Positions 1-37,381 of a stretch of 37,381 nucleotides of DNA are shown here, in pieces (position 1 is the first letter of the stretch; every line of letters begins with the position of its first letter). The position numbers and the translations under genes were made by a program. Source of the DNA: Spirochaetota bacterium (GTDB lineage: Bacteria; Spirochaetota; Spirochaetia; Treponematales; UBA12059). Where the stretch lies: contig JAHIWG010000042.1 in assembly GCA_018816345.1 (NCBI GenBank), forward strand, positions 1 through 37,381, given 5' to 3'. The notes beneath the pieces are model-generated. The model had not been told where the DNA came from and made no database searches. It saw only the letters and a list, made by a program, of their open reading frames with translations.

Positions 1-318
1 ATAGGCCATGGCCCGGGCCGCCCCGAGCCACTCGGCCTCGGGAAGCGCGCCGATCGCGGAGCGGAACGGTATCCACTCCCAGCCATCGGGCGCGGCCGCT
101 CCGGGATCGTACGACTCGGCCACCGTTCCGGCCGGGAACGGCAGCCGTTCGGCCGGCGCCGGCAGCGCCGCGCCGCGGCTGTCCAGTGCGGATGCGCCGG
201 CCGACGCTCCGGATGCCAGGTCGGCCCCGGCCGGCGCGAGAATTTCCGCGCCCCTAAACGCGTACCGCGCGGATACCGCGCCCGCGGGCGCGGGCGAACC
301 GTCCAGCAGGCCGCTCAT
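1..318 (-). CDS. NudC-like NUDIX hydrolase, N-terminal part (cut by window edge)
   Basis: The first 106 residues can be read from an ATG at 318 to the left edge with no stop. The ATG overlaps the stop of the upstream gene as ATGA, so the two are translationally coupled. The residues near the edge include WIPFRSAIGALPEAEWLGAA. This matches the segment that precedes the zinc ribbon and NUDIX box in NAD+/NADH diphosphatases of the NudC family, where an arginine, a short helix and an A-x-A stretch recur. The N-terminal 60 residues are rich in Ala, Pro and Gly. The NUDIX box would lie outside the window, so catalysis cannot be judged. The family call is an inference from a short match. Confidence 0.55.
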   Translation of the reverse strand, partial: MSGLLDGSPAPAGAVSARYAFRGAEILAPAGADLASGASAGASALDSRGAALPAPAERLPFPAGTVAESYDPGAAAPDGWEWIPFRSAIGALPEAEWLGAARAMAY

Positions 319-626
319 TCCGACGACTTAGCCTCGCCGTAGAATTTAACGTACGAATTCTTCTTGCCGGCGTGCTTCGCGCATACCTTTAGCACGCGCT
401 CCAGCTCGGCGCGCTCCGCGGCGTCGAGCGCCGCGCCCGAGACAGCCTCGAGCTCGGCCAGGAGGCTCGGCGTCTGGAGCGCGTTGAACGAGGCGTCGAC
501 CGCCTCTCCCACGAACCTGAGGCAGACCCCCGCCTCCTTGGGGAATTTCCTATAAACGCGCTCTATCTCGAAGATATCCGAGAGGGGCTCGCCCTCGAGA
601 TCCTCGACCGATACGAAAATGCTCAT
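315..626 (-). CDS. Small unknown protein (103 aa) upstream of NudC-like gene
   Basis: The reading frame is open further upstream, but the start at 626 (MSIFVSVEDL) is chosen because GGAGG lies five bases before it and the upstream codons look non-coding. The protein is soluble with no signal peptide or membrane segment. It is acidic at the N terminus and has a Lys-rich C terminus (AKHAGKKNSYVKFYGEAK). Two cysteines are present. I do not recognise the family. It is the first gene of a leftward pair with the NudC-like gene, coupled through a 4-base overlap, and is divergent from the Rrf2 regulator. A promoter (TTTACG, 17 bases, TATACT) lies about 50 bases upstream. Confidence 0.65.
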   Translation of the reverse strand: MSIFVSVEDLEGEPLSDIFEIERVYRKFPKEAGVCLRFVGEAVDASFNALQTPSLLAELEAVSGAALDAAERAELERVLKVCAKHAGKKNSYVKFYGEAKSSE

Positions 627-677
627 ATGATCCTCCGTCGCCGTTACGCGGCTCATCGTCGCCGTATCCGACGATGC

Positions 678-706
678 AGTATATGCGCCTCGGGAGCGGC
701 CGTAAA
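678..706 (-). promoter_or_regulatory. Promoter for the leftward 626/318 gene pair
   Basis: On the minus strand TTTACG (706 to 701) is followed after 17 bases by TATACT (683 to 678). Transcription would begin near 671, giving a leader of about 45 bases that ends in the GGAGG ribosome site of the small gene. Confidence 0.5.
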
Positions 707-746
707 GCCGACCATGAAGCCGCTGTGCGGTCGCTTTAACCGCCTC

Positions 747-775
747 TTGACAAATATCAATCATTGCGGCATTCT
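747..775 (+). promoter_or_regulatory. Putative promoter of the Rrf2 gene
   Basis: A consensus -35 box TTGACA lies at 747-752. Seventeen bases later is CATTCT (770-775), a weak -10. Transcription would start at about 782-783, almost on the ATG at 785, so the message would be leaderless or nearly so. No Shine-Dalgarno sequence precedes 785. The inverted repeat at 764-785 covers the -10 and the start point. Confidence 0.45.
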
Positions 776-785
776 AATACCACAA
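764..785. promoter_or_regulatory. Imperfect 22-bp palindrome, candidate Rrf2 operator
   Basis: The half sites TTGCGG (764-769) and CCACAA (780-785) face each other around an AT-rich core. Eight of the eleven base pairs are symmetric (16 of 22 positions). It overlaps the -10 region and the first base of the Rrf2 start codon, the usual place for autorepression by this family. Length and an AT core suit a dimeric winged-helix Rrf2 protein. No clear second copy was found upstream of the ferredoxin gene. Confidence 0.5.
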
Positions 786-1252
786 TGCCTGTTAATGGAA
801 TAGTTCACTTATCCGACGCCGCCCTCATCGCCGTTCACGCTCTAGGCGGTCTCGCGGCCGCTCCAGGCAGGCTCGTCCAGAGCAAGGACTTGGCCGCTAT
901 CATCGACGCCAGCGAGCACCACCTGTCCAAGGTCATGCAACGCCTCGTCAGGGCGGGTATAGTCCACTCGGTCAAGGGGCCGAGCGGCGGCTTCCGGCTC
1001 GATCGCCCGGCGGACGAAATCAGTTTCAGGGACGCTATCGAGGCGGTCGACGGCCCGCTGTCGGGCGAATTCTGTCCTTTCAGGACGGATCGATGCGATC
1101 CTGACAACTGCATCTTCGGTCATGAGATCACGAAGCACGCGGTAGAGCTAGTAGCCTACTTGAGCCGTCGGACGATAGCCGATATCGCTAGGGAAGCGGC
1201 TACCCTTGAAGCGCCCGCCTACGGGGCGCCAAAGCGCCTCGATTCAGCATAG
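785..1252 (+). CDS. Rrf2-family regulator, NsrR/IscR-like with three cysteines
   Basis: This is a 155-residue winged-helix regulator of the Rrf2 family. The recognition helix region (ASEHHLSKVMQRLVRAG) is followed by the family signature GPSGGFRL. Three cysteines at C97, C104 and C109 sit where IscR and NsrR hold an Fe-S cluster, but the spacing here is C-x6-C-x4-C rather than the usual C-x5-C-x5-C. NsrR-type proteins lose their cluster on reaction with nitric oxide and then release DNA. The next two genes are a ferredoxin and hydroxylamine reductase, a classic NsrR target, so an NO-sensing role is likely by inference. A TTG seven codons upstream (764) is an alternative start. The ATG at 785 is preferred because the palindrome and promoter would otherwise lie inside the gene. 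Confidence 0.9.
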   Translation: MPVNGIVHLSDAALIAVHALGGLAAAPGRLVQSKDLAAIIDASEHHLSKVMQRLVRAGIVHSVKGPSGGFRLDRPADEISFRDAIEAVDGPLSGEFCPFRTDRCDPDNCIFGHEITKHAVELVAYLSRRTIADIAREAATLEAPAYGAPKRLDSA

Positions 1253-1348
1253 ATCAATAAACAGCAAGGCGCATGTACAGGATTATATTATTTTAGTATT
1301 TCGGTACCTATATACCCATAGGTGATGAAGACGTTTAAGGAGGACGGA
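1253..1348 (+). promoter_or_regulatory. AT-rich leader before the ferredoxin-hcp genes
   Basis: This spacer is much more AT-rich than its surroundings between about 1277 and 1320, as expected for a promoter. I could not fix a convincing -35/-10 pair. TATATA at 1309-1314 is a possible -10. A short imperfect repeat, GGTA to TACC (1303-1316), overlaps it. The spacer ends with AAGGAGG five bases before the ATG at 1349. Confidence 0.35.
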
Positions 1349-2278
1349 ATGGCGACCAGAACGGTAATAGAGATCGACGAATCCCTATGCGACGGATGCG
1401 GGCTCTGCGCTAACGGCTGTCATGAAGGCGCGTTACGAATCATAGACGGCAAGGCGCGGCTCGTCGGCGAGAGACTATGCGACGGCCTAGGCGCCTGCAT
1501 CGGCGAATGTCCCCGGGGAGCCCTACGGACCGTCGAGCGCGAAGTCGAGGCCTACGACGAGCGCAAAGTAATCGAGAACATCCTGCCCAAGGGCATGGCC
1601 ACCGTCGCCGCCCACCTCGACCACCTCCGTAGCCACGGACAAGACTCCTGGCACGCGCAAGCCTTGGCCGTCCTCGCGGAGAAAGGCCTCGCGGCTCCGG
1701 GCTCCGGGCCGGCGGCTGGAGTAAAATTCGGGGCGCTAGGCGTCGCGAGCGCGGGCTCCCCGACCCCGAGGATAGTACGGAACGGCATGTCGGGAGGATG
1801 CCCCGGATCGGCGGCCAGGTCATTCGCGCCGGCAGCGCCGGCAGCGCCCGCGCGGGAGCAGGGCATACGGCCCGCCTCCGCGCCCTCCGCGGGTAGCATG
1901 GCCTCCCGCCTGGAGCAATGGCCCATCCAACTGCACCTCGTGAACCCGCGCGCGCCGTACTTCGCCGGCGCGGACGTCCTCATCGCGGCGGACTGCACGG
2001 CGTTCGCGTGCGGGGCCTTCCACCAGTCGCTGCTCGCCGGGAAGCGCCTGGTCATCGCCTGCCCCAAGCTCGATACCGGCAAGGAGGTCTACGTCGATAA
2101 GATCAGGGCGCTCATCGACGACTCGGCCGTGGCCTCTATAACGCTGGCGATCATGGAGGTGCCCTGCTGCGGCGGTCTCAGGCGCCTCGTGGACGAAGCC
2201 GCCGCCGGCGCCTCGCGCGCCGTGCCCGTATCCACCGTCGTGGTCGGCATAGAGGGCGGAAGCCTGACTTGGATGTAG
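1349..2278 (+). CDS. Ferredoxin-domain protein with unknown C-terminal domain, hcp partner
   Basis: The start at 1349 is chosen for its AAGGAGG site five bases upstream; an in-frame GTG at 1322 lacks one. The 309-residue protein begins with a ferredoxin domain. The first cluster motif is complete: C14, C17, C20, C24. The second is C44-x5-C50-x3-C54-P, one cysteine short of the standard pattern, with the sequence CDGLGACIGECP. A linker of about 100 residues rich in Ala, Gly and Pro leads to a C-terminal domain (about 195-309) that I cannot name. It has cysteines at 216, 221, 238 and a CCGG pair at 273-274. It lies 105 bases before hcp, so it plausibly feeds electrons to Hcp in place of the NADH-dependent Hcr of enterobacteria. 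That role is an inference. Confidence 0.88.
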   Translation: MATRTVIEIDESLCDGCGLCANGCHEGALRIIDGKARLVGERLCDGLGACIGECPRGALRTVEREVEAYDERKVIENILPKGMATVAAHLDHLRSHGQDSWHAQALAVLAEKGLAAPGSGPAAGVKFGALGVASAGSPTPRIVRNGMSGGCPGSAARSFAPAAPAAPAREQGIRPASAPSAGSMASRLEQWPIQLHLVNPRAPYFAGADVLIAADCTAFACGAFHQSLLAGKRLVIACPKLDTGKEVYVDKIRALIDDSAVASITLAIMEVPCCGGLRRLVDEAAAGASRAVPVSTVVVGIEGGSLTWM

Positions 2279-2383
2279 CCCTTAGGACGTTTCGCCACGG
2301 AGCCGCGGAGGGAGACTGAGACGAGCTATTGGGGGAGAGAACGGAAACTCCTCCTGCACATCGCTTTTATTAGGGAGGTTAAC

Positions 2384-4075
2384 ATGTTCTGCTATCAATG
2401 CCAGGAAGCCATCGGGAACAAGGGCTGCGCGGCCGCCGCGGGAGCCTGCGGCAAGAAAGCCGCCACGTCGGAGCTGCAAGACCTGCTCATCCATACGCTG
2501 AAGGGCCTAGGCGCCTGGGCGGTCGAAGCCAGCGCCCTCGGCCTGCCCACGGGCGAGGCGGACGACGCCGTGACGGAAGGCCTCTTCGCCACCATCACCA
2601 ACGCCAACTTCGACGACGCGTACTTCTCCAGGTCGATCGCCGCGGCGCTGAGGCTGCGCGACTCCATGCGCGACTCGGTGAACCGCTCCCGGAGCGCGTC
2701 AGGCTCCAAGGGATGCCCGGCCTGCGGCACCGACGAGGGCGTGGCCGGGGAGAAAGCGGCGCTCCGATCCGACGCCGCTCTCTGGACCGCGGCTCCTCAG
2801 GATTACGCGTCCAAGGCCGGTTCGGTAGGCGTACTCGCCACCCTTAACGAGGACGTCCGCTCGCTCCGCGAGCTACTCATCTACGGAGCCAAGGGCATAG
2901 CCGCGTACGCCCACCACGCCGCCGTGCTCGGCAAGCGAGACGCCTCCGTATTCGCGTTCATGCACAAGGCCCTGGCCGCCACGCTCGACGACGCGCTGTC
3001 GGCCGAAGAGCTGACCGCCCTGGTGCTCGAGTGCGGCTCGGCCGGCGTCGCCGCGATGGCCCTCCTGGACGGCGCCAACACCGGAACGTACGGCAAGCCC
3101 GAGATGACCAAGGTCAACATCGGAGTCCGCGGGAACCCCGGGATCATCGTGTCCGGCCACGATCTCAGGGACCTCGAGATGCTCCTCGAGCAGACCCGGG
3201 GCACCGGCGTAGACGTGTACACCCACGGCGAGATGCTCCCCGCCCATTCCTACCCCGCGTTCAAGAAGTACGACAACTTCGTGGGCAACTACGGCAACGC
3301 CTGGTGGAAGCAGCGCGAGGAGTTCGAGAAGTTCGGCGGTCCCATCCTTATGACAACCAACTGCATCGTCCCGCCGCCCGAGTCCTACAAGGCGAGGCTG
3401 TTCACTTCCGGAGTCGCAGGATTCCCCGGATGCCCCCATATCGACGCCGACGCCGCCGGCCGCAAGGACTTCTCGGCGGTCATCGCCGCGGCGAAGAAGA
3501 GCCCCGCTCCCGTGGAGATAGAATCCGGCGCGATACTCGGCGGCTTCGCTCACGACCAGGTAGCGGCGCTGGCGGGCGACGTGGTCGCGGCCATCAAGTC
3601 CGGAGCGATACGCAAGTTCGTGGTCATGGCCGGCTGCGACGGCCGCGCCAAGGGCCGCGACTACTACGCCGACTTCGCCGCGGCCCTGCCCAAGGACGCG
3701 GTGATCCTCACCGCCGGCTGCGCCAAGTACCGCTACAACAAGCTGGATCTGGGCGACGCGGGAGGCATCCCTCGCGTCCTCGACGCCGGCCAGTGCAACG
3801 ACTCGTACTCGCTCGTCGTCACCGCGCTGCTCCTCAAGGAAGCCTTCGGGCTGGCCGACGTAAACGAGCTGCCGATAGCGTTCAACGTCGCGTGGTACGA
3901 GCAGAAGGCCGTCATCGTGCTCCTCGCGCTGCTCTCGCTCGGCTTCAAGGACATCCGCCTCGGGCCCACGCTCCCGGCCTTCCTGTCTCCGGCCGTCGCG
4001 GAGGTCCTGGTCGAGAGATTCGGGATCGCGGGCATACGCTCGGTCGAGGAGGACCTCGCGGCCATAGCGGGATAA
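2384..4075 (+). CDS. hcp: Hydroxylamine reductase (hybrid cluster protein)
   Basis: Hcp reduces hydroxylamine to ammonia and nitric oxide to N2O in the cytoplasm of anaerobes, using a 4Fe-2S-2O hybrid cluster. The 563-residue length is typical. The N-terminal cluster ligands are C3, C6, C15 and C22; the last gap is one residue longer than in Desulfovibrio. All hybrid-cluster ligands are visible: H259, E283, C327, C418 (the persulfide cysteine), C446, C471, E506 and K508. GGGAGG lies six bases before the ATG. It is co-directional with the Rrf2 and ferredoxin genes, forming a nitrosative-stress module. A large GC-rich hairpin follows the stop codon. The assignment is firm; NO as the true substrate in this organism is inferred. 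Confidence 0.97.
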
Positions 4076-4119
4076 GGCCCCGGGGCGCGGCCGCGGAGGC
4101 GGCCGCCCCCGGGAGGGCC
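4076..4119 (+). terminator. GC-rich hairpin after hcp
   Basis: Directly after the hcp stop, arms of about 17 bases (CCGGGG and CGGCCGC segments) pair around a GGAG loop. No T-run follows, so it is either a non-canonical terminator or a 3' stabiliser. Confidence 0.5.
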
Positions 4120-4134
4120 CGACGGAGGCCCGCA

Positions 4135-4163
4135 TTGTAGCGGCGACCGGAGGGCGCTATACT
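4135..4163 (+). promoter_or_regulatory. Promoter of the MarR gene, leaderless
   Basis: TTGTAG (4135-4140), a 17-base spacer, then TATACT (4158-4163). Only six bases separate the -10 from the ATG at 4170, so the predicted transcript starts at or within a base or two of the A of ATG. No Shine-Dalgarno site is present. Confidence 0.7.
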
Positions 4164-4169
4164 CGAGTC

Positions 4170-4646
4170 ATGGCGATAGACAAGGACGGGGCCGGAGGGC
4201 TCGACAGGAAGACCGCCGACGAGCTCCTCTACCGTAGCCTCCGGTCCGTCTACCACTTCGAGCGGGGTCTAGTCGAGCGCTTCGGCCTCGGCTACCAGGA
4301 GATATACCTGCTCCAGCTGCTGAGGCGGCGGGAGTCTGCCCGGATAGGGGAGATAGCCTCGGCGCTCGGCGCCAAGGTATTCTCCACGACGCGCCTCGTC
4401 CAGCGGCTCGAGGTCCTCGGATACGTGGGCAAGGAACGCGACGAGGGCGACCGCCGGGGCGTCTCGGTTCGCCTGCTCCCGGCGGGCGGGCGCCTGGTCG
4501 GGGAGATAGAGGCCCATAACTTCGGGCGCATAGTGGGCGCCGCCTCGGCGCTCTCCGCCGACGAGCAGTCAGCGTTCGTCCTCGTCGCCCGGAACCTCGA
4601 CCGGGTCCTGGGCGTCGAGGACAGGGTCGACCTCGACCCGGCCTAG
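4170..4646 (+). CDS. MarR-family transcriptional regulator
   Basis: The 158-residue protein has the MarR winged-helix layout. An N-terminal dimerisation helix comes first, then a DNA-binding region (about 60-105) with RIGEIASALGAKVFSTTRLV as the helix-turn-helix. The wing carries the family motif DEGDRRGVSVRLLPAG, and a C-terminal dimerisation helix follows. MarR proteins usually repress nearby genes and respond to small phenolic or oxidant ligands. The two genes just downstream are divergently transcribed and share a perfect palindrome (5821-5837), the most likely target by position. Its stop codon shares the bases CTAG with the stop of the convergent gene. Ligand and target are inferred. 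Confidence 0.92.
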   Translation: MAIDKDGAGGLDRKTADELLYRSLRSVYHFERGLVERFGLGYQEIYLLQLLRRRESARIGEIASALGAKVFSTTRLVQRLEVLGYVGKERDEGDRRGVSVRLLPAGGRLVGEIEAHNFGRIVGAASALSADEQSAFVLVARNLDRVLGVEDRVDLDPA

Positions 4647-5761
4647 CGGTCGTACTCCCCGTACTCGCAGCCGCCTAGCTCCCCGTCGAGCGTATCCACC
4701 TCTACCCAATCGCCGCCCTTCCTCTCGAGGAGGCGCACGGTCCCGGAGGCGTACCCGCCGTTCCACAGCGCGTTATGGCGCTTCTCGCCGTCGGGGTTCT
4801 CGTAGTTGACGTTTAGCATCGTCGGCCTCGGGCAGGCGAAGCGTATCTCCGCCTTTGAGGATCCGTCCCAGGCGTCGATGTTCCATTCCACCCTGTCCTC
4901 GAGGACGGGACAATCGAAGGTCTGCCTCGAGCCCTTCCAGAACTTCGAGAAATTCCACTCGTAGAACCTACCCTCGTAGTGCAGGGCCACGAGGAGCCTG
5001 CGCGGGAGCGAGACGCCGAAGGCTACCGGCTGGGCGCCGCCTACGTCGAGGCTCGAGCGCTCGAGCAGCCGGCCCGTCTTGCGGCTCCTTAGGCAATTGC
5101 AGTTGAGCCATACCCAGGGGCTCGTATAGTCCCGGCCCCAGTTCTTATCCTGGTAACCGAACGAGGTATCGGGGTCGACGCGCCACCTCTCGCCGTTGAA
5201 CGTGATCGTCCCCCTATAGCGGGTCCTCATGCCCGCGGCGTGCCAATACATGTTGAAGGCGTCCAGCCGGCGGAAGAAGAGGCTCGTGCCCCAGCCGACC
5301 GAGTACGAGAGGATCTTCTCCGCCTCGAGGTCCCAGCTCATCTCGCCGGAGTCGGACATGTACTCAGGATGGGCCCCGGCCTCGGCCGCGCTCAGCGAGA
5401 CCGAGCCCTTGAGCCTGGTCTCCGTCGCGGTGTGGTCGCCGATACGCACGTCCATCCTGTCCCGGCTCGCGGAGAACGCCTCTACGGGATAGAGATTATG
5501 CAGCTGGGCCTTGCCTTCCGTCCCCCAGCGCCCGGCCTTTATCATCGCGTAGCTAGGCTTCCTGCCCGCGGACTTGTTCGCGGGTAGCTGGCCGGCCACG
5601 GCTTCCGGGCCGCCGAGCGCGGGGTTGACGACGTAGTACTCGATGAAATACGGCCGGCGCTCGCCGGTCTCCTCGTTCGCGGCGACGAGCGAGTGCCACC
5701 ACCAGTCGTAGCCGCGGCGGGCGCGGGCCCCGGAAAGCATGTAGCCGTTCCTATCGTCCAT
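4643..5761 (-). CDS. Lipocalin-like (tocopherol cyclase/CrtC-AttH type) protein
   Basis: This 372-residue soluble protein has no signal peptide. It is rich in Trp, Tyr and alternating polar/hydrophobic strands, as in the paired-lipocalin families that include tocopherol cyclase, carotenoid hydratase CrtC and AttH. The best marker is FGYQDKNWGRDY around W208, like the K-x-WG motif of bacterial tocopherol-cyclase-family proteins. Such proteins bind or modify hydrophobic molecules; no substrate can be named here. GGAGG precedes the ATG at 5761. It is divergent from the DUF362 gene and shares an operator-like palindrome with it. It ends on a CTAG shared with the convergent MarR gene. The family call is moderately secure and the activity is unknown. 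Confidence 0.72.
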   Translation of the reverse strand: MDDRNGYMLSGARARRGYDWWWHSLVAANEETGERRPYFIEYYVVNPALGGPEAVAGQLPANKSAGRKPSYAMIKAGRWGTEGKAQLHNLYPVEAFSASRDRMDVRIGDHTATETRLKGSVSLSAAEAGAHPEYMSDSGEMSWDLEAEKILSYSVGWGTSLFFRRLDAFNMYWHAAGMRTRYRGTITFNGERWRVDPDTSFGYQDKNWGRDYTSPWVWLNCNCLRSRKTGRLLERSSLDVGGAQPVAFGVSLPRRLLVALHYEGRFYEWNFSKFWKGSRQTFDCPVLEDRVEWNIDAWDGSSKAEIRFACPRPTMLNVNYENPDGEKRHNALWNGGYASGTVRLLERKGGDWVEVDTLDGELGGCEYGEYDR

Positions 5762-5806
5762 TTCGAGCCTCCTCGCGGGGCGGTTCGGCCTCGTCCCGCG
5801 GGATCG

Positions 5807-5835
5807 ATTATACGTTATTTATTTGCATTGTGCAA
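5807..5835 (-). promoter_or_regulatory. Promoter of the lipocalin-like gene
   Basis: On the minus strand TTGCAC (5835 to 5830) is followed after exactly 17 bases by a perfect TATAAT (5812 to 5807). It is the strongest -10 in the window. Its -35 box lies inside the palindrome at 5821-5837. Confidence 0.75.
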
Positions 5836-5837
5836 AT
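5821..5837. promoter_or_regulatory. Perfect 17-bp palindrome between divergent promoters
   Basis: ATTTGCA-TTG-TGCAAAT is a perfect 7-3-7 inverted repeat. It contains most or all of the -35 boxes of both divergent promoters, so one bound dimer would block both genes. Length and symmetry suit a MarR-family dimer, and a MarR gene is the next gene but one. Confidence 0.7.
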
Positions 5838-5856
5838 TTAATTCACGCCCTATACT
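5828..5856 (+). promoter_or_regulatory. Promoter of the DUF362 gene
   Basis: TTGTGC (5828-5833), 17 bases, TATACT (5851-5856). Transcription would start near 5863, leaving a leader of about 38 bases that includes GAGGAGGG (5888-5895) before the ATG at 5901. Confidence 0.65.
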
Positions 5857-5900
5857 ATGGCATCCAGGCTAGGATAGAGACGTTGCCGAGGAGGGCCCCG

Positions 5901-7964
5901 ATGCCGACGGTTACCGTGGAACGATTACCCGCGATCGAGAACCCGGAGCTCCGGAAGGACGCGGAGGGACTCGTCGATACGGGCTACACCGAGGGCTGCG
6001 CCGCGCTGCCGCGCGACTACGGAGGCGCCGCCTGGGAAGCCAGGCCGGAGGTAGCGGCGATCCGCGCCGCCGTGTTCTCCGCGCTGGACCGGCTGGAGGC
6101 GGAGACGGGCATATCGTCGCGCCTCGCCGGCCGGCCGGCCCTCGTCAAGCCGAACCTGGTGACCGTCTACCACGACATGGGCCTCAAGAGGCGGTCGTAT
6201 CCCGAGACGACCGACCCGCGCGTCCTCGACGCGACCGTGCTATGGCTGCAGCGCTACGCCTCTACGATACGGATAGCGGAATCGTCGGGGAGGGGGGCCC
6301 CTACCCGCGGTTCCTTCAAGGTCGCGGGCGTGGATAGGCTCGCCGCGCTACGCGGCTGCGAGCTCGTCGCGCTCGAGGAGACGCCGGTGGACAGGTACAT
6401 CCTGCCCAAGGCTACCGTCCAGCGCGAGATCCTGGTGCCGAGGCCTTTCTCGGCCGTGGTAAGGGGAGAGGCGTCGTACGTCTCGGTGCCCAAGCTCAAG
6501 ACCAACCTGTATACCGGGGTTACGCTCGGCTTCAAGAACGCCATGGGGGTCATACCGTACAACCTCAGGCAGCGCGGCCACCATTACGCCATAAACCGCA
6601 AGCTCGTGGAGATGCTCTACCTCTTCAAGCCCGACCTAGTACTCATAGACGGCGTCGTAGGCGCGGAGGGCGAGTGCCCCGCGCCGGTCGACCCGGTGGA
6701 TTCCCGCATGATCATCGCGGGCGACCACCCCGTGGAGACCGACCGCGTCGCGACGGGCCTCATGGGGTTCGACCCTTCGACGATAGAGCTGATGCGCGTC
6801 GCCGACGAGCTGGGCTTCGGCGAGCCCGCCGGCGCCCGCGTGCTCTATCGCGGCTTCGGGCCCGGAGACGCGGGCGGGGCCGCCGGGGCCGCCGGGGCGG
6901 GCGGAACGAAGCCGCCGGCGTTCAGGCCGGCCGACTGGTCGCTCCTCTCCGACCGCGTCAGGGGCGCGTTCCCCGGAATCCTCGTCCTCATGGGCATCAA
7001 CCGCGGCGGCCTCGTAGCGACGGGCGGTCCCGAGATAGCGCGCGAGATGGAGGCCTCGTGCCGGGGCGGTTGCGTGGCGACGACGCGCTTCGCGTTCTCC
7101 ATGCTCGAGGCCGAGGGCGCCGTCCCGAGGCGGCCGGTCGCGCTCGTCATAGGCGCCGGCCTCGAGCGCGACGGGAAGCGGTACTGGTACGACGCCGCGG
7201 GCAAGGCCTACGACGAGGAGGCGATCCGCACGCTAAGGATGAAGAAGGCCGTCATAGGCTCGTGCACCAGGACCCTGGCGCCGCTCGCCGACCGCTTCGT
7301 CGACGGCTGCATGGTCATGCCCAACGGCCCGCACATGGTGCTCCACGAGCTCATAGGGGTCCCATGCTCCGTGATGTCGCTCAAGAACAAGAACCTCCTC
7401 CCCATGCTGCTCGCCACGCTCGGGGCGCGGTCGGCGAGGCGCCGGCTCATCAAGGGAGGCCAGCGCCTGGACGTGGCGCTACGCCTGGACGACCGCCCGG
7501 AGGAGACGCGCGCGCTCGGCGCGGACGAGGAAACCCGGGACTGGGTCGAGTGGCCGATGCCGCCCATCGGCGAGGCGGAGGCCGCGCGGCTCCTGGACTT
7601 CGAGGACGACGCGGCCCTCGCGGCCTTCAGGGGCATACTCGTCTTCCGCGTCAAGGAGCGTGCGCTCTGGCGCGTAAAAGCCGCCGTCGCGACCCTCGTG
7701 ACACTCGGGCCGCCGGCCCTGGCGATAGCGTCGGCCGCGAGGGGCGCGCCGGTCGGCCTTGGCTCAGGCGCATGGCTCGCCGTCTTCGCCGCCGTCGAGG
7801 CGCTGCACCTCGCAGAGATACCCTCGGCGCTCAAGGCCCGTAAGCAGGAGGCCCGGAGGAGGGGGATCCCGTGGAGCGGCTCCCGGGCCGCGCGGGCCGT
7901 CGCCGCGACGCTCTGCTGCGGCTACCCTAGCTGGGTGCCGAGGAAGCTCGGGGTCTTCGACTAG
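5901..7964 (+). CDS. DUF362 protein with C-terminal membrane segments
   Basis: The ATG at 5901 is chosen for the GAGGAGGG site five bases upstream. The 687-residue protein starts with a DUF362 domain (about 80-310). Its marks are VKPNLV, the AESSGRG loop, PKLKTN followed by GFKNAMGVIP, and LIDGVVGAEG. A low-complexity Gly/Ala stretch (about 322-338) leads to a second module (about 340-560) with several cysteines and the phrases GINRGGLVATGG and MVMPNGPHMVLHELIG. Two hydrophobic segments (about 595-640) follow, and the protein ends CCGYPSWVPRKLG. There is no Fe-S ferredoxin motif of the kind often fused to DUF362. The function of DUF362 is not established. It is divergent from the lipocalin-like gene and probably coregulated with it. 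Confidence 0.83.
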   Translation: MPTVTVERLPAIENPELRKDAEGLVDTGYTEGCAALPRDYGGAAWEARPEVAAIRAAVFSALDRLEAETGISSRLAGRPALVKPNLVTVYHDMGLKRRSYPETTDPRVLDATVLWLQRYASTIRIAESSGRGAPTRGSFKVAGVDRLAALRGCELVALEETPVDRYILPKATVQREILVPRPFSAVVRGEASYVSVPKLKTNLYTGVTLGFKNAMGVIPYNLRQRGHHYAINRKLVEMLYLFKPDLVLIDGVVGAEGECPAPVDPVDSRMIIAGDHPVETDRVATGLMGFDPSTIELMRVADELGFGEPAGARVLYRGFGPGDAGGAAGAAGAGGTKPPAFRPADWSLLSDRVRGAFPGILVLMGINRGGLVATGGPEIAREMEASCRGGCVATTRFAFSMLEAEGAVPRRPVALVIGAGLERDGKRYWYDAAGKAYDEEAIRTLRMKKAVIGSCTRTLAPLADRFVDGCMVMPNGPHMVLHELIGVPCSVMSLKNKNLLPMLLATLGARSARRRLIKGGQRLDVALRLDDRPEETRALGADEETRDWVEWPMPPIGEAEAARLLDFEDDAALAAFRGILVFRVKERALWRVKAAVATLVTLGPPALAIASAARGAPVGLGSGAWLAVFAAVEALHLAEIPSALKARKQEARRRGIPWSGSRAARAVAATLCCGYPSWVPRKLGVFD

Positions 7965-7997
7965 GCGAGGCTCGCCTTCCCGCCGATCGCGATTTCC

Positions 7998-8026
7998 TCG
8001 ACACGATAGCCTATGCATTATAGATT
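7998..8026 (+). promoter_or_regulatory. Promoter of the EAL gene, leaderless
   Basis: TCGACA (7998-8003), 17 bases, TAGATT (8021-8026), then six bases to the ATG at 8033. An overlapping TATAGA (8019-8024) is an alternative -10. No Shine-Dalgarno site is present. Confidence 0.55.
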
Positions 8027-8032
8027 AATCGC

Positions 8033-9979
8033 ATGAGCAAGCATCACGGTATAGGCATCGAGGGACGATCTCGTCGGGGATCACGGCATCTTGGGAGTAC
8101 GGCCGCCGCGGGGCCGTTCGGATTCGATTGGAAGAAAGCGCGGCTGGACATCGAGACGGAGACCCGGAGATACCAGAAGAGCGCCGCGATTTTCGCGTAC
8201 CTGATAGGCGCGCTCTTCCCTATCGCGTTCCTGGTCGACGACCTCCTAAGCGGAAGGCCCCCGGCCTACGCTAATTACATCGTACCCCTGGTAGCGCTCA
8301 TAGGCATCGCCCTCTGGCAGAGGGCGTCGAATTCCAGACGGCCGATGCAGATCGCCGTCGTCGGTAGCCTGATCCTCGGCTTCCTCCTCACGCTTTTCTT
8401 ACCCTTCTCGAGGAACGCGTACATAGTCATCTACTTCTGCTTCCCCTCGCTTACGCTCCTCGTGCTCGGCCCCGGGCGAGGCTTGGCGGCGAGCGCCGCG
8501 TTCTTCCTCCTGGCGACAGCGCTCGGCGTTCTGTACCTCAGAGGGTACGTAACGGGAACGGCCTCTCCGTTCAACTCGTCGATGTTCGCCATGGCGTCGG
8601 TCGCGTTCGCGTTCCAATGCACCATGGGGGTAGTAAGCGAATGGAGGCACGCGAGGAACGTCGACCGCCTCGTGGAGCGCCGATTCTTCGACCCGGAGAC
8701 CCTCCTGCCTAACTCGAGCGCGTTCTCGATGGAACGCCTCGTCGCGGGAGAATCCCTCGTCCTCGTTCACTTCGCAAACCTCCGCGACCTCAGGGCGATC
8801 GCTGGCCGCGAGGAGGTCGGGACGCTATCTTCGAAGGCCGCGCTCGGGCTCCTCGAGAGCAGGAGCGCGTCGATAGGCCGCAGGGGGCCCTTCCGCGTCT
8901 CGGACACCGACTTCTGCTTCGTCTTCCCCGCCGGCGACTCGGTCTCCGAGGAGGCTGACGCCATCCACGCCGATTTCTCCGAGCTTCCCGCCGTCAAGGG
9001 CAGTCCGCTCCGCTTCGTGACCCGTATCGCCTCCTTCCGGGTAGAGACCGAGACGAGCGCCCCCGAGGCCCTCGACGAGACGGTCGCGGCCCTTTCCGAC
9101 TGCATAGCCGGGAGGGCCGCGAGCCTCCATCGCTGCGAGTCCGCCATCGCCAACGACAAGGACGCGCTCCGAAGCCGCGCGCCCAACCTCCTTCGCAATA
9201 TAGAGCGGGGACTCTTCATGCCGGTATTCCAACCGGTCTACGACCTGGAGCGCGACGGCATCGGCTTCCTCGAGGCGCTGATCCGCCTGGACGAGGGCGG
9301 TTCGTCCGCCTCTCCCGAGCGCTACCTGGACGCGGCCTTCAGGCTCGGCCTCGACCGTTACCTTACCGAGTTCATACTGGAGAGGGCCCTCGGCATGGCG
9401 CTCGAGAGCGGGCACTCGGTCAGCTTCAACGCGACCTTCCGGGATATCGTCAGGCCGGCCTTCCGCGCCGGGCTGGCAGGCGCGTACGGGGCGCTCTCGG
9501 GCCGGGACAATACCATCATAGTCGAGATTACGGAGCAGGCCGCGGTCGAGGACACGTCTATCCTGAAGGAGTTCGTCGGAGAGGTGCACGGGCTCGGGGG
9601 GCTCGTATTCCTAGACGACTTCGGATCGGGCTATTCCAACTACTCAAGGCTGCTCGAGAGCAGCTTCGACGCGGTAAAGGCCGCGGGAGAGATCGTCAGG
9701 GAGATAGAGGCCCGTCCCGAGGCCTATACACTCTACCGCGGGATGGCAGCGTTCTGCGCGGAAGCCGGGCTCTCGGTCGTAGCGGAGCATATCTCGGGAA
9801 GCGGGATCATGCAGCGCGCCATCTCCGGCGGGGCCCGCTACCTGCAAGGCTACCTCCTCTCGCCGCCCCTATCCGCCGGCGCCGTACTGGAGAACGACTT
9901 CGCCTTCCCGGGAGGGCTGTCGACGGCTTCCAAGCCGCTCGGCGCCGGGAGACCCGCCTTAGGCGCCGTCGGTCAGTGA
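8033..9979 (+). CDS. Membrane EAL-domain protein with degenerate GGDEF and altered EAL site
   Basis: The 648-residue protein has about six hydrophobic segments (50-205), then a region in the position of a GGDEF domain without the GGDEF signature, then an EAL domain (about 395-630). EAL proteins hydrolyse cyclic-di-GMP. Present are E414 (LEAL), the Asn of FNAT, EITE, D528-D529 (DDFGSGYS), K549, E585 and QGY. Two conserved positions differ: the AEGVE motif reads AEHIS (the second Glu is S588), and LKID reads VKAA (A551 replaces Asp). Activity may therefore be weak or lost, making this a possible c-di-GMP receptor. It stands alone on a leaderless promoter between DUF362 and a small exported protein. 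Confidence 0.9.
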   Translation: MSKHHGIGIEGRSRRGSRHLGSTAAAGPFGFDWKKARLDIETETRRYQKSAAIFAYLIGALFPIAFLVDDLLSGRPPAYANYIVPLVALIGIALWQRASNSRRPMQIAVVGSLILGFLLTLFLPFSRNAYIVIYFCFPSLTLLVLGPGRGLAASAAFFLLATALGVLYLRGYVTGTASPFNSSMFAMASVAFAFQCTMGVVSEWRHARNVDRLVERRFFDPETLLPNSSAFSMERLVAGESLVLVHFANLRDLRAIAGREEVGTLSSKAALGLLESRSASIGRRGPFRVSDTDFCFVFPAGDSVSEEADAIHADFSELPAVKGSPLRFVTRIASFRVETETSAPEALDETVAALSDCIAGRAASLHRCESAIANDKDALRSRAPNLLRNIERGLFMPVFQPVYDLERDGIGFLEALIRLDEGGSSASPERYLDAAFRLGLDRYLTEFILERALGMALESGHSVSFNATFRDIVRPAFRAGLAGAYGALSGRDNTIIVEITEQAAVEDTSILKEFVGEVHGLGGLVFLDDFGSGYSNYSRLLESSFDAVKAAGEIVREIEARPEAYTLYRGMAAFCAEAGLSVVAEHISGSGIMQRAISGGARYLQGYLLSPPLSAGAVLENDFAFPGGLSTASKPLGAGRPALGAVGQ

Positions 9980-10002
9980 TCGCGCGGAGCGGCCCCGCGT
10001 GA

Positions 10003-10008
10003 TATACT
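10003..10008 (+). promoter_or_regulatory. -10 box of the 10016 gene, leaderless
   Basis: TATACT lies seven bases before the ATG at 10016. The -35 region 17 bases upstream (TCGCGC at 9980-9985) is weak. No Shine-Dalgarno site is present. Confidence 0.45.
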
Positions 10009-10015
10009 ACCCGGC

Positions 10016-10558
10016 ATGAGACACGTACGCATCGCATTAGCCATAGCCTTGCTCGTAGCGCCTCTCGGCGCCGCCGCCTTCGCCCAGGCCGAGGCGCCGA
10101 TGACCGAGCGGGAACTATCGAAATTCATCGCCGATTGGCCCTCCGTCGTCAAATGGTTCGAGGACAAGGGCCAGAGCCTGGATTCCGCGCCGTCCGGGGG
10201 GGTCGCGGCGGCGCTCTTCATGGGCTCGGACTTCTCCGCGTTCCTCCGCGGCAGGGGCTGGACAGCCGAGCGCTTCGGCTACGTAGCCGGCACTTCCTTC
10301 TTCCTCCTGTCCTACGTCGCCTTCGAGCGGCAGAACCCCGAGATGATCAAGCAATTCGACGACGCGATCGCGGAGGCTCGCGCCGCCGCGATGCCCGCGG
10401 CGGAGAAGGCCGAGATGATCAAGAGCCTCGAGGAGGCCAAGATGAGCATGCTCGCCATGCCGGCGGGGGAGAACCTGAACCTGAACGAGGGGGAGCTCAG
10501 GCTGGTCAGGGCCAAGTACGACGCGCTCATGCGGATCGCCGGCGCCTCCGGGGACTAA
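10016..10558 (+). CDS. Small exported protein of unknown function (180 aa)
   Basis: The first 24 residues are a clear Sec signal peptide (a basic start, then IALAIALLVAPLGAAAFAQA) with an AQA-type cleavage site. The mature part of about 155 residues has no cysteine and is mostly helical by composition, with a Met-rich, acidic middle (MPAAEKAEMIKSLEEAKMSM). I do not recognise a family. It probably acts in the periplasm. Its end faces the adenylate cyclase gene across 25 bases. It has its own leaderless-type -10 box. A role linked to the neighbouring signalling genes is possible, but nothing in the sequence shows it. Confidence 0.75.
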   Translation: MRHVRIALAIALLVAPLGAAAFAQAEAPMTERELSKFIADWPSVVKWFEDKGQSLDSAPSGGVAAALFMGSDFSAFLRGRGWTAERFGYVAGTSFFLLSYVAFERQNPEMIKQFDDAIAEARAAAMPAAEKAEMIKSLEEAKMSMLAMPAGENLNLNEGELRLVRAKYDALMRIAGASGD

Positions 10559-10583
10559 CCCGTCGCCGGTCCGCCCTAGGCGC

Positions 10584-11303
10584 CTATAAGCCGCCTCTCG
10601 CCCTCGTATAGTACAGCACCCGCTCCCTATCCTCGTCCTTGAGGCCCTTGAGGCCGCGCAGCTCGTCGACCAGGGACGGAGAGGCGTCGCCCCTCGCGGG
10701 CACGAGGCCCCGGGCGTAGAGGCGCTCGTTCAGCACCAGCTCGTTCCTCCTGGCCAGGGCCTGCAGGCGGCAGGCCAGGTTGATGCCGTAGCCCACGTAG
10801 TCACGGTACTTGAGCTGGGAAGCCTCCGCGGAAATCTCGTACTTGTATACCTTGTCCACGACGAGAGCCCCCGCCAGGCCGAGCGCCGGGAACGGCTTGA
10901 ACAGCTCCTCGTCTACGAATTCCGTATAGGTATCGAATACGGCCAGGGCCTCCGGGATGCTCGCCTCGTCCGCCTGGTCCCATATGACGAGCGCCCCGTC
11001 GCCCATCAGCTTGTAGTACGAGCAGCCGAACCCGAACTGGTTCACGCACGATAGCAGGTTGGACGTAAAATCCTTAATGAGGCCGAACACGGTGCTCTCG
11101 TCGTGGGAGCATAGGAAATCGCTGAAATTGCGCACGTCTACGCAGAGGACGAGCGCATCGGGCTTGACCTCGCCGAGGTACACGTCGTCGAAGACGTCGA
11201 CCGGCATCTTCTTCAGCCCCGCCAGCGCGGCGGCGTCCAGCTCCACGCACGCCCCGCCTAATCCCGCGCTTACCGGACCTTCGTTCTCGTCTACCGTTTC
11301 CAT
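10584..11303 (-). CDS. Class III adenylate cyclase
   Basis: The 239-residue soluble protein is a single class III nucleotide cyclase domain with short flanks. All six classical active-site residues are visible. D56 (VDVRNF) and D102 (MGDG) bind metal. K98 and D168 fit the adenine-selecting pair. N175 and R179 (GINLACRL) are the transition-state pair. This points to cyclic AMP rather than cyclic GMP. There are no membrane segments or recognisable sensor domain, so regulation must come through the about 50-residue N terminus or a partner protein. It is a single gene, convergent with the small exported protein and divergent from the chemotaxis receptor. AGGA lies eight bases before the ATG. Confidence 0.9.
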
Positions 11304-11414
11304 GCCGGCATCCTATCAGAAAAGACGGCGAGCTTACAGTATCGGGACGCCGCCTACCGGCCTTCCCGGGAGCCGGGGGACGTTCCGCCCCCTTCCATTT
11401 CCGCCTATTTTCGT

Positions 11415-11420
11415 TAGAAT
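11415..11420 (+). promoter_or_regulatory. -10 box of the chemotaxis receptor gene, leaderless
   Basis: TAGAAT lies seven bases before the ATG at 11428. The -35 position (CTTCCA, 11392-11397) is a poor match. No Shine-Dalgarno site is present. Confidence 0.45.
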
Positions 11421-11427
11421 AAAGCCT

Positions 11428-13485
11428 ATGAAAAGTAAACGCCTAGCGCTCAGGGTTACCTCCCATTCCATCTCCATGATACTCGGCGTATACCTCGTCA
11501 TGCAGGTGTTCACGTTCGTCAGGGACAATATGATACTCGGCGTCTCGGGCCTATCCGCGATGCCCGGCCTGATCCTATCGTTCATGTCCACGGCGGTGCT
11601 GCCCCCGGCCGCGGTACTCGGCGCTATCATTTTCCTCTTCGCCCTCAGGATACAGCGGGTCGGGGAGCGCTTGGAGGCGGGAGAGGCCATATCCGCGGAG
11701 GAGACGGAGCGTACCCGCGCCAGGATCCTGCGCTTTTCCACCGTCGTCCTGGTTTCCAACCTCGTGGGCTTCGCAGCCGGCTACGTGCTCATGATGGCCT
11801 TGAAGGGCCGCGCCGCCGAGATGCTCCGCCCCGACAGGCTCGTCATACTCGTTTCCAACCTGGCGGGCGGCGTCATCTACGCGGCGGCCCAGACGTCGCT
11901 AAACAACCTGGCCTTCGCCGACCTGCGCGAGCGCCTCGGCATCCGTAGCATAGGGGACAGGAAGCGCGAGCGCCGCAGTACGACGAAGCAAGTGACGCTT
12001 ACCCTCGGCATCGCCGTCTACGTCGTCACCTTCATCCAGTTCAACGTCTGGGACGCCGTCAAGTTCGACGCCATCGGCCACGACCTGACGAGGGCCGTGC
12101 TCAGCGGGAACGTCGCCGCCGAGGACGCCGGATCGGAGTATAGGCGCCTCCTAGGCGAGAGGATAGACGGCTTCATCTCGCGCCCCGGACTCGACCTGGG
12201 ACTAGTGCCCCTCCCGTGGGAGCGCGCCGACTCGGCGGAGGATAGGGAGCAGGGAGTATTCTTCATGTACCTGCTCTTCACGCTCGCCGTCGCGGCGGGC
12301 GTCCAGGCGGCCGCGTCGATCGACGTCAGGGAGCAGCTCTCGGCCATCGCCAGGCGGGTCGAGGACGTACTGGACGGAGGAGGAGACCTCAGGATACGGC
12401 TGAACCTCCGTTCCATGGACGACCTCGGCGAGCTGACGGACCTCTTAAACCGCCTCCTCGACCGCTTCCACGCCGTCGCGCGGGGCATCGGCCAGGCCGC
12501 GGGACAGACCAAGGCCGGGGCCGAGGCCATAGACCGGGAGCTCGTCCGCTCCGAGGGGCTCGCCCGGGCCTCGAGGGACGCGGTCCTGGCGCTCGAGGCC
12601 ACGCTCCTGGAGCAATCGAAGGTGACGGGAGGCTTCGTGGCGGCGCTGCGCTCGTTCAGGGATTCCGTCGCGGCCTCGGACGCGGCAACCGCCGACCAGC
12701 GCCAGTTCGTCTCCGAGACGTCCGCGGCCATGGAGGAGATGGCCGCCAGCATCCGCTCCATCTCCACGATGACCGAGCGCGCCGGCTCCCTGACCGGGGA
12801 GCTGACGGAGCGGGGCGAGTCGGGCGGCGCGGCCGTCAAGGATACGAGGACGGCGATAGGCGAGATAGACGCCGCCGCTAAGGAGGTACTCGGCGTCCTA
12901 GCCGCGCTCAACAAGATAGCCGCGGACACGAACCTGCTCGCCATGAACGCCGCCATAGAGGCCGCTCACGCCGGGGTCCACGGCGAGGGCTTCGCCGTAG
13001 TGGCCGACGAGGTGAGGGCGCTCGCGACCAACGCCGCCCGGCGCACCAAGGACATAAAGGACCTGATAGCCGCGATGGGCGCCAGGGTAGGCTCCGGCGT
13101 CCAGCGCGCCGACGCCTCGGGCGTCGCCCTCGCGAGGCTCGTCGAGGGCATCGCCGAGTCGGCGTCCATCTCCAAGGAGATAGCCGAGGCCGCGAGGGAG
13201 CAGGCCGTCGGGACGAACGCCGTGCTCGGGCAGATAGCCAAGGCCGTCCAATCGGCCGAGACCATCGGCGGCCTCATGTCGGACCAGTCGCGCAAGAGCG
13301 GCGAGATAGCCCAATCGCTCGAGGACGTGCTCGCCAGGCTACAGGGCCTCGCCGCGGCGGCCAGCCGGCAATCGGACGAGGCACGCGCGCTCGAGGAATC
13401 CTTCTCCGCGGTCAGGCGCGAGGTCGACTCCAACCTGCGCACCGTCGGCGCGCTGAACGAGGAGATGGCCCGCTTCACCGTCTAG
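11428..13485 (+). CDS. Methyl-accepting chemotaxis protein
   Basis: The 685-residue receptor starts at 11428; the frame is open upstream but that part overlaps the cyclase gene and lacks receptor features. The N-terminal third has about six membrane segments (around 15-32, 45-72, 108-130, 140-160, 188-205, 279-298) and only a short extracytoplasmic loop near 206-278. A HAMP-like stretch (about 300-350) and a long coiled coil follow. The kinase-contact hairpin is textbook: D500 starts [17 protein letters not shown], followed by [15 protein letters not shown]. It relays signals to CheA/CheW, which are not in this window. The ligand is unknown. Its TAG stop shares CTAG with the stop of the convergent NUDIX gene. 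Confidence 0.95.
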
Positions 13486-14120
13486 GGGCGGATACTGTCC
13501 CCGCTGCCGGCACGCAGCGCGGCCTCCAGCTCCGACAGGATCATCGCCGTGGCGCCCCAGACGCGGAGCCCGGCGAGGCGGTAGAACGGCACTCGCCAGA
13601 GGCGCCCCGCGAACTCGGCGTCGTCCTCGCAACGCGACGCCGCGTCCACGAGCTCGTCGAGCGAGGGTTCGTGGAGCGAGGCCACCTCGGCGGCCGAAGG
13701 GGCGAACCGGGGCCGCCCCGAGGCTACGCCGACGAAGGGATGTACCAGGAAACGGCTAGGGGGGACGCGCAGCGGGCTCAGGGCCCTGACGACGCGGACA
13801 TCGGCCGGGTCGACGCCCAGCTCCTCGCGGGCCTCGCGGAGCGCGCAGGCCTCGAGGCTCTCGCCGGCCTCCCGCGATCCTCCGGGCAGCGATACCTGGC
13901 CCGCGTGCGCGCCGGCGCCGGGGGGGCGCAGCATCAGCGGGAATCTCGCCGCCCCGCCGTCCGGATAGAGCAGGACCAGCACGGCCGCCTCGCGCCATCG
14001 GCCGTCGGCCTCTAGAGAATCGGGCTCGCGCCTATACCCGGGTGCCATGGAAAGGCAGGCGGCCGGACCGGGCAGGGGCCTGCCCGCGGCGAGGGATCTC
14101 AGCGCGTCATCGAAAGTCAT
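13482..14120 (-). CDS. CoA pyrophosphatase-type NUDIX hydrolase
   Basis: The 212-residue protein has a perfect NUDIX box: G81, E87, then R95-E96 and E99-E100 in REAREELG. It is preceded by [10 protein letters not shown], which matches the extra motif of CoA diphosphatases (H-x-G-x3-F/L-PGG). Members split CoA or acyl-CoA into 3',5'-ADP and phosphopantetheine. It is the last gene of the leftward liv operon, 21 bases after the CBS-ACT gene. A weak GAGGG lies well upstream of its ATG, so translation may depend on the gene before it. A link between branched-chain amino-acid breakdown, which yields acyl-CoAs, and CoA turnover is attractive but inferred. Confidence 0.92.
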
Positions 14121-14141
14121 GGATTAGAGTAGGGCCCTCGG

Positions 14142-14786
14142 CTACTTCTCCAGCGCGTCCACGACCTTCTCCACGAGGGGCGTCACGGTCGCGACGAGCT
14201 TGTCGCGGGCCAGGCCCTCGACCTTTATGGTGCAGTAGTGGTTGGTGGGGTCCTCGCCCTCGAAGGTGGCCAGCGACAGGATGTTCCCGCCGGCGGCGGC
14301 GATGGCGCCCGCGACGCTCGCCAGCTCGCCCGGCCTCTCGGGCAGGAGCGCGGTCAGGCGCACGCCCGGGTGCCTGGCGCCGAACAGCTCGATGAACAGC
14401 CGGAACAGGTCCGACTCGGTGATGATGCCCACGAGGACGTCCCCGCGGAGCACGGGCAGGCCAGCGATCCGGTTATCGTCCATGATGCGCGCGGCTTCCT
14501 CCACGGGCAGGGCCTCGTCGACCGTGACGGGCCGCTTGGTCATGACCTGCTCGACGCTCATCTTGGAGATCAGGTAATGGAGCTCGTACATGTCTAGGCT
14601 GGTCGCCGCGGGAGAGGACGCGCGCCGGAGGTCGGACGCGGTGACGATGCCGACGAGCCGCTTGGCCTTATCGACGACGGGCAGGCGGTGTATCTTCTCG
14701 CGGCGCATCATGGCCTGGGCCTCGGGCACGGTCACGTCCGGGAGAACGGTGACCGGGTTCTTGGTCATGCAGTGTCCTACGTTCAT
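14142..14786 (-). CDS. CBS-pair plus ACT domain protein (AcuB-like)
   Basis: The 214-residue protein has two CBS repeats: about 1-60 (MTKNPVTV ... IHRLPVVD ... LVGIVTASDL) and about 75-135 (MTKRPVTV ... IAGLPVL ... GIITESDLFR). A C-terminal ACT-like domain (about 140-210) starts LTALLPERPGELASVAGAI. CBS pairs bind adenosine nucleotides and ACT domains bind amino acids. The layout matches AcuB-like proteins. Lying 21 bases behind livF with AGGAGGG before its ATG, it is part of the liv operon. It may sense branched-chain amino acids or energy state to adjust transport or metabolism; this is inferred. Confidence 0.93.
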   Translation of the reverse strand: MNVGHCMTKNPVTVLPDVTVPEAQAMMRREKIHRLPVVDKAKRLVGIVTASDLRRASSPAATSLDMYELHYLISKMSVEQVMTKRPVTVDEALPVEEAARIMDDNRIAGLPVLRGDVLVGIITESDLFRLFIELFGARHPGVRLTALLPERPGELASVAGAIAAAGGNILSLATFEGEDPTNHYCTIKVEGLARDKLVATVTPLVEKVVDALEK

Positions 14787-14807
14787 GCATCCCTCCTGGA
14801 GGATTCG

Positions 14808-15521
14808 CTATAGCCCTAAGTATGCCTTGCGCACTTCCTCGTTGGCAAGGAGACGCTCGGCGGAGTCGGCCATCTTGATGGCGCCGTTCTGGAGCACGTA
14901 GCCCTTGTTCGCTATCTTCAGCGCCATGTTGGCGTTCTGCTCGACGAGGAAGATGGTCGTCTTCCTCTCGGCGTTGATGCGCTTGATGATCTCGAAGATA
15001 TTATGGACGATGATGGGCGCCAGCCCGAGCGAGGGCTCGTCGAGGAGCAGGACGCGGGGCCTGGCCATCAGCGCCCGGGATATGGCGAGCATCTGCTGCT
15101 CTCCCCCGGATAGCGTCCCGCCCTGCTGGCCCCTGCGCTCGGCGAGGCGCGGGAAGAGCCCGAACACTTCCTCGAGGTCGCGCTTCACGCCGTCCTTGTC
15201 GTTCCTGAGGAAGGCGCCCATGTCCAGGTTCTCCAGAACCGTCAGCTGGGGGAAGATCCGCCTGCCCTCCGGCACCTGCGAGAGCCCCATCGCGACGATG
15301 GCGTGGGGGCTCCGCCTCGAGATGTCCTCGCCGTCGAGGAGGACGGCCCCGGAGCGTATCGCGGTGATGCCGCAGATGGACATGAGCGTCGTCGTCTTGC
15401 CCGCGCCGTTGGCCCCTATGAGCGTGACGATCTCGCCCTCCTCGACGGATAGGGAGATGTCCTTCAGGGCGTGTATGTTGCCGTAGTAGGTGCTGACGTT
15501 CCTGAGTTCCATCAAAGCCAT
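14808..15521 (-). CDS. livF: Branched-chain amino-acid ABC transporter, ATPase LivF
   Basis: The 237-residue ATPase has the full ABC set: Walker A GANGAGKTTT, Q-loop, signature LSGGEQQ, Walker B VLLLDEPSLGL and switch region FLVEQN. Length and phrases (YYGNIHALKDISL, SQVPEGRRIFPQLTV) are typical of LivF. It pairs with LivG on the cytoplasmic face of LivHM to power uptake of leucine, isoleucine and valine. Its ATG is one base after the LivG stop and has AGGAG six bases upstream. It is the fifth gene of the operon livK-H-M-G-F-(CBS-ACT)-(NUDIX). Confidence 0.96.
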   Translation of the reverse strand: MALMELRNVSTYYGNIHALKDISLSVEEGEIVTLIGANGAGKTTTLMSICGITAIRSGAVLLDGEDISRRSPHAIVAMGLSQVPEGRRIFPQLTVLENLDMGAFLRNDKDGVKRDLEEVFGLFPRLAERRGQQGGTLSGGEQQMLAISRALMARPRVLLLDEPSLGLAPIIVHNIFEIIKRINAERKTTIFLVEQNANMALKIANKGYVLQNGAIKMADSAERLLANEEVRKAYLGL

Positions 15522-15522
15522 G

Positions 15523-16308
15523 TCATTCTCCTAAATACGCGCGGATCACTTCGGGATCGCTCTTGATGTCGTTAGGCGTCCCCTCCGCGATCAGGCGCCC
15601 GTAGTCGAGCACGTAGATGCGCTCCGAGACGTTCATGACGAGGCTCATGTCGTGCTCGATGAGCAGGATGGTGACCTTCTCCCGCTCGCGGATCAGGTTG
15701 ATGGTCTCTTCCAGCTCCTTGGTCTCGTTCGGGTTCATGCCCGCGACCGGCTCGTCCAGGAGCAGCAGGAACGGATCGGTGGCCAGGGCCCTGGCTATCT
15801 CCAGCCGCCGCTGGGCCCCGTACGGGAGATTGCGCGCCGACTCGTTTATGAACATCTCCAGCCGCATCTTCTTGAGGATCTCGTGGCAGTCGTCGATGAG
15901 GCGCTGCTCCTCCTCCCGCGTCGGCCTGTCCCTGACGATGGCCTTGAAGATGCCGGCCTTGAGCGAGTTATGCCGCCCGATCATCACGTTCTCGAGGACG
16001 CTCATGTTGCCGAACAGCCTGATGTTCTGGAACGTCCTTGCCAGTCCCTTGCGGTTGATGGCGTTAGGCTTCCGGCCCTGGATCTCCTCGCGGGGCGCCT
16101 CGCCGCGCTTGATGGATACGCTGCCCTCGGTCGGATCGTATACGCCGGTAATGCAGTTGAAGATCGTCGTCTTCCCCGCGCCGTTCGGCCCTATGAGGGC
16201 GCATATCTCCCCGCTCCGAATGTGGAGCGAGACGTCGTCGATGGCCCTGAGGCCGCCGAAGACCATGGATAGGTTCTTGATATCCAGGATCGGTTCCGCG
16301 GCGCTCAT
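15523..16308 (-). CDS. livG: Branched-chain amino-acid ABC transporter, ATPase LivG
   Basis: The 261-residue ATPase contains Walker A GPNGAGKTT, the LivG-type signature LPYGAQRRLEIARAL, Walker B LLLLDEPVAGMNPNET and H-loop LLIEHDMSLVM. The phrase GLARTFQNIRLF is characteristic of LivG. It overlaps the end of livM by four bases (ATGA), so the two are translationally coupled. LivG and LivF form the ATPase pair of the importer. The protein is complete, with no unusual residues. Confidence 0.96.
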   Translation of the reverse strand: MSAAEPILDIKNLSMVFGGLRAIDDVSLHIRSGEICALIGPNGAGKTTIFNCITGVYDPTEGSVSIKRGEAPREEIQGRKPNAINRKGLARTFQNIRLFGNMSVLENVMIGRHNSLKAGIFKAIVRDRPTREEEQRLIDDCHEILKKMRLEMFINESARNLPYGAQRRLEIARALATDPFLLLLDEPVAGMNPNETKELEETINLIREREKVTILLIEHDMSLVMNVSERIYVLDYGRLIAEGTPNDIKSDPEVIRAYLGE

Positions 16309-17597
16309 AGCCGGGCTCCCTTCTCCGCGTCTCCCGCCGGCTTGACCACGAAGGTGTATTTCTTGCGGTTGCGCGGGAAGAGGCCGTCAGGCTTGAAGAT
16401 GATGATGACGATCATGGCCGCGCCGTAGATGAGCATGCGGTACTGGGCCAGGGGCCTGAAGTACTCCGGCAAGAGCTTAAGGAGCAGGGCGCCCCCGATA
16501 GCTCCCGGGATGGACCCGGTACCGCCGATGACGATCGCCATCAGCACCATGATGGACTCCCAGAGCGTGAAGCTGTCGGGGTTGATGTAGGTAGTCTGCG
16601 CCGCGAGCACCACGCCGGCTATGCCGGCCCAGAAGGCGCCCATGGCGAAGGTAACGAGCTTGTTCCGCACCAGGTCGACGCCCATGGCCTCGCAGGCTAT
16701 CTCGTCCTCCCGCATGGCCTCGAGGGCTCGGCCCACCCTGGAATCCTCGATGCGCCTGACGACGAAGATGGTCAGTATCACGAGCGCGACGACGATATAG
16801 TAGATATAGGTCGCGGCCTGGCGAGGCGGCAACCGGAGCCCGAAGAACCACGGCCTGGGTATCAGGCTGATCCCCGTCGCGCCGCCGGTCACGGGACCCG
16901 AGTTCTGGAGCACCATGCGAACTATCTCGCCGAAGGCGAGGGTGATGATAGCGAGGTAGTCGCCGCGCAGCCTCAGTACCGGGAGGCTGAGGAGTATGCC
17001 GAAGAGGGCGGCGAGCACGCCCGCCGTCGGTAGCGCTATCCAGAACAGCCACCCCGTCTCTATGCCCGCCGCCACGAAGGCGGGCCCGGCGTACTTCCAT
17101 AGGAGCCCGTAGGTATAGGCCCCTACCGCGAAGAAGGCCGCGTAGCCCAGGTTGAGGAGGCCGCCCAGGCCTACGACTATATTCAGGCCGAGGGCCAGTA
17201 TCACGTAGATGAGGGCGGTTATCATGATATTGGTATGGTACATGCCCAGCGCCCACGGGTAGGCCGCGACGACGAGCAGGAACGCGGCGATAGCCGTGCG
17301 CCGGATACGCTTCTTGGCCAGGGCCGCCCGGATAGAGTCGACGAATCCGGAGAGCGGCGTACGGGCCTTGACCTTATCGCCCCGATGCTCGTTCCAGTCG
17401 ATGGCGCGGCGCCATGCGAACGATAGTAAGAATACGGAGACGGCGATCACGGGAAGCTGGGCCCATCGGAAGGTAACGAGCGCCTTCCCGCCGGTTACGC
17501 TCACCTTCATGACCATGAACGGGAACAGGAGCGCGACGAACCAGGCCGTCGTCGCGAGGGTGGAGCGAAGCTCTACGAGTGTCTGCTTTCGGGTCAT
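16305..17597 (-). CDS. livM: Branched-chain amino-acid ABC transporter, permease LivM
   Basis: The 430-residue permease has about ten hydrophobic segments. An N-terminal extension (about 1-100) resembles that of enterobacterial LivM rather than the shorter forms of about 300 residues. The conserved core includes LGLNIVVGLGGLLNLGYAAF and the coupling loop GRALEAMREDEIACEAMGVD, which contacts the ATPases. It ends LFKPDGLF-like (IIFKPDGLFPRNRKK). Its ATG is four bases after the livH stop, with AAGGTG upstream. It forms the membrane channel together with LivH. Confidence 0.95.
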   Translation of the reverse strand: MTRKQTLVELRSTLATTAWFVALLFPFMVMKVSVTGGKALVTFRWAQLPVIAVSVFLLSFAWRRAIDWNEHRGDKVKARTPLSGFVDSIRAALAKKRIRRTAIAAFLLVVAAYPWALGMYHTNIMITALIYVILALGLNIVVGLGGLLNLGYAAFFAVGAYTYGLLWKYAGPAFVAAGIETGWLFWIALPTAGVLAALFGILLSLPVLRLRGDYLAIITLAFGEIVRMVLQNSGPVTGGATGISLIPRPWFFGLRLPPRQAATYIYYIVVALVILTIFVVRRIEDSRVGRALEAMREDEIACEAMGVDLVRNKLVTFAMGAFWAGIAGVVLAAQTTYINPDSFTLWESIMVLMAIVIGGTGSIPGAIGGALLLKLLPEYFRPLAQYRMLIYGAAMIVIIIFKPDGLFPRNRKKYTFVVKPAGDAEKGARL

Positions 17598-17601
17598 TGG
17601 C

Positions 17602-18504
17602 TTACACCTTCTGCTTCTGGTTCTTGCCGAGTATGCCGTCCGGCTTGAGTATGAGTATGAGTATCAGGATGACGAAGGCGTAGGCGTCCTCGTAGTCGCT
17701 GGACAGGTAGCCCGTGCCCATGCTCTCGGTCCAGCCCAGGATGAAGCTTCCGAGGACGGCCCCCGGGATGCTCCCGATGCCGCCTAGCACCGCCGCCACG
17801 AAGGCCTTGATGCCCGCTACGAACCCTATGTAATAGTTGATCTGGCCCATGTACGAGCAAATGAGCACCCCGCCTACGGCCGCGAGGGCGGAGCCTATGA
17901 TGAAGGTCACCGAGATTACCTGGTTGATGTTCACGCCGACGAGCTGGGCCATGTGCTTGTCCTGCGCGGTGGCGCGCATCGCCTTGCCCATGCGGGTGAA
18001 CTTGATGGTCGCCGTCAGGGCAACCATTATCACCGACGTCGTTACGAGGATTATGAACTGGGTGGAGTTTATGTACTCGCGGACCGGCTGGAGGAATTCC
18101 AGCTCCGGCAGGTACGAGGGGAAGGAGAGGTACTTCTCGGTCTGCGCCAGCAGTATGAAATTCTGGAGTATCATGGAGATGCCGATGGCGCTTATCAGGG
18201 CCGAGAGCCTGGGCTTGTTGCGGAGCGGCCTATACGCGAGCCGCTCTATCGTGAAGCCGAAGGCCGACGAGAACACTACCGCGGCGACGATGGAGAGCAG
18301 GAGCACGAGCGGCACGGGCAACCCCATGGAGAAGAGATAGCCGCCTATGATCAGGGCGGTGAAGCCCCCGATCATGTAGACCTCGCCGTGCGCGAAGTTG
18401 ATGAGCTGCACGATGCCGTACACCATCGTGTATCCCAGCGCGATCAGCGCGTAGATGCTGCCCTTGGCGGTACCGCTTAGGAAGAGCTTAAGGAAATAGT
18501 CCAT
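17602..18504 (-). CDS. livH: Branched-chain amino-acid ABC transporter, permease LivH
   Basis: The 300-residue permease has eight or so membrane segments and typical LivH phrases: GSIYALIALGYTMVYGIVQL, NFAHGEVYMIG, and the coupling loop GKAMRATAQDKHMAQLVGV. Near the C terminus a tandem hexanucleotide (GAGTAT three times on the plus strand, 17647-17664) encodes ILILIL in the last membrane segment. It is second in the operon, 100 bases after livK; that gap holds a hairpin that may lower expression of the downstream genes relative to the binding protein. Confidence 0.96.
   Translation of the reverse strand: MDYFLKLFLSGTAKGSIYALIALGYTMVYGIVQLINFAHGEVYMIGGFTALIIGGYLFSMGLPVPLVLLLSIVAAVVFSSAFGFTIERLAYRPLRNKPRLSALISAIGISMILQNFILLAQTEKYLSFPSYLPELEFLQPVREYINSTQFIILVTTSVIMVALTATIKFTRMGKAMRATAQDKHMAQLVGVNINQVISVTFIIGSALAAVGGVLICSYMGQINYYIGFVAGIKAFVAAVLGGIGSIPGAVLGSFILGWTESMGTGYLSSDYEDAYAFVILILILILKPDGILGKNQKQKV
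17647..17664. repeat. Tandem hexamer GAGTAT x3 within livH
   Basis: Three exact copies encode alternating Ile-Leu in a membrane helix. A change by one whole unit would keep frame, so phase variation is unlikely. Confidence 0.8.
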
Positions 18505-18546
18505 GGTTAGAATCCTTATCGTCGTCGATTCCCGGGGAAATAGCGA

Positions 18547-18578
18547 GGCCGTCCCGGTGTCTAAATCCCGGAACGGCC
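18547..18578 (-). ncRNA. Intercistronic hairpin between livK and livH
   Basis: Arms GGCCGT and ACGGCC, then CCGG with CCGG, are separated by one mismatch and a ten-base loop. On the minus strand a short T-rich stretch (CTATTT) follows. Such hairpins often protect the abundant binding-protein mRNA or partly terminate transcription before the permease genes. Confidence 0.55.
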
Positions 18579-18604
18579 GAAAACGCGGGCGCTAGTCCTT
18601 CGCG

Positions 18605-19726
18605 CTACTTGAGCTCGACGTACTTGCCGCCCTGGACCTGGAATACGGAGAAGCCGAACCCTATGACGTCCCCGCGCTGGTCGAAGCTTATCTTCCCGAG
18701 GGGAGTCTCCACGAACTCGGAGCGCAGGGCCTTGCTTATCGCGTCGTAGTCGGTGCCGCCGGCCTTCTGGATGGCGGCGACCACGGCCTGCGTAGCGGCG
18801 TAGGCGTTCAGGAAGAAGGCGCCGGGCTCGTCTCCGAACTTAGCCTTGTGGTCGGCCACGGCCTTGACGGCCAGCGGGTTGGAGCTGGTGTCCATGGGGC
18901 CGGTCGCGTAGACGCCCTCGGCGTACTTCCCGGCTACCTCGATGAAGGTGTTGTCCTTGACGCCGTCGTCGGAGACGAACGGCAGGTTCATGCCCTTGTC
19001 CTTCATCTGCTGGACGAGCTTGGAGGCCTCGGGGTGGTAGCCGCCCCACACGACGCCGTCGGCGCCGGAGTTGCCTATCTTATTTACAACCGCGGAGTAG
19101 TCGGGGGCCCCGGGGTTCACGCCCTCGAACAGCGCGACCTTCAGGCCCTGCTCCTCGGCGAACTGCTTGACCAGCTCGGCGAAGCCCTTGCCGTAGTCGC
19201 CCTTGTCGTGGAGTATCGCGAGCGTCTTGAGGCCGAGCTTATCCTTGATGAACATCGTGGCGAGCTTGGCCTGGGCGTCGTCCGGCGCTATGGTACGGAG
19301 GAAATTCGGGTACTCGCCGCTCTGGGTAAGGGGCGGGTTGGTGGCCGACGGGGAGATGGTGACGATCTTGGAATCCTTGTAGATCCCGAGGGCGGACTTG
19401 GTGGCGCCCGAGCAGATATGCCCGATGACGGCCACGACGTTCCCGCTCACGAGCTTGGCGGCGGTATTGGTCGCGAGCTCGGGCTTGCACTGGTCGTCCT
19501 CTATCAGGAGCTCTATCATCCTGCCGTTGACGCCGCCCTTGGCGTTCACGGCCTCGACGACGAGCTTCGCGGCGTTCACGGAAGGCAGGCCGTAGGAAGC
19601 CAGGTCGCCCGAGTGGGCGCCGGCTACGCCGATCTTGATCGTCTCGGCGGCCTTCTTCTGGCAGCCTACGGCGATCAAGGCCGCGGACATCGCGATAGCC
19701 GCTAGTACCACAATACTTCGTTTCAT
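18605..19726 (-). CDS. livK: Branched-chain amino-acid binding lipoprotein LivK-type
   Basis: The 373-residue protein is the periplasmic solute receptor of the Liv importer. A signal peptide ends in IAVGC (C22), a lipobox acceptable for lipid attachment, followed by QKKAA. The mature part is a type I periplasmic binding protein (ligand-binding receptor fold): IKIGVAGAHSGDLASYG, then VVAVIGHICSGATKSA and FLRTIAPDDAQAKLA. It leads the operon; GAGGAGG lies just upstream of the ATG. Two candidate promoters and an inverted repeat sit in the 5' region. Substrate preference among amino acids or related compounds cannot be told from sequence alone. Confidence 0.95.
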   Translation of the reverse strand: MKRSIVVLAAIAMSAALIAVGCQKKAAETIKIGVAGAHSGDLASYGLPSVNAAKLVVEAVNAKGGVNGRMIELLIEDDQCKPELATNTAAKLVSGNVVAVIGHICSGATKSALGIYKDSKIVTISPSATNPPLTQSGEYPNFLRTIAPDDAQAKLATMFIKDKLGLKTLAILHDKGDYGKGFAELVKQFAEEQGLKVALFEGVNPGAPDYSAVVNKIGNSGADGVVWGGYHPEASKLVQQMKDKGMNLPFVSDDGVKDNTFIEVAGKYAEGVYATGPMDTSSNPLAVKAVADHKAKFGDEPGAFFLNAYAATQAVVAAIQKAGGTDYDAISKALRSEFVETPLGKISFDQRGDVIGFGFSVFQVQGGKYVELK

Positions 19727-19783
19727 TCGTTCCTCCTCATCGTAGCGAAAGCGTACGTCTCAAAGCCCACGAAAAACTAAAGC

Positions 19784-19812
19784 CTTATGCAGGAAAATCG
19801 ATACTACTTCAA
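19784..19812 (-). promoter_or_regulatory. Second candidate liv promoter (proximal)
   Basis: On the minus strand TTGAAG (19812 to 19807), 17 bases, CATAAG (19789 to 19784). It would give a leader of about 50 bases before livK. Confidence 0.4.
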
Positions 19813-19824
19813 TTTTTGTTTCTA

Positions 19825-19852
19825 TGTATAGTACACAAAACCCCTTAGTCAA
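19825..19852 (-). promoter_or_regulatory. Main candidate liv promoter with overlapping inverted repeat
   Basis: On the minus strand TTGACT (19852 to 19847), 16 bases, TATACA (19830 to 19825). An imperfect repeat, TGTGTA-C-TATACA (19825-19837), has five of six arm pairs and covers the -10 box, a likely repressor site. The leader would be about 90 bases. Confidence 0.55.
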
Positions 19853-19863
19853 GAGGGAAAGCG

Positions 19864-19893
19864 AAAAAGTCGGGTATTCGAGCATCGAAACCG
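19864..19893 (-). terminator. Intrinsic terminator of the GH20 gene
   Basis: On the minus strand CGG, TTCGA-TGC-TCGAA and CCG form a stem-loop followed within two bases by TTTTT (19868 to 19864). It lies about 44 bases after the GH20 stop and also separates that gene from the liv promoter. Confidence 0.55.
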
Positions 19894-19936
19894 GCTACTG
19901 ACGCGGCCGAAGTGCTACGGCCCGGCCGCCGGCCGG

Positions 19937-21583
19937 CTACTTCCGACGGCGAAGCGTCGAGCGGAAAATATTCAGGAAGAGCGCGGCGTTATTCGCGAGC
20001 CGAGGGAAGAAGGCGGGATTCCACTCCGAGCGGGGAGCGTAGCCTACCCCGAGGGCGTCGAGCCGAGGCAGGAAATCGACGAGCCGCCGCTCGAAATCGC
20101 CGTACGCCCTCGCGTCGGCGGCGCTCCACGCGGTCTCGGCGTGCGCTACGAGACGGGGAAAGGCCTGCCGGTCCAGGCGGTCCCGGTCGCGGACCCATTC
20201 CGTCCAGAGCGCGGCCTCGATGCCCAGGACGTCGGCGTCGCCGAACCCGGGGGGAACCGGCTCGTATGCGTAGGCCTTCCTGAGCGGATGCAGGTGATAG
20301 TCGTAGTCCAGGTAGGCGCGCCAGAAGTCGGACATGATCGCGGGCCTCCCGCGGCGCATGTGGGAGACGAAGCGCCGCTTGTCTCCCAGCCAGTACTGGC
20401 CGACGGCGTCCGGCCTTAGGCCGTCTCCCATGATGTCGTTCCAGACGACGGCCCGACGGCCCCGCGAGGCTAGGCGCGCCGCCGCCCGATTGAGGAACCA
20501 GGTCCCGAGCTCGGCCTCGCTAGAAAGCCCCTCCGCCCTCATGCGCGAGCGGCAGGCGGGGCAGGACCTCCATCGGGTCGGAGGGGCCTCGTCGCCGCCT
20601 ATATGGAAATACTCGGAGGGGAAGAGCTCCAGGAGCTCGTCGAGCACCCCCTCGATGAAATCGAAGGTACTCTCCTTGCCGGCGCAGTAGATGTCGGGGA
20701 AGATGCCCTGTCCCGTCTCCACCGCGTACGGCCCGCCGGTGCAGCCCAGCTCGGGGTACGACGCGAGGGCGGCGCTCGAGTGCCCGGGCATCTCGAACTC
20801 GGGCACCACGGCTATGCACAGCGACGAGGCGTAGGCCACGACCTCGCGGACCTCGGCCTTGGTGTAGAAGCCGCCGTACGGCTCGCCCGCGGTGGCCCGG
20901 CTCCCGAAGCCGCCTACGGCGGTATCGGCCCGGTTCGAGCCGACCCTCGTCAGCTCGGGATAGCGGTCTATCTCTACGCGCCAGCCCTGGTCGTCGTTAA
21001 GGTGCCAATGGAGGACGTTGAGCTTCAGGAGGGCCATCAGGTCGAGGATATCCTTGACGGCGCGCGTCCCGAAGAAGTGCCTCGCCTCGTCCAGCATGAA
21101 CCCGCGCCACACGAAGCGCGGCCTGTCGGCTATGGCGGCGAAGGGAAGCGAGAACCCGGAGCCGAGCCCCCCTGCCTTCTCCGCCGCGGCCGGCAGGAGC
21201 TGCCTGAGTCCCTGGAAGGCGTAGAGGAGCCCCGCGATTCCGGCGGAGCGGCACGCGACCCCGGCGGGGCCGACGTCGAGAGAATATGCCTCCGAGCCGG
21301 CGCCGGGGACAGACCCGTCCCCGGGCCCGGAGCGGCCCCCTGCCGAGCCAAGTCCGGCCGGCGCGCCGACGCGGAAACGGACGAAGGCGGGGACGGACGG
21401 GTCGCCGGAGACCGACCAGGGCGCGCCGGTGGCCGCGGAGAGGAACGAGGCGGCGCGCTCCGCGACTCCCCGGCACTCGCCCTCGTAGCCGACCGCCGCC
21501 GGGCTCGCGCCAGGCAGCCATTCCAGCCGGCCGTCGCCGAGGCGCTCGCTCAGAGGCTTGGGAAGTATTCCGCTACTCGACAT
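19937..21583 (-). CDS. GH20 beta-N-acetylhexosaminidase (cytoplasmic)
   Basis: The 548-residue protein has a GH20b-like N-terminal domain (about 1-135) and a GH20 TIM barrel. Catalytic D331-E332 lie in HIGGDEAP. Other family marks are GFMLDEARHFFG, LNVLHWHLNDDQGWR, VVPEFEMPGHSSAAL and WNDIMGDGL. GH20 enzymes remove terminal GlcNAc or GalNAc by substrate-assisted catalysis. No signal peptide is present, so it should act on imported oligosaccharides, unlike many exported homologues. GGGGG lies a few bases before the ATG. It is divergent from the sugar symporter and alpha-galactosidase genes, which suggests a shared pathway. An Ala/Gly-rich insertion (about 75-110) lies in the N-terminal domain. 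Confidence 0.94.
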   Translation of the reverse strand: MSSSGILPKPLSERLGDGRLEWLPGASPAAVGYEGECRGVAERAASFLSAATGAPWSVSGDPSVPAFVRFRVGAPAGLGSAGGRSGPGDGSVPGAGSEAYSLDVGPAGVACRSAGIAGLLYAFQGLRQLLPAAAEKAGGLGSGFSLPFAAIADRPRFVWRGFMLDEARHFFGTRAVKDILDLMALLKLNVLHWHLNDDQGWRVEIDRYPELTRVGSNRADTAVGGFGSRATAGEPYGGFYTKAEVREVVAYASSLCIAVVPEFEMPGHSSAALASYPELGCTGGPYAVETGQGIFPDIYCAGKESTFDFIEGVLDELLELFPSEYFHIGGDEAPPTRWRSCPACRSRMRAEGLSSEAELGTWFLNRAAARLASRGRRAVVWNDIMGDGLRPDAVGQYWLGDKRRFVSHMRRGRPAIMSDFWRAYLDYDYHLHPLRKAYAYEPVPPGFGDADVLGIEAALWTEWVRDRDRLDRQAFPRLVAHAETAWSAADARAYGDFERRLVDFLPRLDALGVGYAPRSEWNPAFFPRLANNAALFLNIFRSTLRRRK

Positions 21584-21614
21584 CGTTCCCCCGATAGGCG
21601 CGCGGGCGCGTCGG

Positions 21615-21650
21615 CCCGTTCAAGCGCCCGTTCAAGCGCCCGTTCAAGCG
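21615..21650. repeat. Three tandem 12-bp repeats upstream of GH20
   Basis: CCCGTTCAAGCG occurs three times head to tail with no change. Read on the minus strand, each copy contains TTGAAC, a -35-like hexamer, upstream of the GH20 start. They may be regulator sites or phased promoter elements in the divergent GH20/symporter control region. Confidence 0.8.
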
Positions 21651-21677
21651 CCCGCACCAGGTTTCGCGCCGGTTTCC

Positions 21678-21706
21678 TTGACGTCCCGCCGACTTGGCCG
21701 GATACT
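21678..21706 (+). promoter_or_regulatory. Promoter of the symporter-galactosidase operon
   Basis: TTGACG (21678-21683), 17 bases, GATACT (21701-21706). Transcription would start near 21713. GGGGA lies seven bases before the ATG at 21748. Confidence 0.65.
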
Positions 21707-21747
21707 GTCCCCGGCCGCGCCGCTCGCGCCCGGCCGGGGAGTATACC

Positions 21748-23127
21748 ATGAAACTATCGTTCGCGCAGAAGGCCGGCTACGGCGTAGGCGCCCTGGGCAA
21801 GGACATGGCCTGCGGCATCGTCAACACCTTCCTGATGTTCTACTTCACCGACGTCGTCGGGCTCGCGCCCGCCTTCCTGGGCGTGCTCTTCATGGCGGCC
21901 AGGATCTGGGACGCTATAAACGACCCCATGGCCGGCTGGCTCGTGGACAATACGCGCGGCCGCATGGGCAAATTCCGGCCGTGGATACTGGCCGGCACCC
22001 TGAGCAACTCCGTCGTCCTCCTCGTCCTGTTCTCCAACCCCGCCATACGGGGGGCCGGCCAGTACGTCTTCTTCAGCGTCGTGTACATACTCTGGGGCAT
22101 GACGTACACGCTCGAGGACATCGCCTACTGGTCTATGATACCGGCGCTGGCCGACGACGAGGCTGAGCGCAACACTATTTCGGTGATCCCCCGCATCTTC
22201 GCCGCCGCGGGCAACGTCGCCGTGGGATCCTTCGGCCTGGCCATAGTAAGCGCCATGGGCAGGGTCGCGCCCGGGGCCCTGCCGACGCCGGAGCAGCAGT
22301 CGAGGGGCTTCTTCTGGCTAGCGGCGTTCATAGCCGCTATCTTCATCGCCACGAACGTCGTCACGGTCGCGCTCGTGAGGGAGCAGGTCGTCGTCACGAG
22401 CGACAGGAAATTCAAGTTCAGGGAGATATTCTCGACGATAGCGAAGAACGACCAGCTCGTCGTCATCGTCGCCGCCATGGCCCTGTATACGCTCGCCATC
22501 AACCTGACCGCGAGCCTGGGCATCTACTGGTTCAAGTACGACGTGGGCGACGAGCGGCTCTACGGCACCTTCTACCTCGCGGCCGGCGGCGCCCAGGTGC
22601 TCGCCATGCTCCTGTTCCCGGCCTTCGCCAAGCGCCTCTCCCGGCGCAGGGTCTTCGTGCTGTCCGCCATCCTGCCCGTCTTCGGGTACGCCGCCCTCTA
22701 CCTCGTGGGGAAGACGGCCGGGAGCAACATCGCGCTGATGGCCGCGGCCGGAGTGGTCCTGTTCTTCGGCTTCGGCTTCTCGCTCGTCCTGACCAGCGTG
22801 ATGCTCGCGGACGCGGTGGACTACGGCGAATGGAAACTCGGGATCCGTAGCGAGAGCATCGTGTTCTCCATGCAGACTTTCATGGTCAAGTTCGCGATGG
22901 CGCTTTCCGGCCTCGTCACCGGGGTAGGCCTCGCGGCCTTCGGCTTCGTCGCCAACGCCAGGCAGAGCCAGGCGGCCCTCACGGGCATCAGGCTCCTGAT
23001 GTTCGCCGTGCCCATAGTCCTACTCGCGGTCTCGCTCCTCATCTACCTGCGGCGCTACAGGCTTAACGGCGAGTATTACGCCCGGATCAAGGCTGAGCTC
23101 GAAGAGCGGAGGAACGCCCGTGGCTGA
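21748..23127 (+). CDS. GPH/MelB-type sugar:cation symporter
   Basis: The 459-residue protein has twelve predicted membrane segments. It carries the hallmark of the glycoside-pentoside-hexuronide family in the first cytoplasmic half: DAINDPMAGWLVDNT followed by RGRMGKFRPW. Relatives such as MelB move melibiose and other galactosides with Na+ or H+. The start at 21748 is chosen for the GGGGA site; upstream codons in the same frame are Arg/Pro-rich and unlike the family. Its stop overlaps the GTG start of the alpha-galactosidase gene by eight bases, so both are cotranslated. Alpha-galactosides are the likely cargo. Confidence 0.94.
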   Translation: MKLSFAQKAGYGVGALGKDMACGIVNTFLMFYFTDVVGLAPAFLGVLFMAARIWDAINDPMAGWLVDNTRGRMGKFRPWILAGTLSNSVVLLVLFSNPAIRGAGQYVFFSVVYILWGMTYTLEDIAYWSMIPALADDEAERNTISVIPRIFAAAGNVAVGSFGLAIVSAMGRVAPGALPTPEQQSRGFFWLAAFIAAIFIATNVVTVALVREQVVVTSDRKFKFREIFSTIAKNDQLVVIVAAMALYTLAINLTASLGIYWFKYDVGDERLYGTFYLAAGGAQVLAMLLFPAFAKRLSRRRVFVLSAILPVFGYAALYLVGKTAGSNIALMAAAGVVLFFGFGFSLVLTSVMLADAVDYGEWKLGIRSESIVFSMQTFMVKFAMALSGLVTGVGLAAFGFVANARQSQAALTGIRLLMFAVPIVLLAVSLLIYLRRYRLNGEYYARIKAELEERRNARG

Positions 23128-25465
23128 CGTCATCCATATCGATACCGACCGCACCAGCTACGTCGTCGACGTCCTACCCACCGGGCACCTAGCCAACCTG
23201 TACTACGGTCCCCGCCTCAGGCCCATGGACGACTACGATTCCCTGAGGCAGAAGAACGACGTGCCCTACGGCACCATGGTCAACGTGAGCCAGGATCACA
23301 GGAACCTGGGCCTGGACGACCAGTGCCTCGAGTACTCCGGGCTGGGCAAGGGCGACTACAGGGAACCGGCCGTCGAGGCCGTTTTCGCCGACGGCTCGAG
23401 GACGACGGACTTCCGCTTCGGCTCGTCACGCCGGTACCGGGGGCGCCCTTCCATCGAGGGCCTTCCGTCGGCTCTCGGCGATGAGGCCGAGGTCGAGACG
23501 GTCGAGATAACGCTACTCGACGAGCGAGGCCTGTCCCTCTCGCTATACTACTGCGCGTACGCCGGCTGCGACGTCATCACGCGCTTCGCGACCCTGCGCA
23601 ACGAGGGGCCGGAGCCGGTCCGCGTCCGCAGGCTCATGAGCGCCCAGCTGGACCTGTTCGGGGGCGAATGGGATCTCGTCACCTTCGACGGCTGCTGGGC
23701 CTACGAGCGCGAGCGCAACGACAGGCCCCTGGCCCCCGGGGTCTACGTCAACGACTCCAAGACGGGCAACAGCTCCAACAGGCACAACCCCTTCGTCATG
23801 CTGGCGGCCCCGGGCTGCGGCGAGGCCTCCGGCGAGTGCTACGCGTGCAACCTGGTCTATTCCGGCAACCACGCGGAGATAGTGGAGAGGACCTACCAGG
23901 GCAAGGTACGGCTGCTTGCCGGGATCAATCCGTCCGGCTTCGAGTGGCTCCTGGAACCGGGATCCTCGTTCTCGACGCCGGAGGCAGTCCTCTCCTACTC
24001 GGGCGCGGGGCTCTCCGGCCTAAGCCGGAGCATGCACCGCTTCGTGGAGGACCACATCGTGCGAGGCGAATGGAGGCATAGGGAGAGGCCGGTCCTCGTG
24101 AACAACTGGGAGGCGACGATGTTCGCCTTCGACAGGCGCAAGCTGCTTTCGCTCGCCAAGGAAGCCGCCGGCCTCGGGATGGAGCTGTTCGTGCTCGACG
24201 ACGGCTGGTTCGGCAGGCGCGACGACGACACGAGCTCGCTCGGCGACTGGACGGTCAACGAGAAGAAGCTGCCCGGCGGCATAGCCGGGCTCGTACCCAG
24301 GATAAACGCCCTGGGCCTCAAGTTCGGCATCTGGGTGGAGCCCGAGATGGTGAACGAGGACAGCGACCTGTACCGCGCGCATCCCGACTGGGCCGTCTCG
24401 ACGCCGGGCCGCCCGCCCGCCTTCGGCCGCAACCAGTTCGTCCTCGACCTGACCATGCCGGAGGTGCGCGCCTACCTGGTCGAGGCCATGACGGGCGTCT
24501 TCTCGCAGGGCAACGTCGAGTACGTGAAGTGGGACATGAACAGGAACGTCTCCGACGCCTACTCCAAGGCCCTGCCGCCGGAGCGCCAGGGCGAGTTCCA
24601 CCACCGCTACGTGCTCGGGCTCTACGAGGTGCTCGCCGAGCTCGTCAGGCGGTTCCCCGCCATACTCTTCGAGTCGTGCGCCTCGGGAGGCAACCGCTTC
24701 GACCTCGGGATGATGTGCTACATGCCCCAGGCCTGGACGAGCGACGACACCGACGCCTACGCCAGGCTATCGATCCAGGGCGGCAGCTCCTACGGCTACC
24801 CGCCCAGCGTGATGGGGGCCCACGTGTCGGCCAGCCCCAACATGCAGACCCTGCGCGCCTCGACCATAGAGACCCGCTTCAACGTGGCGGCCTTCGGCCT
24901 CCTGGGCTACGAGCTGGACCTGACGATGCTGTCGCCCTTCGACAAGAAGGCCATCAAGGAGCAGGTCGCCTTCTATAAGGCCAATAGGAGGCTCCTGCAG
25001 TTCGGGCGGTTCTACCGCGTCCCTCACCGCCTCGACGCGGAGAAGACTATCTGGGCCGTGGTATCAGACGACGGCAAGCGCGCGATAGCGGGGCTGTTCC
25101 AGGGCGCGGCGCGGGTCGGCAAGGGCCAGGACGTGCTGACCGTGCCCGGCCTCGATCCCGACGCGGCGTTCTCGGTAACGGGCCGCCCGCAGTACATAAA
25201 CGTCAAGGCCTTCGGCCACCTGATAAACCACGTGCTCCCGGTCAAGCTGCGCGGGGACGGCGTCATCCATACGGTGCTGTCGTCCCATTACATGTTCAAG
25301 ATGGCCGAGGAGGGCTACGCCGCCAACGGCGACCTGCTGTCGCGCTACGGCGTCAGGCTGATACAGCAGTTCTCGGGCACGGGGTATAACGACCGCGTGC
25401 GTATATTCTCCGATTACGGTTCGCGGCTGTACCTGATCGAGGCGAGGGACCCCGGGACCGCATAG
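23120..25465 (+). CDS. GH36 alpha-galactosidase
   Basis: The 781-residue enzyme releases terminal alpha-galactose from oligosaccharides such as melibiose and raffinose. Domains are an N-terminal beta-supersandwich, a TIM barrel and a C-terminal beta domain. The nucleophile is D472 in YVKWDMNRN. The acid/base lies in WTSDDTDA (D542 or D543). The substrate-binding motif ESCASGGNRFD is present, as is LDDGWFGRRDDD. Length fits the tetrameric bacterial and thermophile-type group. The start is GTG with GGAGGA upstream, and it overlaps the symporter gene. It has no signal peptide, so it works on imported sugar. A perfect 10-bp hairpin follows the stop. Confidence 0.96.
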   Translation: MADVIHIDTDRTSYVVDVLPTGHLANLYYGPRLRPMDDYDSLRQKNDVPYGTMVNVSQDHRNLGLDDQCLEYSGLGKGDYREPAVEAVFADGSRTTDFRFGSSRRYRGRPSIEGLPSALGDEAEVETVEITLLDERGLSLSLYYCAYAGCDVITRFATLRNEGPEPVRVRRLMSAQLDLFGGEWDLVTFDGCWAYERERNDRPLAPGVYVNDSKTGNSSNRHNPFVMLAAPGCGEASGECYACNLVYSGNHAEIVERTYQGKVRLLAGINPSGFEWLLEPGSSFSTPEAVLSYSGAGLSGLSRSMHRFVEDHIVRGEWRHRERPVLVNNWEATMFAFDRRKLLSLAKEAAGLGMELFVLDDGWFGRRDDDTSSLGDWTVNEKKLPGGIAGLVPRINALGLKFGIWVEPEMVNEDSDLYRAHPDWAVSTPGRPPAFGRNQFVLDLTMPEVRAYLVEAMTGVFSQGNVEYVKWDMNRNVSDAYSKALPPERQGEFHHRYVLGLYEVLAELVRRFPAILFESCASGGNRFDLGMMCYMPQAWTSDDTDAYARLSIQGGSSYGYPPSVMGAHVSASPNMQTLRASTIETRFNVAAFGLLGYELDLTMLSPFDKKAIKEQVAFYKANRRLLQFGRFYRVPHRLDAEKTIWAVVSDDGKRAIAGLFQGAARVGKGQDVLTVPGLDPDAAFSVTGRPQYINVKAFGHLINHVLPVKLRGDGVIHTVLSSHYMFKMAEEGYAANGDLLSRYGVRLIQQFSGTGYNDRVRIFSDYGSRLYLIEARDPGTA

Positions 25466-25469
25466 CGCG

Positions 25470-25494
25470 CCGTGGCGCCTTCCCGGCGCCACGG
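25470..25494 (+). terminator. Perfect hairpin after the alpha-galactosidase gene
   Basis: A ten-base perfect stem, CCGTGGCGCC with GGCGCCACGG, closes a five-base loop five bases after the stop. No T-run follows. It probably marks the end of the symporter-galactosidase transcript. Confidence 0.6.
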
Positions 25495-25665
25495 TCCCGC
25501 CATCCGGGAGAACCGCCCGAATACAGGCGCCGCCTCTCCGATACGGCTCAGCGATACCGTCGAGCCGCGAGAATGGGCCGGGTAAAGAGAATCGCGGCGA
25601 GCGGGTCCTCCATACGCGGGGGTCGGGCTCCGCTCCGATCGTTTCGCTTTTCCAATCGGCCGGAG

Positions 25666-25671
25666 TAAACT
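25666..25671 (+). promoter_or_regulatory. Candidate -10 of the YD-repeat-like gene
   Basis: TAAACT lies 24 bases before the ATG at 25696, with TTCGCT (25643-25648) at a 17-base spacing as a weak -35. TAGGAG lies between it and the start. The rest of 25495-25665 shows nothing I can support. Confidence 0.35.
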
Positions 25672-25695
25672 AGCAAGGCTATAGGAGAAGTCAGG

Positions 25696-26604
25696 ATGAA
25701 ACGAATAATGATTTTTTTATTGCTCGGCTCCTTCGGGTGCATCGCGGCCCTCGCGAACGACCTCGAGAAAGAGGGCTTGCATGGAAGGATTAGGACAGTC
25801 GAAACGGCGCATTACGAGATGATCGAGAAATTCGGGGAATGGATAGCGGTGGACCTGTACACGTCCATAAGCGAATATAACGCTTCCGGGAATATCACTT
25901 CGCTACAGAGAATACCCTTCCGAGAGAGAGTTGATTATGAAGAAGCGTATGCTTATGACGAGAAAGGCCAAAAAAAAGAAAAACTGATATACCTCGAGAA
26001 AAGGCGCTTGATTGGCAAGGAAATCTATGAGAAGGATAGAATTCGCGAGAAAATATCATACGATAAAAATGGGTACGTAAGCGGCAAGACTAAATACGAT
26101 TATGACGGCAACGGATACTTAGTGGAGGAAACGGTATACGATACGGCCGGTTCCGTTTTTAGCAAAGTGCGCTATACAGTAAGGAGCGACGGCAAGGTAT
26201 CCAGAGAGGCTTTATATTCGTCTAACGGACAGAAGGGCCCTGAAAGCAGCTACGAACATGATGAGTCCGGGAATAAGGTCGTCGAAATAATAGAGCTACC
26301 GCCCAGGAAAAGAAAGGACCTACATGACTATGACAGCAAGAACAAGAGGATAAGAACGACAACATTTTTTAACGATTCATTGGATTCAACAACCGTATTC
26401 GGGTATAACGAAAAAGGGAATCTAATAGAAAGCACTCGCTTCGCCGCCGACGGCACGGTCGTAGAAAAAACGACTCTTATTTACGAGTATGATTCATTCG
26501 GCAATTGGATAAGCCTGACGATCGGTAAAGACGTGACTAAGTACGATAAAACCTACTTCGCGCCGTATAAGAAGGTTGTGAGGAGATTCGTCTACTACAA
26601 GTAA
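25696..26604 (+). CDS. Exported YD-repeat-like protein, AT-rich (foreign?)
   Basis: The 302-residue protein starts with a signal peptide (MKRIMIFLLLGSFGCIAALA); GSFGC could be a relaxed spirochaetal lipobox. The rest consists of short strands repeating Tyr-Asp/Glu-x-x-Gly-x, for example YDYDGNGYLVEETVYD, YEHDESGNKVVEI and YNEKGNLIES. These resemble RHS/YD repeats, which form beta-sheet shells or bind surface sugars. It is too short to be an RHS toxin and has no toxin tip. Base composition is strikingly different: lines 25921-25980 and 26341-26400 have only 23 and 20 G/C of 60, and it ends in TAA. Acquisition by transfer, or relaxed selection, is likely. Its role is unknown, probably on the cell surface. 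Confidence 0.8.
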   Translation: MKRIMIFLLLGSFGCIAALANDLEKEGLHGRIRTVETAHYEMIEKFGEWIAVDLYTSISEYNASGNITSLQRIPFRERVDYEEAYAYDEKGQKKEKLIYLEKRRLIGKEIYEKDRIREKISYDKNGYVSGKTKYDYDGNGYLVEETVYDTAGSVFSKVRYTVRSDGKVSREALYSSNGQKGPESSYEHDESGNKVVEIIELPPRKRKDLHDYDSKNKRIRTTTFFNDSLDSTTVFGYNEKGNLIESTRFAADGTVVEKTTLIYEYDSFGNWISLTIGKDVTKYDKTYFAPYKKVVRRFVYYK

Positions 26605-26701
26605 ACGAATCTCTCCTGATTCGGCGGCCACCTGTACGCCGAAAGCCTATAGGAACGGCAGGCTAGCCTTCGGACTGCCGCGACGGCCGCGCCTCCCGCT
26701 G

Positions 26702-27697
26702 CTAGAACGCCAGCTTCAGGATGGGCATGAAGCCGGCGGCCCCGCCGTACCTGACGACGTTGACGAGCCCGAGCTGCGCGCCCTTGAGGAGCCCGGACAC
26801 GTTGACGAGCCCTAGCTGGAACCCCGCGCAACGGTCGGCGATGTTGACGACCCCGACCTGCGCTCCCCTCACCGTACGCGCGACGTTCAGGATGGCGTTC
26901 AGCTGCAGGACGCGGGCCTCGCCGGCGAAGCCGAGAAGGCCTACCTGAACGCCCGTCATCACGCCCGAGACCGAGTTGACGAGTCCTATATCGACTCCCG
27001 CGAGCGCGGCGTTGCTACTCGCGAAGAGGGTAAGCCGGAGCCCGCGCACGGCCGTATCGGCCGGGAAGAGCTGCATCGGCGCCCAGATGGAGAATTGGAA
27101 CGGCGTCGAGGCCAGCGGAGCCGAGGGGAGGAATTCGTCGCCGTCGGACTCGGCGCCAGGGGCGGGCGACCGCGGCGAGGGCGATCCCCTCGCCGCGGCT
27201 ATAGACGCGGGTCTCGCGGGACGCGCGTTCGAGGATAGCTCGCGGGCCTGCTTATCGAGCGATGACAGCATCGCCCCGAAATCGGGGAAGAAATCCTCGG
27301 AAACGCCCACGACCTTCGCGCTCGACGTCTCCAGCAGCCGAAGCGACAGCACGTACTTCCCGTCGTGATACCTACTCAGCGAGCCGCTGACGACCATGTC
27401 GGCCGACAGCTGCTTGCCCATCTTCTTCTGGGCTTCCTGGTCGGAGGCGGCGGTCATGGAGAATTCTATCTCCCCGAGCAGGGCGTCTCGCGCGGTCCTG
27501 TCTATGACGACGAACGAGCCTGACTGGAACAGCGCCGCGGTAAGGCCGTCCACGACGCCGAGCATCTCATCCCGGCTAACGTCATTGATCCTCAGGTCCA
27601 GCACCGACAGGACCGGTTTCTCTTGGGCCGCGACCCCCGCTATGCAGGCGATCCCGAGTACGGCCGCGACGATCGCGCGCGCGTTCCTTGATATCAT
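26702..27697 (-). CDS. CsgG-like domain fused to LA_2272-type surface repeats
   Basis: The 331-residue protein has a signal peptide (about 1-24). An N-terminal domain (about 25-150) resembles CsgG/LpoB-type proteins: VLSVLDLRIN, VVDGLTAALFQSGSFVVIDR, and ADMVVSGSLSRYHDGKYVLS. A Pro/Ser/Ala-rich linker (about 155-195) follows. The C terminus holds at least five repeats of about 20 residues of the type GxQxGLVN (GVDIGLVNS, GVQVGLLGF, GAQVGVVNIA, GFQLGLVNVS, GAQLGLVNV). These resemble the Leptospira LA_2272 surface repeats. This suggests an outer-membrane or surface protein and supports a spirochaete origin. GGAGG precedes the ATG. TATAGT (27729 to 27724) is a likely -10. Function is unknown. 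Confidence 0.82.
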   Translation of the reverse strand: MISRNARAIVAAVLGIACIAGVAAQEKPVLSVLDLRINDVSRDEMLGVVDGLTAALFQSGSFVVIDRTARDALLGEIEFSMTAASDQEAQKKMGKQLSADMVVSGSLSRYHDGKYVLSLRLLETSSAKVVGVSEDFFPDFGAMLSSLDKQARELSSNARPARPASIAAARGSPSPRSPAPGAESDGDEFLPSAPLASTPFQFSIWAPMQLFPADTAVRGLRLTLFASSNAALAGVDIGLVNSVSGVMTGVQVGLLGFAGEARVLQLNAILNVARTVRGAQVGVVNIADRCAGFQLGLVNVSGLLKGAQLGLVNVVRYGGAAGFMPILKLAF

Positions 27698-27809
27698 ACG
27701 TTTCCTCCTAGAAGACGACCGAGACTATATGCTACTAGTCGGTAAAAATCCACGGCCGGGAAGTACGATCGGGCCAGGCGGCCTATCCTAGGGGCCGGCC
27801 CTTCCGGAG

Positions 27810-27865
27810 GGAGCGCCTATCCCGCTCCGGCCGATAGCCCCAGACGGACCCGGGGCGCTATCGGC
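27810..27865 (-). terminator. Two adjacent hairpins downstream of the sensor kinase
   Basis: GGAGCG-cctatcc-CGCTCC (27810-27828) is followed by GCCGATAG...CTATCGGC with an inner CCCC/GGGG pairing (27830-27865). They lie over 100 bases after the kinase stop and have no T-run. The remainder of 27698-27970 holds the promoter of the 26702-27697 gene and no other gene I can support. Confidence 0.45.
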
Positions 27866-27970
27866 GTACGCCCGCTGGAAACGCCTCTTCACGATCTCAG
27901 CGGGGGCTGGGTAGTCCACGACGAGGAGCGCCTGCGAGAGATCGTCCCTGTAAGCCCTAGCACCTTGAGG

Positions 27971-29593
27971 CTATAGCCCCTCTAAGCGCGCGCCCTTGAG
28001 CACTATGAAGAACGTCGTTCCCTTGCCGAGCCCCTCGGATTCGGCCCATATCCTGCCGCCGTGGGTCTCCGCGATCCGCTTCGCGATGGCCAGGCCGAGG
28101 CCCACGCCCTCGGAACCGGGCTCGAGCTTCTCGAATAGCCCGAACAGCCGCTCCTGGTGCCGGGGGTCGATGCCCGCGCCGTTGTCGCGCACGAAGATGC
28201 GGAGCTCTCCGCCCCGGGCGACCGCGCCGACGTCGATACGCGGCGCCTCCTGATCCCCCATATACTTGGCCGCGTTGTCGAGGAGGTTCCGGAACAGCTG
28301 GACGAGCCGCCTGGAATCGCCCATCAGGATGACGGGATCCTCGGAGACGGCGAGCCTGATGCCCCGATCCCCTATCCGCCCGGCGACGAGCTCGGCCGCG
28401 GCCCCGACGACCTCCCGTAGCGACACCTCCCCGACGACGAGCTCCTCGGCCCCTATCCTCGACAGCAGGAGGATCTCGTCGAGCATGGTCCCCATCTTAT
28501 CGGCCGCGCTCCTGATGAACCCTATGTCCCTCATCTGTGACTCGACGTCGCCTATGATGACGTCCTGCTCGAGGAAGCCCACGAACGACTTGATCGTTAC
28601 GAGCGGGCTGCGCAGGTCGTGCGAGGCCGTATAGACGAAGCGCGACAGCTCGTCGTTCTTGAGCATAAGCTCCCGCGTGCGCCGCCCTACCTCGGCCTTG
28701 AGCGTCCTGTTCCAGGCGTACAGGACGACGAAGAGGGCCAGGATAGCCAAGGTTATCGCGCCCGCGCTCAGCCAGAAGTTTTCGTCCTCGTAGAATCGAA
28801 CCGTCTCGAGCTTTATCCACTTGTCCTTGATAGCGTCCCGCTCGGCCTGGCTTATCTCGCCCAGGGCCTTCGCGATTACGGAACCGAGCAGCGGCCAATC
28901 GCTGCGCGAGGCGAAGCTCAGCTCATCGGCGTAGCCGCAATCACCGGCGACCCTGATGTTCGTCAGGTTCGCCTTGCGCGCGTAATACGATATCGTCGCG
29001 AGATTGCCTACCATGGCGTCGATTCGCCCGAACGACAGGTCCTTGAGCGCGCTCTCGGGATTGGTTATCGGCCTGGCGTGGTATACGCCGAACCGCTCCT
29101 CGAGGACATCGCCAATCGAGTACCCTCCCTGGAGTACGACGTCCTTCAGATCCTTGAGGTCGCGGGGCGACATCGACCGAGAGACGTCGTCCCTGACGAC
29201 GATGACATTGGGAATCGAGATATAGGGAGGAGAGAACTCTAGGAAGCGCGAGCGCTCGGGGGTATCGACGATAGTATCGCCGATATCGATCTCCCGCCTC
29301 TTCACGGCCTCCAATATCGCCTCGAAGCTATCCATCCTCACGACGCGGAACGAAACGCCGAGTTTCTTCTCGATCAAGCGCAGGTAATCGATGGCTATGC
29401 CCTGGAATTCGCCCTTCTCGTCGATAAACTCCAGCGGCGGGAAGAAAGGGTCGGGCGCTACCCTAAGCTCGCGAGGCGCGGACTGGAGCCAGGATCGCTC
29501 TTCGGGGCTCAGGAAATCGCCTTCGGAGTACGCGCGAACCTCCACGGCCCCGAGCAGTAGGAACAGCGCCACGACGGCGCGCCTGGCTATCAT
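27971..29593 (-). CDS. Hybrid-free sensor histidine kinase with SBP_bac_3 sensor domain
   Basis: The start at 29593 gives a clean signal peptide (MIARRAVVALFLLLG); in-frame ATG at 29614 and TTG at 29650 are alternatives. The 540-residue protein has a periplasmic amino-acid-binding-type domain (SBP_bac_3, about 25-250: LRVAPDPFFPPLEFIDEKGEF, then GDTIVDTPERSRFLEFS). One membrane segment follows (about 257-278). The kinase core has H325 in SHDLRSP, N-box LLDNAAKY, DNGAGI and GVGLGLAIAKRIAETHGG. It would sense a small polar solute and phosphorylate a response regulator. No regulator gene is nearby, so the partner is elsewhere. Confidence 0.93.
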   Translation of the reverse strand: MIARRAVVALFLLLGAVEVRAYSEGDFLSPEERSWLQSAPRELRVAPDPFFPPLEFIDEKGEFQGIAIDYLRLIEKKLGVSFRVVRMDSFEAILEAVKRREIDIGDTIVDTPERSRFLEFSPPYISIPNVIVVRDDVSRSMSPRDLKDLKDVVLQGGYSIGDVLEERFGVYHARPITNPESALKDLSFGRIDAMVGNLATISYYARKANLTNIRVAGDCGYADELSFASRSDWPLLGSVIAKALGEISQAERDAIKDKWIKLETVRFYEDENFWLSAGAITLAILALFVVLYAWNRTLKAEVGRRTRELMLKNDELSRFVYTASHDLRSPLVTIKSFVGFLEQDVIIGDVESQMRDIGFIRSAADKMGTMLDEILLLSRIGAEELVVGEVSLREVVGAAAELVAGRIGDRGIRLAVSEDPVILMGDSRRLVQLFRNLLDNAAKYMGDQEAPRIDVGAVARGGELRIFVRDNGAGIDPRHQERLFGLFEKLEPGSEGVGLGLAIAKRIAETHGGRIWAESEGLGKGTTFFIVLKGARLEGL

Positions 29594-29673
29594 GGGGCAA
29601 TAGTAAGCCGACATAGCCGATACTGGCAACAAAATTATCGCAATACGCAACCTTTCCGGCGCGGAGAAATTCC

Positions 29674-29703
29674 TTGACTAGCCTCCGCGCGGACGGCGAT
29701 ACT
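29674..29703 (+). promoter_or_regulatory. Promoter of the 29711 gene, leaderless
   Basis: TTGACT (29674-29679), 18 bases, GATACT (29698-29703), then seven bases to the ATG at 29711. No Shine-Dalgarno site is present. Confidence 0.6.
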
Positions 29704-29710
29704 CGTACCC

Positions 29711-30637
29711 ATGCGCATGCCGTCGGTCTTGGTGCCGTACTCGGGCCCCTGCCGCGAGCGGGGCTGCCAGGATATTTTCGTCTGCCTCAGGCCGGAGACC
29801 AACGGCGTGCTGGTCGAGAGCATCATGCTCAAGGCGATACGATCCGATCCGGAGGCGAAGGACCGGGTATCCTTGGCCTACCTCGCCAACCTGCCGGGGG
29901 ACTTCATCTCGGGCAACCGCGTGATCGAGGAGCACTACGCCCTGAAGCGGTCCTTCGCGGAGCTGGGCAAGGCCGCGTTCACTCCGTGGATGCGCTCGGC
30001 CTTCGAGGCGCGCTTCGACACGTCATTCGAGAATGCCAGGATAACGGGCGCATTCGAGGCGATGGGCATACTCGGCCTCGACGCCGACGGGCTCTTCAGG
30101 CTTTGGGTCCCCGAGGACAGCTTCGCCGTCATACACGGCCAATCGATAAAGAAGAGCGGGGACCTGTTCATAGTCAACTACGATATACCGTCCCTGCTCC
30201 ATAGGAATACCGCGGCGACCGACGTAGCGGCGATGATCTTCCGTACGGACCTCGGGTACGCCGGGTTCGGCAGGCTCGTCCGCCGCATGGAAGGCGCCCT
30301 GCTGGACGCCGGGGTCATAAAGGAAGGCGTCCCCCCGAGCTACGTCTTCCACTATTCCAAGGGCCCGCTCGAGCAAGTCCTGGACGCCGAGGGCTACCTC
30401 TACGATAAGGACTCGTCGCACACGCCTATGGATCAGATATCGTTCGCGGCCTACCTCGTCGAGCGGGGCATAGGACTGCCGGCGCTCAAGCGCTGCCTCG
30501 CTCATCCCATCGTTCGGTCCAGAGGGCGAGAGGAAGCCTACATCTTCGACCTGACGCTGCGCGACAGCTACGAGGCCGCCTATAGGAAGCTCCGCGGACT
30601 GCTGAGCCCCGCGGCTTCCCGCGGATCGGGGACCTAG
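29711..30637 (+). CDS. Unknown cytoplasmic protein with N-terminal cysteines (308 aa)
   Basis: I do not recognise this family. The start at 29711 fits the leaderless promoter; an ATG two codons later is possible. The N terminus has three cysteines spaced C14-x4-C19-x5-C25 (GPCRERGCQDIFVC), a possible metal or Fe-S site. No membrane segments or signal peptide are seen. The middle and C terminus are mixed helix and strand with conserved-looking phrases such as DGLFRLWVPEDSFAVIHG and KDSSHTPMDQISFAAYLVE. Codon use matches its neighbours, so it is a real native gene. It stands alone between a divergent kinase and a secreted protein gene. Confidence 0.75.
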   Translation: MRMPSVLVPYSGPCRERGCQDIFVCLRPETNGVLVESIMLKAIRSDPEAKDRVSLAYLANLPGDFISGNRVIEEHYALKRSFAELGKAAFTPWMRSAFEARFDTSFENARITGAFEAMGILGLDADGLFRLWVPEDSFAVIHGQSIKKSGDLFIVNYDIPSLLHRNTAATDVAAMIFRTDLGYAGFGRLVRRMEGALLDAGVIKEGVPPSYVFHYSKGPLEQVLDAEGYLYDKDSSHTPMDQISFAAYLVERGIGLPALKRCLAHPIVRSRGREEAYIFDLTLRDSYEAAYRKLRGLLSPAASRGSGT

Positions 30638-30656
30638 GCGCGGCCGCGGCGTAGGC

Positions 30657-30685
30657 TTGCGCGCGAGCCCGGGAAGAATTAAGAT
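30657..30685 (+). promoter_or_regulatory. Promoter of the 30696 gene, very short leader
   Basis: TTGCGC (30657-30662), 17 bases, TAAGAT (30680-30685), ten bases before the ATG at 30696. The predicted leader is only about 3-5 bases. Confidence 0.5.
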
Positions 30686-30695
30686 CCGAGGCGCC

Positions 30696-31670
30696 ATGAA
30701 GCGAATTCAAGCCAAGCCGTCGCCCCTGCCCGGGGCGCTCGTACTCATCGCGGCCCTAGCCCCGCTGACCCCCGCCGCCGTTTCCGCCGAAGGCCCTCCC
30801 GACGGCCTCTCGCTGCTACGGCAGCCGGGCTGGGCCTCGTCGCTCTCGGAGGACGCGTCGGGCAAGCTGACGATTTCCCGATCGACATCGCGCGGGGGAG
30901 CCGAGCCGATACGCTCGACGGCCGCCGTCACGCTCTACGTACAAGCCGCCTCAGGCGCGACCATCCTGTCAGAGGACGCGTACAAGGAGGGCCGCGCGGT
31001 ATGGCTCCTGGCCGGCGGCTCCTCTTCAATCGTCCTTCATAATACGCTGTCGGTGGACATGTCGCCGATGAAGGAGGCGAGAGCCTCCTTCTACAAGAAC
31101 CTCGACGGGATTCGCTGGTACCTGACGGGTAGGCGCCCCGACTCCACAACCTCGCTACCCGATTTGGAGAGCGCATGGCAAGGCTTGCTGAATAAGGTAG
31201 CGGCCGCCTTGGCTCCGGAATCCGACGCGCTCTCCATCGCGGGGCAGGACGCCGATACTGACCCGGAGGGACCGGTATCGACCCTCCTCGCGCTTAGGGC
31301 CCTCACCGCCGGGCCCGAGGCCCCGAACGCCACCTCGTGCCCGATCCCGACCCAGGCGACTCTCGGCTCTATCCAGGCCTGGTACGTCAAGCTCGACGAC
31401 AGGGAGCTCTGGTTCCGCTTCGAGGCGCCCCATCTACTGCTCAAGGAAGCGTCGTCGGACCCGAGAACCAAGGCCTCTAGCATCAGAGCCTATAGATGGA
31501 TCATCTTCCCGTCCGGAGCTATGCCATCCCTGGTCCTCATCCAGTACAAGGATCCGGAGCGGAATATTAATCACTCCATCCAGATAGGCCTAACCCAGGT
31601 AGAAAGAGGGCGGATCCCGGAGTGGCTCTTCACGGTCTCGGGGATAAAGACTAGGATGTTCGAGCGCTAG
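30696..31670 (+). CDS. Exported protein of unknown function (324 aa)
   Basis: The start at 30696 follows a very short leader; codons upstream in the same frame are not typical of a signal peptide. Residues 1-30 are a Sec signal (basic start, ALVLIAALAPLTPAAVSA, then EG). The mature part is about 290 residues with one cysteine and no membrane segments, a mixed Ser/Leu-rich sequence ending in VSGIKTRMFER. I do not recognise a family. The segment DNPLY-like motifs of adhesins or lipoproteins is absent and there is no lipobox. It is convergent with the YdhR-like gene across nine bases. It probably acts in the periplasm. Confidence 0.75.
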   Translation: MKRIQAKPSPLPGALVLIAALAPLTPAAVSAEGPPDGLSLLRQPGWASSLSEDASGKLTISRSTSRGGAEPIRSTAAVTLYVQAASGATILSEDAYKEGRAVWLLAGGSSSIVLHNTLSVDMSPMKEARASFYKNLDGIRWYLTGRRPDSTTSLPDLESAWQGLLNKVAAALAPESDALSIAGQDADTDPEGPVSTLLALRALTAGPEAPNATSCPIPTQATLGSIQAWYVKLDDRELWFRFEAPHLLLKEASSDPRTKASSIRAYRWIIFPSGAMPSLVLIQYKDPERNINHSIQIGLTQVERGRIPEWLFTVSGIKTRMFER

Positions 31671-31679
31671 GGGCCGAGC

Positions 31680-32135
31680 CTACCCGAGCGATATCCCGAG
31701 GCCCTCCGCGTCCTTGTCGATTATCCTGAACTCGACCGAATCCGGGTCCGACCTCGCGGCCATGAACCGCATCGCGAACGACTCGGAATAGGCCCTCGCG
31801 TCTTCGACGGTCTCCCACTCGTAGAGCCCCTGGCACAGCCCGGTCGCGTGATCGACGGCCCAGTACTTTGAGCTGAAGCCCGGCAGGCCCATGAACACCA
31901 TCATCGGAAGTATGGAGAACGCGATATTCTTCCTGACGCTCATATCGAGCGGCTTGAAGCGGACGAGGAAGAACGCGCGAGGCTCCTTCCCGCTCTTGAC
32001 GATTACGCGCCTGAAAACGGTAAACGACTTCCCGTCCACGGTAATCGTCTTTCCCTTGGCGCTCGGGTCGAACGAGACCCTGCCGGATAGGAACAGCCGC
32101 GCCGTCGCGAAGAACCCCGATACGGGATTGGTCAT
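31680..32135 (-). CDS. YdhR-like dimeric alpha/beta-barrel protein
   Basis: The 151-residue protein starts at an ATG at 32135 with AAGGA about seven bases upstream; a TTG two codons earlier is less likely. The C-terminal half carries the pattern MVFMGLPGFSSKYWAVD, then GLYEWETVEDARAYSES and SVEFRIID. This is typical of small ferredoxin-like-fold proteins annotated as YdhR-like putative monooxygenases. The N-terminal 60 residues are not recognisable. The catalytic role of this family is not settled. It follows the 32170-33099 kinase gene by 34 bases in the same direction and may be cotranscribed with it. Confidence 0.7.
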   Translation of the reverse strand: MTNPVSGFFATARLFLSGRVSFDPSAKGKTITVDGKSFTVFRRVIVKSGKEPRAFFLVRFKPLDMSVRKNIAFSILPMMVFMGLPGFSSKYWAVDHATGLCQGLYEWETVEDARAYSESFAMRFMAARSDPDSVEFRIIDKDAEGLGISLG

Positions 32136-32169
32136 ATTCAATCCTTTCCGTCCTGGAGCGAGGCCAATC

Positions 32170-33099
32170 CTAATGCGCCGCCTCGATAGCCGGGAAAACG
32201 AACGAGTACCTCGATCCCCGTTCGTTATCGTACGCCAAGGAACCGTTCATCTGCGCCACGAGCGAGCGTACGATTATCATGCCCATGCTAGGAGGAACTG
32301 GCTCGGCCGCGTACTCGAAGCCCGGCCCGTCGTCGAAGTACGCGATAGACAATGCGCCGCACGTGTCAATTGCGCCCTCGATCTCGATACGCCCCGAGCT
32401 CCTGGATACGAAGGCGTACTTCATCGAGTTGGTGACCAGCTCGTTCAGCACGAGGCCGACGTTGATGGCGTACCTATGGTCGTACTCGAAGTCGAAGCCC
32501 CGGACCGATAGATCGACGCTCACGCTCTCGTTCCTCATCGACTTAATGACATTGTCGCATAGCCGCCTGACATAATCGCCGAAATGGATGCGAGTCTGGG
32601 AATCGCTCCTATAGCAGAGGCTGTCGTACAGGGCGTAGTACGCGTGTATCCTACTCTCTACCTCGGATAAGAGCTGGCCGCCGCCATCGCTGAGCCTGAC
32701 GAGCGATAGGAGCGAAGACATCTGATTCTTCATCCTATGATGGATATCGCGGATTATTGTCTCCTTCTCCGCGAGATTCCTCCGAATCGCCGCGTCCTTC
32801 TTCTTGATCGCGCGCACGAACTGCACGATCACCAGGCAGGAACCCAGGAGAACGACGCCGTTGGCTACCGAGACGCCGGAGACTCGCCCTATCTCCAGGT
32901 AGCCCACCAGAAGGTTCACGCAGGCGGATGCGATTGAAACGAGCGCGCCGGCCATGGTCGAGTAGTAATACGCCGCGATGAAGAGCGGAAGGAAATACAG
33001 GACGGTAACTTTTATGGAAGAAGTAGTGACGAAATCGACCGTCCCGATGACCAGGAAGAGAACCGCGACGAAGAAGGCCGTGCGAACGTTCCTACCCAT
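32170..33099 (-). CDS. Membrane histidine kinase of the HisKA_2 (HWE-related) type
   Basis: The start at 33099 has GGGAGG six bases upstream; a longer frame from 33198 lacks a site. The 309-residue protein has about four membrane segments (10-96) with hardly any external loops. A HisKA_2 domain follows with H120 in RDIHHRMKNQMSSLLSL. The ATPase domain has LVLNELVTNSMKYAF and DDGPGFEY. This kinase type often handles general stress or light signals and pairs with unusual response regulators. No regulator is adjacent. A strong promoter (TTGAAA-17-TATAGT) lies upstream. It may share a transcript with the YdhR-like gene. Confidence 0.92.
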   Translation of the reverse strand: MGRNVRTAFFVAVLFLVIGTVDFVTTSSIKVTVLYFLPLFIAAYYYSTMAGALVSIASACVNLLVGYLEIGRVSGVSVANGVVLLGSCLVIVQFVRAIKKKDAAIRRNLAEKETIIRDIHHRMKNQMSSLLSLVRLSDGGGQLLSEVESRIHAYYALYDSLCYRSDSQTRIHFGDYVRRLCDNVIKSMRNESVSVDLSVRGFDFEYDHRYAINVGLVLNELVTNSMKYAFVSRSSGRIEIEGAIDTCGALSIAYFDDGPGFEYAAEPVPPSMGMIIVRSLVAQMNGSLAYDNERGSRYSFVFPAIEAAH

Positions 33100-33169
33100 A
33101 CTGAGCCTCCCGGGGCGGATAGCGCGGCCTGGCTGGCCGACCTCGCCCCGCCGCGCGATCGACGCAATT

Positions 33170-33198
33170 ACTATAGGCCATCGCAGCACGTATTTCAA
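33170..33198 (-). promoter_or_regulatory. Promoter of the HisKA_2 kinase gene
   Basis: On the minus strand TTGAAA (33198 to 33193), exactly 17 bases, TATAGT (33175 to 33170). The leader is about 60 bases and ends in a good GGGAGG site. Confidence 0.7.
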
Positions 33199-33218
33199 CG
33201 GCGCCCCCTCGCAAGGGC

Positions 33219-33247
33219 TTGATGCGAAAGCCGCAGGACGCTACTAT
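33219..33247 (+). promoter_or_regulatory. Promoter of the HxlR gene
   Basis: TTGATG (33219-33224), 17 bases, TACTAT (33242-33247). The -10 lies inside the inverted repeat at 33239-33257, so binding there would block transcription. Confidence 0.6.
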
Positions 33248-33257
33248 TATCGTAGCG
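33239..33257. promoter_or_regulatory. Inverted repeat, candidate HxlR operator
   Basis: CGCTAC and GTAGCG are perfect six-base arms around a seven-base AT-rich core (TATTATC). It overlaps the -10 of the HxlR gene, fitting autorepression by a dimeric winged-helix protein. Confidence 0.6.
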
Positions 33258-33285
33258 CTACAGTATTAGAAGCAAGGAGCCGCCT

Positions 33286-33681
33286 ATGCCGATACCGAAG
33301 CCCGTGACTCGCGTCCGAGGATCTCAGACGGGCTCGCCCATCAAAGCCCTCCTGGACCTGCTCGGCAGGCGATGGGCGCTCGGGATACTATGGAACCTCG
33401 GAGAAGACCCCGCGACGTTCAGGGACCTGCAGCGGCGCTGCGGCGGTATTTCTCCCTCGATACTCAATAGCAGGCTCAAGGACCTCAAGGACGCCGACAT
33501 GGTCGGCAGGGAGGAAGAAGGCTACACGCTGACGGAGCGCGGCAAGGAGCTATACGCGATAGTCCTGCCGCTCGGCGCGTGGTCGGCCTCGAGGTCCGAG
33601 GAGGCGTTCGGTCACGCGAAGCCGGGGATGCGGGAGAGCGTGCTCGAGAAGGCGGAGGCGTTGCGCAGGCGCCGCGCCTAG
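33286..33681 (+). CDS. HxlR-family transcriptional regulator
   Basis: The 131-residue protein is a single HxlR winged-helix domain: LLGRRWALGILWNLGEDPATFRDLQRRCGGISPSILNSRLKDL, then GYTLTERGKELYAIVLPLGAWS. Members sense quinones, formaldehyde or redox changes, often through one cysteine. Here the only cysteine is in RRCGGIS within the recognition region. AAGGAG lies six bases before the ATG. It is divergent from the kinase gene, and an operator-like repeat overlaps its own promoter. Targets beyond itself are unknown; the flavoprotein genes downstream on the other strand are possible candidates by theme only. Confidence 0.92.
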   Translation: MPIPKPVTRVRGSQTGSPIKALLDLLGRRWALGILWNLGEDPATFRDLQRRCGGISPSILNSRLKDLKDADMVGREEEGYTLTERGKELYAIVLPLGAWSASRSEEAFGHAKPGMRESVLEKAEALRRRRA

Positions 33682-33904
33682 GCGGCGAGCGGCGGCGGGG
33701 CGGCCCGGCAGCGCATGGAATTCCCTTGCCGACGCGGCCTAATGCCAGTACCTTTCATATCGCGGCGACCGTCGCGTCCTTTCGGACGGACACCGCGGGC
33801 CGCTCCGTACGGAGGGCTACGCTAATACGGCCGGGAACCTAGGGGCCACGCGCCCGGGACCGGAGGCTATCCGCCTAGCCGGCGGCGAGCCGGGGAGTAC
33901 AATC
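33682..33904 (+). promoter_or_regulatory. Hsp20 promoter and long structured leader
   Basis: TTGCCG (33726-33731), 17 bases, TACCTT (33749-33754) is a plausible promoter. It leaves about 145 bases of leader. Within it CTCCGTACGGAG (33803-33814) is a perfect palindrome, and GC-rich CCGG elements lie near the GGGGAG ribosome site. No CIRCE element or sigma-32 consensus is seen. A temperature-responsive leader is possible but unproven. Confidence 0.4.
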
Positions 33905-34408
33905 ATGTCGCGTTTCAACGAATTCGGCGAATCGTTCGAGAGCATCATCCGCGAGCTATCGTCGGGGGCCGAGGAGTTCGCCAGGGCGATGGCCGCCGAG
34001 GCCGAGTCGAAGGGCTACGGCGACTTCTGCGGCGGCAAGAAATTCAATATGCACTTCGATAACCCTCTCTATCCCAGGCACGACAGCTACGAGGCGGCCG
34101 ACGGTTCCCTCGTGTACCGGTTCTTGCTGCCCGGTTTCGACGAGTCGTGCATCAGCCTGACCTTCAAGGGCGACACGATGGTGCTCAAGGCGACGCTGCC
34201 CGAGCGCCTCCGCGCCGAGGCCGCGGCCGGCCGCAAGCCGTTCCTCAGAGACGTCGACCGCCGCGAGTACAGGGTCCCGGCCGAGCGCTACGACCAGCCC
34301 GCCGCCAAGGCCGCGTTCCGCGACGGCATCCTTACCGTGACCATCCCGGCAAAGGAAGAGGACATGAGCCAGTCGATCAAGGTAGAGATAGTGAAGGAAG
34401 GCAACTAG
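33905..34408 (+). CDS. Hsp20/alpha-crystallin-type small heat-shock protein
   Basis: The 167-residue protein has an alpha-crystallin domain at about 58-160. Marks are YEAADGSLVYRFLLPGFDESCISLTF, then REYRVPAERYDQPAAKAAFRDGILTVTIP, the last part being the conserved A-x4-G-I-L-x-V motif. The N-terminal arm of about 57 residues includes the hydrophobic/acidic helix expected for oligomer formation. The IxI-type tail motif is weak (IKVEIV). The protein holds unfolding proteins without using ATP. Its stop is part of the palindrome TAGGATATCCTA, which also contains the stop of the convergent flavoprotein gene. Confidence 0.93.
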   Translation: MSRFNEFGESFESIIRELSSGAEEFARAMAAEAESKGYGDFCGGKKFNMHFDNPLYPRHDSYEAADGSLVYRFLLPGFDESCISLTFKGDTMVLKATLPERLRAEAAAGRKPFLRDVDRREYRVPAERYDQPAAKAAFRDGILTVTIPAKEEDMSQSIKVEIVKEGN

Positions 34409-34417
34409 GATATCCTA
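34406..34417. other. Perfect 12-bp palindrome holding both convergent stop codons
   Basis: TAGGATATCCTA: the first TAG ends the Hsp20 gene and, read on the other strand, the last CTA ends the flavoprotein gene. Only six bases separate the two coding regions. Confidence 0.85.
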
Positions 34418-34954
34418 TGGGGAGGGCGGGTTAACCGCCTTCCCTATCCAGCTATAATCGTAGCCCGACCTCTCGGCGTCTCCCTCGTCGAAGGCGTTTA
34501 TCCTTACGTGCCCCGCCGAGACGGAGCCGAGCGCGTCGAACAGCCTGTCGTACATAGCGCCTATCAGGTCGCTCTCGCAATCCGCGCTCGCCCCGACCGA
34601 TACCACGAGGAACCGGGATCCCCGTAGCCTGCCGTTCTTATAGTACGGCCGGAGGCGGTCTATCGCGTTCTTGACGGGACCAGGCACCCCCGACCAGTAG
34701 ACGGGGCTCCCCAGCACTATCAAGTCCGCGCCCTCGAGCTCGGCGTATAGGCCGGCCATGCCGTCGGCCACGGGGCAGGTCAGGTTCCCGGCCTTGCAGG
34801 CCCTGCAATCGACGCAGGGCCCTATACCGCTCGCGTATAGAGAGCGCTCGACGACGGCGTCGCCGTCCGACGCGCAGCTCTCGCGTATCCTCCGTAGAGC
34901 GTACGCGGTATTGCCGCCCGCGCGAGGGCTACCGTTCAGGAACAGCCAGCGCAT
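34415..34954 (-). CDS. Iron-sulfur flavoprotein (Isf-like FMN reductase family)
   Basis: The 179-residue flavodoxin-fold protein starts with the FMN phosphate loop NGSPRAGGNT. It carries a compact cysteine motif, C47-x2-C50-x2-C53-x6-C60, which matches the C-x2-C-x2-C-x4-7-C cluster motif of archaeal and clostridial iron-sulfur flavoproteins (Isf). GSPVYWSGVPGPVKNAIDR is the usual flavin-binding and dimer segment. Isf proteins transfer electrons and help remove O2 or peroxide in anaerobes. It is the last gene of the leftward operon, ten bases after the flavodoxin lipoprotein. Fe-S binding is inferred from the motif. Confidence 0.9.
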   Translation of the reverse strand: MRWLFLNGSPRAGGNTAYALRRIRESCASDGDAVVERSLYASGIGPCVDCRACKAGNLTCPVADGMAGLYAELEGADLIVLGSPVYWSGVPGPVKNAIDRLRPYYKNGRLRGSRFLVVSVGASADCESDLIGAMYDRLFDALGSVSAGHVRINAFDEGDAERSGYDYSWIGKAVNPPSP

Positions 34955-34964
34955 ACGCGCCTCC

Positions 34965-35603
34965 TCATCTCAGCGGATCGACGAGCGTCGCTATCTTCGC
35001 GGCGTAGGCTTGGCGATTCCCGGGGGCGAAGTCGCGCTCTGCGAAGCCTACGAACGCGAAGGGCTCGACGCCGCCTTCCTCCGTCATCTGCCCGACTATC
35101 TTATCAGGATCGGTATCGCCGGACACGGTCGCGAAGGCGGCGCGTCGTAGCGTACCCTTGAAGGCGCGGAGGTACGACCTGACCGGCGGGCAGAGGCTCC
35201 ACGACCAGACCGGCGTGCAGACGTATACGACGTCGTACGCCGCCGCGTCGTAGCGGGGCGCCTCGATGGGCGAGGCCCTCCCGAAGGTAGCGTCCGCGCC
35301 GGCGCCCATGAAGGCGAAGAAACCCGAGCCGCGCGTCCGCTTCTCAGCGATTACCTCGATATCGGCGCCCAGTAGGGCGGCTAGGTCCTCCGCTACGGCG
35401 CGGGTCGCCTCGCCCTGGCTGAAGTAGGCGACCAGGACCCTTCCCGCGCCCTCGACGGGTAGGACCGACTCCGTTATCGCCGACCCGGGGTTGGCCGCCG
35501 GGCTCGGGCCGCTCGTCGCGTCAGCCGCGCCGGGCTTGGAGGTCGCGCACCCTGCCGCGAGGGCCGCCGTTAACGCCAGTATCGTGACGGGATGTACGCG
35601 CAT
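34965..35603 (-). CDS. Flavodoxin-fold lipoprotein
   Basis: The 212-residue protein has a perfect lipobox, LAAGC (C19), after a short signal peptide, then a Ser/Pro/Gly-rich linker to about residue 50. The mature part is a flavodoxin-like domain: VLVAYFSQGEATRAVAEDLA in the FMN phosphate-loop position, DVVYVCTPVWSWSLCPPVRSYL at the second flavin loop and FATVSGD. It differs from soluble flavodoxins in being membrane-anchored outside the cytoplasm. It is 12 bases downstream of the cyclase-family gene and ten upstream of the Isf-like gene, so all three are cotranscribed. An extracytoplasmic electron-transfer or quinone-reducing role is inferred. Confidence 0.88.
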   Translation of the reverse strand: MRVHPVTILALTAALAAGCATSKPGAADATSGPSPAANPGSAITESVLPVEGAGRVLVAYFSQGEATRAVAEDLAALLGADIEVIAEKRTRGSGFFAFMGAGADATFGRASPIEAPRYDAAAYDVVYVCTPVWSWSLCPPVRSYLRAFKGTLRRAAFATVSGDTDPDKIVGQMTEEGGVEPFAFVGFAERDFAPGNRQAYAAKIATLVDPLR

Positions 35604-35615
35604 CGCTCCTACCCC

Positions 35616-36269
35616 CTAGCTTAGTATAATCCCTACGGCGCGGACGGGCGAGCCGTCGGCGTCCTCTATGGCGAGCGGCAGGCACGAGAAGACGAACGAT
35701 CGGCCGACCAGGGCGTCGAGGCCGCGCAGGTTCTCGACGATCACGAGGCCGCCGCCCAGCAGTATCCTATGTATCGGCAGCCCGTCCGAGCCTACGGGAT
35801 CGGCCGAGATGCAGTCGTACCCGACCCCGGACAGGCCGAGGCCGCATAGCCACCGGGCGGCCTCCGGCGAAAGCACGGGGAAGCCGGAGAAATAGCCCTC
35901 GGAACCCCATCTAGACGACCAGCCCGTGCGGAACAGGACGAAGTCGGCCTCCGGTATCCCCCCGGCGTACGGCTCGAGCTCGGCCATGCCGACGACGCCG
36001 GCGATCCCGGGCCCGGTGCGGCCGGCGAGGTCGACGACGAGCCCGGCGCCGACGAATTTCCCGGCGTCGAACCGGTCGAGCGTCGCCCCTCCCGGCAGGA
36101 TATGCCCGGGGGCGTCGATATGCGTGCCCGTATGGGAGTACATAGTCAACAGCTTCTCGGCGAAGCCGTCTCGCTCGATCGTGGTCGCCTGCGACAGGCG
36201 GGGCCGCTCCGTGCCGGGGTAGACCGGCATATCGGGGGATATAGTCTGGGTCAGGTCGATCACTTCCAT
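35616..36269 (-). CDS. Cyclase-family hydrolase (kynurenine formamidase-like)
   Basis: The 217-residue protein has the metal-binding motif of the cyclase/KynB family, H46-x-G-T-H50-x-D52-x-P-x-H56. The start IDLTQTISPDMPVYPGT and the segment DFVLFRTGWSSRW are also typical. Relatives hydrolyse N-formylkynurenine, cyclic amides or similar bonds with Zn or Mn. There is no other tryptophan-breakdown gene nearby, so kynurenine itself is doubtful. It is the second gene of the leftward operon led by DUF72, 51 bases downstream of it. Substrate unknown. Confidence 0.9.
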   Translation of the reverse strand: MEVIDLTQTISPDMPVYPGTERPRLSQATTIERDGFAEKLLTMYSHTGTHIDAPGHILPGGATLDRFDAGKFVGAGLVVDLAGRTGPGIAGVVGMAELEPYAGGIPEADFVLFRTGWSSRWGSEGYFSGFPVLSPEAARWLCGLGLSGVGYDCISADPVGSDGLPIHRILLGGGLVIVENLRGLDALVGRSFVFSCLPLAIEDADGSPVRAVGIILS

Positions 36270-36320
36270 GTGCCCTCCGTACGTATTCGCGATATCGTAT
36301 CGCCCGGCCCGACATCGAGT

Positions 36321-37169
36321 CTACGAGCGGCCCAGTATCTTGCTTATGGTAAGGGGCGCGGATCCCTCGAAATGATTATTAACGTTCAGGAAGACCTTGC
36401 GCCCCCCGGAGAGGAAGGCGTCGACCGAGCGCATGATCCTCGACAGCTCCTCGTCCTTGGGCCTGACGATCCGGCTCCAATCCGCGCCGGTCCGTTCTTC
36501 CATGCCCTCCCGGTCCTCGCCGTGCAGGCGGACGCAGGCCGCGTTCCCCAGGAGCCCGCCGCGGGCGTCTAGAATGCCCGCGACGTCGTCCATCCAGTAG
36601 CCCTGGAGCAGCACCGGCGCGACGCCCCGGCTAGAGAGCGCCTCGAACCAGGCGTCGTCCATCCATCGCGGGTTACGTATCTCGACCCCGTACGGGACGT
36701 CGGCCGGGAGCGCGTCGAGGAAGGCGGAGAGCTCGTCCGCGAAGCGCTCCCTAGATTCCATCTTCTGCTTATTGAGGTACTCGAACTGGAACATGAGCAG
36801 GCCTATCTTAGGCGCGAGGGGGGCTATAGCCTCCAGGAACCGGAAGAAGAACCCGGGGTCCAGGAAAAGGCCGTTTGGGACGAGGCCCGTCCCCCGGCTC
36901 GCCCTATGGTGGGTCAGCGTCAGCGCGTCCGGGCACTTGACGGTGAAGAGGAAGCCGGGAGGCGTCGCGGCGTCGTACTCGGCGACGGTCTCCTTGCGGG
37001 GGAGCGCCGCGCCGGTCTTGCCGAGGGACCAGAACCACTGATCCACCTCGACCGTCCTATAGGCCCGGGCGTATTCCGCGAGGAAATCGCGAGGCTCCCG
37101 GCTCGAGTAGACGAGCCCCTCCCAGGACGGGTACTTCCAGCTGCACGTTCCTACGTAGAGTTCTCCCAT
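36321..37169 (-). CDS. DUF72 protein (YecE-like TIM barrel)
   Basis: The 282-residue protein matches the DUF72 family: it starts GELYVGTCSWKYPSWEGLVY, then ARAYRTVEVDQWFWS, FLFTVKCPDALTLTHH, VPYGVEIRNPRW and the C-terminal KVFLNVNNHFEGSAP. The fold is a TIM barrel with conserved acidic and aromatic residues in the mouth. No biochemical function is established for the family. The message appears leaderless (TTGCGC-17-TATCTT, six bases before ATG). It leads an operon with the cyclase-family, flavodoxin and Isf genes, so a part in redox or nucleotide housekeeping is possible. Confidence 0.93.
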   Translation of the reverse strand: MGELYVGTCSWKYPSWEGLVYSSREPRDFLAEYARAYRTVEVDQWFWSLGKTGAALPRKETVAEYDAATPPGFLFTVKCPDALTLTHHRASRGTGLVPNGLFLDPGFFFRFLEAIAPLAPKIGLLMFQFEYLNKQKMESRERFADELSAFLDALPADVPYGVEIRNPRWMDDAWFEALSSRGVAPVLLQGYWMDDVAGILDARGGLLGNAACVRLHGEDREGMEERTGADWSRIVRPKDEELSRIMRSVDAFLSGGRKVFLNVNNHFEGSAPLTISKILGRS

Positions 37170-37175
37170 GCCTGA

Positions 37176-37204
37176 AAGATAGGCCGGGGAGACTCTCGGC
37201 GCAA
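37176..37204 (-). promoter_or_regulatory. Promoter of the DUF72-led operon, leaderless
   Basis: On the minus strand TTGCGC (37204 to 37199), exactly 17 bases, TATCTT (37181 to 37176), then six bases to the ATG at 37169. No Shine-Dalgarno site is present. Confidence 0.6.
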
Positions 37205-37256
37205 TCCCTCCGGGGCCCCGCGGCTCCCTAGGCTCCTTTTCCGACGGGGACTCCGC

Positions 37257-37381
37257 CTACGGGAGCTCCTCGACCGTCGCGTCGTAGGGCGTACCGTCGA
37301 CCCATACCCTGAAGGAACGGCCGGCGCCATGTACGCGGGGAGCTCGGGGCGCGGAGGGACGGGCCGCGGCCGGGGCGCCGG
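37257..37381 (-). CDS. C-terminal fragment, possibly biotin-carrier-like (cut by window edge)
   Basis: On the minus strand an open frame enters from the right edge and stops at 37257. It reads an Ala/Pro/Arg-rich stretch and then RSFRVWVDGTPYDATVEELP before the stop. The last part resembles the first two strands of biotin carboxyl carrier domains (VTVNGKxYEVEVEE), but those continue through a linker to an MKM biotin site, which is missing here. It may be a truncated carrier, a different beta domain, or a chance frame. Low certainty. Confidence 0.35.
   Translation of the reverse strand, partial: GAPAAARPSAPRAPRVHGAGRSFRVWVDGTPYDATVEELP

Follow-up and report, generated by a model that had tools for sequence, protein, structure and literature searches.

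A conserved palindrome as candidate operator of a MarR regulator between divergent CrtC-like and DUF362 genes in a Spirochaetota bacterium

A single perfect palindrome lies between the divergently transcribed genes of a CrtC-superfamily protein (the gene is called lip here) and a DUF362 protein in the window, the whole stretch of 37,381 nucleotides of a Spirochaetota bacterium that was analysed. Comparison with related loci makes it quite probable that this palindrome is the operator of the MarR-family regulator encoded next door, through which both genes of a putative module for the anaerobic handling of a hydrophobic compound would be co-repressed. The regulation appears to be of a known kind, that of a MarR local repressor, and is well supported, and the gene set appears undescribed. 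In the open-access literature, no paper linking DUF362 with the aldehyde:ferredoxin oxidoreductase (AOR) family was found, the combination of AOR, DUF362 and CrtC-like proteins was absent from what was searched, and a search for tocopherol cyclase together with MarR returned nothing relevant. The features are collected in Table 1.

Table 1. Coordinates of the features discussed (positions in the window unless a locus is named)
Feature	Position	Strand	Remarks
Leaderless marR promoter	4135-4163	+	-35 TTGTAG 4135-4140, 17 nt, -10 TATACT 4158-4163; ATG 4170
MarR-family regulator, 158 aa	4170-4646	+	PF01047, 37.1 bits
CrtC-superfamily protein, 372 aa (Pfam Tocopherol_cycl, PF14249)	4643-5761	-	predicted double beta-barrel; invariant D205, W216, W218
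lip promoter	5807-5835	-	-35 TTGCAC 5835-5830, 17 nt, -10 TATAAT 5812-5807
Palindrome ATTTGCA-TTG-TGCAAAT (candidate operator)	5821-5837		unique in genome; position and spacing kept in 14 relatives from two phyla
Conserved core of the palindrome, TTGCAnnnTGCAA	5823-5835		
DUF362 gene promoter	5828-5856	+	-10 TATACT 5851-5856, 15 nt from the core; -35 inside the palindrome
DUF362 protein, 687 aa	5901-7964	+	DUF362 domain residues 81-285; C387, C391, C455, C470; C-terminal membrane helices
Four-cysteine stretch (CxGGC ... C ... GC)	7059-7310	+	14 homologs; probable Fe-S ligands
C-terminal membrane-helix region of the DUF362 protein	7623-7961	+	separate ~90-aa gene in Anaerolineaceae (26% identity, E 5e-5)
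AOR ortholog of the window's genome	L136:5361-8301 (G000, contig C5)		44-48% identical; divergent TetR-type gene

The palindrome, its conservation and its promoters

The palindrome was already named in the original prediction and was recovered exactly, as a 17-bp inverted repeat with 7-bp arms and a 3-nt spacer. This falls within the 16-20-bp inverted repeats at the regulator's own locus that are taken as MarR-type operators, and the repeat is co-inherited with a MarR gene. Dinucleotide shuffles of the window gave a mean of 0.00-0.01 matches to the palindrome, and an assembly search found the exact core only once in the whole 3,798,874-bp genome; the exact site is also single in the genomes of four relatives (G409 and G411-G413). 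A chance origin was rejected, as shuffling practically never yields a match, the genome holds one copy and the site is conserved together with MarR. With one exact site per genome, MarR appears to be dedicated to local regulation in these four relatives as in the window's genome.

Relatives of lip were gathered from 84,980 genomes, giving 80 loci that were then searched with the MarR and DUF362 proteins of the window. The MarR/lip pair was found in Spirochaetota (L018-L021, L023-L025) and in Anaerolineaceae of the Chloroflexi (L026-L028, L031, L034), and DUF362 adjoins it in every one of these loci except L024. The original prediction had staked itself on conservation of the palindrome, which is present upstream of lip in 14 relatives (L018-L031) belonging to Spirochaetota or Anaerolineaceae. 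Among 15 aligned sequences the half-sites TTGCA/TGCAA are near-invariant (1.6-2.0 bits, vs mostly 0.1-0.6 in the outer flanks), and the arms extend to 9-11 bp in the spirochaete relatives L019, L020 and L022. In Chloroflexi, L028-L031 carry an extra half-site-like motif (e.g. CTTGCAATATGATATTTG) ~25 nt upstream of the palindrome, which is perhaps a second, degenerate MarR site.

The lip product of the window is 58-69% (mostly 66-69%) identical to the Anaerolineaceae copies and ~46-50% to those of rumen Treponema relatives. Identity that is higher across phyla than to these relatives suggests that lip has spread horizontally, and such transfer probably connects the copies of Spirochaetota with those of Anaerolineaceae, so that they are incompletely independent as evidence for the operator.

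The promoter layout in the window and its relatives supports the claim that one palindrome spans both divergent promoters. It had further been proposed that both -35 boxes lie in the palindrome, each 17 nt from its -10 box; this is correct for the window, and on the lip side it extends to the aligned relatives, in which TTGCAn is kept ~17 nt from the -10 box and the spacing between this box and the core is near-constant at ~10 nt (15 sequences). On the DUF362 side, 15 nt separate the core from a TATACT or TATAAT box in the window and in L018-L022, against 16 nt in L023; the spacing differs in L025, and the divergent partner is absent from L024. The candidate -35 on this side is TTGTGC (5828-5833) at 17 nt from the -10, or an alternative at 16 nt. 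Since the hexamer at 17 nt is conserved in relatives only as NNNTGC, TTGTGC is uncertain as the -35 of the DUF362 gene; a TTTGCA-type box at 16 nt could serve just as well.

Association of the palindrome with MarR

The regulator shows a PF01047 match well above the cut-off of 24.6 bits and thus has the winged-helix domain of MarR proteins, in which F71, R75, L80 and, within the wing, D94 and R96 do not vary between the two phyla at an overall identity of 32-39%. Its gene is convergent with lip and overlaps the end of lip by 4 nt. The palindrome is present at every one of the 12 loci to which a MarR ortholog is linked and at 1 of the 65 remaining lip loci, most of them from Bacillota and Actinomycetota, which bears out the pairing of palindrome and neighbouring MarR put forward at the outset. 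The single match among the 65 (L071) is probably due to chance, as a linked MarR is absent there. Three further loci (L022, L029, L030) have the palindrome with no visible MarR, their sequence ending before the expected position of the regulator. MarR and lip are jointly present or jointly absent across eight genomes of the genus. In one genus member (G019, contig C258, L015/L017) there is a second, broken lip copy with an intact MarR, or else assembly redundancy.

In Anaerolineaceae the palindrome, with at most one mismatch, also occurs at the promoter of marR itself (L026-L028, L031, L034). The core lies directly downstream of the -10 box in L026 and L027 (TATAATAGTTGCATAACGCAA) and abuts it in L028 and L031, and in L034 two cores lie on either side of the -10 ahead of a MarR-DUF362-lip operon. 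A core at such places, where a -35 is impossible, points to an operator and not to a promoter element, and the travel of the palindrome with MarR to these positions is the strongest evidence for a putative MarR operator. It is very improbable that the palindrome is kept only because TTGCA, read on either strand, gives the divergent promoters a pair of overlapping -35 boxes, with no repressor needed; TTGCAn at the -35 distance of 17 nt on the lip side of relatives agrees with that explanation, but Anaerolineaceae keep the second half-site though no divergent promoter is seen there, and a -35 element would not follow one regulator gene. A -35 artefact was rejected on the location of the palindrome at the Anaerolineaceae MarR promoters.

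The palindrome could also be bound by another regulator, global or encoded elsewhere, with MarR as a bystander. The convergent orientation of marR, its own Spirochaetota promoter devoid of the palindrome and the 15 MarR-family matches in the genome speak for this, yet the palindrome accompanies one MarR subfamily in two phyla and reaches its Anaerolineaceae promoter, and it is missing from L065, where a TetR gene takes the place of MarR beside lip, DUF362 and AOR genes. A global regulator is disfavoured, since most of the spirochaete genomes examined hold the site in one copy, and arms of 7 bp around a 3-nt spacer are normal MarR geometry (compare ACTATG-N3-CATAGT of AesR, PMC13413800), leaving the bystander explanation unlikely. 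The palindrome is therefore taken for an operator, most likely that of the neighbouring MarR.

AesR of C. glutamicum is the closest parallel in layout, with a perfect inverted repeat of 6-7-bp arms and a 3-nt spacer overlapping divergent promoters (PMC13413800), and the regulator is encoded next door in AesR-type MarR local repressors as in the window. Unlike in these systems, the MarR of the window is convergent with one target and divergent from neither, and its leaderless promoter in Spirochaetota lacks the operator. CrtR of C. glutamicum (PMC6739363) similarly exemplifies MarR-type control of a gene set tied to isoprenoid chemistry, whereas its 52-bp footprint is centred on TTAA and its targets are crt biosynthetic genes, compared with the TTGCAnnnTGCAA site and other enzymes here.

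The leaderless marR promoter that had been proposed is real in outline. Its -10 box ends 6 nt before the ATG in the window, and L018-L021 retain a TATA[C/T]T that ends ~6-8 nt ahead of the MarR start codon, although the sequence around it differs. No copy of the palindrome was found at the marR promoter in the window's genome or in Spirochaetota relatives, and for this reason constitutive low-level expression of MarR is probable in Spirochaetota.

We infer binding, repression and induction by MarR as follows. A MarR dimer on the palindrome would mask the -35 region of each divergent promoter and repress lip and the DUF362 gene together, until a small molecule frees MarR from the DNA and both genes are switched on; in Anaerolineaceae, MarR would also be autoregulated via the same operator.

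The CrtC-like and DUF362 proteins

The lip product had been described as lipocalin-like, with a hydrophobic-ligand-binding fold. Its fold and its invariant Asp and WxW residues make an enzyme of the CrtC/kievitone hydratase superfamily the better reading. The AlphaFold model (pLDDT 93.4) predicts the double lipocalin-like beta-barrel that marks the CrtC-fold superfamily, and no signal peptide was seen in the sequence. The 13 best Foldseek matches are all CrtC-fold (E 2.5e-9 to 1.3e-6, probability 1.00), and the nearest solved structures are Fsa2, kievitone hydratase, other decalin pericyclases, CghA and 25-phosphosteroid lyase. Enzymes of this fold that have been characterised share just ~8-14% identity with the lip product, with TM-scores of 0.43-0.51.

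The residues D205, W216 and W218 are invariant in 39 homologs. A profile aligns D205 and W216-x-W218 with the YDRQWG...NWTWF segment of kievitone hydratase 7a0q at an E of 0.18, non-significant alone, and the Asp segment aligns with 25-phosphosteroid lyase, also at a non-significant sequence score. The Asp and WxW correspond to D268, W283 and W285 of RgCrtC, which are essential by mutation (PMC12402844). Because of the CrtC fold and this correspondence, the protein is more likely a substrate-protonating or carbocation-stabilising enzyme than a passive lipid carrier, and it would act as a cofactor-free hydratase, lyase or cyclase using the catalytic Asp and Trp residues. Kievitone hydratase (7a0q/7a0t) and the carotenoid 1,2-hydratase CrtC combine a double lipocalin-like barrel with a catalytic-acid Asp followed by W-x-W, the arrangement predicted for the lip product; identity to kievitone hydratase is ~11-12% over the fold, and hydration by the CrtC-like protein is predicted at most. 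The 25-phosphosteroid lyase (9fzn, 9g4c) shares the fold at a TM-score of ~0.5 with an aligned D-[RK]-x-W-G segment and belongs to anaerobic sterol degradation, where anaerobes apply it to isoprenoid side chains. Unlike in that setting, neither a steroid kinase nor an S25DH gene was recognised near the window locus.

An enzyme of genuine tocopherol cyclase type, or a carotenoid hydratase with a part in making lipids or pigments, would share the fold superfamily and fit the Tocopherol_cycl score of 39.9 bits, which is above the cut-off. However, this match covers only 141 residues (profile positions 144-260 of 335), and the neighbours encode enzymes of redox and xenobiotic type (AOR, old yellow enzyme (OYE), SDR and 3beta-HSD-like proteins), not prenyl-quinone or carotenoid functions. 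The host bacteria are anaerobic fermenters in which no tocopherol pathway is known. Such a biosynthetic role is therefore decidedly improbable, and an enzyme of the wider CrtC/kievitone hydratase superfamily is preferred.

The DUF362 protein, whose start was placed by homologs opening with MATVT-, scores 106.1 bits against PF04015 (cut-off 24). It had been taken for an unknown membrane protein; four invariant cysteines allow the sharper reading of a redox protein. C387, C391, C455 and C470 are invariant in 14 homologs, as expected of cysteine ligands in an Fe-S protein, and it is from these residues that a probable Fe-S cluster is proposed. Anchored in the membrane, the protein would act as an Fe-S component of electron transfer or of a reductase. 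Its structure model reaches middling confidence (pLDDT 78), and a structure search with it gave no meaningful PDB match. DUF362 and the lactate racemase LarA belong to a common Pfam clan, CL0471 (PMC11770544).

The wider module and its significance

Divergence of lip from the DUF362 gene holds for the window as originally described, but DUF362 is not the sole partner. In L023, the palindrome separates lip from an AOR-DUF362 operon, with the AOR-family gene in the divergent position; in Anaerolineaceae the operon reads MarR-AOR-polyferredoxin-DUF362-membrane protein with lip nearby; L065 has the order TetR-lip-DUF362-AOR; and L024 has no divergent partner. Both AFOR Pfam domains are present in the AOR of the module, which belongs to the aldehyde:ferredoxin oxidoreductase family. 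An AOR-family tungsten/molybdenum enzyme and a polyferredoxin would thus join DUF362 in some lineages. Known AOR tungsten/molybdenum oxidoreductases with polyferredoxin resemble the Anaerolineaceae version, in which AOR is adjacent to a 4x[4Fe-4S]-type ferredoxin; unlike in known AOR systems, the AOR of the module associates with DUF362 and a CrtC-like protein, and the window locus is devoid of AOR. The AOR ortholog elsewhere in the window's genome was rejected as part of this regulon, since it is unlinked, no operator was found at its locus, and AOR is missing from the window locus.

In 12 Clostridia-type loci (L057, L059, L069, L071, L076, L077, L079, L081, L086-L088, L091), lip is directly followed by an SDR gene and a gene for a ~690-aa old yellow enzyme, forming a second conserved context; these old yellow enzymes are 62-92% identical to that of L079. 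Steroid 5beta-reductases occur among gut old yellow enzymes (PMC12238238). These partners are reductive and anaerobic, as is typical where lipophilic compounds or xenobiotics are processed. An EAL-domain (c-di-GMP phosphodiesterase-like) membrane protein is encoded at 8033-9979, downstream of the DUF362 gene, with synteny in L018 only among the loci fetched.

Directly upstream of marR, at 764-4075, lie genes for an Rrf2-family regulator, a ferredoxin-like protein and a hybrid-cluster protein (Hcp, hydroxylamine reductase). L018-L020 share this arrangement, and in Paenibacillus (L038, L039) lip likewise follows an Hcp gene, as would fit a module for nitrosative or oxidative stress response; in L021-L034, by contrast, Hcp and Rrf2 do not adjoin the module, and they carry no operator, making a stress response improbable. 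Hcp and Rrf2 were not accepted as module members, their adjacency being confined to close relatives, and remain a lead.

The preferred reading is that of a MarR-controlled module which would transform or detoxify a hydrophobic compound anaerobically. The substrate class can only be guessed at: a prenylated phenol, terpenoid, steroid or quinone. More tentatively, and with considerable doubt, the module may be a horizontally spread, MarR-switched pathway of Spirochaetota, Anaerolineae and Clostridia, in which a cofactor-free CrtC-type hydratase or lyase is combined with low-potential electron transfer (the DUF362 Fe-S membrane protein, and AOR with polyferredoxin in some lineages) on a hydrophobic plant or host compound.

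A single-copy operator kept across phyla delimits a small, self-contained regulon of uncharacterised proteins, in which a CrtC-fold enzyme is coupled with a DUF362 redox protein and, at other loci, with AOR. What a MarR protein senses is often the substrate of the controlled enzymes or a compound related to it, so the ligand of this MarR would be a direct route to the function of this DUF362 subfamily and of the widespread anaerobic CrtC-like family. If the reading as a horizontally spread pathway is true, DUF362 proteins of this type would gain their first biochemical role.
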